From Haliotis asinina (lineage: Eukaryota; Mollusca; Gastropoda; Lepetellida; Haliotidae): 64,000 nucleotides of DNA. The stretch is from NCBI RefSeq assembly GCF_037392515.1, contig NC_090291.1, positions 34,495,001 through 34,559,000 of the forward strand, written 5' to 3'. The position numbers and the translations under genes were made by a program. This document shows, one piece after another, positions 1-64,000 of this stretch. The notes beneath the pieces are model-generated. The model did no database searches and was not told the DNA's origin. It was given only the letters and a program-made list of their open reading frames with translations. The stretch's first letter is position 1; each line of letters opens with the position of its first letter.

Positions 1-2000
1 ATGCAGCTTACTCAGATAGTCTGCCTTGAAATGTTTACTGAACTTCAAGTTGTATACTAGGGCTTGCACACAAATGGAAAACCTCTAATGCACAATGGAC
101 ACCACATTCTGGTTACCGGTAAACCAATTTACTGTATGAGATGTCAAGAAGCCATCGAAACTCAAAAGAACCACTGCCACTGCCTAGAGCTGCCGCCACG
201 TGGAACTGATTTCGACTTCATCCACTGACCAGTAACCATGAGAAGGTCTGCCTCCAAACTGAACACAATACCCTCCAAAGCCCGTACTACTAGCATCGCT
301 ACATGCAAGTTGCAGAACTCTCTGAACACAGCGGATGTGAGTTATACATAGTGATGCTTGACAGCCAGAAACGTACTGCGCTAAGCTTTTACGTGACAGT
401 CTAATTCTGTCAATCCAAGACCTTGCAGCAAGAATGTCACACGACAACGACCTTACCAACTGGCCTACTGTACCAAAAACTTGCTTCATGAAAACTATTT
501 GCGAACCGGTACTTTAGATCCTCCAGAAATTAGTTCATTGAAACACCTCTTCAGCTTGTCTGTCTTTCATTCAGGAAGAAACAGGGTAAATTCAGAAGTA
601 TCAACATAAAATCGCAACCATTGGCGAGCTTGAGGCGGTAACCAACACTATTTGTCAGCCTTAGGAACAAAGCCCGATCTAATGAGATCATTTTTAACCT
701 TTAAACACTGCAAACAGTCTTTGAAGATTCACCCATAAGTCCTTCGTCAAGGAACGTTAATATGAGCAGTCCATCGTGACGCAAATACGTAACCAAAGGC
801 TTGTTACTGTGTTAACGTGTAACCGAAGTTAAACTGAGTGGAAAAACAAGAAACTTATACTATTTCTTTTCACACGGCCAATTCCAAGAAAATGCAAGGA
901 ACGTTGTATGCAGTGGATACATCTCAATGTGGTGATAGGCTGAGGGCACATCTAATTTAACCAACCAATCCAGTCTTCACATTTGACGGACTGTCTATAC
1001 ACATGCTTGTTAACAACAGGCAGATCTAGAATAAGTCTCTTCCTCCCTGAAATCTGAAAAGCCACAGATAAAGGAATGACAACATATGTTTTTTTCAGTA
1101 CATTCAACAATCAAATCCTTTAACAAATCTGTAATGGCTTCTTGCACAAACTCTGAGCGATTGCAAGCTGAGAGAAAGGCAGCTTTAATCTCCTGCCAGA
1201 ATGACAAACAATGTCTCAAACGTCCTCTTAATTTGATTTCTGAACAATGAGTGAGTGAGTGAGTGAGTGAGTTTAGTTTTACGCCGTGCTCAGCTTTATG
1301 GCGGCGTTCTGTAAATAATAGATTCTGGACCAGACAATCCAGTGATCAACAACATGAACATCGATCTGCGAAATTGGGAACCGATGACATGTGTCAACCA
1401 AGTCACCGAGCCTAACCATCCGATCTCGTTAGTCGCCTCTTACGACAAGCATAGTCACCATTTATGGCAAGCATGGGTTGCTGAAGGCCCATTCTACCCC
1501 GGGACCTTCAAGGGTCATTTCTGAACAACCTTGCTCGTATTAATCGTCAGTTATTTCACATTCAACTTAACCTTGTTCAGTCGAATGTACTGCATTTGCC
1601 AGGGGTTGTGATGTTTGACTGTGGCGTGGATCTGACACGTGGAAAATCCCTTCTTGGGTGGGACAAGTGGCCGCATGCGAAACACGGACCAGGTCTGCAA
1701 CCGGCATGAAAAGGACGCTGGGAAAAGCTCGGGTTACTAGGCACAACCCCAGCAAGAGAACTAGACTGGGTGATGGTCGAAGAAGGGGAGCCTGTTTGAC
1801 TTTCCTCGCATTTTTTCCAGCTTCTTACCTGCCCTGTTCTCTGCACATGACATTCTCCGCTCGTCCTCGCTGCGGTCCGCCAACCCGTTGACCTCATATT
1901 GGCTCACGGGTTCCAAGCCTCCTTCTGAAGCGTCCGCCAGCTTCATAAGTCTGCTTCGCTTCTCTGTTCTCTCCTCTCTATTCCGAAGCTAACAGTTCTT
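1..2000 (-). mobile_element. Old broken retroelement remnant (DIRS/YR-like), fossil
   Basis: Short minus-strand reading frames between about 1950 and the window edge carry, in order, a gag-like stretch with a zinc-knuckle-like motif (CFACGHLSHPRRDFP, near 1600-1700), a reverse transcriptase-like stretch (near 1000-1220) and an RNase H-like stretch with the motifs ACSDASSTGFGGY and SSTWR (near 190-320). The order and the RNase H motif resemble DIRS/Ngaro-type (tyrosine-recombinase) retroelements; a Gypsy relative is the alternative. The copy is broken in many places (on the order of ten or more breaks) and looks old. A SINE lies inside it at 1248-1515. It runs off the left edge, so its 3' parts are not seen, and no terminal repeats could be defined. 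Family is inference from motifs. Confidence 0.55.
1248..1515 (-). mobile_element. SINE-A copy, nearly full length, inside the retroelement fossil
   Basis: Starts with repeated GAGT (the 3' tail read backwards) and 'gtttagttttacgcc', continues through the family blocks 'ctggaccagacaatccagtg' and 'ccgatgacatgtgtcaacca', and ends at the head block 'taccccgggaccttca'. It separates the gag-like and reverse transcriptase-like parts of the surrounding fossil, so it is the younger insertion. Confidence 0.85.
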
Positions 2001-3410
2001 GCATATAATCATTCTTATCGTAGTCGAAGGAGAACTTAATTTGCTAAAAAAGATTCAATATTTTCAGAATTGAATTGAAACTGCATCTTTTGTCTATCAC
2101 GATTCCAAACGGAATCTCTTTCAGTGCGCAACTTATCTAACTCTGAGGAAGCTTTACATTGTTACAGCTCTCTTGAAAACCCGCAAGCTTTGAATCAGCC
2201 GTTTTAACAATTTCGTCATGTGTGAAAACCTAAGCTTAAATGTTTTCCGTTTCAAATTTCTACTTGCTGAAAACAAGTGAACGGATCTAGACTGCAGGCG
2301 AGAATGAATGCCCCGCACTCTTATGCCCCGTCACTTATAGAGTCCAAACAAGCGCCGCCTGCACTACTAATTTCCTTCCTTTTGTATATAGTTTACATCA
2401 AAGAGAAGTCATTTTCATTCTAATCCAAACGATATTGATAGTTCGTGTCTATACTTACACTTACACTTACAAAACAAACGTTATCCTCCTTCCTTAATGG
2501 CGTGAGTACCTGTCTTCAACTGGCGTTGTGGCGCGTGGACGAATAGTTCTTGGTCTGTGTACCGTGCACCTAGTCTCTCTGTAACGTCATAAGTGTAAGT
2601 GATACGGTGACATCCGAGGGCGTTGGCAACAGCATTGTATGTCGACCACATCTGCACCATCCCCGTGGCTCTTTCTTTCTCTTCAGCTGTTAATCACAGC
2701 GTATTTCTCTTACTTGTGTATCAGAGCATGCATTCTAGACTCTGTTTATACCCTATAAAATCATTCTACACGTGAAATTGATACACACACTACTTGAATA
2801 TTGCTGTGGTTTGGCGTTTGATATTGCTATAAGTGAACAGAAAAATGAAGAAAAGTTAATTTTTGCAAGCATGTTAACAAAGATAATTTTAGATGTTCAT
2901 AAACACTTTTTCACAATATCATTAATGCAAATCAGCAGAAAATTATATCACAGAAATGATTATTTTACAATATTACACACTCTACAACAGCTGTTTCTTG
3001 TTTTGATAGTGTAACTTTAAATGTTTTATCTTTGCATAAAAGTAGAATTTTGTTTCAACCTTTCCTTTGGCCAACAGTTACTAAATCATTGTTATTGGTC
3101 TATTTCGGTAGGGTCGAAAATTTAACTTTTTTTAAAACGACGCATTTCACCTATATATAAATGCTTTTGAGACGGTTTTCTGTGATTTGCATAGAGCTGT
3201 GCTGTTAAGTTTTCTCGTAAACTAACACCTTCCACCATATCTATGCTAGTTCTTAAGTAAATCATAAAGGTTGGAGGGTAACGTGCCTTTTTGTGTTACG
3301 TGTATGTAGCCTCGGTTCTTTACGATAATATGTGACTTTTTATGATAATATTTGACTACAGAGGTGTTGTAATGATATAGCATATATTCTTTGTTGCTAC
3401 GGACCCGTAA
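2001..3410. other. Unassigned AT-rich stretch
   Basis: No exon, RNA gene or recognisable repeat seen. The part nearest 2000 could include the 5' flank or terminal repeat of the retroelement fossil. The small open frame at 2772-3014 lacks any motif and has AT-rich composition. Confidence 0.4.
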
Positions 3411-4315
3411 AGATACTTCTTTACTGCAGAGCCGTTACAATAATCCGGTCTCTTGGCTGGTTGCAGACCTGTTACAATACTCCTGTGTTTTAGTTGGCTG
3501 CAGGGCCGTTACAATCACCCGGTCTCTTGGTTTGCTGCAGACCTGTTACAATACTCCTGTGTTTTAGTTGGCTGCAGAGTCGTTATAATCACCCGGTCTC
3601 TTGGTTGGCTGCAGACCTGTTACAATACTCTTATGTTTTGGTTGGTTGCAGAGTCGTTACAATCACCCGGTCTCTTGGTTGGCTGCAGACCTGTTACAAT
3701 ACTCTTATGTTTTGGTTGGTTGCAGAGTCGTTACAATCACCCGGTCTCTTGGTTTGCTGCAGACCTGTTACAATACTCTTATGTTTTGGTTGGCTGCAGG
3801 GCCGTATCAATCACCCGGTCTCTTGGTTTGCTGCAGACCTGTTACAATACTCTTATGTTTTGGTTGGCTGCAGGGCCGTATCAATCACCCGGTCTCTTGG
3901 TTTGCTGCAGACCTGTTACAATACTCATGTGTTTTAGTTGGTTGCAGAGTCGTTACAATCACCCGGTCTCTTGGTTGGCTGCAGACCTGTTACAATACTC
4001 TTATGTTTTGGTTGGCTGCAGAGTCGTTACAATACACCTCTTTTGTTTCGCTGCAGAACCGTTATAACACTTCTGTCTTTTGGCTGGTTGAAGAACCATT
4101 ACAATACTCCTGTGTTTTGGTTGGGTGCAGAGCCTCTACAATACTCCGCTCGTTTGGTTGGCTGCAGAGCCGTTACAATACTCCGCTCGTTTGGTTGGGT
4201 GCAGAGCTTCTACAATACTCCGCTCGTTTGGTTGGCTGCAGAGCCGTTACAATACTCCGCTCGTTCGGTTGGCTGCTGAGCCGTTACACTACTGTCTTTT
4301 GATTCACTGCAGGCG
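3411..4315 (+). repeat. 37-bp minisatellite with 74-bp higher-order unit
   Basis: Copies of a roughly 37-bp unit built around 'tggctgcagacctgttacaa' alternate between two versions: one with 'tactcttatgttttggt' and one with 'tcacccggtctcttggt'. The pair recurs every 74 bp (for example 3601 to 3675). Towards the right (about 4125-4300) a third version with 'tactccgctcgtttggt' takes over at the single-unit period. All three plus-strand frames stay open across the array because the unit lacks stops, which produces long but meaningless reading frames. Confidence 0.95.
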
Positions 4316-4720
4316 TTATGAACCTCAAATAATTTATCTTACGCAGGACCGACATTTTTGCGTAATCCCTACTTTGTATTTGTATTGTCTTATGAGGTTA
4401 TTGTAAACTTTGATGGTATCGCTTGAAAAGCAGCTACAATATCTGCATGTGTGCGGACAACTTTGGATGAAGTAATCAACAAGAATTCATTATTTGCAAT
4501 TTCACATGATCAGTTTGGTCCTTGCATTTCATATTTATTGCGTAAGACATTTTAGTAATATTCAAACTGACAGTTGTTTTACAAGTTCGTTTTATACAAT
4601 GGACCACGAAGACGTTTAATGTATTAACAAATTACTAGCGAAACTCTACTAATTATCGTCATACAGACAATAATTTGTAATAATAACTCAAATTAAATAA
4701 AGCAGACATGTAATTATCTA
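4316..4720. other. Unassigned AT-rich stretch
   Basis: I see no gene, structured repeat or RNA here. Confidence 0.4.
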
Positions 4721-4845
4721 TTAGCAACATTCCAGCAACATCACGCAAGGGACACCAGAAATGGGCTTCACACATTCTGCCCACGTGGAGACTCGAACTC
4801 AGGTCCTAAGCGCGACGAGCGGACGGTGTAGCCATTAAGCCAACA
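4721..4845 (-). mobile_element. SINE-B (tRNA-derived) copy, 5' and body
   Basis: Read on the minus strand it shows the box A-like 'ggcttaatggctacac', the tRNA arm region and the body block 'gaagcccatttctggtgtcc'. The GAGT-type tail is missing. Confidence 0.75.
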
Positions 4846-5052
4846 TACCTTGGTATACCATAACTTGAATATTGTCACAACTAATGCCAGTATCACAAGG
4901 CGAAAGTGGTGTCCATTCCAAACCAGAAGTTGGTAGGCAGCAACGACCTTTTTCTCGCTTGACAGTAAAAAGTGAGGTTTCACCAGAACATAGGCAGCAT
5001 AAATTAGGCAAGTGTGAAATCAATCGAAATATCGATCTCTTCATTACGTGTA

Positions 5053-5210
5053 GTGAGTTAGGGAGTGACTTTGGTTAACGCCTCGTTTAGCAATATCCCA
5101 GCAATATCACGGCGGGGGACACAAGAAATGGGTTTCATATTGTACCCAATCGAACCCGAGTCTTCTGCATGACGAGTGAACGCTTTAACCACTAGGCTAC
5201 CCCACCGTCC
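5053..5210 (-). mobile_element. SINE-B copy, nearly full length
   Basis: Minus-strand reading: 'gggtagcctagtggttaaag' (box A region), 'gggttcgattgggt' (box B region), body, then tail ending in CTCAC-type repeats. Lies 3' of the transporter gene. Confidence 0.85.
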
Positions 5211-5689
5211 CTTGTATTACGTGGAAACAAACGACAACCATTTAGTCAAGGAAACCTTTTCACACCTGATGTTTCTCAAATTTAGTTCAACATGTAAATG
5301 AAAGGGTAAAATCACTTGAATAAATCATGTTGTATGTGATCTGGTAAAATCACAAAATTTCATTGCTAAGCGAGAAAAAGATATTTGCAACCTAATAAAT
5401 TCCGGGTTAGATGGACCCGGCTTAGTCCATGTGATTTAAGTTTAACCCTGAGTTATCAATTTCTGTGGAGTCTGTGGCTGATCGCGGGCACCATCTTGAA
5501 TAAAGACAACAATCAGATCTCATTTTGGCTTCTACATTACCGTCAGAAAACCAAATCACATCAGGTTTAATCCTACTGACGATTTGAATATTGTCTCTGC
5601 TGCATCAGCGTTAGTTCCACCCTCGGCAATGTCAGCACTGACAAGAAGACTCCTTGGCTTCTAAATTATCTTTCGAAAATCAGATTAAT
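5211..5689. other. 3' flank of the transporter gene
   Basis: Expected to hold the transporter 3' UTR on the minus strand. No clear AATAAA was found close to the stop, and no other feature is seen. Confidence 0.35.
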
Positions 5690-8600
5690 TCAGGTGTACT
5701 CCTGTGGTACCAATCGTTCTGAATTCTGCCTCTCGCGCACCGACTTGAGGACAGCCTTGGACCAGGTGAACAAGGACAGTATGAGCAGCAGAGAGACGCC
5801 GCTCTCTATAGTGAGTATATACATCAACCATATTGGAGACATTTCCTGCATCAGGTACCCAATGATTAACGGGTTGATGATACCAGGCAAGGTGGAAGAG
5901 AAGACAATGATCGAGACGATCCTGGACGACAGCCTCAGAATCGACTCCTCCAGCCACATCATCGTGGACGGAAACTGTGAAGCTAGAGACAACCCACCTA
6001 ACGCAACACAGGCCCACACACCAATTTCATTGTCATAGAGAGAGGACATCATCAGACCTACTGCAGACAGGAGCATGGTGATGGAGGTGACGAGGATAAG
6101 AACGAATGGGGGCACACGGTCCGTAAAAAAGATGGTGGCAAACCTCATAGCTGCGTAACAAGCCCAGAATACTGACGTCAGTCTGGCTCCCGATGTCTTC
6201 GTCCAGTTTAGCTGCTTCACCACGAAGGTGAGGAGGAAGGATGCCAAACACGACTCAACAGCTACGAGGAAAATGAAGATCAGAACCACAAATATCATTG
6301 TACCAAAGATATACACCATCGGCAATGGTTTCTCCAGATTTGCGTATCCAGTCGTGGACTTCTGGGTATCTGCTGATTGGGATTTGTGGCAACACCTTTG
6401 GATCAGGAAGGTCAGCGAAGCTACAAGGAACAAAATCCCTGTTATGAGATACGCGTATTCGACTTTTGTTTCTGTGACAACTATATCGCAGTCTCCATTG
6501 TCTACAAAGTCACTGTTGTTCACGCAGATGTTAGAGAGGGGGATGCTTGAGTTGTCTCCCTCTCGTGTATTGTTTGAGCTTGTTCTGTATGCAAGGAAGG
6601 GTTCTGTGATGAGTGGGGAAAGCGTTCCCCCAAGAGCGAAGCAGAAGTGGAGAATCTGAACGAACACTCTTCTTTCAGCTTCCCAAGTCCTTATCAAATC
6701 TGTGTTACCACCTTGAAGAGAAAAATATATGTAAGCAATTTTCTCATTCCATGATGGCCATGCCTTTTTCAAAGAATAGTTACTCGTATCTGAACATTGT
6801 ATGTTGTTACTATGTATCTGAACATAATTTTAAAAAAAGATACAGCCGAATTGTACACATCGTCAAACTCAAAAGAAAATGCGTGGAACTGCTCGTAGCT
6901 GGTGGATCGGGAGTGGCGGTGGTAGAGAAGTGGTTAAAGTGTTATCTCTTCACGCCGAAGACGCGGGTTCGATTCCTCACATGGGTAAAATGTGTAAAGC
7001 CCATTGCTGGAGTCCCCCGCCGTGATATTGCTAGAATATTGCTAAAAGCGGCGCAAAATCATTTTCACTCACTCCCCTAGTGAAATGGATGCGGGTAAAT
7101 CTATCAGACTATCATCTCCAAGTTGTTCCAGTGACACAAACGCTTCAGGCATTATCCAAGTATCACTGCAGTCACTCAGCACATACGTTCGTACTCTTAT
7201 GGTTTAATAATGTACAGACTAAGAACTCGATAGATTTGAAAAATAAAACTTCTGGCGGTGTATTAAAGATGTATTACAGCAGCTTGGTCTGTCGAACTAA
7301 TGGTTGACAACACAAGCATGTCTTAAAACAATCACTAATGGATGTCAACACAAGCATGTTTTAAAACAATCACTAATGGTTGACAACACAAGCATGTCTT
7401 AAAACAATCACTAATTGTTGACAACACAAGCATGTCTTAAAACAATCACTAATTGTTGACAACACAAGCATGTCTTAAAACAATCACTAATGGTTGACAA
7501 CACAAACATGTCTTAAAACAATCGAGTAATTCTGAATAGAGACTGGGACCTATCCTGCCATCACATAGTTGATTAGTGTAAATTATCATGGTGAAAAATC
7601 AACTGTTTATACATTTTCATAAGTGTCATTTGACTGGTGGATTCATGCCGACGCTGAAAGGTGGATGGATGTTAATTGTTTGTTTATATAATGGCAGTCC
7701 AAACAAAAACGGTGATTGATATCATTAGCATCAATCAACGTAACTGGGATACCATGACATGTATCAACAGCGTGATTTGCTGAAGATCAGTTCTAACCTG
7801 GAACTGCTTGGGTTGGAGGTGTGTAATAAAGTGGTTGGGTTGATATATTCGTCGGTTTTAACAGTTTTCAAGTACTATCACGGCGGGTTTACCAGCAATT
7901 GGTTTCACACACTGTACACATATGGGAAATGGAACAGTGTCCTCGGCGTGACGAGCGAACGCTTTAACCACTAGGCTACCCCTCCGCCAGCGGGTGTATA
8001 AGAAACTGGCGCTACCAGCAACGTGAGTGTGAGGGTGAGTCCACCGCTTTTAGCAATAATTCCAGCAACATTACGGCGAGGGACACCAGAAATAGACTTC
8101 ACACATTGTACCCGTGTGAGGAATCGAACCCGGGTCTTCGGTGTGATGGGCGAACGCTTTAACCACTAGGCCACCCTGCCACCCCATCCCACCCCCAAGA
8201 ACGTTATATTACAACCATTAAGTCACTTACAAGTAACGTGTCCAGCCCTGAAGAAGGACACGACGCCATGCATGAAGACCATCAGGATATACGGCGTGCA
8301 CAACGGCAGAACCGCGACAGCTACAGCTGCTCCGAGGAGGATGAGGAACATTAGCAGGTGCTTGTTAAATCGGCCAAACAGGAAACCAAAGGACAAGGAG
8401 CCGCACATGCTCCCGACGGAGGCTCCCGTGAAGAAGACAGCGGACTGCTGGGTGTTGGTGTTAGTGATGAGCTGAAGGTCTAGCAGCGCGGGGCCAGTCT
8501 GGGCATTGCATATTCCCTGTAAACCAAAAGGTGCTTGTGATAATCACAGTTGCATTAACCGTACCGTGATTCAACATGTTGCATGCTTGAGATTGAATTT

Positions 8601-11278
8601 TCGCAGTAATGTACATACTGTGATATTTTGAAAGGTTTAGTCACATCCGGGATTCGAACCCACACCAGAGACTATATAATAGATATTATATGGTCTCTGC
8701 CCACACATTCAGTGAGGCACCCAGTGAGACACAAAGTCAGCCATCTAATCCACACTCTGAGGGTACGGTTTTATTTTTGACCACGTTGTAACTGGCATTT
8801 GTATTCATACAAATGATCGCCGTTGTACAAAACTACCTTAGCACTAAGGCTACCTTAATTCTATGTTAAGGTGTGGGAGTTAGGGTCACCTTAGTGCTAA
8901 GACCGCCTTGTGCCAAGAAGCCCTGTCTTACAATAAGAGTTTGTTATTAGGAGGATATTACGTTTCGAGGCTACCATATCAGCCCGAGATTGCACGCCGA
9001 CAGCCCCTTATTGTTTGTGCACAGTCGTCCAAGTGATTAATAAGCATAACTCTTTGCATGCGTTGTTAAACAATAGGTCATTGACCCCTTTGTCCCAATT
9101 TTAGTCTGTTTTAAAGTGAGTGAGTTTAGGTTTATAAGCTTTAAGCAATATGTCAGCAATATAACGGTGGGCTTCACACATTTTACCCATATGGGGAATC
9201 GAACACGACGACGAACGAACACCTTAATCACTAGGCTACCTCACCGCCCCCGTCTGTTTTTAAAAGCACGTGGCCAAGGGGTCCCATGCTGATCTGGGTA
9301 CTCGAATATGTACTGTAGTGAGTGAGTGAGTGAGTGAGTGAGTGAGATTAGTTTAGTTTTAAGCCACACTCAGCAATTTTACAGCTATATGGCGGCGATC
9401 TGTAAAAACAGAGCCTGGAGCAGACAATCCAGTGGTCAACAGCATGGGCATCAATCTACGCAAATGGGAACCGAAGACATTTATCACCCAAGTCAGTGAG
9501 CCTGACCACCCGATCCCCTTAGTCGCCTCTGACGACAAGTATGGTTACTGAAGATCATTCTAACCCGGATCTTCACTGGTAGAATATACTAACACAAACT
9601 AACGAGATTTCCCACGTATCTCCTTCACTAATCAATACCGAACGGGCTGCCTAATATGCGTGACTGGACAGTGCCGTCAGATAATAATCGGGTCGTTTTG
9701 ATAAACGGTGTTTTTAATCGTTTTGCTTGATCAACGGATTTAGATCTTCATGGAGGCGATAACCAGCAACAAGAACTGTTGAAATATGGATACACTTCAG
9801 CTCAACGTAACTCTTACGTGAAGTCTGTGATGATTTTTAGACATTGTAAATAAAAGCCGTCAAAGACTAATTCAGACTCCATAGGTCGTCAAGGGCTAAA
9901 CAGTGGTGGATATAGTCGACTACAAAGATCATCTTAAATCGTCGCTGACACCGGGTGTTAACGAACACAAGAAACACGTAACAGAGGTCATGAAAGCAAG
10001 AGGTCGTGTTATTGCACTAATTAAACATGCCTAGGTTGTATAATCTAGTTTCTTTGCATGAACATTGCCTTTCACCCATATTGAACAGACAAAGATAGTC
10101 ATGGGAGTGGTAGATCTTATCTTTTATCTGTGAACTCCCTAAGAATAGCAGATAGCACTAGCAGTGGAAGTTGAGAAGACTCTTAGGAGTGAGCTAGAAA
10201 TGGGCTTCACACATTGTACCCGGGGATGCGGAGTGGCGAGCCAACAACTTAACCATATTCATAACTGAACTACTGTTTTACTGACCTGGGCCCACTTGCA
10301 CAAAGCGATCTTAGCGCTACAACTATCTTTAGCCTATACTGGAGAGTGGGAGTTACAATGATTGTAGTGCTAAGATCGCTTTGTGCAAGTGGGCCCTGTT
10401 ATGGACCATTCAAGGACGCTGCTCTACAGCTGCTGGAATACTGATGGCTAAGAAAGGTGAAGGTTGACACCCTATAGTGTATGCACAACACGAAATGTAG
10501 GAGAATCAACACAGGTGATGCATTCACCTGATACGAAATATAGCAGAACAACACAACGCATACTCGCAACAGAGAGTACAACAGGATAAACTCTATAGAA
10601 CAATCGAGACAGCACAGTAGACTAAACACTACAGTATGCCAACATAGCACAGCAGACTAAACACTAGCACATTAAACTAAACACTAGCAGAGTAGACTAA
10701 ACACTACACTATGTCAACAAAGCACAGCAGACTAAGCACTACAGTATGTCAATACAGCACAGCAGACTAAACACTAGCACGGCAGACTAAACACTATAGT
10801 ATACCAATACGGCACAGCAGACTAAACACTACCACGGCAGACTAAACACTATAGTATACCAATACGGCACATCAGACTAAACACTGGCACATCAAACTAA
10901 ACACCAGCAGAGCAAACACTAGCACTGCAGATAAACACTACACTGCACTCAGGATACTGATAGTGTAGCAGACTAGGCTCTACAGTTGACCAAACACAGC
11001 ACAGCAGACTAAACACTTGCACAGCAGACTAAACACTACAGTGCACCCAAAACAGTGTAGCAGACTGAATACAGACATCACAGCAAACTGTACAGAGTTG
11101 TCAACTAATCAGTAGTCCACCCGTATGCTACATGAAGTCACAACATCGTTAATAATTCAAGCATACTCACAATGACAATGAAGGAGTAGAACAGGCACCC
11201 CGTGTGTAAAAGCTTCCTCGTGTATCCGGGTGCCGACACCCTGGCTCTGAGTGCCACGTACCACCCGTCCCCTGCCAT
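5690..11278 (-). CDS. MFS transporter, sodium-dependent glucose transporter 1 / MFSD4-like
   Basis: Three exons, all coding: 11171-11278 (36 codons from ATG), 8231-8516 and 5690-6711, with GT-AG introns and closed phases (0, then 1). The product is 471 residues, close to the roughly 480-520 of the vertebrate NaGLT1/MFSD4 proteins. Exon 2 carries the family-typical QTGPALLDL in the first extracellular loop after TM1, and a cytoplasmic-loop-like FGFLFGRFNKH after TM2. Exon 3 has HFCFALGGTLSPLI, an asparagine-rich extracellular loop with several N-X-S/T sites, and the remaining hydrophobic segments, giving about 12 in all. It should be a plasma-membrane sugar (or related solute) carrier; the substrate is inferred from family resemblance. 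Intron 1 (8517-11170) holds SINEs, two fold-back elements and a minisatellite; intron 2 (6712-8230) holds SINEs and a 38-bp array. The reading frame looks intact. Confidence 0.88.
6909..7075 (+). mobile_element. SINE-B copy in transporter intron 2, antisense to the gene
   Basis: Plus-strand copy: 'gtagagaagtggttaaagtg' (box A region), 'gcgggttcgattcctcac' (box B), body 'gcccattgctggagtccccc', tail 'gctaaaagcggcgcaaaa' and CACTCACTC. Confidence 0.88.
7297..7524 (+). repeat. 38-bp tandem repeat, about 6 copies
   Basis: Unit 'gttgacaacacaagcatgtc' plus 'ttaaaacaatcactaatg', repeated with one or two differences per copy. Lies in transporter intron 2. The very low divergence between units points to recent expansion or homogenisation. 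Confidence 0.95.
7680..7800 (-). mobile_element. Degenerate SINE-A fragment
   Basis: Weak match to the SINE-A middle ('catcaatcaacgtaactggg', 'taccatgacatgtatcaac') with the head block eroded. Confidence 0.45.
7851..7988 (-). mobile_element. SINE-B copy
   Basis: Minus-strand tRNA-like head ('ggtagcctagtggttaaagc', 'gttcgctcgtcacgccga') is well kept; the body and tail (7851-7900) are eroded. Confidence 0.8.
8023..8185 (-). mobile_element. SINE-B copy, full length
   Basis: Begins (tail end) with GTGAGTGT, then 'ccgcttttagcaataattcc', and ends in the tRNA-like head with a well-kept box B ('cccgggttcgattcc' on the minus strand). It stops about 45 bp from the splice donor of transporter exon 2. 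Confidence 0.9.
8641..8755 (-). mobile_element. Possible tRNA-derived SINE of another family
   Basis: On the minus strand a box B-like 'gtgggttcgaatcccgga' follows a box A-like 'ggattagatggctgac' with a short palindrome (around 8671-8697) between them. A related sequence is at 23209-23298. Too long between boxes to be a functional tRNA gene. Confidence 0.35.
8820..8925. mobile_element. Degenerate fold-back MITE
   Basis: Inverted arms 'accttagcactaaggctac' and 'caccttagtgctaagacc' around a centre containing 'gtgtgggagtta', the same plan as the better element at 10288-10396. Confidence 0.6.
9116..9250 (-). mobile_element. SINE-B copy, internally shortened
   Basis: GTGAGTGAG tail, body missing its middle, and the tRNA-like head ending 'ctaggctacctcaccgcccc' as read on the plus strand. 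Confidence 0.8.
9317..9578 (-). mobile_element. SINE-A copy
   Basis: Eight GAGT units, then 'tttagttttaagccacactc', 'agacaatccagtggtcaaca', 'agtcagtgagcctgaccacc' and a head ending near 'aacccggatcttcac'. Confidence 0.85.
10197..10256 (-). mobile_element. SINE-B fragment
   Basis: Only the body block 'gaaatgggcttcacacattg' and part of the head remain. Confidence 0.5.
10288..10396. mobile_element. Short fold-back MITE
   Basis: Near-perfect inverted arms of about 34 bp: left 'gggcccacttgcacaaagcg' then 'atcttagcgctaca', right the reverse complement ending in GGGCCC. The 40-bp centre is unpaired. Lies in transporter intron 1. This type of palindrome, with a cttagcgctaag core, is common in marine invertebrate genomes. 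Confidence 0.85.
10600..11075 (+). repeat. Irregular minisatellite (gcacagcagactaaacac)
   Basis: Many copies of 'agcacagcagactaaacact', some followed by an 'acagtatgccaacac'-type spacer and some not, so the period varies between about 18 and 38 bp. Lies at the 5' end of transporter intron 1 just inside exon 1. Confidence 0.85.
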
Positions 11279-11584
11279 GTTGTTCCAGGTGCTGTCACCC
11301 CGTGTGCTGAGCTCGTCGAATTCACGTCAACGCCGACTGGCCTTTCCACTGGTGACTGATCTGATATGCGGATAAAACATTGGTCGCAACGGTGGATCAT
11401 CTACTGCAAGTGTTACTGAAATCACTTGTTCATACATCATGAAATATGCAGGAACAGTCAAGTCATGCCTCTGCATTTTTGTAAATGGGGTCGTTCAAGA
11501 ACACGTTACGTATAATAATGACATCGTGACTCTTGACTGTGCAGATTAACCCGAATAGCTATCTTGATTATCGGTACATGAACT

Positions 11585-11845
11585 TTTTTTTGAATATTGA
11601 ATTTGGACCAGAAGGATATTAAGGTTTGCTTGTTTTGTTTTGTCCTTGTTTCTGTTTACATATCTGTTTTTGTTGTTGGTTTGGGATTTTTTGTTTGTTT
11701 CCTTTCTTTTGTTTTGTTTTGTGTGTTTTGGGGTTTTTTGTGTGTGTTTTTTGTTTTTGTTTTTGTTTGTGTGTGTGTATGATTTATCTTGTTTCATGCT
11801 TATTTGTTTTGTAGTATTTTTCTTGTTTTGGATTGATGAATTGAG
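11585..11845 (+). repeat. GT-rich low-complexity stretch
   Basis: Long runs of T and GT (ttgtttttgtttg-type). Open frames here are composition artefacts. Confidence 0.7.
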
Positions 11846-12080
11846 TGAGTGAGTGAGTGCACGCGTGAATGAGAGAGTGAGTGAGGGAGTGAATGAGTGA
11901 GAGAGTGGGTTAGTTAGTTAGTTAATTAGTTAGTTAGTTAGTTAGTTAGTTTCTGTACATAACTAAGACTTGACCGGACAACCAAGTAACAGACAGCATG
12001 ACTATGTGTTGAGACAAGATTACATGCAGCAGTCAGCGATCCCGAGCACCCGACACAAGTCACCCATTACGACACTGAAG
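11844..12080 (-). mobile_element. Degenerate SINE-A copy with expanded tail
   Basis: GAGT/GAGAGAGT repeats and a block of TTAG repeats replace the tail; the body is recognisable only by 'accggacaaccaagtaacag', 'gcacccgacacaagtcaccc' and similar. Confidence 0.55.
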
Positions 12081-12655
12081 ACACGTGTATGCTGTTATGT
12101 CTTCCATATATGATATCAGCTTCACATATTTCAACACAATTCATGTTTATAGAAACCTTGTACCAACACCGGCAAAAATTCACATTTCAAAGTCACACAT
12201 TAATTTCGGCAGTGCGAGGTAGAGAGAACTGAAAAGTTACCATTTTCAGAAGAATCTCGTAAAACTAAATACTGTAATTTAGAAAATTAATCAGTGGGGC
12301 ATCTAAGATATTGCAAAGATGGCACATGCCGTAAGTGTCACTTGTGATGGACGCCACTAAGCATTTTCTATTGAAAGCAGATAGACTATTACATCCCCAC
12401 AAAGAGTGAATAACCAATATTCTTCACATATATGATCTGTATTTAATTACCTTGGACAAGAAGCACTGTGATGGCTGGATTGTTAAACCATTTAAGATAA
12501 AGAAGCATATAGCGCTTGCAATGCGCGATTTAGCCCGTGAAGATCTGGGTTAGACTGAGGTTTGTAACCTGAATTTCTATAGCACTGATATAGCAGTGTA
12601 CCTTTATTTGTTTAACCTACTTAAAGCTCCATTAAGAAAAATGTTTAGCTTTGAC
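12081..12655. other. Unassigned stretch left of the 79-bp satellite
   Basis: Nothing recognisable. It ends with 'cagctagagac' where the satellite begins. Confidence 0.4.
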
Positions 12656-12663
12656 CTGCAGCT

Positions 12664-15045
12664 AGAGACACTGGCGGAAAGACAGCAGTGCGTGGAGACT
12701 GACGCATCTCTCAACATATGCTCTTCCATTTGGATAGAAAGACGTGACACTGGCGGAAAGACAGCAGTGCGTGGAGACTGACGCATCTCTCAACATATGC
12801 TCTTCCATTTGGATAGAAAGACGTGACACTGGCGGAAAGACAGCAGTGCGTGGAGACTGACGCATCTCTCAACATATGCTCTTCCATTTGGATAGAAAGA
12901 CGTGACACTGGCAGAAAGACAGCAGTGCGTGGAGACTGACGCATCTCTCAACATATGCTCTTCCATTTGGATAGAAAGACGTGACACTGGCAGAAAGACA
13001 GCAGTGCGTGGAGACTGACGCATCTCTCAACATATGCTCTTCCATTTGGATAGAAAGACGTGACACTGGCGGAAAGACAGCAGTGCGTGGAGACTGACGC
13101 ATCTCTCAACATATGCTCTTCCATTTGGATAGAAAGACGTGACACTGGCGGAAAGACAGCAGTGCGTGGAGACTGACGCATCTCTCAACATATGCTCTTC
13201 CATTTGGATAGAAAGACGTGACACTGGCGGAAAGACAGCAGTGCGTGGAGACTGACGCATCTCTCAGCATATGCTCTTCCATTTGGATAGAAAGACGTGA
13301 CACTGGCGGAAAGACAGCAGTGCGTGGAGACTGACGCATCTCTCAACATATGCTCTTCCATTTGGATAGAAAGACGTGACACTGGCGGAAAGACAGCAGT
13401 GCGTGGAGACTGACGCATCTCTCAACATATGCTCTTCCATTTGGATAGAAAGACGTGACACTGGCAGAAAGACAGCAGTGCGTGGAGACTGACGCATCTC
13501 TCAACATATGCTCTTCCATTTGGATAGAAAGACGTGACACTGGCGGAAAGACAGCAGTGCGTGGAGACTGACGCATCTCTCAACATATGCTCTTCCATTT
13601 GGATAGAAAGACGTGACACTGGCAGAAAGACAGCAGTGCGTGGAGACTGACGCATCTCTCAACATATGCTCTTCCATTTGGATAGAAAGACGTGACACTG
13701 GCGGAAAGACAGCAGTGCGTGGAGACTGACGCATCTCTCAACATATGCTCTTCCATTTGGATAGAAAGACGTGACACTGGCAGAAAGACAGCAGTGCGTG
13801 GAGACTGACGCATCTCTCAACATATGCTCTTCCATTTGGATAGAAAGACGTGACACTGGCGGAAAGACAGCAGTGCGTGGAGACTGACGCATCTCTCAAC
13901 ATATGCTCTTCCATTTGGATAGAAAGACGTGACACTGGCGGAAAGACAGCAGTGCGTGGAGACTGACGCATCTCTCAACATATGCTCTTCCATTTGGATA
14001 GAAAGACGTGACACTGGCGGAGAGACAGCAGTGCGTGGAGACTGACGCATCTCTCAACATATGCTCTTCCATTTGGATAGAAAGACGTGACACTGGCGGA
14101 AAGACAGCAGTGCGTGGAGACTGACGCATCTCTCAGCATATGCTCTTCCATTTGGATAGAAAGACGTGACACTGGCGGAAAGACAGCAGTGCGTGGAGAC
14201 TGACGCATCTCTCAACATATGCTCTTCCATTTGGATAGAAAGACGTGACACTGGCGGAAAGACAGCAGTGCGTGGAGACTGACGCATCTCTCAACATATG
14301 CTCTTCCATTTGGATAGAAAGACGTGACACTGGCGGAAAGACAGCAGTGCGTGGAGACTGACGCATCTCTCAACATATGCTCTTCCATTTGGATAGAAAG
14401 ACGTGACACTGGCAGAAAGACAGCAGTGCGTGGAGACTGACGCATCTCTCAACATATGCTCTTCCATTTGGATAGAAAGACGTGACACTGGCGGAAAGAC
14501 AGCAGTGCGTGGAGACTGACGCATCTCTCAACATATGCTCTTCCATTTGGATAGAAAGACGTGACACTGGCGGAAAGACAGCAGTGCGTGGAGACTGACG
14601 CATCTCTCAACATATGCTCTTCCATTTGGATAGAAAGACGTGACACTGGCGGAAAGACAGCAGTGCGTGGAGACTGACGCATCTCTCAACATATGCTCTT
14701 CCATTTGGATAGAAAGACGTGACACTGGCGGAAAGACAGCAGTGCGTGGAGACTGACGCATCTCTCAACATATGCTCTTCCATTTGGATAGAAAGACGTG
14801 ACACTGGCAGAAAGACAGCAGTGCGTGGAGACTGACGCATCTCTCAACATATGCTCTTCCATTTGGATAGAAAGACGTGACACTGGCGGAAAGACAGCAG
14901 TCGGTAGTGACGGACGCATCTCTCAACATATGCTCTTCCATTTGGATAAAAAGACGTGACACTGGCGGAAAGACAGCAGTCCGTGGAGACTGACGCATCT
15001 CTCAACATGTATTTATACTCTTCCATTTGGATTGAAAGCATACGT
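12664..15045 (+). repeat. 79-bp satellite array, about 30 copies
   Basis: Strictly 79-bp periodic from about 12664 to 15045; unit begins 'gacactggcggaaagacagc' and ends 'catttggatagaaagacgt'. I count 30 occurrences of the 'ggcRgaaag' position. Most units are identical except for a G/A at that site (A in copies near 12909, 12988, 13462, 13620, 13778, 14410 and 14805) and aacatatg/agcatatg near 13264 and 14137. The last two copies on the right are diverged and the final one carries a small insertion, the pattern expected where recent homogenisation does not reach an array edge. 79 is not a multiple of 3, so the many 77-codon minus frames are shadows. Confidence 0.98.
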
Positions 15046-15315
15046 GTTAACAAACTTTCCAAAGACAGACATCTTATAAACGCACCACCATTTCTCTTGA
15101 GCACCTCCCCTAAACACAACGCACGGAATGCACGTGCACAGCGCTGTAGTCATTCTTGATTTTAACATTTTTTCAAGAAGATTGATGAATCACTACAATT
15201 CGCATTAATTTTGACAAGCATCTTGCATCTGCTGATGTGACAGTTGTTTGATGTTGTGCCACCCATGGCTGATCGTCACATGACCGAGAGAATGGTGTAG
15301 ACTACGAAGACGCTA

Positions 15316-15906
15316 TGACTGACCGAACCCGTCTTCGCTTTGTCCAAGGGCACCGGTACAACATGCTAACACTGTTGTCCCACTGACTTTGCAGTTCTGT
15401 CGCCATTTCGTCGTACAGGATGACAACGCCCGTGCTCACCTTGCACGTATCCTCACTAATCCCCAGCAACACATCTATCGTTTGTCATGGCCAGCAATAG
15501 GCCCTGATCTTTTCCCCATCGTAACATGTCGAGGACATGACGTGTGCGTCAACGCCCAAAGCAGCCGATTATACCCCGTATGAACTCGGACGTGCGCTTC
15601 AGGAAGAATGGAACAGACTTCCCCACTTGGTCACAGGGAGACTCGTCTGCGCAGCTTGCCTCGTCAACCGAATGACTGTCTAACCCTTCGTGGTGGAATC
15701 TCACACTACTGACTGAAAATCATACTCCTGCAGATTTCTCTTCCTGCGCCAGTTATCTTTCAAGAGCGATTTGTACAAACAACTATGGTCATAAGAAAGT
15801 GCACTCCCAAAACATTCATTATTTTCATATCAACATTGATTGACTCCAATATGTCATCATATTTTTAGTGTATATTAGAAATGCAGTACCCCTACTTTTG
15901 AGCGTA
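15316..15906 (+). pseudogene. Decayed Tc1-type transposase and flank
   Basis: Fragments of a Tc1-family transposase C-terminal half in more than one frame: a TDRTRLRFVQGH block near 15330, VVQDDNARAHLARIL at about 15410-15455, WPAIGPDLFPI near 15490-15520 where the third catalytic acidic residue is no longer seen, and LQEEWNRLPH near 15600-15625. Frame changes and the lost residue show a dead copy. The text up to about 15906 could be its 3' flank and terminal repeat, but I could not find the matching left end. A plain DNA transposon, much older than the one at 40874. Confidence 0.75.
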
Positions 15907-15916
15907 TATAATTTAG

Positions 15917-16003
15917 AGTGAGTTTGGTTTTACGCCGCTTTTACCAATATTCAAGCAATACCATGGCAGCGAGACACCAGAAATGGACTTACACCATGTA
16001 TTC
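15917..16003 (-). mobile_element. SINE-B 3' fragment
   Basis: GAGTGAG tail, 'ttggttttacgccgctttta' and body to 'accagaaatggacttacacc'; tRNA head absent. Confidence 0.7.
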
Positions 16004-16451
16004 TTTTAAAAGTATGAAATAAACCCAATTACTTCGAAAGGAGCCCCAGCTAGTTATAGAATTGATAACATGTGGAAATCCAGACTTGCTTGATTTAGTG
16101 CACCAGCACTGCAGAGAGGGTTGGCAGTAAGGACAATAATGTGGTTCGGTACAGTGAGTGGAGATGGACGAAAAACTTTTGCCACAAACATCCTTTTATA
16201 ATCGACATTTCTCCCTCCATATGTATTTACTACCCCGGTATTTGAAATATGTTCTGTAAACTTCGAGTAATTTCTAGTTTCTTAGATAATTTTTCAATTA
16301 CTTCGAGATTTCTTTTTCAAAAACTTGAAATTTCGACTAAATTTCCGTTACTTTGTAATTTTCTAGGTGTTTTGGCTGTATTTCGAAATCTATAAAATTC
16401 AAGGCTATCAACATAAATACTTCCGTGATACAGATATACAGTGACTGGATG

Positions 16452-16649
16452 ATGGTTGTATAACGCCGCACTGAATAATATTCCAGCTAAATGACAGCAA
16501 TCTGTAAATAATCGAGTGATAAACAATCCAGTGATCAACAGCATGAACATCGACCTACGCCAGCGAGCCAGATCACCCGATCTCGTTAATGACCACTTAC
16601 GATAAGCATGGGTTTCTGGGGATCAGTTCTAACGGGTCTTAACGGGTGA
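16452..16649 (-). mobile_element. SINE-A copy with internal deletion
   Basis: Has 'taacgccgcactgaataata', 'aacaatccagtgatcaacag', 'gatcacccgatctcgttaat' and a degraded head; about 40 bp between the second and third blocks are missing. Confidence 0.75.
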
Positions 16650-16779
16650 CACAAATAGATGGTCCACCCTCAGTGTGTGTCATCATGCCCTTCTTTCGCT
16701 GATCGTTGTTCATGACATCAGTCACTGAAAAGTGTGGTCTAGGCTTAATGAAGTATCACTTATACAACTTTTTCCAATG

Positions 16780-16979
16780 ACGGACCCATAAAGATCCGGG
16801 CAAGAATTGTTTGTCGTAATTGGCGACTAATGGAACCGGTCAGTGAGGATCGATACATGACATCGTATCCCAATTGCATAGATCGATGCTCATGCTGTTG
16901 ATCAATGGATTATCTGGTCCAGACGCCATTATTTACCGTGAGGCGCCGTGTAGATGCGGCGTAAAACTAAACTCACTCA
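16780..16979 (+). mobile_element. SINE-A copy, plus orientation
   Basis: Head 'taattggcgactaatggaac', middle 'catagatcgatgctcatgct', tail 'gcggcgtaaaactaaactca' then CTCA. About 130 bp from the oppositely oriented copy at 16452. Confidence 0.8.
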
Positions 16980-17207
16980 GGTGTTGGACAGGTCGTAATA
17001 TCGGTAAAATATTGCAGTCTTCTCAATTTTGAATTACGCTCAGACAACACGCTATTCAAATCATGAAGAAGCCTGTTTTACTCTCTATATAACATAGTCA
17101 ATAAATATGCCTGTGAATATCAACAAAAGTGCACAACCGCATGTTGTTTCTTTTGACTAAATTGTAAACTTCAGGAACAGGTCCGTATTAAACTTTCTGA
17201 AAGACCA

Positions 17208-17464
17208 GGCCCCGATTTCTCGAAAGTTTTTACTCAAATTTCAAGCTAAGTTTGACAGACTGAAACATCTGAATTTCTTAAAATAAAAAAGCCCATACAA
17301 AATTAATCGATATATCCGCTACACTCAAAATGTCTACTGTGTTTGCGTTTAATATTTACAGTTCATTCTGCAAAGTGATTTTTCTTGTGTGTACTCAGAT
17401 TACAAACTCAAACTGAAGCCAAAAGTCAGACTTAAGTTTGTTTCGAGAAATAGTCATCGGGGCC
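17208..17464. mobile_element. Fold-back MITE with ggccccgat ends
   Basis: Ends are inverted: 'ggccccgatttctcgaaa' on the left and 'tttcgagaaatagtcatcgg' then GGCC on the right; sub-terminal segments (caagctaagtttgacag against cagacttaagtttg) also pair loosely. No clear target duplication. Confidence 0.65.
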
Positions 17465-17494
17465 AGATGACAGTTCCCGGTTTCTTTTGTTTAA

Positions 17495-17677
17495 GAGGGC
17501 CGGTTGGGTCGCCTAGTGGTTAAAGCGTTCGCTCATCAAGCCGAAAACCCAGTTTCGATTCCTCAGATGGATACAGTGTGTGACGCCTATTTCTGGTGTT
17601 CCCCCCATCCCACCCCCCAACCCCCATGATTTTGTTGGAATGTTGCTGAAAGCGGCGTAAAACTAAAACCACTCACT
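17495..17677 (+). mobile_element. SINE-B copy, full length
   Basis: Head 'ggtcgcctagtggttaaagc', box B 'cagtttcgattcctcag', body with a small C-rich expansion near 17605-17630, tail 'gctgaaagcggcgtaaaact'. Confidence 0.9.
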
Positions 17678-17688
17678 TTTGTTTACTG

Positions 17689-17852
17689 ACGCAGTATTCT
17701 AGCTGAATGACATCATTCTGTAAATATTGGAGCGGTCTTGACCAGACTCTCCAGTGATTGACATCGCGACCATTGATCTACCAATGGTCCCATAAGTATC
17801 CTCTTACGACATGCTTGAGTTCCTAAAATTAAGTTCGAACCTGGATCCTCAG
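17689..17852 (-). mobile_element. SINE-A copy, diverged
   Basis: Blocks 'gcagtattctagctgaatga', 'gaccagactctccagtgatt' and 'cctcttacgacatgcttgag' survive. It abuts the oppositely oriented SINE-B at 17495. Confidence 0.65.
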
Positions 17853-18460
17853 AGTCAAAAAACAAGACAAACTTGAGGTTCAAACTTAAATACTTCATAT
17901 GGTGCCGTGACATATCGGTAAAGCCACTGGACCATTCACTCACTTCTTAATAATGCCCCAAACCTCCTTGACATCATCGCTCGGGAATATTTTACCGTGC
18001 ATGCTGAAGCTCCAGCTTCCAGATACTTACAACGATCTCTGAATCAAATGTAGCTGGCTTCGCATTTCACATATTTCATGAGCAAAATGTGTGTCTGGGC
18101 GTTTGTCCTTGCTTGTCACGTGATCGGCAATTAAAGCATGGGTGGTTTTAATCGAGATACTGGTTTAGTCTGGTCTGAAAGGTCTATTACCATAGTATTA
18201 TAGCAAGTCAGCATCTTCACTGGTTAAAACGAAATGTCTGACATTGTTTTGTAGCATGGCATTTTCGTCGATTTCCAACAATCATTTAAAACTGCTGTCT
18301 CTGTTACGAAAAAATGTCACCCGTGGATTAAATCAACTATCCCACCCAAGGTATACCGACGAGCATGCCCAGAGGTGTCATGGGAAGATTGCGATGCACA
18401 TGCACGTGAACTCCAGGAACAGTAGGGAGGTTTTCCTCGATCTAAAGTCCGTTTGGCTCA

Positions 18461-18961
18461 AAGGCGGACCGATGAATTGCAATGTAATTCTAAAACTAAT
18501 AAGTATAACATACTCAATGAAACATACTCTGTAAGGTTTTTGCAGAATTTTTGTCCAAATAATAAAAAAGGTTGTTTAACAAACTGTCATTAAAATATTG
18601 ACACAGTTCACTGTTTATTACGAGGGAGGAGTGCAGAGAAAGGCACAGCCGGTGTTCGTGAAGCACGTGCACAAATGCCGTGAACGTTATTTATTCATTA
18701 ACCTATGTCGTGCTGTCTCCATGTTTTCTCGCACACCTGGCTGTCTCTGCACTCCTCCCTAGTAATAAATAGTGAACTGTGCCAATATATTAATGATACT
18801 TTGTTAAACAACTTTTTTATTTTAAGTAAAATATGCTGCAAAAACCTGTCAGAGTCCGTATGATGTTCTGATTATGATCAGCGTTTCAATGAGTATGTCA
18901 TGTTTATTAGTTTTCGAGCTAGACTTCAATTCATCGGTCCGCTTTTTCAATTCATCGGTCC
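18461..18961. mobile_element. Long fold-back element with arms near 200 bp
   Basis: Left arm (about 18461-18665) runs 'ggaccgatgaattg' ... 'aggtttttgcag' ... 'gttgtttaac' ... 'ggaggagtgcagagaaaggc'; right arm (about 18735-18961) gives the same order on the other strand. The loop is about 70 bp. The right end carries the terminal 'aattcatcggtcc' twice. No coding capacity is seen. Probably a MITE or fold-back derivative of unknown superfamily. Confidence 0.8.
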
Positions 18962-19029
18962 ATACCGACTACATGTATTATTATTCAGTTATTTTTGTCA
19001 GGTCTCGTCAGCGGGCTGGTCTCATGTTC

Positions 19030-19194
19030 TGGAGGTAGGCTAGTGGTTCAAACGCTGACTTGTCACACTGACGAACTGGGTTCGATTCCCCCATATGGGC
19101 TCATTGGTATTACAGAAATCAAAGAAGTATATTCAGATTATACGCCTTTGCATAAAAGTTGCTAAAAGCGGCATAAAACCATACTCGCTCGTTC
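19030..19194 (+). mobile_element. SINE-B copy, body replaced
   Basis: Head 'ggtaggctagtggttcaaac' and box B 'tgggttcgattcccccat' intact, tail 'gttgctaaaagcggcataaa' present, but the middle does not match other copies. Confidence 0.7.
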
Positions 19195-19239
19195 ATGGTT
19201 TTGGACGTGTGAAATGTGAGTGAGTGAGTGAGTGAGGTG

Positions 19240-19716
19240 AAAGAGTTTATCGTAGCATTGAAAGGTATTATGGTTATATCACAGCGAGTCGATTTCATAC
19301 CGGAGACAATCTAAACGTTTAGCAAGGTTTCCAGGATCCATTTTAGTAGATGGTTACCCTAAAGCTGTTTGACATGCCCTAGCTATGGTGGTGGGACAAC
19401 TCCGGATCTTGTAGCCATACACCTGTTATATAACCTAAAAAAAACCCCAAACTATGTAACCAAGCCACATGAGACTTATTTGTGATTATTTAATCTGCAT
19501 TCTTAATTTTTATCACTACAACAGCGTACAGTGTCTTGTTAGCTACCTTGTTCCTCTTTGTCACTTCCATTAAGTACTGTATATGACATTTATGGTCTTT
19601 ATTGGTCATCCCCCTTGGCTGTGTCTGTCATCACATCGACTGTAGAAGGAAGGGCTATTGTTTCTCTATCTGTTCATTGTTGAATCTTTGCCTGTCCATT
19701 GTTGTCAAAACTTGTG

Positions 19717-19748
<32 letters not shown>

Positions 19749-20030
19749 TATGTACTGTGTGTGAGTGCGGAGTCCGGTATTCCGACTGTCTGTGTAGGGA
19801 CGACCGCGAGCTGGATTTTGCCGCTCGCAGGAAAGGATATTTGGTTGAGCTGGAAGTCCGCTCACCTCATTCATGTATACTTGTTTGTCATGTCTTCTGA
19901 AGCCAACTAAAGAAGTTTCATCTAAAGTATTCATTTGTCTTCGTTCGTCAACGTACTTTTCAACTAATTCCCGTCAACCATAAGAACGCGTTGACACACC
20001 CTCCAGCTATCTCAGTTAGGCACCCCTAAC
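19240..20030. other. Unassigned stretch with a TGCG microsatellite
   Basis: No gene seen. A (GTGC)n run of about 36 bp is at 19714-19749; the open frames over it are artefacts. Confidence 0.45.
19714..19749 (+). repeat. (TGCG)n microsatellite
   Basis: About eight perfect tetranucleotide units. Confidence 0.95.
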
Positions 20031-20350
20031 TATGGTAAGTGGACACCCCAAACTACTGTAGCTAAACACCCTCCAGCAACAGTAGCCTGATATACTCTAG
20101 ATACAGTAGCTGGACACCTTCCAGCAATAGTAGCCTGACACACTCCAGCTACAGTAGCTGGACACCTCAGCAATAGTAGCTTGACAAACTCAAGCTGTAG
20201 TGGCTAGACACCCTTAAGCAATAGTAGCTTGACATACCCCAGCTACTGTAGGCAGACACCCTTCAGCGATAGTAGCTTGACATACCCTAGCTACTGTAGG
20301 AAGAGACCCTTCAGCAGCCTGTTTTACTCAAGCTAGTATACCCAAACACC
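20031..20350 (+). repeat. Degenerate minisatellite of about 48 bp
   Basis: Repeated 'caatagtagcttgacatacc' followed by 'agctacagtagctggacacc'-type half units. Divergence between units is high, so it is old. Confidence 0.8.
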
Positions 20351-20840
20351 CTCCATGAATGGTAATCAGATGTCCTCATGCCATAAAAAGCTGGCCACCT
20401 TACAAGAGCTATTCGTTGTCTTCCCTTCGTTGACACTGTACAACAGACTGTAACTTATCAGCAGATTATGTAGAGCACACTCAGTTGCCAAATATATATT
20501 TTCTGTGAAGCCGCGGGTCATCGAGAACGTGATGGCATACATTCTTAATCTGACTCGGGGACAACCTTCACCTTATCCCAGGATCACACTGCTGGCATTC
20601 CGCCAACTCAAGGTCAGGACTATACCACTTGTAAAAGGTGTCCGAGAAGCGTGTGCGGCACACATACAAGACACCCATTTACAATTTGTATAAATTAATT
20701 TGTGAATTAAACATTTAAAAGAAAGATGATCAGTCCCTAATGTTACAATTCATCGAAAAGTAAAAAAATCAATACAGGATGGACATTATGTCAGTTATTG
20801 AGCGTACGTGCGTCAGCGTATATTTAAAGGATATTAACCG
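20351..20840. other. Unassigned stretch
   Basis: No recognisable feature. The 62-codon open frame at 20505-20693 has no known motif. Confidence 0.35.
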
Positions 20841-20968
20841 ACCTTCCGTGTCATACCATTTTTTATTAGCCACGTGGTCAACGTATGGGTAGGTGCGTAC
20901 TAATCTCGTTCGAAACCTACGCAAACGTTGACCATGTGGCTAATAAAAAATGGTATAACACGGAAGGT
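20841..20968. mobile_element. Fold-back MITE with arms of about 50 bp
   Basis: Arms 'accttccgtgtcataccatt' with 'ttttattagccac' on the left and the complement on the right, nearly perfect over 35 bp, then looser pairing (caacgt...gtgcgta). Part of the loop reappears, reversed and diverged, near 21393-21432. Confidence 0.85.
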
Positions 20969-21760
20969 TTCAGAAGGACATTGCGGAAGAATGTTATACT
21001 GAGGTATACTTTTAGCATGACGTCATAGTGTAATGACGTCTGCCCCCTTGATAACCGAGGTCAAGATGTATATCAGTTGTCATCGCCTCGTACAGCCTCC
21101 TACAGTAAAACACTCCTGTTTCTTGATTTGCAGTTGATTCACTTAGCTAATGTCACTGGTGGAAACATTGCGTACTAGTATATGTCTTTCGACGGATATA
21201 ATGTCTCAATTCGACTCTCAATCAATGCATATAAGTTGTAGAATACATGCATTCACGTGTTAGTTACGAATGGACACATGAATTCCGTCACAACCTGACG
21301 TAACTGAGAGGTCATCGGTTATCCAATCAAATCGTTAGAATCCCAGGTCAAGTCGTTACGACACAGGTTAACGCGATAAGACACACGTGCGACGTAAGAG
21401 GTTAGTACGCAACTACCCATACATAACCACGAGGTAATATAGTAAAAATGTTACACTGCTGTATCTTTCACGGGCGAGTAATAAGTTCTTTTTATTATCT
21501 TACCCTTTAGATTAAGGTATGTTTGGGTAAACCTCTCCTCATTATTTCAAACCGAGTCACATATTAACAGCACTTCAATCGTTGTATCACTATCAGTTGT
21601 CTCACTGTAGGTCGTTAACACGCTGATGTGTGCACCCGCGTGCGTCTCTCTAACTCGGGATGGGGAGGATCAGGGTGAGTTATTGTAGCGATTTAACGTC
21701 ACAATCTGTCCTTTTCGTATTTGAAAAGCACTCACTCACTCACTCACTTATCCCTGTTTC
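20969..21760. other. Unassigned stretch
   Basis: No gene seen. A short CACT run near 21731-21748 looks like an orphan SINE tail. Confidence 0.35.
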
Positions 21761-21764
21761 GCCC

Positions 21765-23200
21765 TTAGGTGTGTACGGCAGCAACAAAGGGTCGCCACTC
21801 TTGTCCGTTCGGGGTTAGGTCCTGTATGGTACACAAGATATGGTCTAGAGTATTTAGATCGCTCTCCATTGTGTCGTCATGTGTACTGTGTAAAGTGGGC
21901 GCGTGTAATATTGCAGGGCTCCATCCTGAGAATATGGCCAGTCCACCTCCATCTTATTTTGGTTAAGGTGGTATTTATGCTTTCCATTCTGCGTGATGTT
22001 AACAATAGCTGGTTTGTGATTTTGTTGGGCCAGAAGATCTTATGGTTCTTTCGAAGGCGTATGGTGTGAAAGATGGACAGCTTGGTGATGTCGCTGTCTG
22101 TCATTCTCCAGCATTCAAAGCCGTGCAGATGCGTAGAAAGTCCGCTGCTCTAGTACAGTTTGTTTGGTGCTTTACTACACTGTGACGACTTCTATACGTT
22201 GCTACCCATACGAAATGATGTTGCTGACTGTGCCTCTGTCGTGCCTAATGATACTGCCAAGGTAGAGAAACTCGGTCATGCTGAGTTAGGCATATGCTGG
22301 ACTGCAGATGTTTAAGGGCATAACCACTGTCTTCGCTTTTATTCTGATACCTATTTGTCCAGCTCATTGCTCAAGACGTTATGTTTTTCCTAGTTGTGCT
22401 TGTGCATACAGTGTCGTGCATTGTGTCCATTTAATGCATCTTGGTCGGTTTTCTGTGATTCTCCCCATTACCCAGTCTATTGCTATGCTGAAGAGTAGTG
22501 ATGACATGGCACAGCTTTGTCTGACTCCTGTCTTCACTTTCAAGTACAAATCGCTGTTGCCTTCTGTGTATGAGAAGCTGATGTAAAAGCTCTCAGTGGA
22601 ATTCCTTAGAGGCGGACAATTTTCATCAGGCTTCTTCTATGGATGTCAATAACAAATAGTGCTGGATAATGGCAATGTTAATACACTTGCCCTTTAATCA
22701 TCATCATTCAACTGTTGACTGGTTTCCATCCCTTTTTTCAGTGTTATTGCTGCTCCTTGATGCTGAATATTTTCTCTGCCTGAGTATAATATTGTTTCTC
22801 CCGTGGATGAGTTCATCTTCCATGATCCGATCCATCTGCTTTCACTTATGCCTAATATGTCTAGTTGGCGGCGCATTTGCGATGTTATTTGTGCTTGGTG
22901 TCCTACATCGTTGGCACATTCCAAAATCACAAAAGGCGACTACGATTGTCGTAAGAGGCGACTAACGGGATTGGGTGGTCAGACTCGCTGACTTGGTTGG
23001 CACGTCATCGGTTTCCAAATACGCAGATCGATGCTCATGTTGTTGATCACTGGATTGTCTAGTCCAGACTCGATTATTAACAAAGCCCCGATATATAGCT
23101 GGAATATTGCTGTGTGCTGTATAAAACTAAACTCACTCACTCATTCCAAAATCCCATGTGGTCTTGGCTTTGGTATTCAGGGCTTCTGATTCTAGTGCTT
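21765..23200 (-). pseudogene. RTE-like LINE remnant, antisense reading
   Basis: Minus-strand translation gives an endonuclease stretch at 22694-22928 (LDILGISESRWIGS, TGETILYSG), then reverse transcriptase-like text at about 22350-22680 (TGVRQSCAMSSLLFSIAIDW), then the C-terminal block at 21877-22110 (IRWRWTGHILRM). These are typical of RTE-type endonuclease/reverse transcriptases. Endonuclease and reverse transcriptase stretches lie almost side by side, so roughly a kilobase between them has been lost, and several frame changes and stops are present. No [FY]ADD box is seen. A SINE-A sits in the endonuclease end at 22929-23142. Inactive copy. Confidence 0.7.
22929..23142 (+). mobile_element. 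SINE-A inserted in the LINE, with target duplication
   Basis: Flanked by the identical 12-mer 'cattccaaaatc' at 22917-22928 and 23143-23154. Starts at 'acaaaaggcgactacg', so it is 5' truncated relative to the copy at 46861, and ends 'tataaaactaaactcactca'. A perfect target duplication indicates a fairly recent insertion. Confidence 0.93.
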
Positions 23201-23208
23201 TTTGTTGG

Positions 23209-23298
23209 GTGGAGTCCCATCCGAGATTCAAACGCACACCATAAGTACCCACAATAAAGTACTGCCTTACACTCCCAGCTATCCAGTCAACCAGGCAT
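23209..23298 (-). mobile_element. Possible tRNA-derived SINE, same type as 8641
   Basis: On the minus strand box A-like 'ctggatagctgggagtgtaa' and box B-like 'gtgcgtttgaatctcgga' resemble the pair at 8641-8755. Confidence 0.35.
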
Positions 23299-23454
23299 TA
23301 GTGCCGCCTGGTCTTGTTTTCTTCACCATTGTAGTCTGAATGAACATGCATGTTTGTTTAGGAAAAGCATCCTGTGTATATAGAAGGGCATCTGTCTTTT
23401 ATTGTACACAAGATATAAATGTTTGACCTCAGCCAGTCCTATCATGCTAGCACT

Positions 23455-23659
23455 CATAAAGATCCAGGTTAGAATTGATCTTCAGTAACCCAGAGGCAGC
23501 TAAAGGGGTCAGGTGGTCAGACTGACTGACTTGGTTGATCCATATCATCCTATCCCAATTGTTGATGATCACTGGATTGTATGGTGCAGATTATTTTTAG
23601 GCCACCGCCATATAGCTGGAATATTGCTGAAAGTGGCATAAAACTAAACTCATTCACTC
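23455..23659 (+). mobile_element. SINE-A copy, diverged
   Basis: Head 'aggcagctaaaggggtcagg', middle 'ttgatgatcactggattgta', tail 'gccaccgccatatagctgga' then 'aaactaaactcattcact'. Confidence 0.75.
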
Positions 23660-24576
23660 TATTATGCAAGCCCAGTGACATACCATACTACAGCTATAAG
23701 GCTTGAACTGGGTGACATAGTGACAACAGACACAATCTTTCAGCCTTTTGTGTCATGACGCTGCCATAGCATGTGATCATCAGTGAATATAAAACAAACA
23801 CTAACTGCCTGAATGAAGTTTTATTACAAGATGAAAGTTTTAGAAATATATTTTACAACAATGACAAGCTTTCAATCTAGCCAAATTTACAATCAATTGA
23901 TAGGCTGCATCTGCATGCCCTCATTCCAATGCTATTTACAAAAGCCATACCTGAAAACAAATAAAAAATGTCTTAAACTCGGTACCATTACAGTGAGCAT
24001 GCAGTGATAGCTTGCCATGGCAGTATTCACACAGGCTGCTATATCCACATTGATTTCGAGAGACAACACACACTGCTGACGGACAATGTGAATTTGTCTG
24101 ACACATTTATCCTTCCTTTCAAATGTTTTTGAGTTTTCAAGTTAAGAAAGTGCATCCCTGATAGAGAATGACATCTAATATTTTACCATGGTTACTGAGA
24201 GGCTTGTGTTTCGGGCTTGATGCAGCAGCATGTTCTATTTTACATCTTTAAGTGGATATCAGCATCTAATCACAAACAACAGTTATCATATGCCCTGGGT
24301 ACTGAAACAGGCATGAAAACTCATCTACCACACAATGGATCCTATTTACAGTTATATTACAGATACATAATAAACTTGCACCAAGTCATTCCAACCATTT
24401 CCTTATACTCTCAGAACTAAAGGTAACCACAAAATAACATTATTGCCTATATAAATGACAGGATGCTATACTTTATTAACAATGTGTGACCACTTGAAAA
24501 TGATTCATAAACTATCTTTCAAACTGAAGGCAATATCTTTTACAGGTCTTTAAAGTCCACCTGCTTGTAAAAATGC

Positions 24577-25142
24577 CAGTGTAAGTCAACTCAGTTTCAG
24601 TATTTTTTGCTACACTCCACTACTGAGTCAAACAAAATCCAGTAGGAGGTTGCCTCAGGAAACCTTTGAGTGACCTATGACCTTCCAATCAAAGGCCAAA
24701 CGGACTTAACCAATCAGACAACGGCTACTGTTTAGGGTTTGGCAGGACTTAAAAAAATTCACCGTCACTGACATTGATCCCTCAATGAAGAAACTCTGCA
24801 TAAAAAACATATTTGACCTGCCACATATTCTTAGGACTTTCTGATGACATGGTTACCCTAAGCTAATATTTCCGCAAGCTGACATCCTTGAATATTGACA
24901 AAAATGCTATTTTCAGCAACTGTTTACTCACTGTTGACAGTAGTGCAGCATGCTCCATGTGCATTACCCAGTATGGAAAATAGCATTCGGAATCGTCCGG
25001 GTACAAACCTTTTCCAAGGTAAAAGTTCAAAAGGTATATGCAAATGTCCACTTTTGCGATTTGTTAAGCTGTGTTCTAATTGGTCAATCTCAAAGGTTAC
25101 CTAACGTAACAAAAAGTAATGAGACTAACTTTACTTAGACTG
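24577..25142. mobile_element. TIR element family M, copy 1
   Basis: Starts CAGTGTAAG and ends CTTAGACTG; flanked by 'gtaaaaatgc' (24567-24576) and 'gtaaaaacgc' (25143-25152), a 10-bp target duplication with one difference. Sub-terminal 'ctacactccactactgagtc' matches the other copies at 29884 and 56557. Non-autonomous. The 9-10-bp duplication suggests a Mutator-like superfamily (inference). Confidence 0.85.
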
Positions 25143-26490
25143 GTAAAAACGCTACACATTTTGAGACTAAAAGCCATTAATCATAGGTTACCTTACACAG
25201 CATGACAGACGGGTAATTTGGGTTCCTATTCTGTCTAGTACGAATTCAATTTCACCAGATTTGTCCCTGGAACCTACCCTATAAAGAATATGGGCATGGT
25301 ATCCTTGGACTACACCACCCCATGTGTGTCCAGCTGAGAGCTGATGAATAGCAGCTACCAACAGAGTTTGACAGTAATACATCCTAAACCTTCAGACATG
25401 TGCCCTTCCTATTTCCATGCACTGTTTGACATTTAATCTTAAAAATTGAATTGTTAAAAAAGAACTTGTAATTCTTAGAAAGAAATATATATCCAGCTTA
25501 ACATTCAGGATCCAGTTTAGATTAAAAGTTTGAAACTTGCAGTAGTGTTTTCCACTTGTGTTGCTGTTGTGCTATTAGTCACATGATTGAAGGTTGTGTA
25601 CAGCCAAACAGCAACTACTTGCAAACTGTGGCTAATTTCTCAAGGTTCCACTATTCATAGTGATCTTAAACTGAAAGTCCTACCTTTATCTCATTGTTTG
25701 GCAACATTCTTGCTATGTGAACTTGGTAAATTTTACATAAATATCAACTACTGAAGCCATTTTCGCATGTTTCCATAAAAACAAAACAAATAGACCACAC
25801 TCAGCAGTAGATATTTGTGTCCTGATTGAATGATAAGAGGTCTGCCTGCATTACTGCACTGAATAATATAGCCGATCTTGTATATTTGTCTATATTTATA
25901 AAATACAGCCTATGAAATTATCAATCAATGACTTACTTTATTTGTGTTGGTGGAGGCATGAATGTTAGTTACAGTGATGTAAGTTCTAAAACATACAGAG
26001 GCCTCTAGAGTGAAAAGTTAATGCGTTCATTAAGCAACCCACCACTCCATTCTATACTATGTACAGCTAACATATACATCACTCATCCGTAATTTTTCAC
26101 ATGAAGGTATATTTGCAACTACTGATTTTGTATAAGCTGAAAGTTCTGTAACAAATTACTACAAACAGTAGCACTATTCTTCATTTCATCATCCTAATGT
26201 ACTTGTTTACCTCCACATTTCTTTAAGAAATTGTCCATAATACAAGCTATCAAAGAGGAATATTAGAGGATATTTACAAAAGATAGAAGTGTTATGATTC
26301 TAACTAAAAGTACCATAAATTCCTCTGAAATGATGTGTATGAACTGTCAAACAAGCTAGAGATGGGTTTTTTTCCAACTTACATGCAAAATGCAAATAAA
26401 AAAATGTAAGATTTCCATTTATAGTATTTATTTCTTAAAAAACCTTATAACATGGTTATAATATTGTAATGTCTTGCTTCAAAGTAATTC

Positions 26491-26651
26491 AGTGAGTCAG
26501 TATAGTTTAACGCCACTTTTGGCAACACAATGGCAGGAGACACCAGAATTTGGGCTTCAAACATTGCACCCATGTGAACAATCAAATCCAGGTCTTGAGT
26601 GTGACAAGCAAACGCCCTAACCACTCAACCACTAAGTGTCTCCATCGCCCC
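26491..26651 (-). mobile_element. SINE-B copy
   Basis: AGTGAGTCAG tail end, 'taacgccacttttggcaaca', body, head ending 'ctccatcgcccc' with an extra 10-bp block ('ccactcaacc') in the box A region. Confidence 0.8.
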
Positions 26652-26955
26652 TTTTCTCCAAAGAAATCATATCTCTTATCACATCAATCCTCAAAATTTG
26701 CATGAAACTGAACTGAACTCCATCCTATTATGGATGTCCTTATGTTCCTATACTTCAGGGAATATAACATTCCAACATACATGACAAAAATTTGTTAGCA
26801 ACATTAATTTGTTAACAAAGGACTGCAACATCTGACAATGATCATGACTGACTGAAAACAATTTCAAGAAGAGCATAGTGATTCCTACACAAACTGACAT
26901 AGGATAAAAAAAATGACCACTACACAACATTGTCATTCAAAAAAAAGTGGTAATA

Positions 26956-27061
26956 TGAGTAAGTATGGTTTTAGCAATACTCCAGCAATGTCATGACAGT
27001 AAACACCAGAAATAGGCTTCACACATTGTACCGATGTTGGGGATCAAACCTGGGTCTTCCA
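26956..27061 (-). mobile_element. SINE-B fragment lacking the 5' head
   Basis: Body 'ggttttagcaatactccagc' to box B ('ggtttgatccccaac' on the minus strand). Confidence 0.7.
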
Positions 27062-28148
27062 GAGTTCTAACTTATCCACAAGCATACAGCTAGTGAATTA
27101 CTCTCAACAATTCCAAGATGACAGTGGATGAATGTGTAGTGTTATAGAGCAATTATTATCACAGTAATATAATCAACATTCACAATTATAGGTAAATACA
27201 ACCCTTGACGGTCTGTCAATAGGTTCCTTATAGAGTTTGGTGATGCAACTGAAAAAGACACACACAGCTAACTATATACATCCTTGTTCTCTTGAAATGA
27301 TGCATTCACAGATGAATGAAGGCTCATCATTGTGTTGTCATGTCTTTTCCATCAATATAAGGGTTTTCATTCTCAGATCAGCATCTCATCACAGTGTTAC
27401 TTAATTATTAACATAAGGCATGATTTCTGTGGCAGGCTGGGCCAAACATCTTGAAAAATTTCTGGACTGGATCATTCCCGCTGATACGGCCCTGTATTAC
27501 TGGATAACCACATGAAGTGCTGGGTTTAAGCATACGACAGGGATTTAGTAAATATGACTACTTCTAATATACTGAAGTTCCTAGATACTCTTGTCATGGT
27601 GTTGACATCTTGAAATTTGGGCTTGAACACAACAGTTTAAGGATACCACCAGCAGGATCCAGTCCACATATCACTAACCAACGAGCCTTTGTTCATTATC
27701 ACACTGTGAACCACTGTAATTAAACAATTACTAGCACAGAAATAACGGCAGTAATACCGCATCAGAAACCTCAGGAAAATTATTTGTCAGCAATATGGTT
27801 ATTGGTATTGTCTATAGTTAATGAGGGTTTGACTTCACACCAAGAGGATCAACGTCATACCATTATTAATAACTCTATTCCAAGTCCTAGTCTGAAAAAT
27901 TATCAACAATGGTGTCTCGAAGCAAAACTGATCTGACATGTGAAATGTTAGAAATCATTTACTCATTTACTCATCTCACTTGAAAGTTTATTTTAACTAG
28001 TTATTGCAGACAGTTGTCTGGTGGAATCTTACAGGGTATAATTGAAGCTTCACTTGATAAACACAGCACTTACCGACATATACATGACATAAATTACACA
28101 AATAAGTAACCATGGTAACAGGGAGTACTATACACTGGGTACTGTAGT

Positions 28149-38385
<10,237 letters not shown>

Positions 38386-39564
38386 TTGTGAATTTCACGA
38401 TAAGCAGCTAAATATGGGCCTTGTTAAGAAATTATCCTTCGATTCGAAAGATTATTTGGTGATTCAGATAAACATGGCGTATTACTTCCGACAATCTGGT
38501 CACATGATCGCTTTCTAAGGGAGATAACAATTCTAACATGGTTGAAAGACCACGACAAAACTGTTACTTATTACACGTTATTTGTTTTCAACATTTGGTG
38601 CTTCAAATAAAGTAAAGATAGATCAACAGCTAGGAAAGCAAATTTAAACAATGAACTTCCTACTGATACTTGAAACTGAGCATAACACAAGCAATTCACA
38701 AAATGAAAGTTAACCTTTGACATCCACTGAATATAGTCGATAAAAAATGTTGTTGGTTTATCTGTACAGACGGAAGCTTGAAAAAGTAAAATCAGTATGA
38801 TTTTTTGTTGGGGTAGAAACGTTCAGCTGATTGTGTGTAGTTTGCAACATGAATTAAAACACCCAAACAAATATAGCAAACGTGATCAAAGCTAACTGAC
38901 ATACCATGATTTTGAGACCAGGAAAATACATTCCCGAACCATTGATTCCTGATAACCTGGACATTTTGGATCCACCAGTAAGTTATCGGTTTCTCCTCAG
39001 TGTTCAAATGTGTTTTGCTCAACAGAATTATATCTTTTATAGTTGTATTTGCATCACATGGGTGTGATTTGGTCGATTTAACGGGGTATACAATAACTCA
39101 CGTGACAGTGAACCAAGTCACGCGCTCTTTACGAACTCCTTATTATAGTTCTCTGATAGTACGCGCACCTTACCAATTCCTTATTTTAGTTCTCCGAACG
39201 TACCGGTGAGTCATGTGTAATATATAGTCTACCCAAATATAGACATGATTCCACTCGACAATAAGCTAAGAAATGATAAGTTACCCGATAAGATGGAACA
39301 CGTCAAGACCATGATAATATGAACTGAATATATTTGAACCAACAAATGACAGGTGCCCCACACAGACCATTTCGCCGTGGCTTGTGTAATGAAGAACAGG
39401 ACAAGAATTTATAATCTGATATTTTTAGTTGGCGAGATAGTGTCATAGTGTCAACAAAATCTGAAGAGAAGCTCATTGTATTAAACAAGTAAATGGTTTA
39501 AACTCCTTATTTCTATATATTTCTAAAACGGGTTTGTTATAAATCGATGAACGTCAGCCTTTCG
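38386..39564. other. 5' flank of VPS4
   Basis: Presumed to hold the VPS4 promoter on the minus strand; no TATA box or other clear element seen. Near 39127-39207 a roughly 40-bp block ('aactccttattatagttctc') is present twice. Confidence 0.4.
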
Positions 39565-39831
39565 CTGAGTGAGTGAGTTTAGTTTTACGCCATACTCAGC
39601 AATATTCCAGCTATATGGCGGCTGTCTGTAAATAAACGAGTCTGGACGAGACAATCCAGTGACCAACAATATGAGCATCGATCTGCGCAATTAAGAACCG
39701 ATGACATGTGTCAACTAAGTCAGCGAGCCTGGCCATCTAATCCCGTTAGTCGCCTCCTACCACAAGCATTGTCGCCTTTTAGCAAGCATGGGTTGCTGAA
39801 GGCCTATTCTACCCCGGGACCTTCAGGTGTC
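39565..39831 (-). mobile_element. SINE-A copy, full length
   Basis: GAGTGAGTGAG, 'tttagttttacgccatactc', 'ggcggctgtctgtaaataaa', and head 'taccccgggaccttcaggtg', with few differences from other copies. Confidence 0.92.
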
Positions 39832-40783
39832 TCTTTCACTGCTTCAAACAAGTAGGTTCCTCTTGAACGCGTAACTCCTTGTGACTAGCTGACATAACCT
39901 TCATGAGGAAATATGTGTTAAAATAAAAACTTTCATAGTGCTATGTTACAATATTAAGGAAGGTAAGATACTTTAAGGATGACAGCTTCTTTATAATATT
40001 TTCAGTGACTAGTTTGACAAGAGTATGACTCCATAGCGAAATGAGTAAACTGTTATTACAATATGACAAAGAAGTTTGTCAGCCAGAAGTATCTTTCCGT
40101 TAATACAAGACTACTTCCTAATCAGTCTTTAGATTAGCGAAATCTTTTTGGATATGCGGGATTTTGGTATCTGTAAATTCGAGAATGCGGTGCATGGGAC
40201 GCGAATACAATCTTTTACTGTACACATTTCAATAGTTCAACGCACTAATGCAATGCGTAAAAAGTTGTCTACTTTGATTAAGATTTCAGGAACATCAGTG
40301 AAAGAAATTTAGGATAACAGCTTCTACATTTCCCATCTCTGAATGAGACACCTAAAGGCGTAAGAAATATTAAAGAAGCCAACATGTGTTTATCCGATTC
40401 TTTTGATACATGTAGTAATTTCACGTCAACTTCCACGCTTATATGACACAGGAACGTGTATGTATTTCATATGAGTTGTGCCTTTTGCAGAGTGAATTCT
40501 GACATCACGCACCTGTCATCCCACATTTTACCTTTCACCTTAATACAAAACTACTGTCAGCTTTATTCTATGGATCTGAGGTACGGGGCCCTTTCATACT
40601 GATTGTGTACCAGAGAGGCTTATTTCGATAGTTTGCGAGTTTCTTCTTCAAATCATGCTGTTCATGGCGAATCCCACATTTTTAAAACAGAAAATGTACA
40701 TTTTATCAAAAGAGTGTCACAATGTGATGCGGTTAACTATATATGTTTTACAGTAAAATTAATTAGATCTTCAGACTAAAAAC
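39832..40783. other. Unassigned intergenic stretch
   Basis: No gene or repeat recognised. Confidence 0.35.
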
Positions 40784-40858
40784 CGATGACTGAGCAGGTA
40801 AGACGTCTGACTTTGCCTGACTCAGGGGATATGGGTTCGAATCCCTGATGCAAAATGC
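40784..40858 (+). mobile_element. tRNA-like remnant, probably a SINE head
   Basis: Box A-like 'atgactgagcaggtaagacg' and box B 'atgggttcgaatccctgatg' at tRNA-like spacing, but acceptor ends do not pair well, so a SINE head is likelier than a tRNA gene. The Tc1 element at 40874 begins 16 bp further on. Confidence 0.45.
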
Positions 40859-40873
40859 TAGAGTCTGTACTTA

Positions 40874-42170
40874 CAGTATGGTTCAAAATTATTGAGAATA
40901 GCTAAAGCATTTCATATTATTAAAAGAGAACAAATCAGATAAAATTGAATGTATTGTGAAAGTGAACTGACCTTTTCATGTTGTGTAGGTAACAATTTAA
41001 TATTTTATCAAGTCTCCTTGAGCTTCACGGCACAGTCTAAGACGGGTAGGCATACTTCCTATCAGAGAGGTTAGTGTCTCGTGAGTTATGCTGTCCCAGT
41101 ATCGGACCACTTCTCTCTTCATGTCTTCAATTTTTGTCAACCCCTTTTGATTCACACATTCCTTCATCATCCCCCAAATGTTCTCAAAGGGATTTAAGTC
41201 AGGACTATATGCAGGAAATGGTAATGCAGTCACATTTTTCTCCTGAAACCACTGCTTGGCATGTTTTGCGGTGTGTTTAGGATCATTATCTTGCTGCAAA
41301 ATCCAGTCATTTCCATAAAACACATGTGCACTTGGAAGGAGAAAATTATCTAATATGTTAGTGTAGCGTTGACTTGTCAGATTTCCCTCAAACACACACA
41401 GCGGGGTCGTTCCTAATAAGGATATCCCTCCCCATACATGAAACTTTGGGTTGTACTTAGGTCTTCGATACAACGGTGCTGACGCAGACTTTGTCCATAT
41501 TTTCACATTATTGGGATATACCCATATTGAGCTTTCATCAGTAAAAATCACATTTTCCCAGTCAAAGTTTTCATGTGCCAAACACCACTCAACACGCCTG
41601 TCTTTATGTTCTTGTTTCATGAGAGGAGAAGGAATTCCAGTCTTTTCCTCCCATCCAAGATCAATCAAATTTCTTCTAACTGTAGATTTTGATACAGCTG
41701 TTGATCCCCTTTCTATCATTTCATACCTGATGTTGGAGATGCTTGCCCTTTGCTTTTTAGACGCTAAAATTCCCAGCCGGACGCGATCTGAGAAGTCCAA
41801 TTTTCTGGGTCTCCCTGCTCCTTTCTGGTGCCCAAAATCCTTTCCCTCTTTAAAATTCTTCCTAATCCTATACACAGTAGAAAGAGGAGTTCCTGTTCTC
41901 TCTGCCAATGTATTTACATCATCAATTCCTTGATTACACAACTCAAAAATCAACCTTCTTTTATCTTCAGCAGACATTGTTGACAGTGCTGAGGAAAATG
42001 ACGTCTGCTACAAATTCAGGGGAGGTAACTCTAATTGTACTATACTCAGTAGGCCAAGATGAGTTACCTCCCTTATACCATTACTTAGTTTTAAGTATCA
42101 GTGAATCAGTTGAGGTGTTAGGATAGCTCAAAGTAAGAAGAAAAATTCTCAATAATTTTGAACCAGACTA
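40874..42170 (-). mobile_element. Complete Tc1-type DNA transposon
   Basis: Inverted ends of about 26 bp, 'cagtatggttcaaaattatt' with 'gagaat' on the left and the near-exact complement on the right (two differences), each flanked by TA (40872-40873 and 42171-42172), the Tc1/mariner target duplication. Length 1297 bp. Encloses one uninterrupted transposase frame. Matching ends and the open frame indicate a recent insertion that may still be mobile. Confidence 0.93.
40997..41977 (-). CDS. Tc1-type (DD34E) transposase
   Basis: One exon, 326 residues, the usual size for Tc1 transposases. N-terminal helix-turn-helix (about 1-50; LAERTGTPLSTVYRIRKNF) that should bind the inverted ends, an AT-hook-like GRPRK at 56-60, a second HTH-like stretch (SKSTVRRNLIDLGW, 97-109), then the catalytic domain: D147 in FTDESS, D230 in LQQDNDPKH and E265 in PDLNPFENIW, with exactly 34 residues between the last two acids. 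It cuts and pastes its own element at TA sites in the nucleus. All three acids and the frame are intact, so activity is plausible though untested. Start chosen at the first ATG of the frame, 195 bp inside the right-hand end. Confidence 0.95.
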   Translation of the reverse strand: MSAEDKRRLIFELCNQGIDDVNTLAERTGTPLSTVYRIRKNFKEGKDFGHQKGAGRPRKLDFSDRVRLGILASKKQRASISNIRYEMIERGSTAVSKSTVRRNLIDLGWEEKTGIPSPLMKQEHKDRRVEWCLAHENFDWENVIFTDESSIWVYPNNVKIWTKSASAPLYRRPKYNPKFHVWGGISLLGTTPLCVFEGNLTSQRYTNILDNFLLPSAHVFYGNDWILQQDNDPKHTAKHAKQWFQEKNVTALPFPAYSPDLNPFENIWGMMKECVNQKGLTKIEDMKREVVRYWDSITHETLTSLIGSMPTRLRLCREAQGDLIKY

Positions 42171-42930
42171 TAAGTAAGAAAGAGTAAACCCAAATATAAC
42201 AAAGGTTTCATGCTGAAAATCTTTCGTAACTTACCTTTGGATTGAATTTAATACTCCTTTAACGACTTTTCCATGTGGGATGTCTTTTTCAAGGGAGTCC
42301 CGTGAATCTCCAATAAACAACTTCGTCAAGCCTGGCGGTAATTAATGTGTTCATGCTGTCTGGAACATACGATTTTACGTGCGCACTGTTTCAAGGGCAG
42401 ATAACTCTCATTTAGCCGTCGGAACCAGCGTGTTGACATCGACTTCAAAAGCCTGGGGGGTCACAATTCTCCACGGGTAATGGGTTTACATATATGTTTA
42501 TGATTTCCATTAATTTCGTAACTGTATGAATTGCACGATCGGTGTATTTTACCCTGACAATCTCTGTCTAACTGTCGGATTTACGAGAGATGGATGCATG
42601 AACTGACGGTATAAGTCATGCGTGAGCCTAACCGAGAGTCAAGACATTACTCAGCATCGCGATGCAGGGTCATGTCTTTACTGTGTAGCACCGCACCGCG
42701 GCTCTCGTCTACATGCTAACTAGTTCCACATACAATGTCAGAATATTCCTTAGTTTAACTTGACATACCGGTATGATCTCTGGCATTATCTACTGTCCAC
42801 TTACTGACCTATTTAGATGCATGATGTCAGTCACGTAATTGTTCTTTATCAGGACAAGGATTTACCATGGGCCCTGAGCATCCATTTTCTAAACAATGTG
42901 AAACCTCAAGGTAGCCATTTCCTCAGAGGC
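42171..42930. other. Unassigned intergenic stretch
   Basis: Nothing recognisable between the Tc1 element and the start of the array at about 42940. Confidence 0.35.
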
Positions 42931-42939
42931 ACCATATAT

Positions 42940-43083
42940 GATTGAGCTTGTCATACATGCTTAGGTGCACCATTGGATGGAACTAGCCATTTGCTATTGG
43001 GCATTATGAGATTGAGCTAGCCATTGCTTTTTGGCATCACAGGATGGTGCTAGCCATTTGCTTAGGGGCATCATAAGATTGAG
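42940..43083 (+). repeat. Left part of the attgagctagccat array
   Basis: Four or five units of about 33-36 bp of the form 'gattgagctagccatttgct' plus 'taggggcaccata'. Interrupted at 43084 by the PHD-carrying transposon and resumes at 44450. Confidence 0.85.
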
Positions 43084-43269
43084 GGGTTATAGCTAAAACA
43101 GCACCACAGCAGAATGGCACCAAAATCGTTTGGTGAAAATGGCACCAAATTGGCGAAAACGGCTACTGATTAAAGGGCTAAAACGTCACCATATATCAAA
43201 CATTGTTATATTGACTTTATTATTATTGTTTAATTATTTGTAATGTTTAGATGTTTATTTCTCAAGTTA

Positions 43270-43839
43270 TCAAGCATTCTTTTGGGTTGTTTGGTGGTCC
43301 TGAAAAGGACCGTTGAGATAAGAGTTTTTTAAACTCAATGGATGGGCCCATGAATTGCCGCACATCTTGTCAGGAGTCTTTTTTCCTTTCTGAGAGCCAG
43401 TGTCCACGACTGTAAAGACGTTCTCTGGAATATCAGCTGTAGGGGGATCCAGGATGGTGGTTTCAATCGTAGTTCGTTCACGGTCATCATGGTCGTCTGG
43501 AGGTGGCAGTGATGCTGATGATATATTAATGTCAGATATATCAGGAACCCTTACATCAGCGTCCAGATCCATAGCTTCTTCTTCTGGGGGATTTGACTCG
43601 GCAGTTGATTCCAGACTTAGATGGAAGTTGACGGTGTCCAGCATGTTGTCAAAGGAATTCCCTTCACACCGAACACATACAAAGGGGAAATCTTCTTCAT
43701 TTGCGCATATCTCACGGTAGCGTGATACAGATATACCGGTGCCACAAACTCTGTGAGTCCATAACTCACACTGGTCGCAAGACACAGCATGTTGATTTCT
43801 TCGGACAGTCTTATCGCATACAACACAGTGGTGAGACAT
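43270..43839 (-). CDS. PHD-finger protein fragment within a transposon
   Basis: A 189-residue frame from the ATG before SHHCVVCDK; the frame stays open upstream to an ATG at 43947, but that part overlaps a local tandem repeat. Residues 5-58 make a full C4HC3 PHD-type zinc finger: C5/C8, C21/C24, H29/C32, C55/C58 (CVVCDKTVRRNQHAVSC, CELWTHRVC, FVCVRC). The rest (60-189) is acidic and proline/serine-rich with no known fold. PHD fingers of this kind bind histone H3 tails or, in mollusc transposons, accompany transposase domains I do not see here. It may be the leftover first part of a transposase or a captured host exon. The open frame argues that it is young or under selection. Confidence 0.6.
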   Translation of the reverse strand: MSHHCVVCDKTVRRNQHAVSCDQCELWTHRVCGTGISVSRYREICANEEDFPFVCVRCEGNSFDNMLDTVNFHLSLESTAESNPPEEEAMDLDADVRVPDISDINISSASLPPPDDHDDRERTTIETTILDPPTADIPENVFTVVDTGSQKGKKTPDKMCGNSWAHPLSLKNSYLNGPFQDHQTTQKNA

Positions 43840-43914
43840 TGTGATGAATGATGTGTATCGGGTACATGTCTGCTTTAAATACAGGGTGAAGGGTTTGAAG
43901 GGTGCGATGTTTTT

Positions 43915-44124
43915 ACTTTCCAAACATTGTCGGCAGAGGAGACGCATTTATTATCTAAACATACTACACGCAGCTTGGGTATGAGAAGCACTTTCCAATT
44001 TGTTGGCAGAGTAGACGCATTTATTATCTAAACATACTACACACAGCTTGGGTATGAGAAGCACTTTCCAATCATTGTCGACAGAGTAGATGCATTTATT
44101 ATCTAAACATGATGCAAGCAGCTT
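43915..44124 (-). repeat. 73-75-bp tandem repeat inside the PHD transposon
   Basis: Three copies of 'gacgcatttattatctaaac' with 'cagcttgggtatgagaagca', period 73 then 75 bp. Confidence 0.9.
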
Positions 44125-44449
44125 GGTGAGTGTTAGTGTTATATATTGATGGGCATACTTACCTGATATATTCCTGATATATTATTTATTTATATTTATA
44201 TTTATATCAATGTTCATCCAAAGTTCACAATCCAATAACGTCTACTTACCTAATATATATGTTTTTATTTCACAAAGTCTATTTATGAAACACTAAATGT
44301 TTATCCAAAGTTCACAATACAATTAAGTCATCATATCAATGCTCATCCTTTTTAAAATTGTATATGGTGACGTTTTTGCCATAACATTTGTAGCCGTTTT
44401 CGCCAAGGGAAGGTGCCGTTTTGCTGTGGTGACGTGTTAGCCTGCACCC

Positions 44450-45075
44450 AGATTGAGCTAGTCATATGCTTAGAGGCACCATGGGATCAAGCCAGTCATG
44501 TGATTTGGGGCACCATGGGATTGAGCTAGCCATATGCTTAGATGCAGTGTAAGATCGAGTGAGCCACATATACTTAAGTGCACTGCAAGATCAAGCTAGC
44601 CATATGCTTAAGTGCACCATTGGATTTAGCTAGCCATATGCTTATGTGCGCCATGGGATTTAGCTAGCCATATGCTTACGTGCACCATGGAATGGAACTA
44701 GCCATTTTACTATGGAGCACCATGGGATTGAGCTAGCCATTGCATTTTGGCATCACTTGATGGAGCTAGACATTTGCTTAGGGGTATCATAAGATTGAGC
44801 AAGTCATGTATGCTTAGGTGTACCATAGGATTGAGCTAGCCATATGCTTAGAGGCACCATAAGATTGAGCTAGCCATATGCTTAGATGAACTGTAGGATA
44901 GCCATATGCTTAGATGAACTGTAGGATCGAGTGAGCCATATATGCTTAAGTGCGCTGCAGGATCAGGCTAGCCATATGCTTAAGTGCACCATTGGATTTA
45001 GCTAGCCATATGCTTAGGTGCACCGTAAGATCAAGCAAGCCACCACAGGATCATATGCTTATTGGTACCATAAGA
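44450..45075 (+). repeat. Right part of the attgagctagccat array
   Basis: About 17 units of 33-36 bp, consensus 'gcaccatgggattgagctag' plus 'ccatatgcttagg'. Units differ from one another by several bases, so the array is older than the 79-bp satellite. Confidence 0.92.
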
Positions 45076-45112
45076 TCGACATAGCCCAGTGCCCTTATGA
45101 GTCCTATCAGGA

Positions 45113-45237
45113 AAGGGTCCTGGGTCGAGCTTTTCGAAGCTCTCTTAGCACTACGATAGTCGTAAGTGCCATACATAAAGATTACTTTATGACTATCCTA
45201 GCGATAAGTGAGCGTCGAACATTTCGGCCCTGCCTTG
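45113..45237. mobile_element. Degenerate fold-back MITE
   Basis: Imperfect inverted arms 'cttagcactacgatagtcgt' and 'tttatgactatcctagcgat'; reminiscent of the element at 10288 in its core. Confidence 0.5.
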
Positions 45238-46860
45238 GGGTCCTGCCTTGACTGCCACATCCTGCGGTATTCTCACATCATGTTTTGATTGTCTGACACC
45301 GTAAAGAACAATGCAATGGGGAAGAAATATGAGCTGGAACTTCAATAGAACATACATCAGTCAAATGGAAAATAGAGAGTTGGGGAATCATTTAATGTTT
45401 TGGCCTTCATACTATTTTCCTAACAAAAAGTGGTTGATATCATGAGCACCAATCCTTACAGGCTGGATGCATTACCATAAAGACCTCACACTGAGATCAT
45501 CCAATCCTCTTAAACAAGATTTGTTTGCTTTTACCATGTACAGACGATGCCTCCCATGGTGGTTAGAAAGTAATGTATAAATTTGAAATGACAGAGTAGT
45601 GAATTATGGGTGGAAGCATGAGTGGTTGAGCCACCAGAAGATGTTAGATACATGATGTTTGTTCTTTCCCTGCCTGGCAATGACTCAAGAGTCCAGATAC
45701 TGCGAAGTAGATCCATCCATGTTCAACAACTAGGGCTTCAACGATTCACCCAGACCTTAATTCAATTTGATTTTCAATATTTATCCTTCATTTTGATCCT
45801 TTTCAATTTTATTTTTCATTCAAGTAAAAACATCAGATGAATTTAGCTCTCAGAGTTCATGAGAGTTGAAATTATGTACTCGATGTTATTGCATGGAAAT
45901 AGTGATAATTGTTATCGAAAATAGAAACTGAGGTGTCAGATTCGCATTTTGATGAATTGAAACGAATCATTGCAGCCCTATCATCAACATCCTGAATATG
46001 TCAGTGAAGTAATATATGTGTATGTTATTCTGCTGTCTCTTGGGTTTTCTATTCCCGCAGTAAGCATGTAATGTGCCAATATTGCTGATGTGCAACACCA
46101 AGTGGTTATTACAGGGGTTCAAAAATCCCATCGCCCAACGCCCGGGATAAGTCAGGTTTCATTTTGGGGAATTAGATAATGCTTTCTAACCTGTCCGTGG
46201 GCTACTAGATAATTTCCACTTATGGTTTCAAACTACAAATAAACTTTGAATTCATTTCACATCTGCTTATAATGTAGTTTTTAAATTTTGTAATAATTGT
46301 AATTTTGAGCTATCGTTCTTTGAAATTTATCACTCTTCGATTAGTAGTCCAGTAAACATTAACATCAAACATTGTGTCATAAAATCAGGACAAGTGGAAA
46401 ATTAGTCAGGACAAGTTACCTTTTTAAGTCACTTTCCCTGTGGCAAGTCGCTTTTAACAAAAATTTGGACCCCTGTGTCAACCTTGCTGACTGGTGACTA
46501 GGAACAGGCCCAAGTCTGCGAGTGATCAAAATCTTGCTGTGCCACCAATATTGTCATGTTTTTATTTGGACATATCATAAGTTTTTCCTACCCTTTCTTG
46601 CAGGAATGCTCTTCCATACACTCAGTAACCTTACTTCTTCGTTATACATCAAATCAGTGGCAGATGGCATTGTTTATCACTGGACTCTGAAGTGGTAATG
46701 TACCTGGTGGATCTAGCAGCTGATAGATATAGATGTTAGAGGAAAAGACCCTTCATAAAAAGTAACAAGCATTCATATGGTAAGAATCGTTGAGGTGATT
46801 TTTTCAGCCGATACCTCAAGAAGTACCTCAAGAATAGGAAACGCCTTCATACAAGCAGAC
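45238..46860. other. Intergenic stretch upstream of the ACSF3-like gene
   Basis: No exon or clear repeat seen. AT-rich around 45720-46000 and 46230-46400. Confidence 0.35.
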
Positions 46861-47131
46861 CCATGAAGGTCCCGGAGTAGAATAGGCCTTCAGCAACCCA
46901 TGCTTGCCATAAAAGGTGACTATGCTTGTGGTAAGAGGCGACTAACGGTATCGGGTGGTCAGGCTCGCTGACTCAGTTGACACATATCATTGGTTCCCAA
47001 CTGCGCAGATCGATGCTCGTGTTGCTGGTTACTGGATTGTCTGGTCCAGACTCACTTATTTACAGACCGCCGCCATAAAGCTGGAATATGTTGCTGAGTG
47101 CGGCATAAAACTAAACTCACTCACTCACTCA
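46861..47131 (+). mobile_element. SINE-A copy, full length, just upstream of ACSF3
   Basis: Most complete plus-strand copy: head 'gaaggtcccggagtagaata', duplicated 'ggcgacta' block, middle 'cgcagatcgatgctcgtgtt', tail 'gcggcataaaactaaactca' then CTCACTCACTCA. Ends about 220 bp before the chosen start of the ACSF3-like gene, so it lies in its promoter or 5' UTR. Confidence 0.93.
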
Positions 47132-47222
47132 TACAAGCAGATACACACAAGAGCACATGCACACCCCCAAGCTCACAATATATATAGTCACATGTGCATT
47201 GCTGTATTACAGTATTAATCAT

Positions 47223-47280
47223 TCTCACCTCATCTCACCTCATCTCACCTCAGTTCACCTCAGCTCACCTTTCCTCACCA
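47223..47280 (+). repeat. ctcacctcat simple repeat
   Basis: Pentamer/decamer repeats of CTCAC-CTCAT type between the SINE and the gene start. Confidence 0.85.
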
Positions 47281-47349
47281 GTGTATGGTAACAAATTAAA
47301 TCTGAACACTTTACAGCCATTCTCCATTACAGCTTCAAGATCATTCGTC

Positions 47350-50300
47350 ATGAAGCTATCTCCAATTTTATCACTGCTGAAAGGACTCCGACACTCTCCA
47401 ATGACACACGCCTTATCCCGTTATTCCCTGCTCCCTGTCACTAGACTGTGTATATGTCGAAGATATTTTAGTGAACTTAAAGCAACAAGAAGCAGTCACG
47501 TGATTCCTCTGTTCCTCAAAGCAGAGGAACATATTGGGAGGACAGCAATTGTCGACCAAAACAACCGGTTCACTTATGATGACATTTTGCACTATAGTTC
47601 CTTGTTGTCACAGAAAATTATCAACAGATGTAATGGAAATCCCAAAACTGGGATAGACGGTGCAAGAGTGACATTTCTGTGCGAGAATGACATTTCATAT
47701 GTGGTTGCACAATGGGCAACGTGGATGTGTGGCGGTGTGGCAGTTCCATTGTGCAACTTGCACTCAGATTCTGACCTGACGTACTATATCCAAGACTCCC
47801 AGAGTTCTCTGCTTGTTACCACAGCAAAATTTGCTGACAGACTACAACCAATCTCTGAAGACCTGATGATCCAAATTGAGATACTACAAGCGTCAGACTA
47901 TATGGGGTCATATGATCGAGATCAGAACAGCTGGTTCCTCTCAGATAATCCTGCACCCAGCAACAAGAAGGAGAGGAGGCGGAGCAAGAGTCGCTATGAT
48001 GATCTACTGGCCACCAATCAGTACAAGCGGGAACCAGCAATGATTGTGTACACAAGCGGCACGACTGGTCGACCAAAAGTAAGAGCTCAAAATAAGTGAT
48101 CTTCTGTAGTCCTTTTATATATGTATCAACCATGCTTTTCCTGTTATAGTGAGTGAGTGAGTGGGTATGGTTTTACTCTTCTTTTAACAATATTCCAGCA
48201 ATATCAGTGCAGGGGACCAGAAATAGGCTCCACGCATTGTACCCATATGGGGAATGGAACCCAGATGTTTTGCATGTTGTGCAAACTCCTTAACCACTGA
48301 GCTACCCCTTCATTATCCCGGGTTTTACCTTTATAGATAAAAGAAGGCATGAAGTTGGCACCCAATTACTGTACTGATTGCAAAGGTCCAAAGAGGAAAT
48401 ATCGCCATGAATAGCTGCAATATTGCTGATGCGTCATAAAGCAACTTTCATTCATTCTTCCCTCACTGGCTGTTGAGGTTAGAGCATCTGCAGAAAGCAG
48501 AAAGTCATGGGTTTGATCCCCAGTCACGTCATACCAAAACACGTCAAACTAAAGTACTTGTTGGTGCCTGCCTGGCACTTGACATTAATGAGTACAACAA
48601 GGACTGGTTGGTTCGGAGTCCGTATAAACAGTCCGAGTGGGGTATTCATGCTTAACTGCGGCATGGTATCTCAGTGAACTAACACTATAACACCAGCTTG
48701 AGTTTGACTCATGAATTTGATGCAGTAAATATTGTGCATCCTATGGGACGACATGTAAACACTTGTGAGTTGAAGTAGAAAGTACATAAACACCACAATC
48801 CATTCCATAAGAATTAATCAGTGTCATTTTTATATGTGATAGATGATGTTTAAAATACCAACCCACAGCCCAACAAGAAGATGCAAATGAATAATGTCAT
48901 CTTTTTTTATGGATGTATTAACCTGAGGGAAAACTTTACTTTAAATGTAATATCCTGAACTTCTGTGTTGAGGGCGTGGTGCTGAGTCACGGCAACCTAC
49001 ATGCCATGATGTCAGGCATGATATCGGCATGGGAGTGGCAGCCCAGTGATGTCATCCTTCACGTCCTTCCACTACATCATGTGCACGGCATCGTCAATGT
49101 CCTCATGACTCCACTCTTTGTCGGAGCCACATGCGTCATGATGCCAAGTTTTAATGCAGCAAAGGTAAACAAAATCTCCATTTCTGTTAAATAGTATTAG
49201 AAACATTCAAACAAAACCATGACAAGTTAGTGTAAGTGGCCATTGCATTCACCAAGTGTGGTTCCATGCCTTTCCCAGTGTCCAGGAAGGCTGCTAAATG
49301 AAGATATTTTTGGAATACAGGTCCCTGAACTCTTTTAAGTCCACAAAGGTAGACAAATGCATTCTTTTTCCAATGAGCTCTAGATATTCACATCAATATT
49401 GAACGGCAAAAGAAGAAGAGTTTTAAAAAACTGAAATCTCAAAATAGTAAGTGTTCGTGTAATGTGTTTTATTTAGAAACTTGACAAGAAGACGGAGATT
49501 TGTTCCTTTTGCCGCTCAGTATTGTTAATATGAAATCATTCCACAAATACATTGCGGGAATGTAAACTCTATGAACTTTGCCATGTCGCTGTTCAATGTG
49601 AGTGGTCTTGAGACACTTTATCCATGGGAGACATAAATGTAATGTGTCCACCTTGAAGCAACTGCAAACTGACAAATAGGCTGCAACAGAGTATATTACT
49701 GTAGGAGGCTTTATCAGGCAATGATAACTGACATGTAACGCCAATTGAATCGTGACGTAATGCAGAGGTGTTCAGTTACAAGGGGCAGACTAGAATGGCA
49801 CAGGGACAGATATACATTGTGACGTAATGTACATTATCGTCTGATAAAGTACTGTTGGCACCTTTGATCTTTCACCCAAAGCATCTTAGAATCTACTTCA
49901 TTGACATACTAATGACATAATGCTACAAATGCCTCATGGAGAGGGCTCTAGTACAGGTATTAATCAAACTAACTGACAATTTATTGTCACATTTTGATAT
50001 TCATTGATTTAAACAATATTTGGAATTTGGGAGACTGTTAAAATTTCAACTTAAATAATATTGTTTGTTTCTTGTGATGTTTCTCTATGCAGCTTACTGC
50101 AACGTCACGGTTCAAAGTTTAGATAGAGATGTTTAACAGAAGGGTATGATCCTTGCCTTCCACTAGGTATGGTCAAAGTTGACCAACTTCCTCCCGGGGG
50201 ATGTGCGCATCAATGTATTCATGGCTGTCCCAACAATCTACGCCAAGCTGCTTCAGTACTACGATGCAGAGTTCAACCAGGAGAGGAAATTCAGGAAGAG

Positions 50301-53300
50301 TATGGCCTTCATCAAGAGTGCTTGTTCCAGCAGAATCAGGTCAGGGACTGGCAGCTGAATATTGATGGGGATGTATGTTTATTAGTCTAATGGTGAGATG
50401 GTCTTTGATGTATGTTTGGCAGGCTGATGGTGAGCATGTATTTGATATATGTTTGGTAGATTGTTGGTGAGCAGGTCTTTGATGTATGTTTAGTAGGCTG
50501 ATGGTGATAAGGTCTTTGATATATGTTTGGCAGGCTGATGGTGAACAGGCCTTTAATGTATGTTTAGTAGGCTGATGGTGATCAGGTCTTTGATGTATGT
50601 TTAGTAGGCTGATAGTCAGAATGTATTTGATGTATGTGTAGTAGGCTGATAAGAGGGTAAGATTCTTTATGGATAACAACTTCTTTATTGCATATGATGT
50701 GACGTTTCGGTATGGATCCTTGTACCGTTGTCAATAAAGAAGTTGTTATCCATAAAGAATCTTGCCCTCTTATCACTTACCAGCTTCTAGTAATGCCAAT
50801 CAAACAAATCGTGTAGTAGGCTGTTGGTGAGCAGGTATTTGATTATATTATCTGCTGTTGGGTGATGATGAGCAGGTCTTTGATGTATGTTCTGTAGGCT
50901 GATGGTGAGACGGTCTTTAATGTATTTTGGCAGGCTGATGTTGAGCAGGTCTTTGATGTGTTTGGTAGGCTGATGGTGAGACGGTCTTTGATGTATTTTG
51001 GCAGGCTGACGGTGAGCAGGTCTTCGATGTGTTTGGTAGGCTGATGGTTTGAACCTCTTTGATGTGTTTGTTAGGATGATGGTGAGCAGGTCTTTGATGT
51101 ATGTTTGGTATGCTGAAGGTGAGAACCTCTTTGATGTATGTTTAGTAGGCTGATGGTGAGCAAGTCTTTGATGTTTGTTCTATAGGCTGATGGTAAGAAT
51201 CTCTTCAATGTATGTTCTGTAGGCTGAAGGTGAGAACCTCTTACATGTATGCTCTGTAGGCTGATGGTTAGTGGTTCCGCTGCACTGCCTGAACCAATCA
51301 TGAAGGAGTGGGAGGAGGTCACAGGTCATCGGCTGTTGGAGAGATACGGGATGACAGAAATCGGCATGGCGCTGACCAACCCACTGCATGGTCCCCGCAT
51401 TCCAGGTGAGTGAGTAAATCAGGTTTTCAAGCGCTCTTCTAGTATAGGCACAGACCCGCCGAGGGGTGTAAATGCTCCTGCATAGGATGTACAGCACAGC
51501 CTGCCAGGGTGGTGCCAACAATCAGATAGTGAAATATTTTTATGGTTTCTTTTTCTGCTTTTTCTTTTTTGTATTTTTGTGTTTTACAATTCACTTGTTC
51601 ATAATATGCTTATGCCTGATTGATGTCTGAAACATAGATAAGGTTGGTGACAGCCTGATGGCTGGTGGTATGCCATTCCACATGACGATATTCTTGGGGA
51701 GGAAGCTTTGGAGGGGGAGTTCTAATTTCCATTATTTGTGCAATGTCATTATTAAATGATGCTCTTGTGTAGGTATCATGAATGTAGTTATGTAGGTCAG
51801 TAAAGATGATGTTATTTATGACCATGTGAAAAAAAAGATGGCTGTGGCCAAAGTTGTCCTAAGTTGGAGGGTTTCCCATCCAAGGTGTTGTAGGATTGCC
51901 GTAACACAACCTTGACCATAATCAGGCCCCCCTAAGTAATTGAAGGAATTACAGCAAATTTGAAGGAATTGCATCTCAAATGTAAACAAACACAGCCCAC
52001 TCGCAAAACTATTGCAGCCATATCGGCAACTTAGCGGTAATAACTGAAACACATCGGCCATATCGGAAGCAATGTCGGTAATACTTGAAACACACTTGGC
52101 CGTCTTCGGAGATTTTTCGGCTCACATGATTTGTCGGTGGTGAACGGAAACTCACGCAGCAAAAACATGGCGTCGTTCGAAGAAGCACCCGTCTCGGTGA
52201 GTTTTGTTTTTAGTTCCTACTATTACATTTTTATACTTATCCATCTTTGTCCACCCTTGTTGAATGCGTTTAGGTATGAGGTGTTGTTGGCGCTATCGCT
52301 TATTTTTTTAGGAAAAGACATGTCCCTGGAGGTTGTTTACATTGCTTCCGATATGGCAGATGTGTTTCAGTTATTACCGCTAAATTGCCGATATGGCTGC
52401 AATTGTTTCGCGAGTGGGCTGCGTTTGTTTACATTTGAGATGCAATTCCTTCAAATTTGCTGTAATTCCTTCAATTACTTAGGAGGACCTGATAATCAAT
52501 GTAATTATTACACACAAATCTGGCTGCTTGCCTCTGTACCTCCTCCAAAGTATTTACAAGATGTTGATAAAGGTCCCAAACTATGGAGGCATATTCCATG
52601 ATGGGACGAGCGAGGGTGGTATGAGCGCATGCCCTCACTTCTTCAGGGTAAGGTCTAAGGTTGCAGGAAACTACAGTTCTGGTGGCCTTGGCTGCGGTGC
52701 TGTGGATATGTGTCTTCCAAGAAAGGTCACTTGTATTATGCAGGTTGAATGGTTTCTAAGTTGAGTCCATGAAGGTTGTACTAGTTGCGTAATATTTTCC
52801 AGTACTTGGAGATGTGCATGGTTAGGCATTTGGATGGATTAAAAGCCGTTTGCCATCTTTCCCTTTTCTGAAAGTTATTCAGGTCCTTCTGCAGTGTGAG
52901 ACAGTGTGATGGATTTTGTATGTGTCTAAATATAATACAGTCATCTGCAAAAAGTTGTACTTCTGAGTCCACTGAGTTTGGTAGGTCGTTGATGTAGATC
53001 AGGAAAAGTAAGGGGCCAATAACTGTACCCTGTGGTACACTGGATAATACATCAGCTTCAGAGGATGACATCCCATCGAGAACATCTGTATATTTCCTTT
53101 TCTTCAAGAAATCTTCAATCCATCGCGGTGTGTTGTTACGAATGCCGTAGTGATGTAACTTAAGGATTAGCCATTGATGCGGGACTTTATTGACGTCCAG
53201 CAGTATCATATCCATCTGCTTCCCTTAGTCTACACTCTGAAGGAGTTGGTGGATGGTCTGGACCAAATGGGTTCACAGAAACAGCGGCTCCTAAAACCAT

Positions 53301-56140
53301 GCAGACGATCAGATAAGAGAACGTGAGAGTGTAGGTGTGATATTATAGAACTATAGAGAATATGCTCTGCCAGCTTGGAGCATATAGCAGATAGTGGTCT
53401 GTAGTTCGCAGTTACTGACTAATCTCCTTTCTTGAAACCTGGAGTGATATTTGTAGATTTTCATTCCGATGGGACCAAACTTGAATCCAAAAAGAGTTGG
53501 TAAATAAGTGCAAGCGCAGGTGCAATGATTATGTCCACTTCCTTCAATAGTCTTGGCGAGATAGAGTCAAGGCCAGAGGCATTGTGAGGGTTTAGTCCTC
53601 TGAGCAGCATAAGGACTCCTTCGGAACTGATCACAATTCCAGACATCTCTGGGTGTGATCCAGGAGGCAAGCTAGGTCGACTTGTTAGGTCCTCTTTTGT
53701 CTACACAGAGCTGACTTGGGAGTTGAGAATTTCACCCTTACCAGTAGCATCACTAGTCAACAAACCTCTTGCGTCTTTCAGGGCCCCCACGCCTGAGGCT
53801 TCCTGCTGTGTACTCTTGATGAATGAGTAAAACTTCTTGAGGTTACTCTGAAGGTCCCAACACATGAATTGTGATGGATATTGCAACGGGCCTCATTCTT
53901 CATACTCTTATATGTTGACCAGTCTCTGTCTTTACCTGTACATTTTGCTTTGGTATGCACAGTCTCTGCATCTTAGGGGAAGATGGATGGTAGTATAGTA
54001 GTAGTTGTGTGTCTGGAGTGTGTCAGCTTATGCAGAACGTTATCTGACTGTATCTTTAGGAGGTTAGTATGGAAATCCTCCCACATAGGATTAACATCCT
54101 TGAAGGATGAACTAGTATTCATAGGATGGATCCTACATTTTGGTGGCATTTAGGTAGGGTGATAAAAAAGATGGGGAACTACTGTATTTCAAGAGCAAAC
54201 ATCTTATAGACCCACTTCAAGGTACAATATGGTTTAAATTTCACAGCTTGAGTTGGGAGGGAGGGTTGTCACATGTGAGGAGTGTCATTTAGTATATTTC
54301 TGCTGTGTTTTCTGCCTCAAATTGATTGTGACACATGTGAACATGAAGGAACTGTAACTACTCACTTAGTAGTGTTTGTGGTGTAGTGATTCTTATTATG
54401 ATAGTATGAGCTGACAGCAGATGTTGTTATTGTGATGTAAGCAGATGTTATTGTGATGTCAGCAGAGGCTGTTATTGAGATGTCAGCAGAGGGTGTCCTT
54501 GTGATGTCAGCAGAGGGTATTCTTGTGATGTCAGCAGAGGCTGTTATTGTGATGTCAGCAGAGGCTGTTATTGTGATGTCACCAGAGGTTATTGTTAATT
54601 GAAACCTTGAGTCAAGTACCATATCTTCCTAATTCCATGTTATATTGTAACATTTTTTGTTTCAGGCTCCGTTGGTCAGCCATTCCCTGAAGTGGAGGTG
54701 TGCATAGTGCAGCAGAACGTCTATGCTGAGAACGGCTACGACATCCAAGTACATGGAAACTCCAGAACCACCACAGTCTACAGAAGTAAGACTTGCCATC
54801 CTTTATGTACATGAATATGTATGACTCTGGTCAATGGTGGTTCTGTAGGAGGTTATCTAACTTGTTCCAGGGTCGCATTTGCTCATCATGACAAAGACCT
54901 GGCTTTGATTTCCCACATGGGCACAATGTGTGAAGCCCATTTCTGGTATCCCTTGCCATGATACTGCAAGAACATTGCATCAAGCAGCATTTTTCAATGG
55001 TTACTATTTCTTAACATATATTTCTTTGGTTTGAGAGTAGAGTCTTATACTACATACACTGCTGATATGCGTGTGCTACATTTTCCAGGTGGAGAGCAGG
55101 GCGAGCTGCTGGTCCGAGGGCCGAGTGTGTTCCAGAAGTACTGGGGTAAACCTGAGGCCACACGTCAGGCTTTCACCAAAGATGGATGGTTCAAAACAGG
55201 TAGATCGTTCTAGATGATGTATGTTCAAAACAGGCAGATGGTTCCAGATGGTGTGTGTTCAAAAGAGGTAGATCGCTACAGATGATGTCTGTTGAAAACA
55301 GGTCGATTGTCACAGTTGTGTTCAAAGACATTTGGCTCAAAACAGGTAAACAGGTATAGATAATGAATTCATTTCATCTTCCATAATGCTTATACATTTT
55401 GACTTCGACCACTCTACTCTCCATTCTCACTGAAATGTATCGAACAAATTACAGTTACTAAAATTGGTGGCTTCTTTGGCTTCGTTATAACACCATACAA
55501 TACAACCTAACAAGCATGCATACTCACATGTTCCCGGACACACTACAAGCATCAATGCATGCGTGCCCACACAGTCTCTTCAAGTCTGACTTCCTGGGAC
55601 AGTAGGGTAGCCAAGTGGTCAAAGGGTTTGCTCATCACCTGGTTTGATGCTGCACATGTGTGCAATGTGTTAATCCAGTTTGTATTGTCCCCTGCCATGA
55701 GATTGCAGAATATTGCTAAGAGCAAAGTAAAACTCAGTCACTTACTCACTCATGTTTTCCTCCCAGGAGATACAGCCTTGTATAAGGATGGCGTGTACCA
55801 CATCATGGGGCGTACATCAGTGGACATCATCAAGAGCGGGGGCTACAAGATAAGTGCCTTGGATGTAGAGCGCCACCTACTGGCTCATCCAGACATTGTG
55901 GACTGTGCTGTGATTGGTCTGCCAGACATCACATGGGGCCAGAAGGTGGCAGCCATCTTGGTTTGCAAAGAAGGTCGAGAGGTCAGCATTGCAATGTTGA
56001 AAGAATGGGCCAAAAATTACATGCCGTCATATCAGATTCCCACCGTCGTCAGGTGTGTGGAGAAAATGCCCCACAATGCTATGGGAAAAGTCAACAAGAA
56101 AGAAATTGTTGAAATAGTTTTTCCAGAAACTGTGAAGTGA
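47350..56140 (+). CDS. ACSF3: Mitochondrial acyl-CoA (malonyl-CoA) synthetase, ACSF3-like
   Basis: Seven coding exons with closed phases: 47350-48078, 48973-49164, 50167-50339, 51260-51405, 54666-54785, 55089-55199, 55767-56140. Product 614 residues (human ACSF3 576). The first 45 residues are basic, serine-rich and free of acids until SELKA, as in a mitochondrial presequence. ANL-family motifs in order: [12 protein letters not shown] at 232-243 (intron falls right after K), LPLHHVHG in exon 2, [10 protein letters not shown] and [12 protein letters not shown] in exon 4, [10 protein letters not shown] and GWFKTGD across exons 6/7, [16 protein letters not shown], and AMGKVNKKE with the C-terminal catalytic lysine. 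It should activate malonate (and methylmalonate) to the CoA ester with ATP in the matrix; substrate is inferred from overall ACSF3 resemblance. The frame is open further upstream to an ATG at 47194, over simple repeat, so I chose 47350. Introns 3 and 6 hold splice-site-like tandem repeats. Confidence 0.93.
48149..48311 (-). mobile_element. SINE-B copy in ACSF3 intron 1
   Basis: GTGAGTGAGTGAG tail, 'ttaacaatattccagcaata', body, head ending 'ccactgagctacccctt' as read on the plus strand. Confidence 0.85.
48400..48458 (+). mobile_element. SINE-A tail fragment
   Basis: 'atcgccatgaatagctgcaa' and 'tattgctgatgcgtcataaa' match the shared SINE 3' tail. Confidence 0.55.
48462..48690 (+). mobile_element. 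tRNA-derived V-SINE-like element (cf. RUDI)
   Basis: tRNA-like head with box A 'tggctgttgaggttagagca' and box B 'catgggtttgatccccagtc', then a conserved middle 'acaaggactggttggttcgg' and end 'cagtgaactaacactataa'. The layout matches a SINE class widespread in molluscs that I associate with the V-SINE family RUDI; that name is from memory. Confidence 0.65.
49165..50166 (+). other. ACSF3 intron 2
   Basis: GTAAAC donor, ...CACTAG acceptor. No repeat or embedded gene recognised. Confidence 0.6.
50375..51259 (+). repeat. 37-bp minisatellite of acceptor-like units in ACSF3 intron 3
   Basis: Roughly 20 units of 'gtaggctgatggtgagcagg' plus 'tctttgatgtatgttt' (32-38 bp) run directly into the true exon 4 acceptor, which is the last unit: '...tgctctgtag' then GCTGATGGTT. 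Almost every unit therefore has a TAG/CAG followed by GCTGATG and then GTGAG. A 127-bp fold-back element interrupts the array at 50648. Confidence 0.93.
50648..50774. mobile_element. Fold-back MITE inside the intron 3 array
   Basis: Arms of 43 bp with about one mismatch: 'gataagagggtaagattctt' with 'tatggataacaacttctttattg' and its complement. The 41-bp loop contains 'gacgtttcggtatggatcct'. Confidence 0.93.
51560..54130 (-). pseudogene. Jockey/CR1-like LINE, 5' truncated, in ACSF3 intron 4
   Basis: Minus-strand translation in several frames gives, in order: [17 protein letters not shown] (near 53920), [11 protein letters not shown] (53830), [19 protein letters not shown] and [18 protein letters not shown] (53461-53640), then in 52781-53215 [31 protein letters not shown] and the catalytic FADD (52940-52951), a thumb region near 52500-52700, and a C-terminal tail near 51610-51910. 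The block equal to DFSKAFDKVPH in relatives reads DVNKVPH, so an active-site acid is missing; frame changes and stops are numerous. No endonuclease domain. A TIR element is inserted at 51923-52491. Inactive; antisense to the host gene. Confidence 0.85.
51923..52491. mobile_element. TIR element with 150-bp arms and a first-exon-like core, inside the LINE
   Basis: Arms 51923-52076 and 52339-52491 are inverted copies starting CAGGCCCCCCTAAGTAATTG / CAGGTCCTCCTAAGTAATTG; flanked by ATAAT on both sides (51918-51922, 52492-52496). LINE sequence continues on each side. The core holds 'aaaacatggcgtcgttcgaa', an ATG in good context followed by ten codons and a consensus splice donor (CGGTGAGT). Confidence 0.88.
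54413..54594 (+). repeat. 24-bp tandem repeat in ACSF3 intron 4
   Basis: About seven copies of 'gatgtcagcagaggctgtta' plus 'ttgt', exact 24-bp period. Because 24 is a multiple of 3 the minus strand reads as an eight-residue peptide repeat, which is an artefact. Confidence 0.93.
54868..54992 (+). mobile_element. SINE-B fragment in ACSF3 intron 5
   Basis: Degraded box B ('ctggctttgatttcccac') and body 'gtgtgaagcccatttctggt'; tail eroded. Confidence 0.7.
55190..55360 (+). repeat. 34-bp donor-like tandem repeat at the start of ACSF3 intron 6
   Basis: The exon 6 end plus donor, 'ttcaaaacaggtagatcg', recurs at 55224, 55258, 55292 (34-bp period) and 55336. Each copy keeps a donor-like GTAGAT, GCAGAT, GTCGAT or GTAAAC after CAG/GAG. 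Confidence 0.88.
55600..55752 (+). mobile_element. SINE-B copy ending just before the exon 7 acceptor
   Basis: Head 'agggtagccaagtggtcaaa', body, tail 'gctaagagcaaagtaaaact' then CAGTCACTTACTCACTCAT. Only 14 bp separate it from exon 7, so its CT-containing tail adjoins the acceptor tract. Confidence 0.85.
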
Positions 56141-56219
56141 CAAAATGCCCCTCAATGCTATGGGAAAAGTCAACAAGAAAGAAATTGTTGAAATAGTTTT
56201 TCCAGAAACTGTGAGGTGA
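56063..56219 (+). repeat. 79-bp direct duplication of the end of the ACSF3 last exon
   Basis: Copy 1 56063-56141 contains the last 26 codons including the stop; copy 2 56142-56220 repeats it with a handful of differences at most. Copy 2 is after the stop and in another phase. Confidence 0.95.
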
Positions 56220-56556
56220 GGATGGTTGCTTTTTATTAGATTGTATGTGGAATGCAGTCACAGCCTGAAGTCGTTGTAGTCAGCACATCACTATTATAAA
56301 TGCTGGCAAACGTGGCATCATTTGAAATCTATCAATCCATTATAATTGGCAGGGAGAAGAATCCACACACTTTACACTTGTTTTACTGAAAGGATCAGTG
56401 TAGGCATGTGAACTCCAAATATGTACCCCAGGTATGTTTCTGTATGCTAAAATCTACCCTTTGAAAAGTATCTATCCTGGGAATGCAGAAACGTACCTAA
56501 GGGCAAGTCCATTCCACAACGTTTTCTTGAGAATCTACCTTGAGAATACGGAAACG

Positions 56557-57125
56557 CAGCCTAAGTAAACTGAAATTAGTACAAAACCTAGTAGGAAGTC
56601 GCGTCAGGTAACCTTTGAGCGTCCAATCAAACAGATTTAACCAATCAGACAATGGCTACTATTTAGGGATCGGATATAGACTTTCAAAATATTCAGGTCA
56701 CCGACACAGATCTCTCCACAAACAAAAATCTGCATATAACACAGTTGTTTGACCTGCAATATATATGCTTTCGAGTTTCCTTTGACATGGTTACCGTTAG
56801 CTAATATATCCGCAAGATAACATTCTTGAATATTGCCAGAAACACTATTTTCAGCGATTGTTTACTCACCGTTGTCATGGCTGTACGTACGCCATGTGCA
56901 TCACCCAGAAGAGAGTCTACGCTAAATAGCATTTGGAATCATTCGGATACGAACCTTTTCAAGATAAAAAGGTATGTGCGAATCGAAGGTGCACTTTCAC
57001 GATTTGGTAAGCTGTGTTCTGATTGGTTAATCTCAAAGGTTACCTGACGCGACCTCCCATAAGGTTTTGTTAGACTAAGTAGTGGAGTGTAACGAAAAGT
57101 ACTGAGGATAAGTTTACTTAGACTA
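56557..57125. mobile_element. TIR element family M, copy 3
   Basis: Begins CAGCCTAAGTAAACT and ends AAGTTTACTTAGACTA; flanked by 'acggaaacg' (56548-56556) and 'acagaaaca' (57126-57134), a 9-bp duplication with two differences. Interior is collinear with copy 1 and reversed relative to copy 2 ('gcaatatatatgctttcgag', 'ttcagcgattgtttactcac'). Confidence 0.87.
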
Positions 57126-57134
57126 ACAGAAACA

Positions 57135-58237
57135 TACCTTAGGGCATGTCCATTCCACAGTCTTTTTTTTTATCTGAACTGCCATAACTTGAGTACCTGT
57201 CCGACGACAACCACTTCAGCCATCTTTTCTCAACACATCATTCATAACAAACTGTTCTGAGATTACTCTGCGTTTGAAATGAAAATTATATAAAGCTTTA
57301 ACTGCTCAATTTGACTTCAGTGTTCAACTTAATCACTCGGCCACAGAAGTCACAGTGAAATACTTTGTATACAACATCTTGATATCTAGTCGTTGATGCA
57401 GTGCTTCTGAAGAAATTATCTCCCTTTGTCTTCCAAGATAGAAAATGACAAACAACAGACCTTCCTGTGAAAGATGATGCTGAAGCTAGTGACTATTCTA
57501 TTTTGGGTCCAAGTATACTAGCAAGTATTATTTATGGAAATAGTCTTTCACCTTAATTGTCATGTGTCCAGGCTGTAGACTCCACGATACCTCCGTGACG
57601 GTTTAAGGGTAATTCAGGTAACAACTTACCTGTGTATGTAACTTCCTTTCTTACTCTGGTATCTGCTTGTATTGCTGGAGTGTACTCAGTTCTCTATGGT
57701 GCTATGTATGTTGAAAAACAATAAGGGAAATGAACCTCATTTTTCGTGAAAAACTATGTTCCAAAGATGATTAGTCTAGATGATGATCTGTGAGGCAATG
57801 CATATGTTTTTAAGTGTTCCTTACTTGTGCAGATCCCCGTTCGGGAAATCGTAGTCCAGTTTTAGTAGCAAAACTAATGTTTGCATTGTTCCCAGGCTAA
57901 CATGGAGCCTGGGATCCAAAGATTGTGATTCTCCAGACTGAAGGGTTTGCCAAAGTTGTTACTTTGACAGTATTGCCAGGAAACGCTGTATTTTCTTGAA
58001 CTGTGCTTCAACCAGAATACCAGATATTTTCATATAATCAGTGTGGATGACCGTGTCATGGGTGATGATCTTACAGATGCAAAATATACCATTCAAAAAA
58101 AAGTAAGAGATATTGGATTCACATGATCGACAAAATGCACATGATGAAGCCAAAGAGGAAACAGATGATTGATAAATTAAATGAAAATGTGACAGTTTAT
58201 TCCATTCCTTTGGAACTGTTTCATCTGTGTAGATATA
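57135..58237. other. Unassigned intergenic stretch
   Basis: No gene or structured repeat seen; it could include the ACSF3 3' UTR and flank. Confidence 0.35.
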
Positions 58238-59300
58238 CAGTAAACTCCCTGGATCTTGAACCCCATGGACCATCAAGACAGGTTTGAGATATCGTATAAT
58301 TCGAGATTGAAATACAATGTATATGTGCACATTGTGTTCATAGTACTACATGGAAACATGATGTCTCGGTTCCAGCTAGTCCCCCAGTACATGACTGGGT
58401 CCTTCACCAGATTGCTCACAATCATGAACGCTTGACATGATGCAAGAAAATGACCTTTTCCCATTGCAGGGCACTTTTATAGCCCAAAAGGTGACTATCA
58501 ACAAATTGGCAGTCTACCTAATCCATATGTTTTGCTGTCCATCTTTTTGATGTACGCATGCGTGGCGGATGAAGGTGGTTAACTGCTCTTATCTGGCCTC
58601 ATGTAAGAATGTCGAGTTTTGATTGGTCCATGTGACTCTGATAACATAACATGTACATCCATCACGATCTGGGAGCGGGGGTATAAAAGTTGTGTAATCC
58701 CGCTACGAAAGTCATATCACCCCGCTACGCCTCGGTGACGACGCAAAGTGAGAAAAGTGTGCATCGACAAGCCTTTAGTAACGTGCGGTGCATTGAGGTC
58801 AAACGATCAGCTGGTGTCAACATGGCAGCAATGAAACGAAAGTCGATTTGATGCATGTTGTTTTGTTTTGATTTAGTGAAAACATTCAGCTAGATAAATG
58901 TGTTATCACATCGAAGGCGAGGGGAATACAACCTTACCTTACCTTACTTATAATGTCATAGCCTCAAAGATGATTGTCAAAACAAAGTGACAGTGACACA
59001 GTGAACTCAATTTAACTAATCCTCATGTTACCTGAACATGTAAGTGCAATTGTTTATAAAGCTAATTGTTTGTTGACAACATGTCTGCAAAATGTTTATT
59101 ATGGTGAGTACAGTTTGAGATTGAGATACAAAATTTATATGATTTGGTGATCTTGGGACTAATTTTCATTTGCCAGATATTATATGTATGTGTGTCTCGA
59201 AAATAATGATAAATATATAGGAGAGGTTGGGATCAGAGATTAGGTTCGAGATATGTTGAAGATTCGAGATTCAGGAGTTCAGGATCCAGGGAGTTTCCTA
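58238..59300 (+). mobile_element. pogo-like deletion derivative with promoter
   Basis: Ends 'cagtaaactccctggatctt' (left) and, read backwards, 'taggaaactccctggatcct' (right), each next to TA (58236-58237, 59301-59302). Sub-terminal 'ttgagatatcgtataattcg' pairs loosely with 'ttcgagatatgttgaagatt'. Inside, a TATA box (58682) precedes an ATG at about 58822 followed by codons MAAMKRKSI and a stop, much like the start of pogo/Tigger (CENP-B-type) transposases. The rest of the transposase is absent. Confidence 0.75.
58682..58689 (+). promoter_or_regulatory. TATA box of the pogo-like element
   Basis: 'gggggtataaaagttg', about 140 bp before the truncated transposase start codon. A GC-rich stretch ('atcaccccgctacgcctcgg') lies between them. 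Confidence 0.5.
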
Positions 59301-59439
59301 TATTACTTTTTCTCATATGCATTGGCATATGTAATGGTATGCTCACAAAATGGAATATCCCCTCCTTTTTGTCCCCCAGGCATGTAATGCAGGGGGATTT
59401 ATTTCACGCCTCGTCCGTCCGTCCGTAATCATTTTGTTT

Positions 59440-60235
59440 CCAGAGCATAACTCTGTTCAATATTTTTAGACCAAACTTATGGTTGTGCCTTTTGCTATTT
59501 ACAGATTTTTGGCATTTTTATTTTTTTCGTTTTTCCATGGAACATTTTGGTGCTAGTCTAATGGTGGGGTGGGCTTCGTTTCTGGAGCAGAACTAAAAAA
59601 ACATTCTATATTTTTCTGCAAAATTTGTTAGATATATCAGTGAGAACCGGAAGTGGTGCCTTTTGCTATTTTTGTGATTTCTTATTTTCTTGGTTCCATT
59701 GAATCGTTTCAGACTTAGTCTCAAAATGGAGGGATGGGTGTCTTTTCCGGAGCAGAACTCAGAAACCGTTCTATATTTTTGTGCTAAACTTGGTAGATAT
59801 ATCAAACGGAACCTAAAATGGTATCTTTTGCTATTTACATGTTTTCACGATTTATTATTTTCTCGGTTTCCATGGAAACATTTTGGACTTAGTCTCAAAA
59901 GTGAGAGCTGTTTTGTTTCCGGCGGAGAACTCAAAAACTGCTAAATATCTGTCAATAAAACTTGGTAGATATGTGTTGCAGAATCCAACGTTTTGCCATT
60001 TGGTATTTACAGGTTTTTGTGATTTCTTATTTTCTCGCTTTCTATGGAAACATTTCGGACTTAGTCTCAGAATGGAGGGATGGGCTTCATTCCTGGAGCA
60101 CAACTCGAAAACCATTTGATATCTTTAAACAGATCTTGGCAGATCTTGAAATGTTGACTTTGCTGATTACAGATATATGGCATGTATATTTTTCATGATT
60201 TCCATGGAAACAATTCAAACTTAGTTTAAAAAAAC
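59440..60235 (+). repeat. Tandem repeat of about 170 bp, five copies
   Basis: The block 'tttccatggaaacattttgg' with 'acttagtctcaaaa' recurs near 59531, 59691, 59866, 60039 and 60198; between them 'gcagaactcaaaaacc' and 'aaacttggtagatatatcaa' recur in order. Divergence is considerable. Confidence 0.88.
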
Positions 60236-60965
60236 AATAAGTAACTGTCAGTTGATTTGTCCTTTCAAACATCTGGGGGTCGGGGGAAATGTCATCTTCT
60301 GATGACTCTCTGATAGTACATATCCTGAGGTGAGATAGCTGTAGCTATTGTCTGAATGTTCGATGCACGACCAGTCCCTACATTCCCCGTCTTGGTGGGC
60401 GCTGCATTTAACAGCAGTATAAATCACTCCCGGCCTTGTCTTGATTGGCGTCAGAAACCAATAATCACTCTTAATCCGCCTCAAAATGTTTCTTGACTTG
60501 TCAGCACTTTTCTGCACTTGTTGATTTCATCAACATGGTAAAAATGAACTCATCATGTGGCTTTCCTTCCATATCAAAATGGGTCAGTGTTTAAACTCAC
60601 TTATTAATGCTTTCCCATGGTTCCTGTGATTACATGATTGGTATAAAGCAGCATTATTTCCACAGATTTAACGCAAGGCAGCATAAGAATACATATATAT
60701 TCTCGAAATAAAACTCTGGAGCAAGGGATATTTATATATGTGTATGAGTGTATATTCCAGAAGAGGGTCAGTTATTATACAGATTGTTTTTGTTGAATAA
60801 AAAATACACAAGGTTTCTCATTCTTTTCTTTTTTTGTAAGGATTGGTAAAGGATCCAACATATGATCTCACTCACTCATGTTGATTGATCATTTATGTAA
60901 CAGTCATCAACATTCCATCTCAGTCATTAAGAGAGTGGCTCGTTTGTTTGTTTGTTGTTTGTTGT
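60236..60965. other. Unassigned stretch
   Basis: No convincing gene. An 89-codon minus frame at 60248-60517 has several cysteines but no recognised motif. Confidence 0.3.
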
Positions 60966-60967
60966 TT

Positions 60968-61300
60968 GTTGGCGCTGCACAGTATTCCATTCATATGTTG
61001 GCAGTCTGTAAATCTACACAATTGGGATACATGTCAACCAACACAGGGATCCTCACCACCTAATCCCAAGGCACCTCTTGTGTGAGTGAGTGAATTGGGT
61101 TTTACACCACTTTTAGCAATATTCCAGCAATATCACAGCAATGGACAACAGTAATGGGCTTCACACATGTTTGGAATCAAACCCAGCCCTCAACATGCCA
61201 AGCTAACGCTGTAACCATTAGGCCTCCCCACTGCCATTAATTACCACTTATGACAAACATGATTTCCTGGAGACTATTTCTAATCCAGACCTTAACAGGT
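60968..61300 (-). mobile_element. SINE-A copy split by a SINE-B
   Basis: Left part 60968-61080 ('ggcagtctgtaaatctacac', 'cctcaccacctaatcccaag'), right part 61236-61300 ('taccacttatgacaaacatg', 'taatccagaccttaacaggt'). The two fit together as one SINE-A interrupted by the SINE-B at 61081-61235. Confidence 0.75.
61081..61235 (-). mobile_element. SINE-B nested in a SINE-A
   Basis: GTGAGTGAGTGA tail, 'cacttttagcaatattccag', body, head ending 'aaccattaggcctccccact'. Younger than the SINE-A around it. Confidence 0.85.
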
Positions 61301-61742
61301 GGTTGAGTGAGGGCCTTTGATACAAGAGACGTTGTTCATGAAATCCCAAACTATAGGTGATCAACATACATGAGATCCTGTACATGGAATACTGGGTACC
61401 TGCCATTTAATGCTGAGGTGAATATAATTACTTTAATCCCACAAAGAAAGGGAATCTGCTTAACTTCATGTGGGGCTGAGTGTGAAGAAACCAGCTGGTG
61501 TGAATAGCTGGTCGTTGAAAGAGTGGTCGCTCATTTTGATTATGATGCGGTTGCAAGTGTGCAGAGTTGCTTCCCTTGGACAGTCCAGAAACGTATGAAT
61601 AATGGCTCACACCAGTTATGTTTCTATTACGTGTCTGCATCAAGCCAGTGGTTCCGAGCTTTACAGCAGTGGTATATGTGCATGATATCTAGCTTTCCTC
61701 TTCATTAAAACGATGCACTATCGTATAGCTGTAAAATAAATG

Positions 61743-61843
61743 AAATGGGTTTCACACTCCAGACCCATGTGGGAATCGAACTGGGTCTCCAGTGTGACGA
61801 GTGAATCTACATCTACGTCACCACTAGTTACCATCACCGCCCC
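61743..61843 (-). mobile_element. SINE-B 5' fragment
   Basis: Body 'gaaatgggtttcacactcca', box B ('agttcgattcccac' on the minus strand) and a diverged head ending 'accatcaccgcccc'. Confidence 0.7.
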
Positions 61844-61992
61844 TGAACTATTGCCGAGTACGACAATGTCTTCTACTCTCCCTGGTCAATCCAACAATTA
61901 TACATGTATCAGTCAACCGTCACTTACCATATCCTGTTCTGTCTACTAACACACTAATACTGTGATTGGGGTCGTTTTATTAGAATGGGGTT

Positions 61993-62076
61993 TTTAGGGG
62001 CAGTTAGGTAGTATGACGTAAAAGTGCTCGCTCGTCAGGCATCATGACCGGTTTCAGTTCCATAACTAGATGCAAA
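61993..62076 (+). mobile_element. SINE-B head fragment
   Basis: 'gggcagttaggtagtatgac', 'gtgctcgctcgtcaggcatc' and a weak box B; body missing. Confidence 0.5.
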
Positions 62077-63400
62077 ACGTTTCCCTCTGTCCTCTTTGTT
62101 CAGTAGTAATCATATTTTAATTTAGGTTCTCTGCCCCAATGGTTTGGCACACTATGATTATTTGGTCAGACGGTCAGTCAGGGAGACTATACAGATTAGC
62201 CCTGGTCAGATTCACACACCTGGTGACAACATAATGGCGTTGAGCGTCCAGAGCATCCTTATTGTTTTTGGTTTTTTCTTCTTTCTTTTTTTTAAAATAA
62301 ATATCATAACTACATGGTTTGTACAACAGATGACGGGAAACGAAATCACTTTGCTATCCGCCCAATGAAAATATCTTCAAAAATGACCATGCCATGCCCA
62401 CAAACGAATGAAAGACAACTCAGAGATTCGGATAAAAATTGCGTGTATTTCCAGACTGGTGTGTAATCTACCTGCAGAACATACGGTGTTTATTATTATA
62501 TGTAAAGGCGTTGGGGTTACTCACTTTTTTTCACGAGTGTTTCAATGGTCATTTAATAAACTTTCCGGGATGAAAGGGTGCGTGGGTGGTGTGCGTCCCT
62601 GCACCACCCCCTTCTGGAGCGGCCTGTGGTATTGATGGTGTCAGCCCGATCTGTCGACAAATGAAAATTATGATGTTGCTAATCGTCGACAGCGTGAAAA
62701 CCCGGAATGTCGACATAGCTGGGTCAACAAACTGTGACGGTGTTAAGGAGAATGTTTGCTTAATGACTTAGTCAATCATGAGTAATTGAATAAAGGTAGT
62801 CTTTTTAACAATTTGTAAGAGAATTAAGGTTGCAAACAGACTATTGCTTTGCGTTATTCGCTTATCGGGGGGAAATGAATTAACTTTGTCTTTTTAACAG
62901 TTTGAAAGAGAATTACGGTTGCAAACAGACTGTTATTTTACTTTATGAGAAAATGATGGAGTTTGGAGTTTCACATGTCACAAAACAAAAACAAAAATTC
63001 CACGAAAACTGATGTAAATTTGGGAGTAGTGGGATTATTGAAATCCTGTTGAGAACGTGTATCGCTTGGGTACATACAATAGATCAGGAAAATGTTGTTA
63101 TCACTGTTAAAATGGCAAATGCTATGGTGCGGGTTTCACTGACTGACAACATAAATGGAGGTCAGAATCTTTACCACAATGGATTCGTTGAGAAATCAGC
63201 AAAATGACAAGCTTCCTACACATTTTCTATACAACTAACTGAAAATCGTTCCTTCTATGACGTCATTGCAGGGCACTGGCGACAGAGTTACGTAACCTGT
63301 GTGGTTTCGTTGGCGGGCGAGAGAGAAGCAGGCGGCTTTTTAGCAACTTTTAGGCTATTTGTATTAATTAACCACAAGTTGTTGTTTTTTTAATTGTTTT
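62077..63400. other. Unassigned stretch with one local duplication
   Basis: No gene seen. A 58-bp block ('tctttttaacaatttgtaag' ... 'ttgcaaacagactattgctt') at about 62800-62858 is repeated at 62890-62948 with modest divergence. Confidence 0.4.
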
Positions 63401-63401
63401 T

Positions 63402-63447
<46 letters not shown>
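63401..63447 (+). repeat. (TTG)n microsatellite
   Basis: About 15 perfect TTG units. Confidence 0.95.
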
Positions 63448-63449
<2 letters not shown>

Positions 63450-63607
63450 TGTTTTGTTTTTAATTGTGTTCCGTTTATGACCAGAAGTCTTTCATATGCA
63501 GTGGTCAAAAGAGTACCAAAACATTCAGTTTATTTGTTCTTTAATTGGTTTGTTAATTGCGAGCACAATGGGCGTGAACTCACTCATGTAGAACATCATC
63601 TCCTTTC

Positions 63608-63662
63608 CCCGGACTGTCGACAAGTAATTTGGACGGATAGTTCGTTGTTGTCGACAGTCCGG
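63608..63662. repeat. Short inverted repeat
   Basis: Arms 'cccggactgtcgaca' and 'tgtcgacagtccggg' (15 bp, perfect) around a 25-bp loop. Could be a hairpin or MITE remnant. Confidence 0.85.
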
Positions 63663-63852
63663 GTATAAACCGTCTTGATTATAGCCAAATTAGCCAACTT
63701 TGCAACTTCGGTCCCCAACGTAGGCTACGGACTGGCGGGTAACCCCCATTACAACCCAGGGAATTCCCATTTTGCTCACATGGATCGTCATGCACAAAAA
63801 ATTTGGGTCACGTTTGTGCCTTCATATCGGATCGTCCAAACATCTCTGCCAC

Positions 63853-64000
63853 TGAGTGAGTGAGTTTAGTTTTACGCCGCAGTCTGTAAATAATCGAGTC
63901 TGGACCAGACAATCCAGTAACCAACAACATGACTGTCGATCTGCGCAATTAAGAACCGATGACATGTGTCAACCAAGTCAGCGAGGCTGACCACCCGATC
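63853..64000 (-). mobile_element. SINE-A copy, cut by the window edge
   Basis: GAGTGAGTGAG, 'tttagttttacgccgcagtc', then the usual blocks to 'ctgaccacccgatc' where the window ends. About 35 bp after 'acgccgc' are missing relative to other copies. Confidence 0.9.

Follow-up and report, generated by a model that had tools for sequence, protein, structure and literature searches.

A long minisatellite seeded at an exon boundary in intron 3 of an ACSF3-like gene of Haliotis asinina

An intron of an ACSF3-like gene in Haliotis asinina holds a real, long minisatellite that was seeded at an exon boundary. Arrays of this kind are already known from lancelets, where amphioxus "mirages" are described as minisatellite-like tandem duplications across an exon–intron boundary (PMC3087553, in the portion available). 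We consider it probable that the array in the abalone gene is such a mirage, seeded at the exon 4 acceptor and grown into intron 3, and that the true acceptor is still the one mostly used. New here are this array, a second mirage at the exon 6 donor of the same gene, and one mirage each in an ALDH gene and an ABC-transporter gene, both from a sample of 78 loci. No mirage in a mollusc was reported by title or abstract opening in the literature that we searched, which covered few subscription papers. These arrays carry mirages beyond lancelets and suggest that, rather than being peculiar to that group, they are to be expected wherever the seeding of minisatellites near exons is dense.

The host gene and the array in its third intron

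The window, as we call the whole stretch of 64,000 nucleotides analyzed here (C12:34495001-34559000, in a 1.14-Gb genome of 159 contigs; positions below count from its first letter), carries seven coding exons on its plus strand. Placed at 47350-48078, 48973-49164, 50167-50339, 51260-51405, 54666-54785, 55089-55199, and 55767-56140, they join into a reading frame of 614 codons with a single terminal stop. Exon 3 ends in the donor CAG|GTCAGG, and exon 4, located by frame and by alignment to PDB sequences, begins with (R)LMVSGSAAL. The limits of intron 3 (50340-51259, 920 nt) and exon 4 proposed in the earlier note, which was made from the sequence alone, are borne out by this seven-exon, 614-aa frame.

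What does the gene encode? The top five PDB matches (4fuq, 4gxq, 4fut, 4gxr, and 3nyq) are malonyl-CoA synthetases or chimeras of one, with E values from 9.6e-66 (4fuq) to 1.6e-60 (3nyq), and the top NCBIfam model is the malonyl-CoA synthase PRK07514.1, at 327.5 bits, under its curated cut-off of 558. By these matches the predicted protein lies nearest to malonyl-CoA synthetases of solved structure, which fits an ACSF3-like enzyme, the name ACSF3 being that given in the earlier note. Intron 4 contains a reverse-transcriptase fragment on the minus strand (52784-53224; RVT_1, E 1.2e-14).

The repeat array and one inserted element fill nearly all of intron 3. TRF reports arrays of period 37 at 50370-50650 and at 50816-51268, the latter reaching into exon 4. 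The 5' block (50370-50650) carries acceptor-like anchors at 50386, 50423, 50460, 50497, 50534, 50571, 50608, and 50645; in the 3' block (50816-51259) the anchors run from 50820 to 51223, with a 74-bp higher-order period from 50863. Altogether 20 anchors lie upstream of the true acceptor, and their 20 spacings are 37 bp (13 cases), 36 bp (2), 35 bp (3), 41 bp (1), and 175 bp (1), the last spanning the inserted element. Because anchors 50645 and 50820 sit in an identical 13-base stretch on either side of that element, they are probably one unit that was split and copied by the insertion, which leaves ~19 units plus the true junction. The earlier count of about 20 units was thus nearly right, but the size range of 32-38 bp given with it was not: the units measure 35-41 bp, and none of the 20 spacings is 32 or 38 bp.

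How intact are the splice-like signals of the units? AG is retained at 18 of the 20 anchors, GT stands seven bases past the AG at 17, and both are present at 16, whereas the exact arrangement of AG, seven nucleotides, and GTGAG occurs at 10. A row of decoy acceptors does precede the real one, as the earlier note had proposed, but its statement that nearly every unit offers TAG/CAG, then GCTGATG, then GTGAG was too strong. Among the decoys, the AG/GT columns have a mean identity of 0.95, compared with 0.84 for the other columns, and rank 2, 9, 10, and 18 of 37. The splice-signal columns are not eroded; they give no sign that the decoys are harmful, nor any sign that they are unused. The window has 18 occurrences of the 14-mer AGGCTGATGGTGAG at up to two mismatches, all of them lying in the array or on the true junction; chance predicts 0.44 occurrences, and none of 100 shuffles reached the observed number. 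A genome search with 50816-51268 matched this locus alone, although such a search skips very common words and leaves uniqueness unproven. Pairwise identity among the 19 units averages 0.751 (range 0.59-0.97); in this one assembly it is 0.781 for adjacent units and 0.790 for units two apart.

The inserted element (50649-50810, ~162 bp) has an internal palindrome and is dispersed in the genome. Identical 13-base stretches (50636-50648 and 50811-50823) flank it and are probably its target-site duplication; since they carry an anchor variant, GTGTAGTAG, that is absent from all other anchors, the insertion probably copied one decoy acceptor. In the whole-stretch genome search, in which 40 of 1352 candidates were scored, the element accounted for all matches away from the locus (query 284-476); these made ~100 rows, with several rows per copy because the element is palindromic. 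When the element was aligned with five other loci, target-site duplications of roughly 9-12 bp could be seen by eye around three (L002, L005, and L006), and none was evident by eye around the other two (L003 and L008).

The match between repeat units and the exon 4 junction

Does the true junction belong to the array? To score it, we built a profile from the decoys alone and took as background the plus strand outside 50300-51450 and the entire minus strand. The true junction copy (51241-51277, plus strand, 37 nt) comprises intron positions -19 to -1 and exon 4 nt 1-18; it scores 23.2 bits, a value reached at 0 of 126,777 background positions. Separately, the score of exon nt 1-10 is matched at 0 of 126,831 positions, that of exon nt 1-18 at 2 of 126,815, that of intron -19 to -1 at 14 of 126,813, and that of intron -19 to -4, with the YAG left out, at 310 of 126,819 (0.24%). 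Exon nt 10-18 by themselves are within chance (11,782 of 126,833, or 9%). The claim that the array grew from the exon 4 acceptor, with the true junction as its last unit, is upheld by the junction score, and the contrary supposition, that the exon 4 start resembles the repeat no better than chance, fails on exon nt 1-10.

How far into the exon does the unit reach? The exon agrees with the repeat consensus at 14 of its first 18 nucleotides and then at 0 of 12 (nt 19-30), and of the four mismatches within the first 18 (nt 10, 13, 14, and 16), three fall on third codon positions (nt 10, 13, and 16). Because nt 10-18 alone are within chance, it is this pattern that points beyond nt 9, and the exon part of the unit probably extends to about nt 18, as judged from the sequence. 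The sum of 19 intronic and 18 exonic bases is 37, the commonest unit length.

Read in the frame of the exon, the unit consensus gives RLMVSRS, where exon 4 has RLMVSGS. The donor-like GTGAG of the units was correctly recognized before, but its origin lies in the Val-Ser codons of exon 4, now GTT AGT, and the exon part probably runs to about nt 18 rather than stopping at nt 10. Nor does the exon copy differ from the repeat only in this donor-like part, as had been stated: it also differs at exon nt 13, 14, and 16 and at intron positions -17, -16, and -8, where the true copy has an A, a C, and a C, respectively, each found in 0 of 19 decoys. We also asked whether the array ages away from the junction, and rejected the idea: across 18 of the 20 anchors (the two beside the element were excluded), similarity to the junction has no trend with distance from it (Spearman -0.06 for the intronic part, p 0.81; -0.35 for the exonic part, p 0.15; -0.11 in total, p 0.67).

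Origin of the array and its predicted effect on splicing

The likeliest account is chance seeding at exon edges, in a genome where minisatellites abound, while selection keeps the exon side fixed. A tandem duplication of ~37 nt, taking in the last 19 nt of intron 3 and about the first 18 nt of exon 4, would have seeded the minisatellite, and slippage or unequal exchange would have lengthened it, on the intron side only because coding selection holds the exon side. Each unit would have inherited the acceptor together with the first exon codons, whose Val-Ser happens to read GTGAG. The spliceosome would most likely pick the terminal acceptor and mostly pass over the decoys, and transcripts from occasional decoy use would run into early stops and be lost as noise. 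In this account we infer the reach of the seed past exon nt 9 and the mechanism and direction of growth.

Could the likeness of units and exon have arisen otherwise? An array that originated independently in the intron, and that resembles the exon 4 start only through a shared splice-acceptor and codon consensus, would sit well with the chance-level score of exon nt 10-18 alone; it is highly improbable given a junction score reached nowhere in the background and an intron segment (-19 to -4) reached at only 0.24% of positions. Similarity alone cannot give direction, and the exon boundary might instead have shifted into a pre-existing array, so that exon 4 now begins with array sequence. However, the (R)LMVSGSAAL of exon 4 aligns without gaps, around rlfisgsa, to bacterial malonyl-CoA synthetases of known structure in the PDB; the exon side is thus old protein sequence, we take the exon as the source and the array as its derivative, and a shifted boundary becomes hardly credible. 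Equally hard to credit is an assembly artefact in which copies were inflated or mis-joined: tandem arrays are often mis-sized, but the 19 units have diverged (mean pairwise identity 0.75), a dispersed element lies inside the array, and the genome search gave one locus.

A functional alternative is that decoy acceptors and donors divert transcripts into early-stop forms according to unit number, and so lower gene output. The retained signals (AG at 18/20 anchors, AG plus GT at 16/20) and the uneroded splice-signal columns favor it, as do splice-site scores, which we computed with approximate human matrices. By these approximate matrices, the true acceptor ranks second of 63 AGs, itself counted; decoy 51186 scores above it, decoys 50898, 51223, and 50423 are at most 0.5 bits away, and the GTGAG decoy donors score 7.6-10.7, compared with 8.3 for the real exon 3 donor. 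There is also a human precedent in the 31-bp VNTR of CBS, for which more units are reported to go with lower enzyme activity (PMC5188458, as far as its available text extends). Against it, a further AG lies 1 nt upstream at 6 of the 20 anchors, the AG-free zone of 8 lacks a YTNAY motif, and regular splicing is reported for lancelet mirages in the available portions of PMC3087553 and PMC3902484. On balance, we think such modulation unlikely. Less likely still is a broader version, in which this genome has many boundary-seeded minisatellites, some of them, acting as rheostats, tune mis-splicing into early-stop forms by their number of decoy units, and exons or introns are occasionally born from them, the 30-nt in-phase candidate at 55316-55345 being a possible instance; if it were true, splicing output would be a fast-evolving repeat-number trait.

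How, then, would the true acceptor be told from its copies in a boundary-seeded array whose decoys are mostly passed over? The true site alone has CTTAC, a branch-point-like YTNAY, at -20 to -16 in its AG-free zone, and it is the A at -17 and the C at -16 of the true copy that create it; the A of this motif is just 17 nt from the exon. Some YTNAY motif is present in the AG-free zone of 12 of the 20 anchors, mostly TTGAT near -15, so CTTAC marks a difference of quality, not of kind. Among the 8 anchors without such a motif are the 6 with an AG 1 nt upstream.

We modelled decoy use as single extensions and single seven-base inserts. When exon 4 is extended to any one of the 20 anchors, including those that lack an AG, a stop follows within 10-82 nt (the extension is a multiple of three at 7 of the 20), and when any of the 20 seven-base segments is inserted, one follows at nt 16; the normal stop, for comparison, is at nt 748. 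All modelled forms stop early; used in these ways, the decoys could do nothing but reduce output. By analogy with the lancelet cases, splicing would be expected to proceed normally despite the decoys, and the effect of the array on splicing is probably small. The eighteen AG decoys, a few with scores close to that of the true acceptor, stand before an exon of ancient, conserved sequence and make the locus a natural test of AG choice by the spliceosome.

Known boundary repeats and other arrays in the gene and genome

How does the array compare with known systems? In the amphioxus mirages (Adh3, the globins BflGb6 and BflGb9, TnC, and PGBD5), units likewise span a boundary on the acceptor or donor side, and many but not all keep AG/GT, according to the parts of the reports available; one of these, PMC3902484, adds the PGBD5 mirage and cites Adh and TnC. 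The available text of PMC3087553 gives a unit range of 10 to 160 bp, mentions RT-PCR that suggested regular splicing, and proposes a role in intron gain. The array here shares the unit layout, unit size, and retained signals: its unit spans intron -19 to -1 and exon nt 1 to ~18 (nt 1-10 firmly), its units are 35-41 bp long (13 of the 20 spacings being 37), and AG is kept at 18/20 and AG plus GT at 16/20 anchors. In contrast to amphioxus, the host is a mollusc, a dispersed element lies within the array, and there are ~19 units in one assembly, compared with 6 and 3 in the two haplotypes described for BflGb6 (PMC3087553, same portion). The CBS VNTR is also a repeat of ~30 bp at an exon–intron boundary, but it lies at the other exon end (exon 13/intron 13) and comes with allele and enzyme-activity data (PMC5188458, available text), whereas our array is known from sequence alone. 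Human exon–intron boundary repeats are discussed in PMC2812944, and an abalone TSSK1-like gene is described in PMC6905558 as having a 27-bp minisatellite of variable number in an intron, with no mention of an exon boundary, each in the portion available. A search of the present genome for this 27-bp repeat, at up to two mismatches, found no match. In the known intron-creating case, one duplication gives a new intron, whereas here many copies enlarge an existing one; the array offers material for modelling how introns grow and how tandem duplication gives rise to new ones. The minisatellite of IFI6 (6-16) reportedly supplies multiple splice donor sites and is similar in offering many splice sites, which are donors there and stem from an acceptor here.

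A second boundary-seeded array (55181-55345, plus strand) lies in the same gene, at the exon 6 donor (55199|55200). Junction-like copies recur at 55234, 55268, and 55302, in 34-bp steps, and at 55346, after a 44-bp step; three of the four have GT. The last copy of this array, at 55316-55345, lies between CACAG and GTAAAC and is a candidate 30-nt in-phase exon. A 79-bp tandem duplication at the end of coding exon 7 (56060-56219, plus strand; 76/79 identical) was considered as a third mirage of the gene and rejected, as it spans the stop codon and not a splice site.

Are such arrays found at other exons of the genome? We drew 78 loci from four Pfam searches (AMP-binding, 15 of 15 matches; ALDH, 13 of 13; myosin, 30 of 125; and ABC, 20 of 20) and scanned them for tandem duplications crossing the end of a coding match; these are Pfam match ends, not proven exon ends, and the scan can miss arrays. 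Two boundary-crossing duplications were found, both repeating a donor boundary. One, in an ALDH exon (L027), has a 43-bp unit at 1738-1850 with the donor at 1752|1753; the other, in an ABC-transporter exon (L086), has a 45-bp unit at 1624-1751 with the donor at 1665|1666, in three repeats that are in frame, with a stop in the third copy. Judged from the sequence and from what is known of family members, both boundaries are probably the real donors. The sampled loci are not independent: 11 of the 15 AMP-binding loci are stop-free frames of >500 codons, and a single cluster on C5 holds 23 of the 30 myosin loci.

Do exon edges attract arrays? Tandem duplications straddle 3.5% of random flank points at the AMP-binding loci, 7.8% at ALDH, 1.7% at myosin, and 6.2% at ABC. 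At no more than two edges per locus, the rates for ALDH, myosin, and ABC (63 loci) predict up to ~5.5 straddled edges, and 2 were found, so the idea was rejected: exon edges are not enriched for tandem arrays over nearby random points. In the ACSF3-like gene, which was not randomly chosen, 2 of 12 splice edges are straddled.

Elsewhere in the window, a 73-bp tandem repeat of 2.9 copies (43915-44126) lies over the 5' end of a minus-strand open reading frame (43273-43947) with a PHD match under the cut-off, and is a possible exon-edge array. A very regular 79-bp array (12667-15008; 29.6 copies, 98% match) has overlapping minus-strand open frames of 78 aa. The domain scan covered 20 open reading frames: 19 of the 118 listed outside the gene, at least 75 aa long, and one in intron 4. 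On the minus strand it returned a transposase-like frame at 41000-42007 (DDE_3, E 1.7e-16) and two frames that are each probably an exon of another gene, at 5693-6829 (MFS_1, E 4.7e-9) and at 36516-36809 (MIT, E 9.9e-16).
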